Below are positions 1 to 38,388 of a stretch of 38,388 bases of DNA, in pieces. The notes under the pieces are model-generated. The model was not told where the DNA came from and ran no database searches. It saw nothing but the letters and a program-made list of their open reading frames with translations. The DNA is taken from the NCBI GenBank assembly GCA_900696515.1, contig CAADGK010000121.1, positions 1 through 38,388 of the forward strand, given 5' to 3'. This DNA is from an uncultured Nitrosospira sp. (GTDB lineage: Bacteria > Nitrospirota > Nitrospiria > Nitrospirales > Nitrospiraceae). Each line of letters opens with the position of its first letter. The stretch's first letter is position 1. A program made the position numbers and the translations under genes.

Positions 1-2
1 AG

Positions 3-722
3 TGGTCGGGACGCGTACTTGCTGTTTCGGATCGCGGCTTTGAGATCCTGACAGACCAGGTGACAACCCTCAGCTATCGACCAACCGGAAATGCGTTCTT
101 TGTTCAGAATTCAAAAGCCAGCCTGTCACAACCATCGTTCGATGGGTCAGAGGGTGACTACATTAAGCGGGGTACAACCATACTTGCCGGACTTGGCATC
201 GAGGCTTCGGAAATTGCTGAGGCAAAGGTGTTGCAGCATTTTGTCCAAGTAGGGATCGTAGATCCTGATGGCAAGAACTCGCGCGTAGAACCCCCGAAGA
301 AGGATCGCCGCACGCTTCTGATTACGCGTGCAGTGAATGGAGTCCCCGTGTTTAACTCGCGATTGATCATGGATCTTGACCCCAGCGGGCAAATTGCCAG
401 CCTTGAGATCACATGGCCGAAAATTTCGCCCCACGTGATGGAAAAAGTGAAACTGTTACAGAAAGCGGCGCGCGCAGACTTCAAAGTACCCGAACAGCAA
501 TTTGCCGAACTGGAGGCTGTGGAGGTTGGGATCTTGCATTCCCCAGCCGCCAGCTTCGTCGATGAGCAAGCAGCAGCCATCCGTGTAATTTATCATTCGA
601 AGGATCCAAACATTGGCAAGAAGGCGGTTGCCTATCTTGATGAGGCTGGACAGCAAGTGCCGATGCCCAAGACGATGGAAGTCCGTGAACCTCCGAAGTC
701 ACCACGAAACCCGAATCGGTAA
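3..722 (+). CDS. 5'-truncated hypothetical protein (cut by window edge)
   Basis: The reading frame is open from the first bases to the TAA at 720-722, so the gene very probably begins outside the window. An internal GTG at 60 would give 220 residues, but it has no clear ribosome binding site and the upstream codons read as coding. The visible part has a central beta-rich stretch that includes the phrase LDPSGQIASLEITWPKISP, which loosely recalls FTP/PepSY-like propeptide domains. The C-terminus is basic and proline-rich. No catalytic motif or membrane segment is visible. I do not recognise the family, and the function is unknown. Confidence 0.6.
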   Translation, partial: WSGRVLAVSDRGFEILTDQVTTLSYRPTGNAFFVQNSKASLSQPSFDGSEGDYIKRGTTILAGLGIEASEIAEAKVLQHFVQVGIVDPDGKNSRVEPPKKDRRTLLITRAVNGVPVFNSRLIMDLDPSGQIASLEITWPKISPHVMEKVKLLQKAARADFKVPEQQFAELEAVEVGILHSPAASFVDEQAAAIRVIYHSKDPNIGKKAVAYLDEAGQQVPMPKTMEVREPPKSPRNPNR

Positions 723-1260
723 AGTGAAGCTTCTAGATAGCAATAGTTAAAATACTTAACATAGATTGTCTCTGAGCGGGTGGTGACCGAGGCACTCGCC
801 TATGCAGCCACTCCCGCGTCCTATATCGGACAGCCTATGTGTAAGCCATTGTAAAACCGTGTATGGGATTGGAATGTTTCAGTATGTAAGACGTTGATGT
901 TACTTGTCGCCTGGGGCCCTTTTAGGGCTGGGGTCTCAGTTCTGAGCCCACATCCGAGCCCCGTTCGACGCATCGGTTTCAATCACATGGCTGAAGCGCA
1001 TCAATAAGCCCCCTTCTTAGATTTCGTAGCAAACGAGCTTCACGCTTCTGGAGCGGCATTCCAGGGCTCTTCGAGCGTGATCCCGTCCATCCTTTAACGG
1101 CTTCATCGTCGTCTGTGCTCCTTTCGTTTCGATCGGGCTTCCGGTTTCCGGCCCCCATCCTGCTGAGGCTGGCGTGTGAGTAGGTAGTGGTTCCCCACCG
1201 CCATCCTCATGGCGGTGGGCGATAATGCCGCAGGGACGCATGGCAGCCTCGGACCTCGTG
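723..1260. other. Intergenic region with one hairpin
   Basis: No convincing gene is seen. A 29-codon minus-strand ORF (1106 down to 1017) has a GAAAGGAG-like sequence 11 bases upstream of its ATG but is too short to support. The region ends with a hairpin at 1194-1219, listed separately. Confidence 0.5.
1194..1219. terminator. Hairpin downstream of the LRV gene
   Basis: Perfect 11-bp inverted repeat (CCCACCGCCAT, loop CCTC, ATGGCGGTGGG). It lies 41 bases past the stop of the minus-strand LRV gene. There is no T-tract on either side, so it could be an mRNA-stabilising hairpin rather than an intrinsic terminator. Confidence 0.4.
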
Positions 1261-1875
1261 TTACATCTTGTTTCGTTGTTTCAACGGATGATCAGCCGGC
1301 GTGTTGGGATGGCTAGCTATCGCACGGACGATGCGCTCCGATTTGCTGTGTACCATCTGCTCAAGCGTGTTCCACTCCGTAGCGGGATTGGCCGCCACGG
1401 CATACCGGACACCCAAGACAGGGTCCTGGGACAGCTCATGTAAGATCTCTGGCGGGGTGAGGGCATGGCGGGCCACTTCCCGCCGGATCAATTCATTGGA
1501 ATCTCTCGCCAGTGTGGCGAGGATGGAAGCTGGCACGGCGGGGTTAAGCACCACACTCCACCGAACCATGTAGTGGGGATGTTTGGTGAATGCTTGTAAC
1601 AGGTATGGCGCCATTGATTGCTCCGAGACCGCCTTGGCCAACGTGCGGAGATCTGCAATACGGGCGACCGTATAACCGAGCTGACGTGCGATGCCTTCCG
1701 AGGTGATGCTGCGAAGAGTGGACCAGGCTAGAGCTGGGACTGATATGCGCCGAGACGGATGATAGGGGAACAACCACGGCGCCCCCGCATCGACGTCAGT
1801 CTGTTTCCGTACCCACTCTTCCAAGACCTGCCGCAGAGCGGCGGACATCTGAATAACGTTCTGTTTGCGCTTCAT
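1261..1875 (-). CDS. Leucine-rich repeat variant (LRV/HEAT-like) protein
   Basis: The start ATG at 1875 is chosen because AAGGAAGG lies just upstream on the minus strand; a longer frame to 1977 has no such site. The product is 204 residues. The second half contains three to four repeats of about 24 residues with the pattern NPAVPASILATLARDSN, HALTPPEILHELSQDP and NPATEWNTLEQMV. This is the signature of leucine-rich repeat variants, alpha-solenoid repeats usually involved in protein binding. The N-terminal third is basic and not recognised. It lies downstream of an integrase on the same strand, so it may be island cargo. No enzyme motif is seen. The binding partner is unknown. Confidence 0.75.
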   Translation of the reverse strand: MKRKQNVIQMSAALRQVLEEWVRKQTDVDAGAPWLFPYHPSRRISVPALAWSTLRSITSEGIARQLGYTVARIADLRTLAKAVSEQSMAPYLLQAFTKHPHYMVRWSVVLNPAVPASILATLARDSNELIRREVARHALTPPEILHELSQDPVLGVRYAVAANPATEWNTLEQMVHSKSERIVRAIASHPNTPADHPLKQRNKM

Positions 1876-1983
1876 GATGGACCTTCCTTGTTGAGGGAAC
1901 TGGTTGTGTTCACTATGGTTAGAATGTAGTGGCTCTTCGGATGAGCCGGCACCCAGAAGACTGCCATCAGCCCCCACTTGCTG

Positions 1984-2292
1984 TCAGTAGGATGCTGGCG
2001 AGGTTGGGGGGAGTGGGTGCTGTGTGATCGTCGCGATCAAGATTGCCGAGTCTGTGAGGGATGGTGCGAGCATAGCAGGCGTGGTCCATGGTAACCGATC
2101 GTTCTGCCTTCGTGCCGCCTGTTCCGGTTCAGCGTGAGGCTGGACTGAATGAAGGGAGAGGGGCGCTCCCAGCAGCGTCTTGGACATGGCGGTGGAGGAA
2201 ATAAAGTCAGATGCCACAGTGATGAAGATAGTGAATAGCCCCCATAACCCACGACGGCCCAGTGAGATGATGCCGGTCACCGCATGCCGCAC
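1984..2292 (-). CDS. Possible small membrane protein
   Basis: A minus-strand frame between the integrase and the LRV gene, in the same orientation. The proposed GTG at 2292 has an AGGTGG sequence about nine bases upstream; a TTG at 2322 is the alternative. The first 40 residues include a hydrophobic stretch (LWGLFTIFITVASDFI) that could span the membrane, followed by a Pro/Gln/Arg-rich tail. Support is limited to strand, position, ribosome-site candidate and hydrophobicity; it could be a chance ORF. Confidence 0.3.
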   Translation of the reverse strand: MRHAVTGIISLGRRGLWGLFTIFITVASDFISSTAMSKTLLGAPLSLHSVQPHAEPEQAARRQNDRLPWTTPAMLAPSLTDSAILIATITQHPLPPTSPASY

Positions 2293-2363
2293 TGTGAACG
2301 ACCACCTGCCTACACACACCAAGAGACTGACGGAGATGAAGCGGTTCCTTTATTCGTCACGAC

Positions 2364-3425
2364 CTAGAGCTTCCTCACTTTCAGCCAGGCTTTACCGAGG
2401 ACCGTGGCAGCCTTGCGAAGGTCCGGCCTCCAGCTGTCGAACGTCTTATAGATGTCCGACACGTCCCCGGTCTTATGCCCGAGGAGTAGGGCGGTGACTC
2501 CGGGATGGATATGGGCTTCCTGCAGGGCGCTCCCACAATTCCGGCGAAGGTCATGGAAGTGAAGATCGCCGAGTCCGGCTCGTCGAGTCAGCCGACGCCA
2601 GCTCTTGCGAAACTGATCGGCGGGCCAGTGGCCAAACACCAGGGACGACTCCTGACCGTCCGCGAGCAGCACCTTCAAGGCAGCCGCGTTGACCGGGAGT
2701 TCGAGCGGCCTCCCTTTCACGAACGATGGCGCCTTCGGCGGACGGTACCACCAGCCATCTTTCCGTTTGTAGAGATGGGCGCGATCTGCGCCAATAATCA
2801 GTTCCTGCCTTAACGGCATGTTGAAGGCCAACGTGATGGCCGCCTGCATGCGCGGAGACGCGAGCGCCAGGAGCGTGCGCAATTCTGTGGTCGAGGCAAT
2901 CCGCTCCCGGGGGACATAGGGCTGCAGAGGAAGATCGTCGAACGGATTCGATGCGATCAGCCCGTGGCGTTTGGCCAAATTGACGTACCGGCGTGCTGTA
3001 TTGATAACCCGCCGGATCCCTTGTTCCTCGTAGCCCTGGGCGCGGAGCGCTAAGATCAGGTCTAAGCCATGTTGGCGAGTCAGATTCGCGAACAGCGTTT
3101 GTCCCCAACGGGGCAGCAAGTGAGTGTCAACAATCCCTAGCGGGCGACGCGTATCGACCAGTTTTTCGGCTTTGAGCTCCTTCTCGTACATGGGCCTGAA
3201 CGAGCCGAATGTGCCGGAGGGATACTGTCGCTGGCGCTTCGGGCGGAACGCCAACCGTCCCGCGAGCACGCCCTCTTGGATCTGCTTGGCGCGCTCGTGT
3301 GCGTCCGCATAGCTCGACGCGTCAGAAATCGTGAACCGGATGCTATTGTCGGCATGCCAAAAGTAGATATCATAGACGATACCCGCTCGTGTCTGGCGTG
3401 CAGTTACCGAGAGTTTTCCTGACAT
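2364..3425 (-). CDS. Tyrosine recombinase / phage-type integrase
   Basis: Site-specific recombinase expected to insert or excise the surrounding element by DNA strand transfer through a 3'-phosphotyrosine. It has 353 residues, a normal length. An N-terminal arm-binding and SAM-like region covers roughly residues 1-175, followed by the catalytic domain. All catalytic residues are visible: Arg206 (MPLRQEL), His291 and Arg294 (HDLRR), His317 (LLLGHKTG) and the nucleophile Tyr326 (DIYKTF). GAGGT lies seven bases before the ATG. The 5' end overlaps the upstream excisionase-like gene by 22 bases, so the two are one transcription unit. It appears intact, in contrast to the two other recombinases in this window. 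Its attachment site is not obvious nearby. Confidence 0.93.
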   Translation of the reverse strand: MSGKLSVTARQTRAGIVYDIYFWHADNSIRFTISDASSYADAHERAKQIQEGVLAGRLAFRPKRQRQYPSGTFGSFRPMYEKELKAEKLVDTRRPLGIVDTHLLPRWGQTLFANLTRQHGLDLILALRAQGYEEQGIRRVINTARRYVNLAKRHGLIASNPFDDLPLQPYVPRERIASTTELRTLLALASPRMQAAITLAFNMPLRQELIIGADRAHLYKRKDGWWYRPPKAPSFVKGRPLELPVNAAALKVLLADGQESSLVFGHWPADQFRKSWRRLTRRAGLGDLHFHDLRRNCGSALQEAHIHPGVTALLLGHKTGDVSDIYKTFDSWRPDLRKAATVLGKAWLKVRKL

Positions 3426-3661
3426 GAAATTACCTCAAATGCGGGGTGAAGCGTGGAGCACTGCCCGATGCCGAGGTCCTTTGCGACCTGCTCCCAGTCG
3501 TAGCGGATGACTCGACCTCGCTTGAGCACGGGGTTGATGGCCCCTGCTTTGGTCCAATTTCTGATGGTTTGAGGTGAGACGCCGATGCGGTCGGCGAGTT
3601 CACGCACAGTCAGGTATGAGCCAGACGGGGGTGAGGTGCTGAGTTTTTGGTGCGACGTCAT
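3404..3661 (-). CDS. MerR-like HTH protein, probable excisionase
   Basis: An 85-residue DNA-binding protein. Residues about 15-63 carry a winged-helix/MerR-like motif (VRELADRIGVSPQTIRNWT, then a GAINPVLKRGRVIRYD wing). This motif is typical of excisionase/AlpA-type factors that set the direction of recombination or regulate the integrase. It overlaps the integrase start by 22 bases. No good ribosome binding site precedes the ATG, so the true start could be slightly internal or translation leaderless. Assignment as excisionase rests on fold and position. Confidence 0.8.
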   Translation of the reverse strand: MTSHQKLSTSPPSGSYLTVRELADRIGVSPQTIRNWTKAGAINPVLKRGRVIRYDWEQVAKDLGIGQCSTLHPAFEVISCQENSR

Positions 3662-4148
3662 AGGAAAACTCTAAGGAAGCGCGCCTCTGAATAGGCGGCA
3701 ACGGTCCGTCAGGCCATGTGACCTACTGGCGGGAATACCGAGGCTGGCTCAGGCAAGGACTACAGTGACGAGTCAGAGGGGCCTTCTTCTTGTAGTGTTC
3801 CGTTAGCCGTCGCGACGGGAAGGCGGATGTTCCGGCTCGCCTCATAGGAAAGGCCCCTCCTTTCGCCTACCTCCCGAAGGAAGCACTCAGTGTCGCGTAG
3901 TCGCGTATCGTCTAACACACCGGGCTGTTATCGCCCGGGGCCTAGGCTCGGTGCCCCTTCCCGCCGGGACTATCTCCTCCCCACGGCGCCGCCAAGCACG
4001 CGTTCGCGTTGGACAGTCACTGTGCCCACATGGCTAATTCGGGAGGCCGATGCCGATGGGGGAGTCGATCAAGATGCCGACTCCCCCATCGGCATCGGTC
4101 GTGCCTGATAGGAAGCAGTCGTGATAGCCCCTACCAAGGAAGAGCAAC
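3662..4148. other. Intergenic region with a large palindrome
   Basis: About 490 bases upstream of the excisionase gene and of the rightward transposase unit. No gene is supported. The main feature is the 21-bp inverted repeat at 4047-4098. Promoters for the leftward integrase operon should lie here, but I cannot place a convincing pair of hexamers. Confidence 0.5.
4047..4098. repeat. Perfect 21-bp inverted repeat, 10-base spacer
   Basis: Arms 4047-4067 and 4078-4098 are exact reverse complements, with spacer ATCAAGATGC. Each arm contains a tandem CCGATG CCGATG followed by a G-run. No T-tract follows on either strand. It lies between the divergent excisionase and transposase genes. It could be a cruciform or recombinase binding site, a transposon end remnant or an unusually strong RNA hairpin. 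Confidence 0.85.
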
Positions 4149-4379
4149 ATGACGTGGGCATGGAGGACGGAACAGACGTCGATGACGGTGTGCCGGAGAG
4201 GTACAGGAGTTTCGGCAGAACGTGTGATGAAAGGAAAAAACGGATCAGATCGACGACTAACGAGCACTCAGCGTAGAGGCTTCAATCGTTACGACCGGCG
4301 TCTATTAGCGGAACTGCTACAGTTGGGAGGATGTCTGCTCAAGCTAAGAAATCAAATCGCGTCGATCTTGATCAGCTGA
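4149..4379 (+). CDS. Possible small basic protein upstream of the transposase
   Basis: A 76-codon ORF with AAGGAAGAG five bases before its ATG, a better ribosome site than the longest transposase start has. It overlaps the 5' end of that frame (4331) by 49 bases but ends before the alternative transposase start at 4415. The product is rich in Arg and Lys, with a leucine-rich C-terminus (LLAELLQLGGCLLKLRN). No family is recognised. It may be a leader ORF coupling translation to the transposase, or chance. Confidence 0.3.
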   Translation: MTWAWRTEQTSMTVCRRGTGVSAERVMKGKNGSDRRLTSTQRRGFNRYDRRLLAELLQLGGCLLKLRNQIASILIS

Positions 4380-5833
4380 AGGCGTTGACTCTGAATTACA
4401 CCAAGGACACCCATATGCTGAATCTCGATGGGATCAAAGTATGGTCTCAGTCTCGGGATGAGCGATGGAAATTTCGAGCCGTCATGGAAACCCCGCCATC
4501 CTATTGTCCGGGCTGCAAGAAAAGCACCTCGCTCCTAAAATATGGCTCGAAGGAGATTGCTTTCGATGACATCCCCCTGGAGGGACGTCCGGTTCGCGTC
4601 AAGCTCACTCGGCAGCGATATAAATGTAGGGAGTGCAAACTCCTATTCATTGAGCCGGTGGAGGTCTTGTCTCCAGAATGGCGTGCAACCTGGCGAGTAG
4701 TGAAGGCGATTGCTCGCGCCTCATTGAATCGACCATTCCTTCACTTAGCGAAGGAATATGGCATGCATGAGCGAACCATCCGGCGAATCGCCCATGCTTT
4801 TTTTCGAGAACTAGATTCGATGGCGCATTTCCCTACGCCACAGTGGCTGGGTATTGATGAGGTGCGGGTGCACGGGATTCCGAGAGCCGTGATCACCAAT
4901 CTCAAAGAGCGGCTGACGTACGAGATGCTTCCGGATACCCAAGAGAAGACCCTTCGAGCATTCTTCCGGTCCATGCCAGGCCGTGAAGAGGTACAAGTGG
5001 TCTGCATGGATATGTGTGATCGTTACCGGAAGATCGTCAGGGAACTCCTGCCAGACGCGGTGATCGTCGTGGACAAGTTCCACCTCGTCCAGCTTGGGAT
5101 GAAGGCGGTAGATCAGGTTCGCCGAAAGGTGAAGCGCCGGATGAAGGTGAAATATGATACGCGGATTGTGCGTAAACGGCGAGATAACCTCACGCCTCAT
5201 GATCGCAAGGCGCTGAACGATTGGCGTGAGAAGGTGCCAGATCTCGCCAAGGCATTTGAGCTTCGGGAAGCCTTTTGCGACATTTGGGAGGCCCCGAATG
5301 AAACACAGGCTCGGGCCTTATACCGGGCATGGCAAAAGAGATGTCTACAGGTCTTGCCTCAGGCGTTTCGTCCACGAATCAATCAGATCCGGAAATGGGA
5401 TGCGGAAGTCTTCAACGGGGTCGTCGTGAAGGTCACCAATGGCTATGCCGAACGCGTGAATGGCATTATCAATCACATCAATCGGACTACACGGCGATTG
5501 GGATTTGAAGCGATTCGGGCCAAACTCCTCTACAGCTATGGGTATCCCAAATCTGTTTCCCACGGGTCCAAGACGAAGTGGAATGACCCTTTCCATCAGT
5601 TGGATGAAGAGGAGCAATCTCTAGCAGCGCAAGATGTGAGAGTTGAGCCGTCTTCGTTCGAGCATTCCATGCATCAAATTGCATTGGATTATCTTGATGA
5701 GCTCGAATATGACGCGTGGCAACACGGGCGGCCAGGCAGGGATGTTTCCTCGCAAGAGGACATCGAAAAGATGGTTGCCGCAGGGGGGATGAGGTTCCTC
5801 CCCGAGTCGTCAGAGGACGGAGTGGCGGCATGA
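4331..5833 (+). CDS. ISL3-family-like transposase with C-terminal extension
   Basis: DDE transposase of the ISL3 type. An N-terminal zinc ribbon is visible (Cys59/Cys62 in CPGC and Cys99/Cys102 in CREC), then an HTH region (HLAKEYGMHERTIRRIA). The RNase H-like core has candidate acidic residues Asp176 (LGIDEV), Asp227 (VCMDMCD), Asp248 (VVDKFHL) and Glu374 (GYAERVNGIINHINRTTRR). Residues after about 410 form an acidic extension that typical family members lack. The ATG at 4331 touches its GGGAGG with no spacing. ATG 4415 (AAGGA seven bases upstream, and the usual family N-terminus) is a good alternative. The stop overlaps the next gene's ATG (ATGA), so the two are translationally coupled. I found no terminal inverted repeats around it. 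Confidence 0.88.
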   Translation: MSAQAKKSNRVDLDQLKALTLNYTKDTHMLNLDGIKVWSQSRDERWKFRAVMETPPSYCPGCKKSTSLLKYGSKEIAFDDIPLEGRPVRVKLTRQRYKCRECKLLFIEPVEVLSPEWRATWRVVKAIARASLNRPFLHLAKEYGMHERTIRRIAHAFFRELDSMAHFPTPQWLGIDEVRVHGIPRAVITNLKERLTYEMLPDTQEKTLRAFFRSMPGREEVQVVCMDMCDRYRKIVRELLPDAVIVVDKFHLVQLGMKAVDQVRRKVKRRMKVKYDTRIVRKRRDNLTPHDRKALNDWREKVPDLAKAFELREAFCDIWEAPNETQARALYRAWQKRCLQVLPQAFRPRINQIRKWDAEVFNGVVVKVTNGYAERVNGIINHINRTTRRLGFEAIRAKLLYSYGYPKSVSHGSKTKWNDPFHQLDEEEQSLAAQDVRVEPSSFEHSMHQIALDYLDELEYDAWQHGRPGRDVSSQEDIEKMVAAGGMRFLPESSEDGVAA

Positions 5834-7431
5834 GTCGGGGATCACACCTTCTGCCGAATAGCAACATGCCCGGAATCACACGTGACCGCCCATACAGCCT
5901 GACGAAGTCCCGATTCATGGCTGGGCGCCAGTGCTTAAAAAGGATGTATCTCGAGGTCCATCACCACGAGTTGAGAACACCCACGACAGAGGCGCAACAG
6001 GCGCTTTTCGACTTTGGGCATGTATTCGGTGAATGTACCCACCAGCGATTCCCTGAAGGAGTCTTGGTGCCGGTGCATCGGCACGAACTGGAGGCCGCTC
6101 TTGCCACGACGCAGGCGCTTGTGACGGACCGAACGGTGCCGGCTATCTTTGAAGCCGCCTTCCTCTTCGACGACATTCTCGTTCGTGCCGATATCCTGGA
6201 GCGGCAGGCGGATGACAGCTGGCACCTCATCGAATGCAAGTCGACGACCAGCGTGAAGGAAGCGCATCACTGGGATATCGCATTGCAGGCGTATGTGTTG
6301 CGGGGGTGCAACATAAACGTGCGCCGGTATTCCGTGATGCACATTAATAGGGGCTACCGCCGTGGCTCGGCACTCAACGTTGAGCGGTTTTTACGATGTA
6401 CAGACGTGTCGTCTGACACACAGAGGGTGAGCAAGCAGATCCCACCGCAAGTTAAGACCATGAAGCAGGTGCTGATGGCCCCCAAGCCTCCACATGTCGA
6501 ACCCGGGCCCCACTGTTGGCAGCCATACCCCTGCGAATTTTGGGCACACTGTACGGAAAAGAAAACGGCGCAGTGGGTGGGGTATTTGCCTGATGGAGAA
6601 CGGCAAATCCCCAAGCTGATCGCCCGTGGGGTGCAGACGTTCGATGAAATTCCTGAGGGCTTTCATCTCTCCACAATCCAGCGGCATGCCGTTCAACAGA
6701 AGGAGTGGCGTAGTCCCGAGCTTCACACGGTCATGAAGCGATTTTCCTATCCCATTCATTATCTCCACATTGAAGCGGCCTGGTCTGGAATCCCTCTCTA
6801 CCCTGGGATGAGGCCGTATGAACGAGTGCCATTTCAATGGACGACGCTTCGTGAGTCCGAACGGGGGACTGTGAACCGAAAGGACTGGGTAGATCTCAGT
6901 AATGAAACAGCACCCATGCTCGCTTTTGTGGAGTCACTTGTGGATCGGGTAGGAACCAGGGGGGCCATTGTCATTTATTCGGACGCGGTTCTTGGGACAC
7001 TGCAGTCTTTGAGGCAGAGAGCGTCCGTAGGCGCTACTCAGAAGCGAGCCATAGAAGAACTCTTGGGGCGTTGCATCGACATTCTGGAAATCATCAGGCG
7101 CACGTACTATCACCCGATGATCCATGCTGGAGCGTATGATGCGATCCCCCGTCGCGACACGTCTCTTGCCCAAATAGTACAGAGCTTGCCGGCCCCACAG
7201 CGCTATCAGTTGCTGTCCACCCTGGATAGTGGATGGGCATCGCGACGCTATCGCAGTATTGCGACAGGGGGGCGCGCTGACGTTGAAGTCAGGAGCTTTA
7301 GAAAGCAGGTTTTGGCGCGCAGCCACCAGGCCGTGCAGGCGCTCTATGCCATGCGTCAACTGATGACGGCGCCATCGGACGGAGGTCCACGCCCCCACAT
7401 CGCGACCGCACAACATTCGCTAGCCGGCTGA
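5830..7431 (+). CDS. DUF2779 protein: Cas4-like nuclease domain plus degenerate exonuclease-like half
   Basis: A 533-residue protein starting at the ATG that overlaps the transposase stop. Residues about 20-245 form a Cas4/RecB-type PD-(D/E)XK nuclease: Asp121 (RADILE), Glu135 and Lys137 (IECK), then an ALQAYVL helix. Cys35 plus Cys229, Cys235 and Cys241 are positioned like the four iron-sulphur ligands of Cas4/AddB nucleases. The C-terminal half follows the DUF2779 pattern (YPGMRPYERVPFQW, TYYHP). Where family members carry acidic DEDD-type residues, this protein has YLHIEA and VIYSDAVL, so that half looks inactive. The residue comparison is from memory of the family. A role in DNA end processing with the transposase is inferred from coupling. 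Confidence 0.82.
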   Translation: MSRGSHLLPNSNMPGITRDRPYSLTKSRFMAGRQCLKRMYLEVHHHELRTPTTEAQQALFDFGHVFGECTHQRFPEGVLVPVHRHELEAALATTQALVTDRTVPAIFEAAFLFDDILVRADILERQADDSWHLIECKSTTSVKEAHHWDIALQAYVLRGCNINVRRYSVMHINRGYRRGSALNVERFLRCTDVSSDTQRVSKQIPPQVKTMKQVLMAPKPPHVEPGPHCWQPYPCEFWAHCTEKKTAQWVGYLPDGERQIPKLIARGVQTFDEIPEGFHLSTIQRHAVQQKEWRSPELHTVMKRFSYPIHYLHIEAAWSGIPLYPGMRPYERVPFQWTTLRESERGTVNRKDWVDLSNETAPMLAFVESLVDRVGTRGAIVIYSDAVLGTLQSLRQRASVGATQKRAIEELLGRCIDILEIIRRTYYHPMIHAGAYDAIPRRDTSLAQIVQSLPAPQRYQLLSTLDSGWASRRYRSIATGGRADVEVRSFRKQVLARSHQAVQALYAMRQLMTAPSDGGPRPHIATAQHSLAG

Positions 7432-7560
7432 ACGCCGGAAGGCTATGTCATTCGGTCACGGACCAGTAAAGCGGGCATGGCCTGCCTCAGTGTGGCCTCC
7501 CTGATCACTCCTTCCTCCTCAAGGCGTTTCGTTCCAATGGACCCGCTCCTATGAGTAGGG

Positions 7561-7593
7561 CAGGAGGCGGCCGTCGTTCACAGCCGCCTCCTG
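7561..7593. terminator. Hairpin between convergent genes
   Basis: Perfect 11-bp inverted repeat (CAGGAGGCGGC / GCCGCCTCCTG, 11-base loop) between the DUF2779 gene and the convergent minus-strand gene ending at 7610. Probably a bidirectional transcription-ending or mRNA-protecting hairpin; no T-run is present. Confidence 0.45.
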
Positions 7594-7609
7594 ACCGTCG
7601 GTGACGGCG

Positions 7610-8059
7610 TTACGGAGTTGGCCCGCTATGTGCGACGGCTGGCGCCGTGCCACGAGCCATCACCAGACGCATGACGGCTGCCTGCAGTTCTCGCTCCAAC
7701 AGGCCCTTCTGAATCCGCGCGTAGGGAATGAACCATTCGAGCTGGCCGTTCGGCCGTCCGTCGCGTGACACGACGGCACGGATCGATCCGCCATGGTCCC
7801 CGGGGAAAAGCCCGATCGTCGCCCGCAGATCATCAATGCGCAGGCCCAATCCCATGTCGGGTTCATCTCGAACCACCGTACAATTGATGCCGGCGTCATG
7901 CAGAACGGCCTGGAGTTGCTGTAACTCGGGAAGCAGATAGTCCTCGATGAGCCGTACAAAGTGCTCTTGCTCGAGCATCTCGTCCGGCTGCGGGAGCTGG
8001 CTCCACGCCTGCAGGTATGATTTGAGCTGGGCATAACCCGTGTGAGGGGATGTGTGCAT
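7610..8059 (-). CDS. Hypothetical protein, tandem paralogue 1
   Basis: The start ATG at 8059 follows AAAGGAAG; the product is 149 residues. It shares a common plan with the next two minus-strand genes. An N-terminal amphipathic helix (YAQLKSYLQAWSQL) is followed by a helix of the type LLPELQQLQAVLHDAGI. Then comes a short beta region with the phrase GLGLRIDDLRATIGLFPGD, and a helical C-terminus (LLERELQAAVMRLV). No catalytic motif, signal or membrane segment is seen. It lies 29 bases downstream of paralogue 2, presumably in one operon. Function unknown. Confidence 0.7.
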   Translation of the reverse strand: MHTSPHTGYAQLKSYLQAWSQLPQPDEMLEQEHFVRLIEDYLLPELQQLQAVLHDAGINCTVVRDEPDMGLGLRIDDLRATIGLFPGDHGGSIRAVVSRDGRPNGQLEWFIPYARIQKGLLERELQAAVMRLVMARGTAPAVAHSGPTP

Positions 8060-8088
8060 GGTCGTCTTCCTTTCTTCTGGGTGACGGG

Positions 8089-8541
8089 TCAAATCAGGTG
8101 GAGGTGACAAGGGACGTCTGACTGCCAGGATTGCATCAACAGCCGCTCGATGCCGCGCTCGAGGGCGGCGGCAAATGTGGCCCGTGTGCAGGTCCGGTAG
8201 AGCAGGGCATGGTGCTCCTCAATCGTGGGCTCCCAACTGAACCGGAGCGTCAGCCGCATGCTGATGTCATCGAACGGCTGGAGATAGACGCCCACCGACC
8301 ACCGGTCATCCAAAAACAGTCCAAACCAGAGCGAGTCGCCCTCCAGTTCGGCGCTGGCCTGGGCGGGGATTCCCGCTTGGCAGAGGATGGTTGCTAAGCG
8401 GCGGGTGAGAGGCATGAGGTCGGCTTCCGCGAAGGCGAGAAAGCGCGGGCGTGTGGATTCCGGGTGGGGCGCGAGCCGGCCCGTCCGTTCGTACTGCTGC
8501 AGTTTCTGTTGCAGGCTCGTGTACGCGTCAAACAGTTGCAT
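8089..8541 (-). CDS. Hypothetical protein, tandem paralogue 2
   Basis: ATG at 8541 is preceded by AAGGAG at eight bases; an upstream GTG at 8550 would overlap that site, so the ATG is preferred. The product is 150 residues. It has the same architecture as its neighbours: helix YTSLQQKLQQYERTG, helix LMPLTRRLATILCQAGI, beta segment LWFGLFLDDRWSVGVYL, and a C-terminal helix ending in LERGIERLLMQ. Divergence from paralogues 1 and 3 is high, which suggests an old duplication. Likely cytoplasmic; function unknown. Confidence 0.7.
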   Translation of the reverse strand: MQLFDAYTSLQQKLQQYERTGRLAPHPESTRPRFLAFAEADLMPLTRRLATILCQAGIPAQASAELEGDSLWFGLFLDDRWSVGVYLQPFDDISMRLTLRFSWEPTIEEHHALLYRTCTRATFAAALERGIERLLMQSWQSDVPCHLHLI

Positions 8542-8601
8542 GGGGTGCACTCCTTGGTGATGAAGAATGATGATGGTGATGCTCAGAGCCCTTCTGGCGG
8601 C

Positions 8602-9075
8602 TCATACGCCGAGAGTGGCCGATGGCTCTCCGAGAGGAGCCGGTCGGGTCGCACGTCGAGGGGTCAAGGCCCTGAGGACCGACTCTTCGACCAGGCCCGT
8701 CACACCGGCTAGATCTGTGTCCAGGTCCTGATAGGCCAACAGTCGTGTGAGACTCGATTGTGGGGTCCCCATCCGGCAGGTGGCCATCCGACACACGTTT
8801 GGGACGTCATCGAGCGCAAACGAGAGTTCAACGTTGAAGTCATCGATCGTGAGGCTCAGGACGCCCAACTCCCAGATCGTGTCACGGATGGTGGTCCGCA
8901 GGCCTTCCGCTTCAAGCGCTGCATGAAGGTCCTTCACGATCGGCAGAAGCGAGACCAGGGCGATGGCCCGAAACTGGCTGAGGGCCTGATGGTTGCCTAT
9001 AAGCAGACCCTCCGCTCGCCAGTTACGGAGTGTGTTACGGAGGCGCTGGAATGGAAGGGGAGTTGGTGTGGACAT
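8602..9075 (-). CDS. Hypothetical protein, tandem paralogue 3
   Basis: The first gene of the three-gene minus-strand array. ATG 9075 has AAGGAG seven bases upstream; the longer frame to 9291 is rejected. The product is 157 residues, with helix FQRLRNTLRNWRAEG, helix LLPIVKDLHAALEAEGL, beta segment LGVLSLTIDDFNVELSFALDD and a helical tail. The gap to paralogue 2 is 60 bases. All three may form a homo- or hetero-oligomer, but this is inference from the shared plan only. Confidence 0.7.
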   Translation of the reverse strand: MSTPTPLPFQRLRNTLRNWRAEGLLIGNHQALSQFRAIALVSLLPIVKDLHAALEAEGLRTTIRDTIWELGVLSLTIDDFNVELSFALDDVPNVCRMATCRMGTPQSSLTRLLAYQDLDTDLAGVTGLVEESVLRALTPRRATRPAPLGEPSATLGV

Positions 9076-9767
9076 GATGGACTCCTTGGTTGGAACAGCG
9101 GCAAGGGCGGCTGAATGGACTATCCATCGCGTGCACCGACCCTGCTCAGGACCCCAGCAGCGGATGGCTCGCAGTGTTTTCCCTGAAGAGGCGCTGCAGC
9201 GTGCGCGCTGGCGATGGGACCGACGGTGCGCACGCGAAGAGCGCAACTGAGGTCTGGAATCGGTATGGGGTAGGGGGAAAAACCGCCTCACCTGCAGACG
9301 GTCAAGAGAGCCTAGGCCAAAGACACGACCCGGCGGGACCTTGAATGGTCATAAAGCGTCTTCGTGCGTAGGCCTGCCGGGGGTCGCATAGGCGATATGG
9401 CTAAACGGGCGCAATCATGCGTTGAACCGAGCTCTAGATGGCCACCGCCGCCGCGTCCTAGAGAGTTGCTGGATGCCTGAGCGGACGGCGGATCCGACGA
9501 ACCGTTGGGGTGCTACTCGGATATGATGAACTCATCGAATCTCAACATGGGCACACTCGCAGATCGCAGGTCTCTTGGACGAGTGATAGAGTTCCCGATC
9601 GCGGGGCCGTAAGATCTTCATCATCGGCATCGCGAAGATCGCTCACCCGTTGGTGCGGAGCTGATGAGGTCCAGGAGCGAGGGCCACCTGTCGTTGTTAT
9701 AGTACCTGCTGGATACTCGCGAGGTGTGGGCCGTACGCCGGCAAGCCGGCGTACGGGCGAAGCGGTA
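9076..9767. other. Intergenic region, no supported gene
   Basis: Upstream of paralogue 3 and downstream of the split integrase. Several GC-rich open frames overlap here, but none has a credible start or protein-like composition. The only structure noted is the hairpin at 9731-9756. Confidence 0.5.
9731..9756. terminator. 12-bp hairpin after the split integrase
   Basis: CCGTACGCCGGC, two-base spacer AA, GCCGGCGTACGG: a perfect inverted repeat 11 bases beyond the integrase stop at 9768 (minus strand). It has no T-tract. It resembles, in position rather than sequence, the hairpins after the other minus-strand units. Confidence 0.5.
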
Positions 9768-10721
9768 TCACGTGCCGGACTGCGACGTCGGCACGTCGTC
9801 GAGAGACAAACCGTACTGGGCGAGGAGCACCGCAGCGTAAGGATGCCCAAAAAACGACTGTGTGGGAAGGCACAGGGGTTCGAGCCAGTTGGCCAGTTTC
9901 CCCAATCCCCGAGGCTGAGCCCACCGTCCGTACACTTGCCGCGTCACGGTTTCATCATAGTGTCCCATTTCACGCGACACCCACTCGATCAATTCCCCTC
10001 GGGTCAAGGCGATGGTGCAAAAGGCATGGCGGAGCGACTTAGGACTCAGCTGCCGACCGAGCTCTGCGGCGCTGAGCAGCTTGCCCCAGTGGGTACGGAC
10101 GGTGCGTTCCGCGATACACCACCCACGTGCCGATGGCACCCCGCTGCGATTACGATTCGTACGTACCTTGCCCGTTTTTCTGGGGCCCCGGCCGGGAAAG
10201 AGCCAGATCGTGCCCGACAGGGTGCGGATGTACTCCCGCAGGAGCTCTTCTAAGAACGGATCCACGGTAACGTAGCGCTCCCGGCCATGTTTGGGTGGTC
10301 CCAAGACGCCCTGACGCTCCGTGCGCCGCACCCAAATGCGAGGCGCACGTCTGTTCTCCGGATCCCGGTAATTGAGTTCCAGATCGCTCAATTGCAGCGC
10401 ACGCGCCTCGCCGAGCCGAAGGCCGGCCAATCCCATAAGGGCGAACAGGACCGCGGCCCACAACAGGATGCCATTGATAGCGAAGTTCAACAGCGCCAGC
10501 AGTTCTTCCTCAGTCATCGTCTGACCATTCTGCAAGGGACCCGCGGGGCCCCGTGCACGGCGCCCGCCGTTGGGAGACAGATGAGCGGCCGGATTGACGG
10601 CCATCTTCTTGGCCGCCACTGCCCTGCGCAGCATGGCCCGGAAAAAGAACCATTTCTGACTGATGGTTCCCTTCGCCAGCCGCTTTTTGGTTTTCTTCTT
10701 TGGTTTGTTATTCTGTGCCAT
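9768..10721 (-). CDS. Tyrosine recombinase, separately encoded catalytic part
   Basis: The start ATG at 10721 has GGAGG seven bases upstream, so this is translatable as its own 317-residue protein. It carries the catalytic domain: first Arg in GLRLGEARALQLSDL, second Arg in PKSLRHAF (Lys in the usual His position), GHYDE and Tyr in VTRQVYGRW. The N-terminus is lysine-rich, then matches the second half of the core-binding domain. The first half sits in the preceding gene, which overlaps by 14 bases in another frame. The intact homologue at 11838-12992 carries both parts in one chain. This is either a natural split integrase, a programmed frameshift product, or a frameshift mutant. Confidence 0.8.
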   Translation of the reverse strand: MAQNNKPKKKTKKRLAKGTISQKWFFFRAMLRRAVAAKKMAVNPAAHLSPNGGRRARGPAGPLQNGQTMTEEELLALLNFAINGILLWAAVLFALMGLAGLRLGEARALQLSDLELNYRDPENRRAPRIWVRRTERQGVLGPPKHGRERYVTVDPFLEELLREYIRTLSGTIWLFPGRGPRKTGKVRTNRNRSGVPSARGWCIAERTVRTHWGKLLSAAELGRQLSPKSLRHAFCTIALTRGELIEWVSREMGHYDETVTRQVYGRWAQPRGLGKLANWLEPLCLPTQSFFGHPYAAVLLAQYGLSLDDVPTSQSGT

Positions 10722-11094
10722 GATGGTTCCTCCGTTGCGAGTTGCGTAAGGACTGTAAGTAGCGAAAACAATCGTCTGTGGTGATCCGATGCAGCTGTTT
10801 GCACCGGAGCCACTTCGGGATGTTCCTGAGCTTGCTTTCCCATCCCGCCACGGTGCTGGGACGAGGCGTGCCCGAGGCGTACGCCGCTGTAATACGGGCA
10901 CACACAAATGCCTCAAGAGTCTGGGCTCCTGATGACGCGGCGGGTGTCCCGTTGGATTCCTGACAGGTCGCGAGAATCAGTGCCTCAAAGTCCTTGGCCT
11001 CTTTCCGTGTCGCAAACCGGCGGCAGTCGTCCATACCCTGTCCCCGGATGTCGCAAACCCAGGGCTCAGTGGGGTGATTATCCTTCTTGATCAT
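10708..11094 (-). CDS. Tyrosine recombinase N-terminal part (arm and core-binding)
   Basis: A 128-residue protein. Residues 1-45 resemble an integrase arm-binding domain (WVCDIRGQGMDDCRRFATR). Residues 55-128 match the start of a SAM-like core-binding domain, including ITTDDCFRYLQSL, which aligns with ITTDDCDRYFADL of the single-chain homologue downstream. It ends at 10708 after the catalytic gene has already started at 10721. Its ATG overlaps the stop of the upstream HTH gene as ATGA. It has no catalytic residues and can only act with the following gene. Confidence 0.75.
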   Translation of the reverse strand: MIKKDNHPTEPWVCDIRGQGMDDCRRFATRKEAKDFEALILATCQESNGTPAASSGAQTLEAFVCARITAAYASGTPRPSTVAGWESKLRNIPKWLRCKQLHRITTDDCFRYLQSLRNSQRRNHHGTE

Positions 11095-11330
11095 TCAGAC
11101 ACCTCCTTTCGGTTGTTGATACAGGCCCGTATGGCGGACCGTTGAAACCAAGTCCCGTCCGTGTCGGACGGGTTCCAGTTGTCGCTGGCGAACCAGGCGA
11201 TACACGTGCTCTTGGGCACCGCGAGCAAGGCTGCGACGTTGGCCACGCTGAGCAGGGACAGGTCCTCGGTGATCAAGTCGTCCTGGGCGTGATGGGCAGC
11301 CTGCTCTACGTGTTTCGATTTGCGTGACAT
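11091..11330 (-). CDS. Small HTH protein, probable recombination directionality factor
   Basis: 79 residues, with AAGGAGG upstream of the ATG at 11330. The central motif LSVANVAALLAVPKSTCIAWF is a helix-turn-helix of the excisionase/AlpA class, followed by a short wing-like segment (TDGTWFQRSAIRACI). It is coupled by ATGA to the integrase N-terminal gene, giving a compact three-gene unit: HTH factor, arm/core-binding part, catalytic part. Confidence 0.7.
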   Translation of the reverse strand: MSRKSKHVEQAAHHAQDDLITEDLSLLSVANVAALLAVPKSTCIAWFASDNWNPSDTDGTWFQRSAIRACINNRKEVSE

Positions 11331-11837
11331 GACGTCCTCCTTGGTAATGGGTTCCCATGTCCGACGCAGGTGGCTCCTCCTTTCGTTTGTCCTATTGTGA
11401 AAATAACGAGATCAGAGCCTCCGGCGTGAGCCAAAGCGTGCCGCCCGGTAAGTACTGCTGGCACGGCTATAAGTTGGATCGTCAGGCCAGGCCGCTGAGG
11501 GACCGGCGTGCTGCGCTGGAGATTCCGGAGTTCGCGATGGCGGCGTGATGAACGCCGTAGTGCAGGAGGAGTACCGGCATAGTTTATTGAAGGGGCGGAT
11601 GGGCTGTTCGTCGCGACTGTGGAAGCGGAGTCGCTCTGGGCCCTCCGCCGTCAGTCGCCTGGGGCAGGACGACGAACGAGGGCGACGGTCAGATGTGAGA
11701 CAGGGAGACTGGGAGGTTGGTTCGAGGATGCATTTGAGGGGCGGTGGCGGACGATTCGGCTCAGGATGGGCTCGAGCGGCGTCTTCCAGGCGGCGGCCTC
11801 CGCGGCCCTGGAACGGGCCGCGGAGGCGCATGGTCTG
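11331..11837. pseudogene. Possible degraded plus-strand coding region
   Basis: Two plus-strand frames look protein-like but lack convincing starts. At 11357-11548 a 63-codon frame contains the phrase PGKYCWHGYKLDRQARPLRD, and its stop overlaps an ATG at 11548 (TGATG). That ATG frame looks coding for about 12 codons. Sense-like sequence then resumes one base back, from 11583 (GADGLFVATVEAESLWAL ... WRTIRLRMGSSGVFQ). This suggests a two-gene remnant with a -1 frameshift near 11581. It runs tail-to-tail into the next integrase. It could be a chance effect of GC-rich DNA. Confidence 0.3.
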
Positions 11838-12992
11838 TTACTGTGTCGGGGGGCGTCGCCTGGGGATTTTGAGGAAACAGCGATAGCCCCGGCGCGTGTG
11901 CTCGAGGGCTCGATGCCCCACCTGCAAAGAGACATACAGGAGCTCTTCGCCTAACCGGAGGGAGAGCGCGCAAAAGGTATGGCGCAAGTCGGACAGGGTG
12001 AGCCGGGATCCCGGCAAGGCAGGGTCCCGGATTCTCCGCCAATTCGCGTCGACGGTTTCGCGGCTCACGCACCAGTCAGGCCGAGCCTCCGTCATCTGTT
12101 CCGCACGTTTGCTGCCCTTCCGTGGCAAGGGGCCAGGGAACAGCCAGGCCGCCGGGTCCGTGATGGCCAGGGTGTCGACCCACCAGCGTAAGAGCGCCTC
12201 TAACGGCGGCGGGACATCGACATAGCGTTCTTCCCACCCGGCCAGACTCAAGGTCCCATGATGTTCAATCCGGCGCACACGGATGCGCGGCCGGCGAATC
12301 CCCCCACAGACATGATCCAGCTGGAGATCGCCGAGCTGCAGGGCGCGGGCTTCACTTCCGAGCAAGCCGGTCAGGAGGATCACCGCCACCAAGACGAAAA
12401 AGAGCGGCGGCACGACACAGGCCGCCACGACGAAGACCCGCACGAACTGCTCGTGGGAGAGGGTCTTGGCCTCGACGATTTCCCCTGCGGCCGTTCCCCG
12501 CTGTTTCTCTTCTTGCTGCAATGCCTCTGCACAGACATTCCGGTAAATCCGGTTCTCCTGAACAGCCCGCTCCAGAAGCGTCTGGAGGAATACCTTCCGC
12601 CCCCTGATCGTCGACGCGGCCAGGTCGCCTGCCGCCTGTCGATCCTGAAGGTCGGCAAAGTATCTGTCGCAGTCGTCTGTCGTAATGGCCTTAAGCGGTT
12701 TAACGGTCATCCAGCCGGGCAGTACCTTGATAGATGTCTGCCAAGTGTCGACCGTCGAGTGTTTACCCTCGCCCTTGGCCAGATGCGCGCGTTCGCGCTC
12801 CAGTTGCTGCCGGGCGAACTCGCCGAGCGTGAGCGTGGGTTTCGTCCGGCCGCCCTTCTTGTTAGTCCGGGATTTTTTCTGCGGAGACGTCGTCGTCGGG
12901 GAGGGGGCGGCGTCTGGTGCGGAGGGGGCCGCTCCGTCGGCTCCGTCGGCCGGGTCGAGGGGGTCTGTCGGGGGCGTGGTGGTGTGATCCAT
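11838..12992 (-). CDS. Tyrosine recombinase homologue lacking catalytic Arg I
   Basis: Start ATG 12992 has AAAGGAG just upstream; an upstream ATG at 13013 is less well placed. The product is 384 residues: a low-complexity Pro/Ala/Asp linker (first about 40), a basic patch, a core-binding domain (STVDTWQTSIKVLPGW, ITTDDCDRYFADL) and a catalytic-type domain. The second Arg (LSDLRHTF), His (QVGHRALEH) and Tyr (RRGYRCF) are present. The first Arg is not: the box reads TGLLGSEARALQL, where the split relative has AGLRLGEARALQL. The codon is CTC, one base from CGC. Strand cleavage should be badly impaired unless another residue substitutes. It may still bind DNA. Confidence 0.8.
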   Translation of the reverse strand: MDHTTTPPTDPLDPADGADGAAPSAPDAAPSPTTTSPQKKSRTNKKGGRTKPTLTLGEFARQQLERERAHLAKGEGKHSTVDTWQTSIKVLPGWMTVKPLKAITTDDCDRYFADLQDRQAAGDLAASTIRGRKVFLQTLLERAVQENRIYRNVCAEALQQEEKQRGTAAGEIVEAKTLSHEQFVRVFVVAACVVPPLFFVLVAVILLTGLLGSEARALQLGDLQLDHVCGGIRRPRIRVRRIEHHGTLSLAGWEERYVDVPPPLEALLRWWVDTLAITDPAAWLFPGPLPRKGSKRAEQMTEARPDWCVSRETVDANWRRIRDPALPGSRLTLSDLRHTFCALSLRLGEELLYVSLQVGHRALEHTRRGYRCFLKIPRRRPPTQ

Positions 12993-13842
12993 GGTCTCTC
13001 CTTTTGTGGTCATGGCCGTTGCAGAGTGATTCCGCGATGGCTCGTTTCAGAGAGACAATGGCCGCGTGTGGAGTGTTGTAGGCGCGCATTTGTTGCCAAT
13101 CGCGCCGCCTATCTGACGCGATCGACGGATGGGCGAGAGGCGTTGGTGGAGCGATGTCCGGACGCGATGGCTGTCGAAACCAGACACACGAGCGTGAATG
13201 GACGCGGATGAGGGAGTACAATCGATTACGTAACTGCGCGAAAAACCGCGACAATGCTTTATAAGCCGCGTCGTGATAAAACTTGGCACGCGCCCGCTAA
13301 GCTGTTGTACTGCAACGCACTTTCTCGCCTCGCTGTGCACCTCCGAAGCGAGAAACAGACACGCCTGGTGAAGAGGAAAGGAATTGGAGGACAGGGGTGA
13401 TGCCTGCCATCGCAGGTAGACCGGAGGGAGGACGCTCGACGAGCGCCAGCGCCTGGGTGGGCAATCGCTGCTCATCGACCACGGTGAGGCGAGGGCCTCA
13501 TCGCCCGACCGGGTGGTTGTGAGGCGACGCGCGCAGACGGGGATCCCTCCCGGCACCCTGACCGTCAGCGGGCGTCTGTCTTTCCTACGCCGGTGATCCA
13601 CAGGTGGGAGTCCAAGCGGCTGTCGAGATCTCTGCCGTGGCCAGTTGGTCGGTTCGAGTTGCCATGCAGTTGGGACGTTCACCCCGATGGACGGTGTGCC
13701 GCCGGACGAATGGAGGGTCTCATTTCTCTGGACGACGTATGGCCGGAGGCAGCCGGTCGTCGTCGGCGACGCGCAGGTATCAGATGACGGAGCGCGATGG
13801 CATGGCCAGATGAGCAGCGCCGGCCAATTCGCTCGCCCAACC

Positions 13843-13859
13843 GTGACCTCGGATGTCAC
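13843..13859. promoter_or_regulatory. GTGAC-N7-GTCAC operator-like site 1
   Basis: GTGAC CTCGGAT GTCAC, 158 bases before the vWA start codon. The architecture is identical to sites at 13947 and 26942. Likely a binding site for a dimeric regulator; the regulator is not identified. Confidence 0.55.
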
Positions 13860-13946
13860 AATTGCCCGACCGGCTGGATCACGCCGGTGTGCAGAACCCC
13901 TTGAACAATCATGCTCTGTACCTCAATCAGGCGTCCGATACGCGGC

Positions 13947-13963
13947 GTGACCTCATCTGTCAC
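13947..13963. promoter_or_regulatory. GTGAC-N7-GTCAC operator-like site 2
   Basis: GTGAC CTCATCT GTCAC, 104 bases after site 1 and sharing its first three spacer bases. Its left arm overlaps a weak -35 (TGAC core), and TAAGAT at 13972-13977 could be the -10 of the vWA operon, so occupancy would affect transcription. The promoter call is tentative. Confidence 0.55.
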
Positions 13964-14016
13964 GGTTCGCGCGTAAGATGGGCCTCTCCACTACCAATCA
14001 GAAGGAGGTCGCCATC

Positions 14017-14730
14017 ATGGAAACATCAGTACCGCAACAGCCAACTTCCGCAGCTCAACCGCTGTATGTCACCCTCATTTTCGACGAAAGCGGCTCCATG
14101 CAATCGTGCAAAGGCGCGGCTCTCGCCGGGTTCAATCACTACCTTGCCACGTTACAGCGAGAGCCGGCCGAGACGCGTTTCACGCTGACCCTGTTCAACT
14201 CGCAGAAGACCGAAGTCCGGCACCGGGGCGTGCCCGTGTCGGCGGTGCAGGGACTGGGCGTCGAAACATACCGGCCAGACGGCGGTACGCCCCTCTACGA
14301 CGCTATCGGGCGTACCTTGTCTCTGGCCAAACAGGAAGCGCCGTCTGAGGCCAAGAAACTCTGCGTCATTCTGACCGACGGGAAGGAGAATGCGTCGCAG
14401 GAATACAGCAGACGGCAGGTGTTCGATCTCATCAAGCGGCATGAGCAACAGGGCTGGGCCTGTCTCTACCTCGGCGCCGACCACGATGTGTGGGCCGCCG
14501 GTGGCGACCTCGGGATTGCGGGAGACAGCCGCATTGCCTTCTGCCGAAGCCCGGTCGGTCACACATTCGATCAATTAAGCCAGGCAGCTGCGAATTTCCG
14601 CCGCAGTGACGAACAGTCGGCAGCCGATGCCTTCATCCCCAAAGAGACGCCATCTTCGCCGGAATCGTTGTCCAGCGATCGGGAGCCGCCGTCGTGGCGC
14701 ACAGGATTGGACGAAAGGCGCATGTCATGA
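14017..14730 (+). CDS. von Willebrand factor type A domain protein
   Basis: A 237-residue protein. ATG 14017 follows AAGGAGG at eight bases. A complete metal-ion-dependent adhesion site is visible: Asp23-x-Ser25-x-Ser27 (DESGSM), Thr91 (GGTPLYDA) and Asp121 (LTDGKEN). The Rossmann-like domain fills about residues 15-190. The tail is Ser/Pro-rich and charged. No signal peptide or membrane segment is present, so it is probably cytoplasmic, binding a protein partner through a divalent metal. Its stop overlaps the next ATG (ATGA), linking it to a small exported protein. Two operator-like palindromes precede it. The partner is unknown. Confidence 0.88.
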   Translation: METSVPQQPTSAAQPLYVTLIFDESGSMQSCKGAALAGFNHYLATLQREPAETRFTLTLFNSQKTEVRHRGVPVSAVQGLGVETYRPDGGTPLYDAIGRTLSLAKQEAPSEAKKLCVILTDGKENASQEYSRRQVFDLIKRHEQQGWACLYLGADHDVWAAGGDLGIAGDSRIAFCRSPVGHTFDQLSQAAANFRRSDEQSAADAFIPKETPSSPESLSSDREPPSWRTGLDERRMS

Positions 14731-15161
14731 AGACGCTCGGCATTCTGATCATGGTCTTGCTCTGGACGCCGGCGTCACTCCAGGCCGAAGATCTCGGCAA
14801 TCTCAGCGCGAATCCCTATGATGCCGACTCCATCGCCAATCCGTTTGGCAAAGGGAGCGCCTTCGCGCCGAACGGGGTCAACAATTCCTTCAGCCCCTAT
14901 GGCAGTCCGTTCAGCAACCAGTCAGCCACCAATCCCTTCGCCACGGAGGCGCCCAGACTCTACGATCAGCAGGGCAACTATCGCGGCAAGCTAAGCGCCA
15001 ATCCGTTCGAGCCCGATTCGGCGAGCAACCAGTTTGGCCGGTACGGATCGCCCTTTTCGCAGGAGTCGCTCTCCAACCCCTATGGCGCGGGGAGTCCCTA
15101 TCGACAGGACTCGCCGAAGAATCCATATGGGAAGGGCTGGCGGATTGAGGGGCGGCAATGA
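14727..15161 (+). CDS. Exported protein with Asn-Pro-Phe/Tyr-Gly repeats
   Basis: 144 residues, starting at ATG 14727, which overlaps the vWA stop. Residues 1-20 form a signal peptide (MKTLGILIMVLLWTPASLQA, then EDLG). The mature part is built of degenerate repeats around NPFGKGS, SPYGSPFS, SNPYGAGSPY and KNPYGKGW, rich in Asn, Ser, Pro, Gly and aromatics. It is probably extended and periplasmic or surface-associated. Similar NPYG-repeat proteins are common hypotheticals. No catalytic residues are apparent. Translation coupling suggests expression with the vWA protein. Confidence 0.75.
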   Translation: MKTLGILIMVLLWTPASLQAEDLGNLSANPYDADSIANPFGKGSAFAPNGVNNSFSPYGSPFSNQSATNPFATEAPRLYDQQGNYRGKLSANPFEPDSASNQFGRYGSPFSQESLSNPYGAGSPYRQDSPKNPYGKGWRIEGRQ

Positions 15162-15182
15162 ACCGAGGTAGGAGGTGACCCG

Positions 15183-15392
15183 ATGCGACAGTTTTTTCTT
15201 GGGTGCCTGGTGGGAGGGGTCTTGATGACCGGCATGGTGGCGATGGCGGAAAAAGACAGCCTAAGACGTTCCCCGCAACAGCAGACATATGACTACTTCC
15301 GCGAACGACAGCAGCAATTGGATGTTCAACATATGCGGACGCAGATGGACCAGCAGGAATTCGACCGGAACAGCGGGCGGAAACCCTGTTAG
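15183..15392 (+). CDS. Small exported protein
   Basis: 69 residues, with TAGGAGGTGA four bases before the ATG. The N-terminus MRQFFLGCLVGGVLMTGMVAMA is a signal peptide or single membrane anchor. The rest is a charged, Gln-rich helix (YFRERQQQLDVQHMRTQMDQQ) that could form a coiled coil, ending in a Cys. It lies 21 bases after the NPYG-repeat gene, the third member of this operon. Confidence 0.65.
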   Translation: MRQFFLGCLVGGVLMTGMVAMAEKDSLRRSPQQQTYDYFRERQQQLDVQHMRTQMDQQEFDRNSGRKPC

Positions 15393-15624
15393 AAGCCCCC
15401 GTAAGAATGAAAGAGGTTTGTGCTGGCTTATGCTAAAAGTAGCGTCAATGCGAAGAACGTGAACAGATGACCACAATTCTACCTGGTGGGATCGAGGAGA
15501 GACTAATTGTTGCCGCACGTCTCCATGCGACTCAGCACCACAACAGCACCGTGATTCCTTCGCGAGTACTGAGCCCAGGGTGCCGAGGGTTGGAAATGGT
15601 TCATCTCGCGGGTGAGGTCTTCAG

Positions 15625-18255
15625 ATGAAAATCACGTTCGGGCTGCGGTTGGATGGGGAACACGGATGGCGACCAGCCAATCGGTTGGGACAGCCTGTCC
15701 TTGGCCCCCTCGGATTGCTGAACCTGCTTGAGACCAGGCTCGGTTTGCTACGTGCGGAATGTACACAGGCACAACGACTGACGCAGTACCGCGAGTGTCT
15801 CAAGCGCTGCGACAGGCCGGATCGTTTCTACCATGCCTCGTTCCAGGTCGATCCGATCGGAGCTTCTGCTTCCCTCTTGTCGTGGCGGGACAATTGGTAT
15901 CTGCATGGCTGGAATGGCGAGGTGCCATCTGGGGCGAGCGTTCGGCTCGCCGACCTGGCCGCCGTGGAGCCAATCGCCCGTCAGCTCTTGTTTCCATCGA
16001 TCGGGGAGCGATTAGCTCAAGTGGCCGAGTCCCTCTCGCGCCAGCAGGCCAAGATCGAGCAGCTTGAGTTGGTCGACCCGATAGAGGCCTTTCCGAAGTG
16101 CTGGCGGGCCGTGCTCGCGAAGCTGCCGGTTCAATCGGTTCGAACCTATGGGCCGGCGGCAGATGAGACGACCGTACTGGGACGGCTCCAGATTGCGCTC
16201 AAGTCCGCGCATGAAGGCAAGAAGCTGTATGGGAAGATCGCCTGGAAGGACGATGGCAGCCTCCGCGTCGTCCGCGCGGAGACGGGGCTGGTTGCGGCGC
16301 GCTGGGTGGCCCGGACAGTCGCATCGCGACAGGAAGAGGTCGCGATTGTGGCCGAGCAGGGCCGCTCGTTACTCGACGTCACACTCGATGCTGTCGATAT
16401 TGCCCGGCAGGGATTCCAGGATTCGAGTCCATTGGTCCCCGCGCTTCAAGTTTTGCCGCTTGCGCTCGCCACGGTGTGGGAGCCGATCGATGTCTATGCA
16501 CTCCTTCAGTTTCTCTCCCACCCGATAGGGCCGGTTCCCAGCTATGCCCGGCGGCGACTGGCTGGAGTGATTGCGGAATGTCCTGGAATCGGTGGCCCAC
16601 GGTGGCGCGAAGTCATTGAGGAGATCGAACAGCTTCATCCGGAGCGTGCCGGCGATTTTCGCAAGGCCCTGGCGTTCTGGATCGAGCACCCCCGGTACAG
16701 CCCCGCACAAGGTGCTCCGCTCACGGTGCTGCTCGAGCGAACGCGCGGGGTTCGCGACTATTTCGGCGGCAGGCTTGCCGATCAGGACCCCATTCAAAGG
16801 GCGGCCAACGCGACGGGCTACGGACAGGCCATCACGGTAGCCGCGGCGCTCGAGGCATTGGCTGCCCAGGGGGAATCCTCACTTACACCCATGGAGCTTG
16901 AGGCGCTGGTTGCTCAGTGTACGGGGCGCGGCGCGCCGAACTTCGCGATGCAGGCTCAGGTTGGGTGTGTGTTTTCGGCATCAGACCCTGGTGCATTGGT
17001 CGAGCCTTTCGACCGGGTGATCTGGTGGCAGATGGGAGCGCCGCCGTTGCCCGCTCAGTATCCCTGGAGCCGAAGCGAGCTGGAGGCGCTCGCACGAGTA
17101 GGTGCGGACATCCCGCACCCTGAGGAGACTCTTGCGCAACGAGGCCAGGATTGGCTTCGCCCTATCTTGAACGCGCGGAAGCAACTCGCGCTCGTCCTCC
17201 CTCCACCCGGTGAGGAGATGCACACGCTCTGGCAGGAAATCCAGTGGTTTGTTGAGGGCGTGCGACCGGAGCCGCTAGAAGATCTGGTGACGGGTCGTGC
17301 CGGCGAAGATCTTCCGGAGGTTGCCCATGTGCCTCTACCGCGACTCCGGCGGTGGTGGAAGCTGCCCTCTGACATCAAGGTCACCCTTCGCCCACGCGAA
17401 TCCTATTCCAGTCTCAATACGTTTCTGAATGCGCCCTATCAGTGGGCTCTGAAGTATCCCGCGCGGCTGAAGCCGTCCGACCTGCTGGCAGTCACCGATG
17501 GGAACCGGCTCTACGGTAATCTCGCCCATCGGCTGATCGATCGGTTCTTTCGTACCGAGGGTGCGCAAGCCCTTCGCGGCGATGCATTAAAATCCTGGTT
17601 CTCCGAGCAGTTTGCGATAGTAGTAGTACAGGAGGGCGCCGTCCTTTTAATGCCGGGCCGGCGTGGGGATTACGAGCGCTTGCATTCGGCGCTGGGGCAT
17701 GCGCTCGAAGAGCTCCAACGCCAATTCATGGCGGCCGGCATTGATGTGGTGGAGCCGGAGCGCGAGCTTGCCGGTCAGTTCCCAGGGGGCGACCTCGAAG
17801 GGACGGCCGATCTTGTCGTGCGCAACAAATCGGGCCGGCAGGCGATTGTCGACATGAAATGGGCCGGCGCCACTGTCCACCAGGACCGGCTCGCAAAAAA
17901 ACGACATTTGCAGCTGGCTCTGTATGCGGAGTTGCTTCGTCAGGAAACGGGAGCGTGGCCGCAGGTGTCCTATTTCATGCTCGAGGCGTCTCGCCTCCTC
18001 GCGCCGGATAGGGGATTCTTCCCGGAAGCGCAGCCGGTGCAATCAGGCATTGGGGACACCACGCCGCAACTGTGGAACCAGTTCGTCGCAGCCTGGAACT
18101 GGCGCCGGTCCCAAATTGACGAGGGAATGATCGAGGTGGTCATCGACGGCATCGAACCGACCCCGGAATCAGTGGGGCCGCCCAATGCGCTCACACCGGA
18201 AGAGTTGCCTGAGTCCTACAACGAGTATCGCTGGCTTGCCGGCTGGGAGGATTGA
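15625..18255 (+). CDS. AddB-like protein with C-terminal PD-(D/E)XK nuclease
   Basis: 876 residues, GAGGT six bases before the ATG. The long N-terminal part is helical and has no Walker A motif, as expected for an inactivated helicase-like AddB-type subunit. The C-terminal nuclease is recognisable from about residue 590 (SYSSLNTFLNAPYQWAL). Asp is near 728 (EGTADLVV), Asp and Lys near 742-744 (IVDMKWA), and a QLALYAEL helix near 762. The next gene, an AddA-like helicase-nuclease, starts two bases after the stop. Together they should form a two-nuclease end-resection or DNA-degrading complex. I do not assign the symbol addB because sequence similarity to the standard protein cannot be checked here. 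Confidence 0.82.
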   Translation: MKITFGLRLDGEHGWRPANRLGQPVLGPLGLLNLLETRLGLLRAECTQAQRLTQYRECLKRCDRPDRFYHASFQVDPIGASASLLSWRDNWYLHGWNGEVPSGASVRLADLAAVEPIARQLLFPSIGERLAQVAESLSRQQAKIEQLELVDPIEAFPKCWRAVLAKLPVQSVRTYGPAADETTVLGRLQIALKSAHEGKKLYGKIAWKDDGSLRVVRAETGLVAARWVARTVASRQEEVAIVAEQGRSLLDVTLDAVDIARQGFQDSSPLVPALQVLPLALATVWEPIDVYALLQFLSHPIGPVPSYARRRLAGVIAECPGIGGPRWREVIEEIEQLHPERAGDFRKALAFWIEHPRYSPAQGAPLTVLLERTRGVRDYFGGRLADQDPIQRAANATGYGQAITVAAALEALAAQGESSLTPMELEALVAQCTGRGAPNFAMQAQVGCVFSASDPGALVEPFDRVIWWQMGAPPLPAQYPWSRSELEALARVGADIPHPEETLAQRGQDWLRPILNARKQLALVLPPPGEEMHTLWQEIQWFVEGVRPEPLEDLVTGRAGEDLPEVAHVPLPRLRRWWKLPSDIKVTLRPRESYSSLNTFLNAPYQWALKYPARLKPSDLLAVTDGNRLYGNLAHRLIDRFFRTEGAQALRGDALKSWFSEQFAIVVVQEGAVLLMPGRRGDYERLHSALGHALEELQRQFMAAGIDVVEPERELAGQFPGGDLEGTADLVVRNKSGRQAIVDMKWAGATVHQDRLAKKRHLQLALYAELLRQETGAWPQVSYFMLEASRLLAPDRGFFPEAQPVQSGIGDTTPQLWNQFVAAWNWRRSQIDEGMIEVVIDGIEPTPESVGPPNALTPEELPESYNEYRWLAGWED

Positions 18256-18257
18256 CG

Positions 18258-21200
18258 ATGGCTGGCGCGATCAGATTCGTCAGTGCGGGTGCGGGTAGCG
18301 GGAAGACCTATCGTCTGACGCACATTCTTCACGAGAAGCTCATCTCGAAGCAGGCCACGCCCGGCGGAGTGATTGCGACGACCTTCACTCGCAAGGCGGC
18401 CACAGAGCTTCGCGAGCGGGTCCGGACCGCGCTCCTGGAGAAGGGAGAGTTCGCGCTGGCTACGTCGATGGGGCAGGCACGCATCGGCACGGTCAATAGC
18501 GTGTGCGGGGGATTACTAGAGCGCTTTGCATTCGAGGCGGGACTGGCCCCGGAACAACGGGTGCTGGAGGAAGCACAGGCCAGCGCGCTGGTGCGGGAGG
18601 CGATCGATGCGGTCTCTGATAATGCCATGATACAGGACCTCGTCGAGCTCGCACGGAGATTGGGCATCGACAGTTGGCAAGATGCGCTGAAGTCGCTCAT
18701 CGACCAGGCCCGAGCAAACGATATCGCACCCGAGCGGTGCGCGACGTTCGGCGGGCGCAACGCCAGTGACCTGCTCGCCCACTTTCCGGCGCCGTCCACC
18801 GAAGATCTTGACGGAGCGCTCCTACGCGCGATCGAGACCATCGTTCCCGAGCTCGAACAGCGCGCGACTGGCAAAAAGAACACGGCCGCGTACATCGCGC
18901 TCGCCCGCGAAACCTCGCGGGTCGTCCGAAGCGGCAGCGCGATCTGGGCCGACTGGGTCAGGCTCTCCAAGGGCGCGCCGGAGGCTGGGCTCAAGACAAT
19001 CGCGCAGCCTGTGACAGACCTTGCGAGCCGTTATGTTGCGCATCCACGGCTGCGGCAAGACATTGAGCAGTATCTTGTCGCGATCTTCACCCTCGCGGCC
19101 AAGGCGCTCGATGCCTACGCCCAGAGAAAGCGCGAGCTAGGTGTGATCGACTTCGTCGACCAGGAGCATTTGTTTCTCGGCTTGTTGGAAAAACCGGCCG
19201 TCACCGAGGTGCTGTCGAAGGAATTGGATCTGCTGTTGGTGGACGAATTCCAGGACACCAGTCCCATTCAGCTCGAACTCTTTATGCGCCTGTCGCGCAT
19301 TGCCCGCGAATCAGTCTGGGTCGGCGACGTTAAGCAGGCCATCTATGGATTTCGTGGCAGCGATGCGGAATTGATGAAGGCCGTGCTCGGAACACTTCCG
19401 AGTTTGGGCGGCTCCAAAGAGGTCCTTGATCAGTCACGCCGGTCTCGGCCACCTCTGGTGCGTCTGGTCAATAGCGCCTTCGGCAATGCGTTTGCGCCTG
19501 GGCTCTCGCGCGGAGAGGTGGAACTCGCCCCCGTTCGCGAGGAGCTGGTCTCGGAACCGGCCTTTGCCAACTGGGTGCTCAACGGTAAGAACATACCGCA
19601 AAGAGCGGCGGCACTCGCTGAAGGCATCAAGGCGCTGATCGCATCAGGATATCGCATCGTCGATCCCGCAACGGGAAGTCCTCGGCCCGCGCACTACGGC
19701 GACATCGCGATACTCTCTAAGACCAACGCGGGTGTACAGGCGGTGGCGGAAGCCCTTCGTTTCGGCTCTGTGCCCTGGGCCACGCAACAGTCCGGACTGC
19801 TCGCTACTCCGGAGGCGTTGCTGGCGCTCGCGTGTTTGCGACGACTCAACGACCCACGGGACACCCTGGCGAGTGCCGAGATTGTGTCGCTCGCGGACTG
19901 CGAGGAACCGGAGTCCTGGCTGGCCGATCGGTTGCGCTATCTCGAACGCGGTGGTGACAGTGGCTTCTGGCGAGACGAAGCCAAGGACGGTCATCCCATC
20001 CTTTCGCGCATTGCGGTGTTGCGCGCCCAGGCGCCGCTCCTGTCGCCGGCTGCGGCAATGGAACTGGTCATGGTGCAGTGCAATCTTGCTGGCCGGGTCC
20101 TGCGTTGGCGGCGGGACGAACTTGTCGCACGCGTGCGACTGGCCAATCTAGACGCCCTGTTGGGGCTTGCACGATCCTACGAGGAGGCCTGTCTCGCGCG
20201 ACGAGAACCAGGGACGGTCTCCGGGCTTATCCTGTGGCTTGGGGAACAGGCACAAGGGGAACTCGACATGCTCGCCGAGCCGCCGGTTCATGCGGTCAAG
20301 GTCATGACGCATCACGCCGCCAAGGGGTTGGAATGGCCGATCGTCATTCTCCTCGATCTGGAGAAGGATATTCAGGATCGGCTCTGGTCGGTGGGTGCCC
20401 GATCCGACACGAGCCTCGACGTTGCCGCTCCACTCAAGGACCGCTGGATCCGCTATTGGCCATGGCCGTTCGGCAGCCAGCAGAAAGTCGACATTGCCGA
20501 TGTGATTGCTCAGGCGCCGGAAGGACTTCGTGTGCGCACTGAAGCGATCGATGAGGCCAAGCGCCTCCTCTATGTGAGCATGACCCGCGCGCGTGACCTT
20601 CTCGTGTTCGCATTATCTGGGAAGAAGGGCATGGGGGAATGGCTGGGTTCCCTGAATGCTCCCTGGCTGGTGCCGGACGTGGCGAGTCTATCGATTGTTC
20701 TGCCGGATGGGTCGGATGTTCCGTTCGCCTTCCAGAGCATAGATCCGCCTGGGGCTACGCCGGTTAGGGCCGAGCCGGATGTGACCCTCCGGTGGTTTCC
20801 GGTCCCTGACTCGCGCACGGAACGCTTGCCGGCAACGCTAATCGCGTCGTCTTCTATGGCCCGACCGTGCAGGGTCATAGGTGCTGCGTCGCTCGGAGAG
20901 CGAATCGCGCTGAAAACAGGAGCCGACATGACGGCAGTCGGCAATGCCATTCATGCTTGTATTGCACTGGCGTTCATGGATTCGGGCATACCGTTGGATG
21001 AGGCCCGGATAACGCGTATGCTCGACAGTTTTGGCCTAAAGGGCGCAATTGATCCATCCGGGCTGGTGCGACACATCGCCGCCCTCGACCAGTGGATTTC
21101 CTTGCGCTGGCCGGATTGTCGCCGCCAAACGGAGATCCCTATTGAATCGATTCTCCCTAGCGGGCAAGTCATGCACGGGCGAATCGATCTGTTGTTGGAA

Positions 21201-21404
21201 GTGGACGGAGGCTGGGTGCTTCTTGACCACAAGGCGAATCCGGCTTCCAGAGACAGATGGGATCAAGTGGCCAACGAGCACGGCGGGCAGTTGTCCATAT
21301 ATGCTGACGCGCTAGTTCGCGCAACCGGCCGGCCGGTCACGGAGAGCTGGATCGTGCTGCCGATCGCGGCTGGAGCGATCCAGGTCTCGATGGATGCGGC
21401 ATGA
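18258..21404 (+). CDS. UvrD/AddA-like helicase-nuclease
   Basis: 1048 residues. ATG 18258 is preferred over TTG 18252 because GGGAGG lies seven bases upstream. Superfamily 1A helicase motifs are intact: Walker A (SAGAGSGKT, 9-17), motif Ia (TFTRKAATEL), motif II (VDEFQDTS, Asp329-Glu330), motif III (VWVGDVKQAIYGFRGSD), motif V (MTHHAAKGLEWP) and motif VI (LLYVSMTRARD, near 770). A C-terminal PD-(D/E)XK nuclease follows: GRIDLLLE (Asp near 977), LLDHK (Asp near 990, Lys near 992) and GGQLSIYADAL. ATP-driven unwinding plus DNA cleavage with the AddB-like partner is expected, in double-strand break repair or foreign DNA degradation. Confidence 0.9.
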   Translation: MAGAIRFVSAGAGSGKTYRLTHILHEKLISKQATPGGVIATTFTRKAATELRERVRTALLEKGEFALATSMGQARIGTVNSVCGGLLERFAFEAGLAPEQRVLEEAQASALVREAIDAVSDNAMIQDLVELARRLGIDSWQDALKSLIDQARANDIAPERCATFGGRNASDLLAHFPAPSTEDLDGALLRAIETIVPELEQRATGKKNTAAYIALARETSRVVRSGSAIWADWVRLSKGAPEAGLKTIAQPVTDLASRYVAHPRLRQDIEQYLVAIFTLAAKALDAYAQRKRELGVIDFVDQEHLFLGLLEKPAVTEVLSKELDLLLVDEFQDTSPIQLELFMRLSRIARESVWVGDVKQAIYGFRGSDAELMKAVLGTLPSLGGSKEVLDQSRRSRPPLVRLVNSAFGNAFAPGLSRGEVELAPVREELVSEPAFANWVLNGKNIPQRAAALAEGIKALIASGYRIVDPATGSPRPAHYGDIAILSKTNAGVQAVAEALRFGSVPWATQQSGLLATPEALLALACLRRLNDPRDTLASAEIVSLADCEEPESWLADRLRYLERGGDSGFWRDEAKDGHPILSRIAVLRAQAPLLSPAAAMELVMVQCNLAGRVLRWRRDELVARVRLANLDALLGLARSYEEACLARREPGTVSGLILWLGEQAQGELDMLAEPPVHAVKVMTHHAAKGLEWPIVILLDLEKDIQDRLWSVGARSDTSLDVAAPLKDRWIRYWPWPFGSQQKVDIADVIAQAPEGLRVRTEAIDEAKRLLYVSMTRARDLLVFALSGKKGMGEWLGSLNAPWLVPDVASLSIVLPDGSDVPFAFQSIDPPGATPVRAEPDVTLRWFPVPDSRTERLPATLIASSSMARPCRVIGAASLGERIALKTGADMTAVGNAIHACIALAFMDSGIPLDEARITRMLDSFGLKGAIDPSGLVRHIAALDQWISLRWPDCRRQTEIPIESILPSGQVMHGRIDLLLEVDGGWVLLDHKANPASRDRWDQVANEHGGQLSIYADALVRATGRPVTESWIVLPIAAGAIQVSMDAA

Positions 21405-21734
21405 CCTTCTGCAAAGTGATGTATAAGGGTTCGAGACGAAGACTTTTGGTTTGTAGAAACAATGGATGATGGGTCCAGTCATTTGATCGAGACAGAAGAA
21501 GCCGCCATCGTACTCCAGCTTCAACCTTCCGCTGTCTTTAGAAGAGACATCAGCACGTCTCCTTCCTAAGCCAGTGGTGTAATATTCTTGGGCAGATCAC
21601 ATCCTGAGCAGGAATTGTGTCTTTACTACGCCTCCAATACGGCGGCCTAGCTTTCCGGTCTTAATCAGCGGGTAGAGAAGCATTTGGGCAGGCATGCTTG
21701 ACGAGATATGGTCTGGTCAGAAAAAGGAGGGCTT
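21405..21734. other. Intergenic region at a composition change
   Basis: 330 bases without a supported gene. The DNA turns visibly AT-richer here, marking the boundary between the helicase-nuclease pair and the next two-gene unit. I do not see a convincing terminator or promoter. Confidence 0.4.
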
Positions 21735-22568
21735 ATGCTGAACGCGATTTACTACCACAAGAGACGCGGATCGGTTTACGCACAAGAGCCGAAGGTGGAG
21801 CTCTACCAGCCTTACGAAGATCTTCTAACTGCATCTATTTGGGAGCGCATCGGATATTTGCCTGATTCGGTGATATGGCACATCGTGAAGAAAGCCCTCG
21901 CAGCTAGCTGCTCAGCTGAGATGCCTCTCGAGGCTGGAGCTCTGGAGGCCTTTAGGTTCTGGCCTAGGTGGCAATTCAAAGGAGGGGAGGTAGAACCGGA
22001 TGTATTCCTTCAGTTTGAGACGTGCGATGTGATAGTAGAAGCCAAACGCTTGGACGACGCAAATCAACAAAATCCTGAGCAGCTCGCTCAGGAACTGACA
22101 GCCTACTTCACTACTTATCCAAACCGAGGCTCCATTTGTGTGGGGCTTTTAGCTATCGGTGGGCTCCCGGATTACGAGGGGAGCATTGTCACACGTTTAC
22201 GAGACCAAGTGCTGTCGAGAGTCTCTGCGACAAATCGGCAAAGAGTAAAGTTTGGGGCCATATCTTGGTCAAGTCTGTATCGTGTATTAGAGCCAATTGT
22301 GGCAGGTTCCGCCGATACGTCAGCTGGAACAAGGTTGTTGCGGGATATGAAGCGGGCGCTGGTGCTGCACGATGTCGCGCTACGAGACAGGGTGTGGCTT
22401 GCTGATTTACCACAGGGGATCCAATCGCAAGGTTTGAATATCTCCTTGGAGAATTATGATGGGTTTGCCCCATGGCCAAGGTGCTCTCCGGAACTCTTGA
22501 TGAATAAAGCTTATGACTGGTCCATCGGGGATGCCTATGGGAGGATACAGCAATGGAGAATACAGTAA
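21735..22568 (+). CDS. PD-(D/E)XK superfamily nuclease, family unknown
   Basis: 277 residues. ATG 21735 has AAGGAGG five bases upstream, so a start at 21708 is rejected. The core motif is clear: Glu87-Pro-Asp89 (EVEPDVFLQF), then Glu102 and Lys104 (VIVEAKRLDD), followed by a Gln-rich helix (QQNPEQLAQELTAYF). This is the layout of a metal-dependent DNA endonuclease. The C-terminal 120 residues are not recognised. There is no restriction-methylase partner nearby. The gene overlaps the next by 16 bases, and the AT-richer composition suggests acquisition. A DNA-cleaving defence effector is plausible but unproved. Confidence 0.75.
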   Translation: MLNAIYYHKRRGSVYAQEPKVELYQPYEDLLTASIWERIGYLPDSVIWHIVKKALAASCSAEMPLEAGALEAFRFWPRWQFKGGEVEPDVFLQFETCDVIVEAKRLDDANQQNPEQLAQELTAYFTTYPNRGSICVGLLAIGGLPDYEGSIVTRLRDQVLSRVSATNRQRVKFGAISWSSLYRVLEPIVAGSADTSAGTRLLRDMKRALVLHDVALRDRVWLADLPQGIQSQGLNISLENYDGFAPWPRCSPELLMNKAYDWSIGDAYGRIQQWRIQ

Positions 22569-23206
22569 ACCTTGAGACTGCATTATGCGAAGTCAGAAAG
22601 GCGTATCGCCTGCTATGGTTGTTTCAGCGGAGGGTACTGGACATCTGTGAAACTATCAGAGATAGCTTTGGTGTTGTGTTCTATTACGTTGGTTATCACT
22701 TTGATAAACCCACCAACGGTAGTCCATTCAAGAAGTGGTCGTGGGATATGTTGCCAATGAGCAACATCAGTTTCCTTTTTGTAAGGCACAAAGGAGAGTA
22801 TCCCAACAAGGAGTGGGCTAACTATCCGATGCCCGGTGATTATCTTTTGTCCATACATGTGGTGCCAGACACTGCGTTGCTAGATTGCAAGTTTGAGGGT
22901 GAGCCAGATCCGATGCGGTTTTCACCCCCCAACGCTGCGGGTAGCAAGCTAGGTTTGTATCTTTACTATAATGACGCGAAGCGAATGGATGCGAATGGAC
23001 AACCTTCGCTCACAAACTGGTTTGACCGAATTTGGAGTCCTCTGCGAATGATAAGGCATGCTCACAGTGATAATCATCCTCTCGAAGGGGTAAGGACTTA
23101 CGGTTACGTTCTGAATCTATCTCAGCTGGATTCGGCCGAAGCAATTCGGAAGCACGTGAAGGAGTTTAGAGACGCCGTAAAGGTCCAGCTGAATGTCGAA
23201 CTATGA
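22553..23206 (+). CDS. Unknown partner of the PD-(D/E)XK nuclease
   Basis: 217 residues. The ATG lies inside the 3' end of the nuclease gene, with GGGAGGA eight bases upstream, so expression is coupled. The N-terminal 45 residues are helical (TALCEVRKAYRLLWLFQRRVLDICETI), followed by an aromatic-rich alpha/beta domain (VVFYYVGYHF, WSWDMLPMSNISFLFV, YLLSIHVVPD) and a C-terminal helix. No known catalytic or DNA-binding motif is visible. Possible roles are a sensor, specificity subunit or immunity protein for the nuclease; all are inference from the gene order. Confidence 0.7.
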   Translation: MENTVNLETALCEVRKAYRLLWLFQRRVLDICETIRDSFGVVFYYVGYHFDKPTNGSPFKKWSWDMLPMSNISFLFVRHKGEYPNKEWANYPMPGDYLLSIHVVPDTALLDCKFEGEPDPMRFSPPNAAGSKLGLYLYYNDAKRMDANGQPSLTNWFDRIWSPLRMIRHAHSDNHPLEGVRTYGYVLNLSQLDSAEAIRKHVKEFRDAVKVQLNVEL

Positions 23207-23238
23207 GACGCGCGAGCATGGCTAACGGAAAGGCATAC

Positions 23239-23535
23239 TCACTTTGTTCTCGATGTGTCGGATAGGTGGCTGTGGGCGGCATCGCCCCACAGCTGCATTT
23301 CGTGTCCGTGCGGTAGGTCCTGGATTATCAGTCGGGCAGTCTGTCCTTCTGAGAGCTCGCTGTCCAGGCCTAGGCTCAGATCTCCGGATTGCAATAGCTG
23401 ACAGAGGGCTTCAGCAGGGAATCCAGCCTGAATCCAGAAACGCAATGCCAGGCTGCGCGTGCGGGGCGAGTCTGAAGAATCGGCAATCCGGGCCCAATCG
23501 TCACTGGCCAGTCGTACCGTTCCACATTTTTTCAC
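23239..23535 (-). CDS. Small hypothetical protein or remnant
   Basis: A 98-codon frame with a GTG start. The frame stays open upstream to about 23722, suggesting it is the tail of something larger. The middle (LALRFWIQAGFPAEALCQLLQ) looks protein-like. It follows the broken AddB-like gene on the same strand in a different frame, so it may be a further decayed fragment. No ribosome site is seen. Confidence 0.25.
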   Translation of the reverse strand: MKKCGTVRLASDDWARIADSSDSPRTRSLALRFWIQAGFPAEALCQLLQSGDLSLGLDSELSEGQTARLIIQDLPHGHEMQLWGDAAHSHLSDTSRTK

Positions 23536-23699
23536 ACCAGAACCAGTGTGTTCCGCGAGGCACAGGCGAGTTCGACACGATCCAAGGGAATCGTATTGGA
23601 AAGAATCTGCCGAAAGACTTTCTCTATCTCTCCCCCCAGGCTCTCCGCACGAAAAGTCTGACGGCGCTATCTTGTTTGGGAGAGGGGAAGCCTCCGGCT

Positions 23700-24431
23700 T
23701 CAGTAAGAAAACGCCAAACCTTCAGCATCGCTGGGGGGCTTGATGGCGGGCGATGGAGCGTGGCACTGAGTCGAGAGCGGCGCGGCAGGGCTAAACCGCG
23801 AACCGATACGGTTGGCAGCGAAAGCCTGGTGCCAGAGGAGGCGTCTAACACCTGCGGTTCCAAGGGGGGCCAGAAGATGTCGGAGGAGTGCACCCCAGTG
23901 GGCATCGGAGAGGATCGTACTGGATTCGAGATGCTGGAGCGCCTTCTGAAGCACTGCTGCCTGATCGACCACGTTTGAATCATGGATATACTGTTCATAC
24001 TCTTGGAGGAGTGCGGTGAGTTCGTCACGCTTGGCGTCATCGGGAAAGGATGAGCGAGCCAGCATGGCCACAATGATGCCGACCATGCGGAGGGCTGGTA
24101 TGGAACGCCAGAGTGCCTTCGCCATTTTCGCTTGGTGGGCCATAGGACGGAAATGGGATGGGATCTGGGAGGGAAGTGCGACTAGCAGTCCATCATGAAT
24201 GCTGGGCCGATGCTTTCACCTGTGGGAGTGATCCATCGGGCCACAAGAAACGGCGATCTGTCGTTCCAGTTCGTTCGGCGTGGTGAAGCGGAGGTTTGCC
24301 CATGCGTTGCCTTCCGGGCCGAGCCGCTTACCTAGCGTGTGCCCCAGTGCCAAGGAATAGACTAGCACCCCTTTCTTCTTCCTGAGGTGTGTGCGACGGT
24401 GGTCGGCGAGGCTGGCGAGAAAGAAGTCCAA
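23700..24431 (-). pseudogene. Broken second AddB-like (PD-(D/E)XK nuclease family) gene
   Basis: The N-terminal part of an AddB-like protein is readable from 24431: VLVYSLALGHTLGKRLG then WANLRFTTPNELERQIA, a pattern typical of these proteins' first 80 residues. An in-frame TGA interrupts at 24216-24218. The same frame reopens at once (GLLVALPSQIPSHFRPMAHQ, KALWRSIPALRMVGI, KRDELTALLQEYEQYI, VLQKALQHLESS) and runs to 23700. The remainder, including the nuclease domain, is missing or frameshifted. The family comparison is from memory. The intact AddB-like gene at 15625 does not share this N-terminus, so this is a separate, dead copy. Confidence 0.6.
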
Positions 24432-24791
24432 GCATGGTCCTCACAGGCAGGGCGTGGGCAGGATGCCGTATCTGTGCCTGGCGTGGATTGTCCTAAGTTT
24501 CAAAGCTGGCGCTACTGAGGTGGTACCAGAATTCGTTGAAATACGACTATGACGTTTCAATCTGCAGCCTCCGATCAGCAGTGTGATCGAGCCATCGTCG
24601 TAGCTATTTTGAGTGCAAATACCTGAGGCGAGTGAGACTGGAGGAGTGGGGCACCTCGGCTCACGTCTACTTAGGCAATCGACGTGAACGATGCTATTTA
24701 AAAGGTGCGTGCTTATGAATTGGCACCGGATGACCGCTCTGGCGGAGCCGGTATCGTGCGGGAAACGATGCGAGCCGTACCTTGGGGATAG
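24432..24791. other. Intergenic region before the WYL regulator
   Basis: Divergent intergenic region of about 360 bases. An open minus-strand frame crosses it but has no protein-like features. I could not place a reliable promoter for the WYL gene. Confidence 0.4.
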
Positions 24792-25808
24792 ATGGGCCAG
24801 AAAGGACGCATGACGAAACGAGGTCGACGGCCGAAAGCGTATAGCCAGGCAGAACGGCTGGCGCGGATGATGCGCTCTCTGGCGAGTCATAGCATGACGA
24901 TCAATGAGCTGGCTCACGAGTTCGAGATCACTCGGCGACAAGTGTACCGGGATCTCGAGCGTCTCGAAGAGGAGGGGCATCCGTTGACCCTGTCCGATGT
25001 GTCCGGGGAACGATCTTGGCAGTTGCCGCTCGGCTACAAAGGGCTTCAACCCATTACGCTCTCGCCCTATGAACTCATGTCGCTCCAGCTTGCGCGGTCC
25101 GGCTTGGCCTATCTAGAAGGGACTCCGTTTCTCGATGATCTGGATCAGACGCTAGCCAAGATCCGCACGTCGCTTCCCGAGAAAACCAGCAATCATTGGG
25201 ATCGATTGCTGCAGGTGTTTACGCCGTTACCGAGGCCGCTGAAGACCTACGGTGGGCAGGCTTCGCTGCTACGTGATCTGCGTAAAGCCTTATTACTCCA
25301 GCTGAGAGTTGAGCTCGAATATCGAAAGCCTGGTGAAGACGAACTGATTAGTTATCGGATTGATCCTTACACCTTGGCGCTGTATAAGCAGGGTTTGTAT
25401 GTGACGGCTTATTCGCACACGTCCGGAGGCGACCGTCTGTTTTTGGTGGATCGAATGAAGACGATCCAGGTCACCGATGAACGGTTTGATTTGCCGGCCA
25501 ACTTCGCAGCCGCTGAACGGTTCACCGAGCTCTTCGGGTTGGTGGAGGAAGCGCCGCAGGATATCGTATTGCATGCCAGCGCGGACGTGGCCCATTTTTT
25601 TCGTGAATCGCAGTGGCACTCCAGTCAGCAATTCACGCCCCAGGACGATGGATCCTTGCTCGTGACCTTCCGGGCTGGCGGATTGGAGGAAATCTCCCAG
25701 TGGGTATTGTCCTGGGGGAAAGAGATGAAAGTCCTCGGTCCGCCTGAGTTGGTTGCGGTGATCACCGAGCAGCTTGCCCAGACTCTACACCGCTACACCC
25801 CCCGATGA
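24792..25808 (+). CDS. WYL-domain transcriptional regulator
   Basis: 338 residues. A DeoR-type winged HTH covers residues about 18-75 (RMMRSLASHSMTINELAHEF, RRQVYRDLERLEEEGHPLT). The WYL domain is at about 170-240 (YRIDPYTLALYKQGLYVTAY, DRLFLVDRMKTIQV), with a WCX-type C-terminal dimerisation segment (ISQWVLSWGKEMKVLGPPELV). The core triad reads L-Y-V rather than W-Y-L. WYL regulators bind ligands, often nucleic acids, and control DNA-damage or phage-defence loci. Starts at 24792 and 24810 are both possible; neither has an ideal ribosome site. The regulated genes are unknown, but the helicase-nuclease and nuclease units just upstream are candidates. Confidence 0.88.
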   Translation: MGQKGRMTKRGRRPKAYSQAERLARMMRSLASHSMTINELAHEFEITRRQVYRDLERLEEEGHPLTLSDVSGERSWQLPLGYKGLQPITLSPYELMSLQLARSGLAYLEGTPFLDDLDQTLAKIRTSLPEKTSNHWDRLLQVFTPLPRPLKTYGGQASLLRDLRKALLLQLRVELEYRKPGEDELISYRIDPYTLALYKQGLYVTAYSHTSGGDRLFLVDRMKTIQVTDERFDLPANFAAAERFTELFGLVEEAPQDIVLHASADVAHFFRESQWHSSQQFTPQDDGSLLVTFRAGGLEEISQWVLSWGKEMKVLGPPELVAVITEQLAQTLHRYTPR

Positions 25809-26941
25809 TTGCATTGCTCTCACACCCGTGACCGCCTATCCCTATATCCTCCATCGTCGCATAGCCATGGCATAGTTTGTCATATCAGTGGGGCATGCTC
25901 GCGCACACGCGGCTGAGGGAGAACAGTCAGCACGCGCATTCTCGTGACGAATGATGATCCAGGCGCCGATGACCTTCGGGGCCTGCAAGCCACGGCTGGT
26001 GAGGCGTAACACTAACACCACGTGTGTCGAAGAGGGGAGGAGGTATGTCGATGACTGGTATCGCGAGCCCAATCACTTGGTGGTAAGTAGGCATCAGGGC
26101 GTTACGATACGCTTCGAGGCGCCATGGGCGAACGGACTCCATGGCACACCGCCGCAGGTAGACATTCGTCTTAATGAAGATTTTGTTCTGCGATTGAGTC
26201 CAAATGTCTTGAGTTCCTCAAGCCAAAGGAAGCGGTGTTGGCACCAGCGTATGCCACTATTGTCGACCTCCGTGCCCGATCACCCTGATTCCAGCAGATT
26301 GCGTTTCTTCGATCAACCCGTACGTGCTCTCGGTCTCTAGATGTCGCGCAACTGATCAAGCAGTATCTGGGACTCTCCTACGTCGATCCTGTCAGTCCCT
26401 CTGTCTGCTCTATGTGTATTGAGAGCCGGTGAATTGGCAAGCCTCCAAGGCATTCCCTCAACACTGTGAGGAGATTTGTCGGTTTCGCGAAGCGGTTTCG
26501 GAGAGTGAAGTCTCGTTCGAAACCTTGAGTTACTCGACCTATGCACGGAGTGGGCAGGTTGGCAAGATCCTCGCTGGCTGAAGCACCACCCGTCAGTGTT
26601 GAGTTGGGGAAGGACGAGATGCCGAAACATTGATCATCACGAAGCATCCCGGATGCTCCGTTTGAAATATGAACAGGTAGATCGTCGAGAGGAACACCTC
26701 GAACTGACTTAGGGGAGCCGAGTAGGATGTATGACGATTGTGAACCGCCCACCGCGGCAGTAGCGGTGGGCTGCAAGTCGACTCACCGGTTTAACGAAGC
26801 AAATCTGTCACCTGGCGCCACGCATCTACCACTGCCATACCGTTTAAACCTCTTCAACGACATCCGTTGGGCTCACAGTTCAGCGCTCTTAGGCCACCCG
26901 TTTCGCGACAATATTAGGGCTGAACATCCGCCCGTTCTGAT
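25809..26941. other. About 1.1 kb of apparently decayed sequence
   Basis: No intact gene. Short plus-strand stretches read as protein (VAQLIKQYLGLSYVDPV near 26345; a GTG frame with EEICRFREAVSESEVSFE near 26430-26577) but end quickly. This suggests eroded coding DNA. A 9-bp inverted repeat GCCCACCGC/GCGGTGGGC lies at 26747-26771. Confidence 0.4.
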
Positions 26942-26958
26942 GTGACATTTCCTGTCAC
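26942..26958. promoter_or_regulatory. GTGAC-N7-GTCAC operator-like site 3
   Basis: GTGAC ATTTCCT GTCAC, extended to TGTGAC/GTCACA. It is 84 bases before the Tat-primase start codon. Arms and spacing match the two sites before the vWA operon, suggesting shared control. No clean -10 can be placed after it. Confidence 0.55.
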
Positions 26959-27042
26959 AGGTGTCTGTTAGAGTACCTCTCGAGCTAGGGCACTTAAAAA
27001 CGCAACGGAACAGTGTCCCCTTCAGTGCGTGGAGACGAAATT

Positions 27043-28347
27043 ATGCTCAACCGACGAAACTTCCTGAAAACACTGCCCGCGCTCGGAATGGGCCTACTCG
27101 TGCCATCGCGCCGCCCAAATGCAGCGGCTGCGAGCCCAGAGATGCCCATAAGACCCAACTCAATCGGCCCGGTTATTCCGGTCGAGCAGAGAATGCAAGA
27201 GTTAGCGACTGATGATGATGGCGTGCTTGCACGCGAACGGTGGGCGGATCTGTTGGATGACTTGGACTGTGTTGAGATTGCGATGCGGTACTTTGGTCTC
27301 ACAGAGTTCTCCCGATGCGTCGGAGATGTCAATTTTTGGCGATCCTATTGTCCCTTCTGCGGGTTTAACACTCTCTGCACGCTCGAGATTGGACCTGAGT
27401 CATTCCGGTGTGACTGGTGCGCGGCGGCAGGCTCCACGATCGAACTCTATGCCAGAATTGAGGGGCTCTCCGATGAGGATGCCCGCTGTCGTTTGGAGGT
27501 ATTACTCCATGACGGAACATTGGTCGGTCGTCGTCCAGAATATGAACATGCGTGGAGCCTCATGGGGGAGGCGCATCAATTTTATAATCAATTGCTTGGA
27601 GAGAGCGCAGAGGGTGCTGGGGTGCGCTCAATCCTGACGGAACAGGGGATCAGTCCTTCTACCATCCAACAGTTTATGCTGGGATATGCACCAGCAGCGC
27701 CCACTGATCTGCTCAGTCGGCATTTGCTGGAAGGCGGGTATGATCCCGAATGCCTGCAATATGTCAGTCTGAAGGCGGAGCATAGATCCAACGCAATCGT
27801 TGATCGATATGCCGGAGGCAATCTCCTGATACCTATTCGCGATGCATTCGGCCACAGCTGGGGGTTTTTTCAGAAGGCACTCGATGGGGGAAAGACAAAC
27901 TTTGATGCCGGATGGATTCAAAGCACCGTCCCAGTATCAGAACGTCGGCGACGACGACTAATCTTTCCCCAGCCGAGTTGGCCGCAGGACTTCCGTCTTT
28001 ATGAGAACGTGCTCTTGGCGAAAACGCCGTGGGAAGTGGTCGCATTAGGGGAGGCCGGCATCGAGAATGTTGCCTATATATTAGAGAGCACGTCTGTCCA
28101 CGATCCCATTCCGAGAAGGACTTTACTGGCCTTGGCCAACAACATCGTCTGTCCAATTGACGGCGAGGGCAATGGTCCGACCGCAGCGTACGATTTAATA
28201 AATGCTCTTGGAGGTGATTCTGTGAGGCTCCGGGTCGTGTCCGTACCATCCAAATGGAGCGTCATACAACTTCTGACAAGTGGGGGAGCCGCGACGGTGC
28301 AGGAGGCAATGGCTCGCGCAATTCCGCTTCATCAATGGCGTGGCTGA
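27043..28347 (+). CDS. Degenerate DnaG-like primase with a Tat-type signal
   Basis: 434 residues. ATG 27043 has GGAG eight bases upstream; 27013 lacks one. Residues 3-9 read NRRNFLK, a near-consensus twin-arginine motif. A hydrophobic run (TLPALGMGLLV) and an Ala-rich cleavage-like site (NAAAASP) follow. A zinc-ribbon of CHC2 type comes next (Cys103/Cys106 in YCPFCG, Cys123/Cys126 in CDWC). Then comes a stretch like the DnaG N-terminal catalytic fold (VRSILTEQGISPSTIQQFML, LLIPIRDAFGHSWGF). The TOPRIM part is degenerate: LLAKTPWEVVALGEAGI lacks the usual Glu-Gly, and the Asp-x-Asp region reads IDGEGNG. It probably does not synthesise primers; export by Tat is predicted only from sequence. Confidence 0.8.
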   Translation: MLNRRNFLKTLPALGMGLLVPSRRPNAAAASPEMPIRPNSIGPVIPVEQRMQELATDDDGVLARERWADLLDDLDCVEIAMRYFGLTEFSRCVGDVNFWRSYCPFCGFNTLCTLEIGPESFRCDWCAAAGSTIELYARIEGLSDEDARCRLEVLLHDGTLVGRRPEYEHAWSLMGEAHQFYNQLLGESAEGAGVRSILTEQGISPSTIQQFMLGYAPAAPTDLLSRHLLEGGYDPECLQYVSLKAEHRSNAIVDRYAGGNLLIPIRDAFGHSWGFFQKALDGGKTNFDAGWIQSTVPVSERRRRRLIFPQPSWPQDFRLYENVLLAKTPWEVVALGEAGIENVAYILESTSVHDPIPRRTLLALANNIVCPIDGEGNGPTAAYDLINALGGDSVRLRVVSVPSKWSVIQLLTSGGAATVQEAMARAIPLHQWRG

Positions 28348-28370
28348 CAGGAAGAGGCCGAAAATGAGGC

Positions 28371-28419
28371 TGACCCAAAACCAGAAAAGTAGGCCAGCGG
28401 GAACTTGAGGAAAACGGCC
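28371..28419 (+). repeat. 48-49 bp inverted repeat, left copy
   Basis: Near-identical, in reverse complement, to 30531-30578: one substitution (CCA versus CCC) and one extra A. It begins TGACCCAAAACC and ends ACGGCC. Sequences beyond both ends differ between copies, so the repeat unit is bounded. It lies 24 bases after the primase stop. Confidence 0.85.
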
Positions 28420-28737
28420 CAAGCGTGGTCTTCTTTACGCAGAAGTCTGCCGCAATTTGGGCATCAGTGAGCAGACGTTCGACACCTGGACGCGGAAATA
28501 CGCGGGGCTCGGCCTGAGTGAACTCCGGGAGCTCCGACAACTCCTGGACGAACTGCTGAACTGGGAACTGTTTGATACACTCTGGGAGGTGAAGGTGCTC
28601 GTGGAGCGCCGGCGGCAGACCTACAACCGAATTCGGCCCCACAGTACGCTGGGGTATCGTCCGCCAGCACCGGAAGCGATCGCGTCGCGTTGTGCGTGAC
28701 TCACATTCACGCTGGTATAACTATAGAGGGCAGGTCA
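28420..28737 (+). mobile_element. IS3-family element remnant with internal deletion
   Basis: The frame ending at 28699 joins part of an IS3 OrfA (AEVCRNLGISEQTFDTW, KYAGLGLSELRELRQL) directly to the end of OrfB (ELFDTLWEVKVLVE, YNRIRPHSTLGYRPPAPEAI). The leucine zipper end of OrfA and nearly all of the OrfB integrase core, including the DDE residues, are missing. An IS end may lie near 28737 (GGCAGGTCA). The product cannot transpose. Confidence 0.8.
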
Positions 28738-28976
28738 GTCTTGCACCAGGATTTTGCCGATGGTTGATTCCCTGAGTAGGCGAAGCCCGTGACTGCAACG
28801 ATCATAAAGTCTCTCTTTCTTCGGATGGTGGCGACTATGTTATGTGTGGGGTCTCGTCGCTCGGCGCTGGCGTACAGCGAAATGTGGCGAAGTGGTTTTC
28901 AGCCCTCTCGCATTAAGGTTAGGCTTGAGGGGGCCTTGGAGACGGGAGAGCATCCCCTTGATGGAAGGGTCATCCG

Positions 28977-30125
28977 TCACTCGCGTTGCCCGAAGCGCTG
29001 TTGGGCAAATGCCATGATTCGCTTTCTGTAGGACTTGCGCGTATGCCGAAGGAGAGTGATCCAGTTGTATGTGGGGCCTAGACGCCAGACGCCTGCGGCG
29101 TCAGTCCAGGGGCCATAGGCCCGTTGGTTTTTCCAAAGCAATGAATACAGAGAACTCCAGGCGACGGATGCTACAAAAATGGCGACGCCAAATAGGCTGA
29201 CTACAGAAGGGCCGAGACGAAGTAGTTGTGCCGGAGTGGATGGCGGTGCATACGGTACAGGGTCACCTTTATCGACAATGTGCAAGAACTGGCCGGGATA
29301 CTTTTTTTGAATGTCCGTGACGAAGCAGTTGTCACCAACCTGCGGTGATGCGAACGTGACTAGTCTTGCGTCATTGTGCTTCTGTGCGGCGTCACACCAG
29401 TTGCCGTAGGCGTGAAAAGCCAGTGTTGCCATCGCGCCGCCGAGTGAATGACCAACAAACCATACCTGTCCGGTTGCTTTACGAGACTGGAGTTGACTGA
29501 AAATCGGTGTGCCGACAGGCTTCGTGCGCCGCCAAAACAGACGTTCAGCACTTCCCGATTCGATTGCCATCACGCCGAGCACCGCGACTAGGCCGAAGAG
29601 CGTGCCCAAGAGCATTGAGAGCAAGAAGTAGTTCGCTACAACACAGGCAGTTATGCCAATTGCTAGGTAGCGAAAAAGCAGCTGAATGCCGGACGAAGGG
29701 CGCAAGAACGTGGTGTCGAGAATGTCCGTTCCGTACCAGAGCTGCGACCATGTGCGCAGGATGCCTTGGTGCACAAAGCCAGGTGATATGGTCTTGACCG
29801 GAGCGGCTTGTATCTTCAATTCCGGCTCGGTAGTCACATGCTTCATGTTGGCATCTACAATCGAGAAGTCCGTCGAAGCAGTTTGGAAATTTGTGAGAAG
29901 CCAGGGTCCCAAACCGTATGACTCCGTGCCTCTAAAAATGACGTAGGTCCGACCATCGCCGTCACGTTTGAGTACGGCGAGCTTTGTGCTGAGCAGGAAT
30001 GGCTTAATACTGCAGCACGTTACGCATGTAAGTTCTTCAAGCTCGCTCAGCTCAGTGTCAGTCGCGAAGTCGCAGTAATTCAGCGCGCGAACTACGTCGT
30101 CAAGTGTGATGCTCATACGTCTCAT
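28977..30125 (-). CDS. Class 3 lipase-like protein with internal membrane helices
   Basis: About 382 residues; ATG 30125 or 30116 (no strong ribosome site). Alpha/beta-hydrolase features of the class 3 lipase family are present: oxyanion strand VIFRGTES (63-69), nucleophile Ser227 in VGHSLGGAMA, VTFASPQVGD, Asp288 in VDKGDPVPY, and a likely His near 365 (TLLRHTRKSY). Two hydrophobic segments (about 148-188) sit between the oxyanion strand and the nucleophile, and another at about 305-330. This is unusual for the family and suggests a membrane-bound esterase. AT-rich codon use differs from the 15-21 kb genes. The substrate is unknown. Confidence 0.85.
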   Translation of the reverse strand: MRRMSITLDDVVRALNYCDFATDTELSELEELTCVTCCSIKPFLLSTKLAVLKRDGDGRTYVIFRGTESYGLGPWLLTNFQTASTDFSIVDANMKHVTTEPELKIQAAPVKTISPGFVHQGILRTWSQLWYGTDILDTTFLRPSSGIQLLFRYLAIGITACVVANYFLLSMLLGTLFGLVAVLGVMAIESGSAERLFWRRTKPVGTPIFSQLQSRKATGQVWFVGHSLGGAMATLAFHAYGNWCDAAQKHNDARLVTFASPQVGDNCFVTDIQKKYPGQFLHIVDKGDPVPYAPPSTPAQLLRLGPSVVSLFGVAIFVASVAWSSLYSLLWKNQRAYGPWTDAAGVWRLGPTYNWITLLRHTRKSYRKRIMAFAQQRFGQRE

Positions 30126-30556
30126 CAAGGCTCATGTGACGGCTAACGTGCCAAATGAGCCGCGCGCTGTAGTGGCATGATTGCGCAAGACTTCCATCGC
30201 GTCGGCTCCATTTAGATGTTAGGCCGTGTCATAAAATCAGCTCCTCGTGGAGGAAGTCGATTCCAAAGATTTCGCCAGGCCGAGAGAACTCGGCCACGCT
30301 TGAATCGGTTGAGTACACTAACAGGCACGATGGGGGGCGCAAGGCACTGTCTTTCGTGGCCATCGGTCGAAACGTGTTTGTCTAGCGTCGCTCAATAGAC
30401 TCAGTTCACGGCGAACGCCCAGCACTTCCTTTAGCAGTCCCTTGTGATAGCCCGTGTTCTTACATTCGACTACCAGCCAAATCTGATTATTCCTTGGGCG
30501 CCCACTCAGGTTTAAGGCGATGATCGCGCAGGCCGTTTCCTCAAGTTCCCGCTGGC
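30126..30556 (-). pseudogene. Remnant with an ECK nuclease-like motif
   Basis: On the minus strand an open frame runs from the 48-bp repeat (about 30540) to a TAG at 30318-30320. It reads IWLVVECKNTGYHKGLLKEV then LGVRRELSLL. A strand followed by Glu-x-Lys and a helix is typical of PD-(D/E)XK nucleases. No start codon or N-terminal half is visible; it abuts the repeat that truncated the next gene. The remaining bases to the lipase start hold nothing supported. Confidence 0.35.
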
Positions 30557-30578
30557 CTACTTTTCGGGTTTTGGGTCA
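30531..30578 (-). repeat. 48-49 bp inverted repeat, right copy
   Basis: Inverted partner of 28371-28419. Its TGACCC end lies exactly where the lipoprotein hydrolase frame turns from protein-like sequence into a short tail and stop, so its arrival truncated that gene. Confidence 0.85.
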
Positions 30579-31003
30579 TTAGAGATCAGCCCTCCCATGC
30601 TGTGGGTCACAAAGATGACCTTATCGAACCGAGTAAAAATCTCCATGTCTCTGAGTCGGATTTGCAATCGAGTAGCAATTTCGTGAATGTTGCTCCCGCG
30701 TTGAAGCGGTTGGCTTAAATATCCAATGCTAATGGTTTTGACAGCATGGCCCAAGGACGAATCTTCGGCTAGCATCTGTGGCCAACCAAGTCGCGCATTT
30801 TCCGATCGAAACGTTAAATCGGAATCTCCAAGTATTCCATGCACAAACACGATGACGGCTCTCTCCTTGCCTAGAGGCGAAGAATACTCTCGCTCTTTGG
30901 GCGTAGTCTGAATGACCAAAGACTCACATGCTGCTATGAGACAAATTGAGCTTAAAATGGATGCATACCAGAAAGCTTTGCAAACACCGCAATCCCTCGG
31001 CAT
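30557..31003 (-). pseudogene. Truncated alpha/beta-hydrolase lipoprotein
   Basis: ATG 31003 has GAGGAG five bases upstream. A lipoprotein signal peptide is visible (YASILSSICLIAAC, lipobox IAAC). The N-terminal half of an alpha/beta hydrolase follows: VIVFVHGILGDSD (oxyanion HG) and VIFVTHSMGGLIS (nucleophile Ser). The frame then enters the 48-bp repeat, adds NDPKPEK and stops. The acid and histidine of the triad are absent, so it should be inactive. The full family length would be at least 100 residues more. Confidence 0.75.
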
Positions 31004-31054
31004 AAACACTCCTCTTGCTTGACTAAATTCCCCAGCGGTCCATAGATCACGCAG

Positions 31055-31222
31055 TTACCAGGGATGGCGCAGGCTGGGGGCAAGCAGTTTTAGGCCATCC
31101 AAGGCGACCCTTCGACGGCCTGTGAGAAGCAGATATCTTGGTGTCAAATCTCCAAGAGTAGTAAAAATTATAAATGCTAGGGTTTCTTGGCTCCCAAGTA
31201 AGTAAATTTGTCGTTTAAGCAT
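31055..31222 (-). CDS. Small hypothetical protein
   Basis: 55 codons, with AGAGGAAAGGA immediately upstream of ATG 31222. It has a hydrophobic centre (QETLAFIIFTTLGDL) and a basic C-terminus (TGRRRVALDGLKLLAP). No family is recognised. The ribosome site and strand agreement with its neighbours give modest support. Confidence 0.35.
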   Translation of the reverse strand: MLKRQIYLLGSQETLAFIIFTTLGDLTPRYLLLTGRRRVALDGLKLLAPSLRHPW

Positions 31223-31256
31223 ATCCTTTCCTCTTTGCTGTTCCCGACATCCACAA

Positions 31257-31673
31257 TCACTTCGACGCCGACCAGATGATCGCTGCATCATTGACCGGTT
31301 TGGGAGCTCTGGAAATGACCTGTTTATCATTTTTCTGGTCGGCAACGATGTCAGCCGCAATCCCCCCCGCAAAGACTGTTTTGGTTTGGGAAAACTTGAT
31401 TGCGCTGTTTTGGGAGATAAATTTTACATCCATCCCCGCCGCGCCCTGCGTGGGTTCCTGGCTGTAATCCGGCTGTACAAGCTCTGAGTCCCTAAGCTCT
31501 ATCCCAGCATAGAAGGGAGAGGCCGCCTGGGATGAAACGCCAGTTCCTGGCGTCACCACCCCCACGGTGATGGCGGGCTTCTGCTCCTTCAGCGATGCCT
31601 TAAGGCTGTCATACGAGGGCACGCTTATTTTCAGCCTGAACCGGTAAAAATGGGGGAACCTTCGAAAAATCAA
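31257..31673 (-). CDS. Hypothetical protein, possibly N-terminally truncated
   Basis: 138 codons from a TTG at 31673 without a ribosome site. An in-frame stop lies a few codons upstream. The sequence from about residue 15 on is protein-like and low in rare codons (ISVPSYDSLKASLKEQKPAI, GVVTPGTGVSSQAASPFYAG, FSQTKTVFAGGIAADIV). The first residues are not typical of a start, so the gene may have lost its 5' end. No domain is recognised. Confidence 0.4.
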   Translation of the reverse strand: MIFRRFPHFYRFRLKISVPSYDSLKASLKEQKPAITVGVVTPGTGVSSQAASPFYAGIELRDSELVQPDYSQEPTQGAAGMDVKFISQNSAIKFSQTKTVFAGGIAADIVADQKNDKQVISRAPKPVNDAAIIWSASK

Positions 31674-31932
31674 GCCGCCATAGAAATACTACCTATCGAA
31701 CTTCATGAGCACATTACCTTCTCGACCCGCGCACCCTATCTTTCGCCAGGTTCGGAGCAGACCATGAGTGAGCTCGCGATAAAACCTTTCATAGATCCAA
31801 ATTTACGTAAAACGGAAAAGCTATCCTTGCGAGGATACAGGTCAAGGTATTAAGCCGATCCAGTAATGCACTATTTCTAAGCGAGCTAACCCTTGAAAAC
31901 GTTAGTGAGCATTTAGTCCGTCGGCTAGAGCA
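31674..31932. other. Intergenic region, nothing supported
   Basis: AT-rich stretch between two minus-strand genes. A 67-codon plus-strand frame overlaps it but has no ribosome site and starts inside the neighbouring gene; I do not support it. Confidence 0.4.
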
Positions 31933-32541
31933 TCATTTTATGCGCTTAATTTGCAATCGTAAGGCACCCTTATTGTTGAAGTAGCGGCCTTTCATGTCGT
32001 TTGCATAAAAGTACAGCTCTCCATCTCTTGCTATTGTTATAGGACGAGAAGTAATCAATGACACGTTTCTGTCAGTATCAGACTTACGGCTGGGCTCAAA
32101 TATCACGAAACTGTCCGCATCCGACGAATCCAAGGTTCCTACCAACGCATACCAATTCGCTTTGTCGGAACGTTTTAGAAAGGCAAATGTCGCTCCACCA
32201 AATTTGAGAAAAGGATTTAGCCACCCATTCTCCGGTGTAGCTGCTACTGAGCCGTCAACCCATTCTTCTGTCTCTTCCAAAATTGAGAAAATATAGGTTT
32301 GACCTTGTTCCACTTTAATTGGGCTCTTGTTCCAGGGCCTGCACGCACAAACTTCAACCTCATCTTCTGCGAGTTTACTGGTACCGATGACTAGCTCCTT
32401 TAGCTCAGGGCTGGGGCTCGATTCAAATGGGCAATGGCTGCACTCGCAGGTATCCGGCTTCAAAATGAACGAACAGTTGGTCAGTATTAGGCACAACAGC
32501 AATAGAGTCAGCGACCCAGACGATCTTAAAATGAACAGCAT
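31933..32541 (-). CDS. Lipoprotein of unknown function
   Basis: 202 residues. The signal peptide has a lipobox-like LTNC near residue 23 (TLLLLCLILTNC); Asn before the Cys is unusual. A Cys cluster follows (CECSHC). The C-terminal half is beta-rich and ends GELYFYANDMKGRYFNNKGA. This phrase recalls galactose-binding-like/PA-IL-type domains, where an Asn-Asp-rich loop binds carbohydrate or calcium. Location is probably outer membrane or periplasm. The 5' end has no strong ribosome site. Function unknown. Confidence 0.65.
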   Translation of the reverse strand: MLFILRSSGSLTLLLLCLILTNCSFILKPDTCECSHCPFESSPSPELKELVIGTSKLAEDEVEVCACRPWNKSPIKVEQGQTYIFSILEETEEWVDGSVAATPENGWLNPFLKFGGATFAFLKRSDKANWYALVGTLDSSDADSFVIFEPSRKSDTDRNVSLITSRPITIARDGELYFYANDMKGRYFNNKGALRLQIKRIK

Positions 32542-32675
32542 TATTTCAGAGTTTCTCTGATCTGTTGTGATGTGAGATTTTGATCAAGTCGGGAGCGCCT
32601 ATCTCTAGGATTCACTTCTATGTGTGATCTCAACAGAAATATCGGAATCCGAACCGCGTATACAATCGGATACTA

Positions 32676-33509
32676 GAACCTATCTCAAAATCGTTTTAGC
32701 AGCATCGTGATGGATGCGAGTTGGACAAAGCCCAGGAAGTTGGCCGCGTAATACTCCCAGCGGACGAGCAAGCGCCGCTTCCATTGCAGCCAGGCAAAGA
32801 ACCGCTCGACGAGCCAGCGGCGTTGATAGCGGCGAAGGGACCGGCCGTCTTGAGTCTTGAGTTTCCGCGTGGACCGGTGCGGGGCAATCATGTTGACGCC
32901 GTCCTGCCGGAGGTCATCATCAAGCCCATCGCTGTCGTAGGCCCGATCGCCAATGAGGTGCTCCGGCTTGGCCTCCAGCATGTAGAAGGCAAAACTCAGT
33001 TGTACCAACGTCACCTCATGATGATTGGCCGCATGCGTGCTCACGGAGAGTGGCAGTCCATGACGATCGACAATCGCGAGGATCTTCACCCCTTTGCCAC
33101 GGCGGGTTTTCCCAATTCCGTCGCCGCCACCCTTTGCCGAGGCAAACGTCGCATCGATGAAGCTCTCGCGTTCGTCGAGCGTTCCTTCTTCGCGCAACGT
33201 ATTCGCCAACCGGGTGAGAATCTCGCGCAGCACCTCGCGTTCGCACCACTGCTGAAACCGCCGATGCACCGTCTTGTAGTTGGGATAACACTGGGGCAGC
33301 ATGTGCCATTGTGCGCCGGTGTTCAGAATCCACAACACGGCCTCCAAGACGGCCCGCGCCGGGACGGGCTTGCGCCCCGGGCGCCCTTCGGGGAGGTGTT
33401 CCTCGGGGAAATGTTCCCGAATGCGTTCCCATTGTTCATCGCGCAACCGCAACATGCGGCGCATTGTAGGTCGCGGGATTCATCGACACAACTATTTTGA
33501 GATAGGTTC
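32676..33509. mobile_element. IS5-family insertion sequence, complete
   Basis: 834 bp with exact 16-bp terminal inverted repeats starting GAACCTATCTCAAAAT. The flanks are TA on each side (32674-32675 and 33510-33511), fitting a 2-bp TA target duplication. One transposase gene fills it. It interrupts or replaces the 5' part of the BTAD regulator gene to its right. Confidence 0.9.
32685..33464 (-). CDS. IS5-family transposase
   Basis: 259 residues in one frame. An N-terminal DUF4096-like region is visible (LRDEQWERIREHFPEE, VLEAVLWILNTGAQWHMLP). The DDE core has Asp in FIDATFASAKGG, Asp in LIGDRAYDSDGL and Glu in WLVERFFAWLQWKRR. All catalytic residues are present and the element ends are intact, so it could be active. 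It lies antisense to the truncated regulator. Confidence 0.93.
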   Translation of the reverse strand: MRRMLRLRDEQWERIREHFPEEHLPEGRPGRKPVPARAVLEAVLWILNTGAQWHMLPQCYPNYKTVHRRFQQWCEREVLREILTRLANTLREEGTLDERESFIDATFASAKGGGDGIGKTRRGKGVKILAIVDRHGLPLSVSTHAANHHEVTLVQLSFAFYMLEAKPEHLIGDRAYDSDGLDDDLRQDGVNMIAPHRSTRKLKTQDGRSLRRYQRRWLVERFFAWLQWKRRLLVRWEYYAANFLGFVQLASITMLLKRF

Positions 33510-33544
33510 TAGTCATTCATCCGGAAAATACTCCTTATCCTTCG

Positions 33545-35110
33545 TTGGAGATAGAATCGCAGGTTGCCACTAGCATGGCCAACGCCATTATCCAATACCA
33601 GCCGGATCGCTCGGACACCAGGGTATGGCTTAAAAGGGCGGAGTGGCTTGCTGACTACCTCCCGCCTGCATTGGTCGCCGGGACTCGCTACATATTCGAT
33701 ATTTATTATCTCTGGATTGGCGACATACCATCGGCTGTGGGTGGGTTGGATCAGTTTCAAAGACACCTGCGTAAGCTGCAAGCTGCCACACTGGCATGGA
33801 TCCTTTATTATATAGAGAAGGCTACGGTTGAATGGTATCAGTTGGAATTTCATCAGTGCCGTGAGACCGTGCGGAAAGCTCGAGTTCTAGCGGATGATTC
33901 AGGGATCCATATCTTGGATCACGCCTTGTTTGGTCAGGCTACGTACGCCGAGCTTCTTACCGGAAATCTTGCAATGGCGAACGCCCTTCTGACGGAACAA
34001 GCCCCTCTCGTTCAACGGACAGGGGGCGTGTATAGGGCACACTATGAATTTCTCGTGGCGTGGCTCATGTTCCTGCGGAATGATCTTGGGCAGGCTTGGG
34101 CGCATATTGATCATTCTGTTAATCTCCTTCGCCAAGAAGGTGACCCAAAGTTCCCCATGGCATTTGCTGGTATCCTCGCAGCGGACATTCTTGATGTGCT
34201 CGGTCATAGTGAAGAAGCTGCGCAGTGGCTAAACCGAATCGAGGAAATTGCAGAGCAGATGGAAAGTGATTACCTTAAATTCGGAATGTGGCTGGTCAGC
34301 GCTCGGATTGCTTTCGATGGGGGAAACGATACGAGAGGCCACGACGCGCTACAAAAAGCGTTGGCGATTGGCGAAACCCGAGGGTTAATGCAGTACCCCG
34401 GGATGAAACCGAACGTGCTTGCCCAGCTTTGCAGCAAAGCTCTGAAAGCCGGGATCAAGGTGTCCTTCGTGCAACGTATGATTAGGAAACATCGGTTGGC
34501 TGCTCCGCCGGAGGCGTGGCTGGTCGACACCTGGCCCTGGTTGGTCAAAATTCACACGTTCGGAAAACTCGAGTTGGAAGTTGACGGTTTGTCAATGGAG
34601 AAGCGGCGCAAGGCGCCGCATCGCTTGCTGGAATTATTGATTGCCATCATTGCGTTCGGTGGGCAAGACATTCCGGTGGTGCGCTTAGTGGATGCTCTGT
34701 GGCCGGATGCGGACGGAGATCAAGCCCAAGAGAACTTTAAAAAATCGATCGCCCGCCTGCGCAAACTGCTGGCGGTCAAGGACGTGATTCTGTTGAAGGA
34801 CGGCAGGATTTCGCTCAATTGGGATCTCTGTTGGGTCGATGCCCTGGCATTTGACAAGTCAGCTAACCAACATGAAGAGCAAACGATTCGACTTTATAAG
34901 GGGCCCTTCTTGGGACATGATGACTTGCCAGCTTGGGCTGAATCACAGCGGAATCAACTACGCACCAAATTTGTCCGCCTTGTGAACCGGCACTGCGACC
35001 AAACCATTGAGGCTGGAAAAGTGAAAGAGGCCATTCATTCGCTTGAATGTGCGATCGAAACTGATCCATTAGCTGAACCGCTTTATCAACGACTGCTCTC
35101 ATTATCATAG
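33545..35110 (+). pseudogene. BTAD/SARP-type transcriptional regulator, N-terminus lost to IS5
   Basis: The frame is open leftwards into the IS (through 33510), so the original protein began further upstream. No matching coding sequence is seen left of the IS, implying a deletion. What remains is 521 residues. Helical TPR-like repeats cover about 1-330. An OmpR/SARP-type winged helix is at about 335-420 (IHTFGKLELEVDGLSMEKR, NFKKSIARLRKLL). A bacterial transcriptional activator domain follows to the end (CWVDALAFDKSAN, YKGPFLGHDDLPAWAE). Full-length relatives are often near 1000 residues with an N-terminal ATPase, as I recall. An internal start (e.g. ATG 33575) might still yield a DNA-binding product. 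Confidence 0.75.
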
Positions 35111-35360
35111 CCCAAGGCCGTGAGGCTGAGGCGCGTTGATACTCCCAGGCCCTGTCTCACGGCCTACAAGCAATGAGCAAAACGGTCTTTCCCCCGCAAC
35201 CCTCTGACTTGGCCATAGCCTACGACAGTTATGGCCCTGATCCGAAGTAAATCCAATTTGTCCACCAATTTGTCCTCTGCAGGGGTGTATCTCCTTTGCG
35301 TAGTAAGAACGACTAGGGGCGGCCCGCAATGAAAGCCCCTAAAATTCGAGGGAGGGGACA
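35111..35360. other. Intergenic region before the sigma-54 activator
   Basis: 250 bases, no gene supported. The activator's ribosome site (GGAGGGG) lies at its end. I do not see a GG-N10-GC sigma-54 promoter here, so the activator is probably transcribed by another sigma factor. Confidence 0.4.
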
Positions 35361-36290
35361 ATGCTAGGCTGCAGTCAAAAGATTACCGCTATTCGCGAAT
35401 ATCTCACGCAAGTCGCTGGATTCGATAGCAATGTGCTGATTACAGGGGAAACCGGAACCGGAAAGGAATTGGCCGCGGCGATGATTCATGAGCACAGCCG
35501 ACGATCGGACCGTCCATTTATTAGCCTTAACTGTGCCGCGATCCCGGAAACATTGTTCGAGAGCGAAGTCTTTGGCCATGAAAAAGGGGCTTTTACCGGA
35601 GCCACCAGGAAGCAAGTGGGTGTTTTTGCCGAAGCCGGTGGAGGAACGGTCTTCCTAGATGAAATTGGTGAGATGCCACTGATGGCCCAATCCAAGATGT
35701 TGAGGGTCGTGGAAAACCGAGAGATTCGGAGTATAGGCTCCACTCGTGCGGTTCCGGTGGATGTGCGCGTGGTAGCAGCCACCAATCAGCCCTTGGAAGA
35801 ACTGGTAGGACAGGGCAGGTTTCGCAGTGATCTCTTTTACAGGCTGAATATCGGCCGGGTCAACCTCCCCCCCCTACGCGAACGCAAGGAAGATATCCCT
35901 GGCTTGATTGCACATTTTCTGACCGTCCTCAATGCTCAGATGGGAAGAACGGTGGTAGGCCTGGAACCAGCGGTGCGCGATTCACTGATGGACTACACAT
36001 GGCCGGGGAATGTGAGAGAACTTAGAAATGTTCTGGAAGCCACGCTTCTGACCACTCAGTCCTCGATGATTGGATTTAAGGACCTCCCTGAGCAATATCG
36101 GACAAAGTTCTCTCCTGTTCATGCCATGCCCTTCCAGGAAAGAGAACGATTAGTATCGGCACTCGTTGCGACCAATTGGAATATCAGTAAGACTGCCCAG
36201 CAACTCGACTGGGCCAGGATGACGGTATATCGCAAGATGGAGCATTACAGCCTCGAACGCCCTCGCCCGGTATCGATGGTGAGCATGTGA
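35361..36290 (+). CDS. Sigma-54-dependent activator without a sensor domain
   Basis: 309 residues, with GGAGGGG before the ATG. It begins directly with the AAA+ domain: Walker A GETGTGKE (29-36), the sigma-54-contacting loop GAFTGA (76-81), Walker B VFLDE (97-101), and arginine-finger region FRSDLFYRLN. A Fis-type HTH ends the protein (NWNISKTAQQLDWARMTVYRKMEHY). The receiver, PAS or GAF domain usual in NtrC-type proteins is absent, as in PspF, so activity may be controlled by a partner or be constitutive. A matching sigma-54 promoter and palindromic sites lie just downstream (36465-36739), so the 43-residue ORF and the membrane protein are the likely targets. Confidence 0.92.
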   Translation: MLGCSQKITAIREYLTQVAGFDSNVLITGETGTGKELAAAMIHEHSRRSDRPFISLNCAAIPETLFESEVFGHEKGAFTGATRKQVGVFAEAGGGTVFLDEIGEMPLMAQSKMLRVVENREIRSIGSTRAVPVDVRVVAATNQPLEELVGQGRFRSDLFYRLNIGRVNLPPLRERKEDIPGLIAHFLTVLNAQMGRTVVGLEPAVRDSLMDYTWPGNVRELRNVLEATLLTTQSSMIGFKDLPEQYRTKFSPVHAMPFQERERLVSALVATNWNISKTAQQLDWARMTVYRKMEHYSLERPRPVSMVSM

Positions 36291-36723
36291 GAGTCGTTAG
36301 CAACAGCTAAACCGCTGGATCATGCTGTAAAAACCTTTAGATGTGTTGTCTGGTCTCCGATGTTCTCTCCGCTTTTTAGCTAGAAACTACTACACAATCC
36401 TTCGATTTCCGTCCTCCACATAACTCTTAATAATCTCAATTGTATCAATAACCTAACTGCGCTCTGTCACATCCCACGTTCATAGGACAGGACTGTGACA
36501 GTTGATGTGATAGTGGAGGGTGTGCGGTGCTTTAGTGAGAGTTGTGCCAGAATTTCTTCGGAATTGATTCGTCCACACCACTTCTAGCTGACAGCTACTC
36601 CAATTAGAACTGTCACTTTCCCCTGTCGCACCACATTACGTGCAAGTTTTTCGAAGCAGGTGGCTTATAGAAACAATACATATGTTCAAATACTTCGATT
36701 GAGGAGGCATGCATGTGCGAGAT
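36291..36723. other. Long untranslated region with TGTCAC elements
   Basis: No gene is supported. It contains the palindrome and half-sites listed at 36465-36616, consistent with an enhancer region for a sigma-54 promoter. A CATAGGACA sequence at 36481 also occurs twice at the right window edge. Confidence 0.45.
36465..36616. promoter_or_regulatory. Candidate enhancer sites (TGTCAC / ACTGTGACAGT)
   Basis: The palindrome ACTGTGACAGT is at 36492-36502, with half-sites TGTCAC at 36465-36470 and AACTGTCAC at 36608-36616. They lie roughly 120-285 bases upstream of the predicted sigma-54 start, the usual distance for activator binding. Binding by the adjacent Fis-HTH activator is inferred. Confidence 0.4.
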
Positions 36724-36739
36724 AGGCACGCAATCTGCT
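36724..36739 (+). promoter_or_regulatory. Sigma-54 (-24/-12) promoter
   Basis: AGGCACGCAATCTGCT matches the consensus TGGCACG-N4-TTGCW at all but two positions, with exact GG-N10-GC spacing (GG 36725-36726, GC 36737-36738). It lies 434 bases after the sigma-54 activator gene and reads towards the 43-codon ORF and the membrane protein gene. Confidence 0.7.
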
Positions 36740-36944
36740 TTATGCCTTCTCACGTGATTACAACGAGTCCTGAATCAACAGTTGCCGGAATGAGATGAGA
36801 ATAGATGACTTCAGCATTATTGGGCCGACGAGGCGATGAGGGAGTGGAAGTGTTTGATACGCGAATTTCCTTGAGATTGGCCGCAACGCCGTCGGCGGTC
36901 ATGCTGGATTTTGGACACGCCTACTCACAGACGGAGGACCGACA

Positions 36945-37076
36945 GTGCAGGAAGCTAAATATGCAGGAGTGGTCATGGCTGCATTCTCTGGTCATGGTGA
37001 CGCCACACTCAACATAACTACTAATAGTAGGTGTGCAACCTACGCAGAGGAGGATGTCTTATGTTGTGTGATTTAG
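36945..37076 (+). CDS. 43-residue ORF, possible peptide precursor or leader
   Basis: GTG start at 36945 with GGAGGA seven bases upstream. The frame reads naturally: GVVMAAFSGHGDATLNITTN, then a tail with three Cys (NSRCATY, EDVLCCVI). It overlaps the start of the membrane protein gene by 16 bases and is the first good ORF after the sigma-54 promoter. The frame is open back to 36858 without another start. It could be a secreted or modified peptide handled by the membrane protein, or a leader for translational coupling. A competing 70-codon frame at 36805-37017 has a weaker ribosome site. Confidence 0.45.
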   Translation: MQEAKYAGVVMAAFSGHGDATLNITTNSRCATYAEEDVLCCVI

Positions 37077-37630
37077 ATACGATAAATGGCATTCTAGTTG
37101 GCGCTAATACTCTTATTGTCGCGGCAATCGTCCTCTGTGGAATAGCGATTGGACTGAATTTAAACATTTTCACTTTTTGGAGCGCTCCCGTGGCGTTTGG
37201 GCTAGCACTGACCTCAGGATTAACCGCAGAGCTTGCTTTATTGCCAGTGACCCAGATGCTTGCCTCTTGTTCGGGTTCGGCTGGTCAGTGTGGCCAGATA
37301 GCGAGAGACGCCGCTACAGGTTTTGGTGTCGCTGCCGGTTTTCTGGCGGCGGGAATCGGTGCATCCTACCTTGCCATAGCTACTTCTGCAGTACCAGTCG
37401 CCGGGGCTTTTACGATGGCAGTATATGCGACAGGCTTGGCTATCGCTAGCGCGTTTCTTTTCAAGGCAATTCTCATTTTGCGTGAGCTGCAGGCTTGCTT
37501 AAATGTACCGGCTCCTTCCACCTCGACAGCAGTTGTTCTGACGGGAGGGGCAGCGGTAGCGCTATCCGCTATCCTGATATTTGCGTTTTTTTTCGCCCCT
37601 GGTTTGAACGGCTCCAAGAAGGGCGGGTAG
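37061..37630 (+). CDS. Multi-pass membrane protein of unknown family
   Basis: 189 residues. ATG 37061 has GAGGAGG seven bases upstream; 37031 lacks one. About five hydrophobic segments are visible: NTLIVAAIVLCGIAIGL, WSAPVAFGLALTSGL, FGVAAGFLAAGIGASYLAIA, AFTMAVYATGLAIASAFLF and VVLTGGAAVALSAILIFAFFF. Small residues (Ala, Gly) dominate. A short loop holds two Cys (ASCSGSAGQCGQ). No transporter signature is recognised. It is placed behind the sigma-54 promoter and overlaps the 43-residue ORF, suggesting joint expression and function. Confidence 0.75.
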   Translation: MLCDLDTINGILVGANTLIVAAIVLCGIAIGLNLNIFTFWSAPVAFGLALTSGLTAELALLPVTQMLASCSGSAGQCGQIARDAATGFGVAAGFLAAGIGASYLAIATSAVPVAGAFTMAVYATGLAIASAFLFKAILILRELQACLNVPAPSTSTAVVLTGGAAVALSAILIFAFFFAPGLNGSKKGG

Positions 37631-38263
37631 CTAGCGTTGATTGCCCGCTACATCGCTAGTAATCTCTAATCCAGTCCTTAATTGGGAGAATAGACACACA
37701 AGGTAGACAAGTAGATCATCATTGGTCGTAGGCGGAGAGGTAACCTGCAACGATAAGACCGGTTTGGAGAATAGCGTGGAAATGGATAATAGAGGAATCT
37801 AGAGGATACTTTTTAGATCAGGTCACGCCGATTTTAAGAAAGCCCCCGAGTTGTTTCGACAAGGGGTGAGTCGGTAGGGAAGGTCACGTTGGACAAAAGA
37901 AGACGAGCCTGAATGCATTGAAAGAGTTCTGGTTGAGGAAGGGCTGCGACAGGCTGAACAGGAGTTGATGCGAAGAATTCCCTCAGGGAGCCCTAACACA
38001 AATGGCGAATGATCAACTCTTGGTCGTTGCGTGAACTCCTTCATCAAGCGAACTGTGCGAAAGTAGCAGTGCTGGATTCCGACGTTAGCCACTTCCTGAG
38101 ACATCTATTGCCGATGTTCCTCCGATTATTTAGCTCTAGCGGCAGGGATAGAGAGTTGAGTCCGGATGTAAGTACTTGAAATTTCGTTGCCGGAATTGAC
38201 TTCCAATGATTTTGCGAAAAGTCTGCAAGCCGCTGATTTATAAAGAATAAACTAGCCATGGAA
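37631..38263. other. Intergenic region with a short coding remnant
   Basis: No intact gene. A plus-strand frame at about 37880-38010 reads ECIERVLVEEGLRQAEQELM before a stop but has no start codon or ribosome site, so it is probably a fragment. Confidence 0.4.
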
Positions 38264-38313
38264 CGGCCCTTTTAAGGCGAGGGTCCTGGGTTCGAATCCC
38301 AGCCGACTCACCA
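38264..38313 (+). tRNA. 3' fragment of a tRNA-Lys(UUU)-like gene, probable att site
   Basis: A normal T arm (CTGGG TTCGAAT CCCAG, 38286-38302) is followed by acceptor strand CCGACTC, discriminator A and encoded CCA (38311-38313). Upstream is an anticodon-loop-like CTTTTAA (38269-38275), but the anticodon stem is mispaired. The D arm and 5' acceptor strand (expected GAGTCGG) are absent. It is therefore a partial copy, as left by integration into a tRNA 3' end. Which lysine tRNA gene it copies must be checked in the genome. Confidence 0.7.
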
Positions 38314-38359
38314 TTCAAATCAATGACTTCTGCAGTTTGCCCCACTGCCGCCTTAGTCT

Positions 38360-38381
38360 CATAGGACAATCCATAGGACAA
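38360..38381 (+). repeat. Two direct repeats CATAGGACAA
   Basis: CATAGGACAA at 38360-38369 and 38372-38381, spaced 12 bases, just beyond the tRNA fragment. They could be integrase or excisionase arm sites next to an attachment site; the window ends before this can be judged. Confidence 0.4.
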
Positions 38382-38388
38382 CGGATAG

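Follow-up and report, generated by a model that had tools for sequence, protein, structure and literature searches.

A conserved Nitrospirales family of DnaG-like proteins with a predicted Tat-type signal, found beside a WYL regulator and defence-type genes

Introduction

Primases are regarded as cytoplasmic replication enzymes. In DnaG, the lysines of the PKYLN and F-x-K-G motifs are the usual ones.

WYL-domain regulators provide the closest described counterparts for the control of the locus presented here. DriD of Caulobacter, according to excerpts of a preprint (PMC12340889), is a homodimeric WYL activator triggered by single-stranded DNA (ssDNA), and its site, ATACGAC(X)7GTCGTAT, overlaps the -35 element at a constant distance from the -10 element (PMC12340889, in the same excerpts). 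SiwR of Mycobacterium, as summarized in part of PMC10693628, is a homodimeric WYL activator that uses a 19-bp imperfect palindrome before the -10 element of a neighbouring operon. BrxR and other defence-island WYL regulators are placed, in an extract of PMC9122601, beside variable defence cargo, as is the regulator here.

Our subject is a DnaG-like gene that lies downstream of a WYL gene in DNA of an uncultured member of the Nitrospiraceae. By the window we mean the whole 38,388-nt stretch that was analysed (contig CAADGK010000121.1). Regulator, promoter and defence context all go beyond what a sequence-only reading of this DNA had described.

Results

The DnaG-like gene and its family

The limits that the sequence-only reading gave for the gene (27043-28347) were right, and the ORF is intact (Table 1). 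A GGAG ends 8 nt 5' of the ATG at 27043, and MLNRRNFLKTLPALGMGLLVPSRRPNAAAASPE is the N-terminal sequence of the 434-aa product. That reading had called the protein a fragment, which is apt insofar as the C-terminal part of a 600-aa DnaG is missing; nothing else is, and both the zinc domain and the RNA-polymerase domain are complete.

Table 1. Features of the window, with the basis of each assignment
Feature	Coordinates	Strand	Basis or remark
Tat-type DnaG-like protein gene, subfamily A	27043..28347	+	intact ORF, 434 aa, ATG start
Predicted Tat signal, residues 1-31	27043..27135	+	N-R-R-N-F-L-K, 13-residue uncharged run, Ala-rich end; signal end set by eye
Zinc-binding domain, residues 68-157, Cys103/106/123/126	27244..27513	+	four Cys in 22/22; structural match 1d0q
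DnaG RNA-polymerase/TOPRIM fold, residues 163-434, catalytic residues lost	27529..28344	+	3b39_B structural match; residue counts
Predicted promoter: palindrome GTGACATTTCCTGTCAC (26942-26958), 10 nt, -10-like TAGAGT (26969-26974)	26942..26974	+
WYL-WCX transcriptional regulator gene	24792..25808	+	Pfam; 13/13 loci; closest solved relative 8tp8
PDC-M15A-like candidate defence gene	21708..22568	+	PADLOC 1.8e-37; no Pfam match
PDC-M15B-like candidate defence gene	22553..23206	+	PADLOC 1.2e-36; no Pfam match
UvrD-like helicase with PD-(D/E)XK domain	18252..21404	+	UvrD-helicase 2.7e-44; PADLOC GajB 2.5e-33; putative member of the same regulon
PD-(D/E)XK nuclease protein	15625..18255	+	PDDEXK_1 3.2e-18; DruK 9.6e-10; putative member of the same regulon
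NPF-repeat protein, Sec-like N-terminus (by eye)	14727..15161	+	look-alikes behind the same promoter pattern elsewhere
VWA-domain protein directly behind the second promoter	14017..14730	+	VWA 24.0 bits, cut-off 23.8; AGGAGG before ATG; no PADLOC match
Second perfect promoter-pattern copy, before the VWA gene	13947..13979	+	genome pattern search

A first homologue search, with 39 relatives, contained a single clear homologue other than DnaG, which shares 31% identity with the window protein over residues 1-402, signal included. Profile searches then covered 235 Nitrospirales genomes and 395 genomes sampled across the phylum, Nitrospirales included; at most 7 and at most 4 candidates per genome, respectively, were scored, so copy counts are lower bounds. 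Intact family members score E 1.5e-142 or better and match from profile position 1, while ordinary 600-aa DnaG proteins score 7.3e-41 or weaker, mostly from profile positions 39-110; partial or broken family copies score between 4e-89 and 5e-36. In two DnaG rows outside Nitrospirales (G262, G269) the match starts as early as positions 19 and 10, but it has to run through an in-frame stop to do so. The family is present in 19/235 Nitrospirales genomes, 15 with full-length genes and four (G157, G071, G059 and G140) with only broken or truncated copies, and no full-length member was found outside Nitrospirales among the 395 genomes sampled from the phylum. It is thus an accessory family in Nitrospirales. 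At least 21 full-length proteins are encoded in the 15 genomes, the other 20 being 24-45% identical to the window protein. Named members come from Nitrospira moscoviensis NSP M-1 (NZ_CP011801), where the gene is on the complete chromosome, and from a Nitrospirae MAG (JAQBUF010000050). Two subfamilies, A and B, can be told apart, and six genomes carry A and B copies a few kb from each other. A first scan of contigs from broader genomes found no relative; a second found at least two loci among the matches listed, both from Nitrospirota, with other phyla poorly covered. In the open-access literature, searched by titles, we found no paper title describing a Tat-signalled or exported primase-like family. 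The family is real, conserved and unusual.

Across the whole gene, dN/dS was 0.20-0.42 in 11/11 pairs, which were chosen among close relatives; for the signal region alone the numbers were too small to read, with dN > dS in one pair. These values bear on whether the gene is a decaying remnant without function, as the existence of broken or truncated copies (L064, L067, L170, L171, and extra copies in L054 and L057) might suggest. We consider this very improbable, given that dN remains below dS over the whole gene in every pair and that signal, zinc site and promoter are conserved. The truncated copies at L054 11046-11546 and L057 8903-9727 share a similar tail (KRYRE...NQLLQPTIRD), a resemblance that suggests a shared inserted or recombined repeat.

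A Cys4 zinc ribbon and the loss of catalytic residues

The proposed DnaG-like core is borne out by both profile and structure. The window protein matches Pfam DNAG_N at 36.5 bits (6.1e-9; cut-off 26), and in a phmmer search against PDB the best 9 of 12 matches are DNA primases. An AlphaFold model built from a 21-row alignment has a mean pLDDT of 79 and a pTM of 0.76, with values below 50 at residues 1-4, 6-44, 51-56 and 90-95. The best 20 Foldseek matches of the model are all DnaG structures (9.9e-17). By VIA-align, residues 163-434 superpose on the E. coli DnaG catalytic domain 3b39_B (Z 22.9, rmsd 3.1, 258 residues) and residues 51-157 on the DnaG zinc domain 1d0q (Z 9.5, rmsd 2.6, 92 residues). 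Structure prediction, which had been recommended as a check, thus recovers the DnaG fold in the modelled zinc and RNA-polymerase domains alike.

Within this fold, the residues diverge. We aligned 22 family members with six Nitrospirales DnaGs; one member, L064, is truncated before the TOPRIM acids. The zinc ribbon had been read as CHC2-type and is instead Cys4: Cys occupies the four positions in 22/22 aligned members, replacing the His. The TOPRIM acids had been judged degenerate, correctly. Of the 22 members, 15 keep the Glu, eight the first Asp and one the second, and the full Glu/Asp/Asp triad is kept in 0/21 members having the region; the window copy has Lys/Asp/Glu. At the acid that comes next, in E-G-Y-x-D, 21 members have Asp or Glu. 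Each of the two DnaG Lys columns (PKYLN and F-x-K-G) holds Lys in 0/22, in a part of the alignment that is loose and has other basic residues nearby. Net charge differs as well. The zinc domain carries -10 to -1 (mean -4.9) in 21 members versus +1 to +3 (mean +2.5) in the six DnaGs, and the polymerase domain is somewhat more acidic in the members (mean -3.5 versus -0.8). So acidic a zinc domain does not favour template binding and makes a protein target as possible as a nucleic acid. TIGR01391 matches 21/21 members at E<=1 (best 2.5e-25), with the window protein, at 65.8 bits, below the curated cut-off of 283.6. Because no member with the region retains the DnaG Glu/Asp/Asp triad, the window protein is very probably not a primase, and primer synthesis itself would be absent.

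A conserved Tat-type N-terminus

The homologue search that the sequence-only reading had called for found the signal in all 21 full-length members. Each begins M-x-x-R-R, leaving neither signal-less homologues nor a better downstream start among them, and the suggestion of a recent 5' fusion is refuted by the same count. R4, R5, G15 and the four zinc Cys are invariant in 21/21, and K9 and P21 are conserved at 90%. The arginines persist through synonymous change: R4 is encoded by four Arg codons (AGA 11, AGG 7, CGA 2, CGG 1) and R5 by five (CGC 6, CGA 4, CGG 4, AGG 4, CGT 3). Judged by these codons, conservation of the Arg pair exceeds chance.

The curated models respond below threshold. The window protein scores 14.8 bits with Pfam TAT_signal (cut-off 22.7) and 15.1 bits with TIGR01409 (cut-off 16.7), and each model matches 4/21 members at E<=1. 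We also applied an RR rule, which is our own regular expression in the style of TATFIND and is not TATFIND itself; 17/21 full-length members satisfy it and 4/21 fail. Fifteen of the 17 have an uncharged run of at least 12 residues, and the other two a run of only 10. An RR + run rule with a slightly different window is passed by 3/210 other ORFs of at least 150 aa from the same loci, all of them one orthologous RR protein. The window's own genome has two TatC genes above cut-off. Tat transports folded, cofactor-loaded proteins, and a Cys4 zinc protein is therefore a sensible client. The Tat-type signal proposed for the window protein, with its RR motif, hydrophobic run and Ala-rich end, is thus present and conserved, and we infer Tat-dependent export from it.

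The same N-terminus could instead be an uncleaved membrane anchor. The product would then be an inner-membrane protein, its DnaG body possibly facing the cytoplasm, and would serve as a tethered regulator or nucleic-acid receptor. The low scores with the Tat models and the short uncharged runs of several members (10-12 residues) fit an anchor, and a cytoplasmic body would reach DNA more easily. An anchor has no need of two arginines that stay invariant at 24-45% identity, though, and in many copies the run ends, by eye, in an Ala-rich, cleavage-like stretch. On balance we regard the anchor as rather unlikely.

Another reading keeps the whole protein in the cytoplasm, as a nucleic-acid-binding protein or inactive primase subunit whose RR lies in a helix unrelated to export. 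DnaG ancestry speaks for it, as do neighbours such as nucleases and helicases, which work in the cytoplasm. It would have to explain, however, why the RR, the hydrophobic pair, the Lys/Gln and the uncharged run occur at the same place in every member whereas the linker that follows them diverges, and why the similar rule picks out so few other ORFs of these loci, all of a single orthologous group. A purely cytoplasmic protein is accordingly an improbable alternative, and Tat export of the folded protein is the reading carried forward below.

A WYL regulator and defence-type neighbours

A WYL gene lies upstream on the same strand in 13/13 loci with an intact A copy. Its product has the HTH-WYL-WCX architecture (WYL 56 bits, WCX 64 bits; Pfam). 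The gap between the two genes is 57-260 bp in 12 loci and 1,234 bp in the window, where the intervening 1.2 kb (25812-27040) is single copy in the genome and has no similarity to 28 other loci. WYL and family distances correlate (r 0.74, 0/2000 permutations). A WYL match at 1e-70 occurs in 33/235 Nitrospirales genomes; 19 score 2e-151 or better, and G071 has a broken copy. All 19 family genomes fall within the 20/235 genomes that have the same WYL type, by a cut-off set after the fact, the twentieth being G021. This co-occurrence is partly linkage, because the WYL profile was built from eight family neighbours. WYL gene and promoter also occur together without an A copy (L065, L066, L172 and L173), so the regulator is not specific to the DnaG-like family.

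The best solved match of the WYL protein is 8tp8 (7.6e-30), tied by 9pfq (8.0e-30). We take 8tp8 to be DriD because PMC11804915, in the part drawn on here, deals with the structure of DriD bound to DNA and ssDNA and assigns 8TP8 to C. crescentus.

Downstream of the A copy, 8/13 loci encode a small protein with two invariant Cys (10/10), which we call c5; its model is all-helical (mean pLDDT 79), and in two loci without an A copy it follows the WYL gene. Just 3' of the DnaG-like gene in the window (28457-28699), we found no c5 gene. That interval holds a fragment which, by eye, resembles the end of an IS3-type transposase.

Defence-type genes recur in these neighbourhoods. Besides the window, PDC-M15A/B neighbours are found in L053, L057 and L059, there by clustering only. 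Others include Mrr (L054, L063), GmrSD/HEC-05 (L058, L172), PDDEXK_4/PDC-S26 (L068) and AAA+ proteins with IetA scores (L170, L172). Pfam cut-offs are passed by 5/19 neighbour proteins scanned besides WYL. Five neighbours have no PADLOC match (L055 9636, L058 10729, L060 10813, window 14017 and L172 9523), and the window DnaG-like protein itself matches 0 families among the PADLOC models.

In genus g22, UvrA/NAT genes flank the block on one side and a c20/MBL pair on the other. In L164, which lacks the block, NAT and c20 are separated by 79 bp; elsewhere the site holds different genes, and by this comparison it is a hotspot. The position, flanked by core-like genes, is thus filled by the block in some genomes and vacant in L164, and this counts against a conjugation or mobile-element primase travelling with DNA. 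The sequence-only reading had offered a conjugation-related protein, in keeping with the DnaG-like primases found on plasmids and phages, but we found no support for one. A tblastn search returned 31 plasmid and 25 phage records, and the best 40 of these 56 matches are weak, at 20-26% identity (23 labelled primase, 17 without a label). A match in a Euzebya plasmid that begins at residue 9 is not a signal-bearing member; it belongs to a 596-aa dnaG, and the CDS of that gene begins only after the first 111 bases of the match. No relative was present among 159 pattern stretches from viral contigs. With the catalytic residues lost and the N. moscoviensis gene chromosomal, we consider a mobile primase extremely improbable.

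A shared promoter-like element and a candidate regulon

Upstream of 23/24 family genes we found a common element consisting of GTGAC-N7-GTCAC, 10 nt and TAnnnT. Seven loci share GTGACATT(C/T)TCTGTCAC in the WYL-gene intergenic region, and five more distant loci have a like site. TAnnnT stands at offset 10 in 23/24 A and B copies, versus 0-3/24 at other offsets from 4 to 19; the 24 copies include truncated ones, and many come from close relatives and are not independent. The sole copy lacking TAnnnT at that offset is the truncated L170, and weak rows were kept among the 24 (L068 with three mismatches; L063, L065 B, L066 B and L170 with two each). The exact palindrome GTGACA-N5-TGTCAC occurs 14 times in 465 kb of loci versus 0.05 expected from 20 mononucleotide shuffles. 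No such palindrome precedes the 16 WYL genes examined upstream, where the best matches have 3-5 mismatches. PafBC was dropped as a model for the promoter: its motif is published as non-palindromic, unlike the site here, which shares its palindromic form with those of DriD and SiwR.

Family promoters served to derive the pattern, so the independent part is its sites at other genes. Searched across the 235 genomes, the pattern matches perfectly at 41 sites, spread over 27 genomes, versus 0 for the reversed pattern. A perfect site is present in 16/20 genomes of the WYL type versus 11/215 others (Fisher 2e-14); other WYL regulators may serve those 11. Genes behind the sites encode VWA proteins, NPF-repeat proteins with Sec-like starts, a small lipoprotein-like protein and c5-like proteins, and several of these products look exported by eye. 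VWA and NPF-repeat look-alikes lie behind the pattern in L185, L188, L197, L198, L203 and L204. In L064 and L173 a small lipoprotein-like ORF (MK..LVSLM...TGC) is directly behind the promoter, in L064 between the WYL gene and the truncated family gene.

The 4.6-Mb genome of the window holds two copies of the perfect longer pattern (26942-26974 and 13947-13979), one before the DnaG-like gene and the other before the VWA gene. At up to two mismatches it gives 7 pattern matches versus 7 reversed-control matches, and single-mismatch matches have no separate control. Two single-mismatch sites stand before defence-type genes. In L182 (3560-8525, contig C56) the site, itself behind a second WYL gene, is followed by a gene for an AAA+ ATPase that scores with IetA and, further on, by a HEC-05-like gene, by gene content a sister module without a DnaG-like gene. 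In L183 (270-8879, contig C114) the site precedes nuclease and helicase genes resembling window 15625-21404, then ZorA (3.2e-237).

Discussion

On the strength of these observations, we think it probable that the window protein is a DnaG-fold protein of Nitrospira defence islands that is non-catalytic, induced by the WYL regulator and exported by Tat. By homology to DriD, the neighbouring WYL activator would be switched on by ssDNA arising from DNA damage or phage attack. It would then bind GTGAC-N7-GTCAC, which occupies the -35 place 10 nt before TAnnnT, and activate the DnaG-like gene along with other defence-type genes. The product would fold in the cytoplasm, acquire the zinc of its Cys4 ribbon there and leave, still folded, by the Tat route that its conserved signal suggests. 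Lacking the metal-binding acids, the usual lysines and the C-terminal DnaG part, it would presumably make no primers. At the periplasmic face it would act by binding, most likely as a decoy or trap for an invader's nucleic acid or protein, which is the weakest step of the scheme.

A bolder version, which we offer tentatively and hold to be clearly less probable, is an envelope-located immune factor: a primase fold without catalysis, produced in response to an ssDNA alarm through a DriD-like promoter, exported folded through Tat and acting on invading DNA or phage particles outside the cytoplasm. Other exported regulon members would leave with it, possibly the lipoprotein, the NPF-repeat proteins and the small two-Cys protein.

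A branch of this kind, conserved, catalytically dead and to all appearance exported, would mean that the primase fold has been put to another use. For Nitrospira it would also predict a defence regulon that is induced by stress and whose promoter code can be read, so that further members can be found by sequence and the role of the exported proteins becomes testable.

The comparison with known systems places the locus between several described arrangements. Like DnaG (TIGR01391; PDB 3b39, 2au3, 1d0q), the window protein has a zinc domain followed by an RNA-polymerase/TOPRIM domain; unlike DnaG, its family has a Tat-type signal, Cys4 in place of CHC2, an acidic zinc domain and no C-terminal part, and has lost the triad and the lysines. 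BrxR, in the extract cited above, is a repressor, whereas the promoter geometry here resembles an activator site. SiwR, as far as its source was excerpted, has an adjacent target and a palindrome before the -10 element, as here, but its target is a DinB-like operon, unlike the present one. With the DriD site, in the excerpts available, the element shares the GAC-N7-GTC core and spacing, and the half-sites differ beyond GAC/GTC. DriD sites are described there at bapE, recJ and dnaG, among others, whereas here the regulator adjoins its presumed target amid defence-type genes, and its presumed site, read from sequence only, is a palindromic GAC-N7-GTC at a fixed distance from a -10 element.
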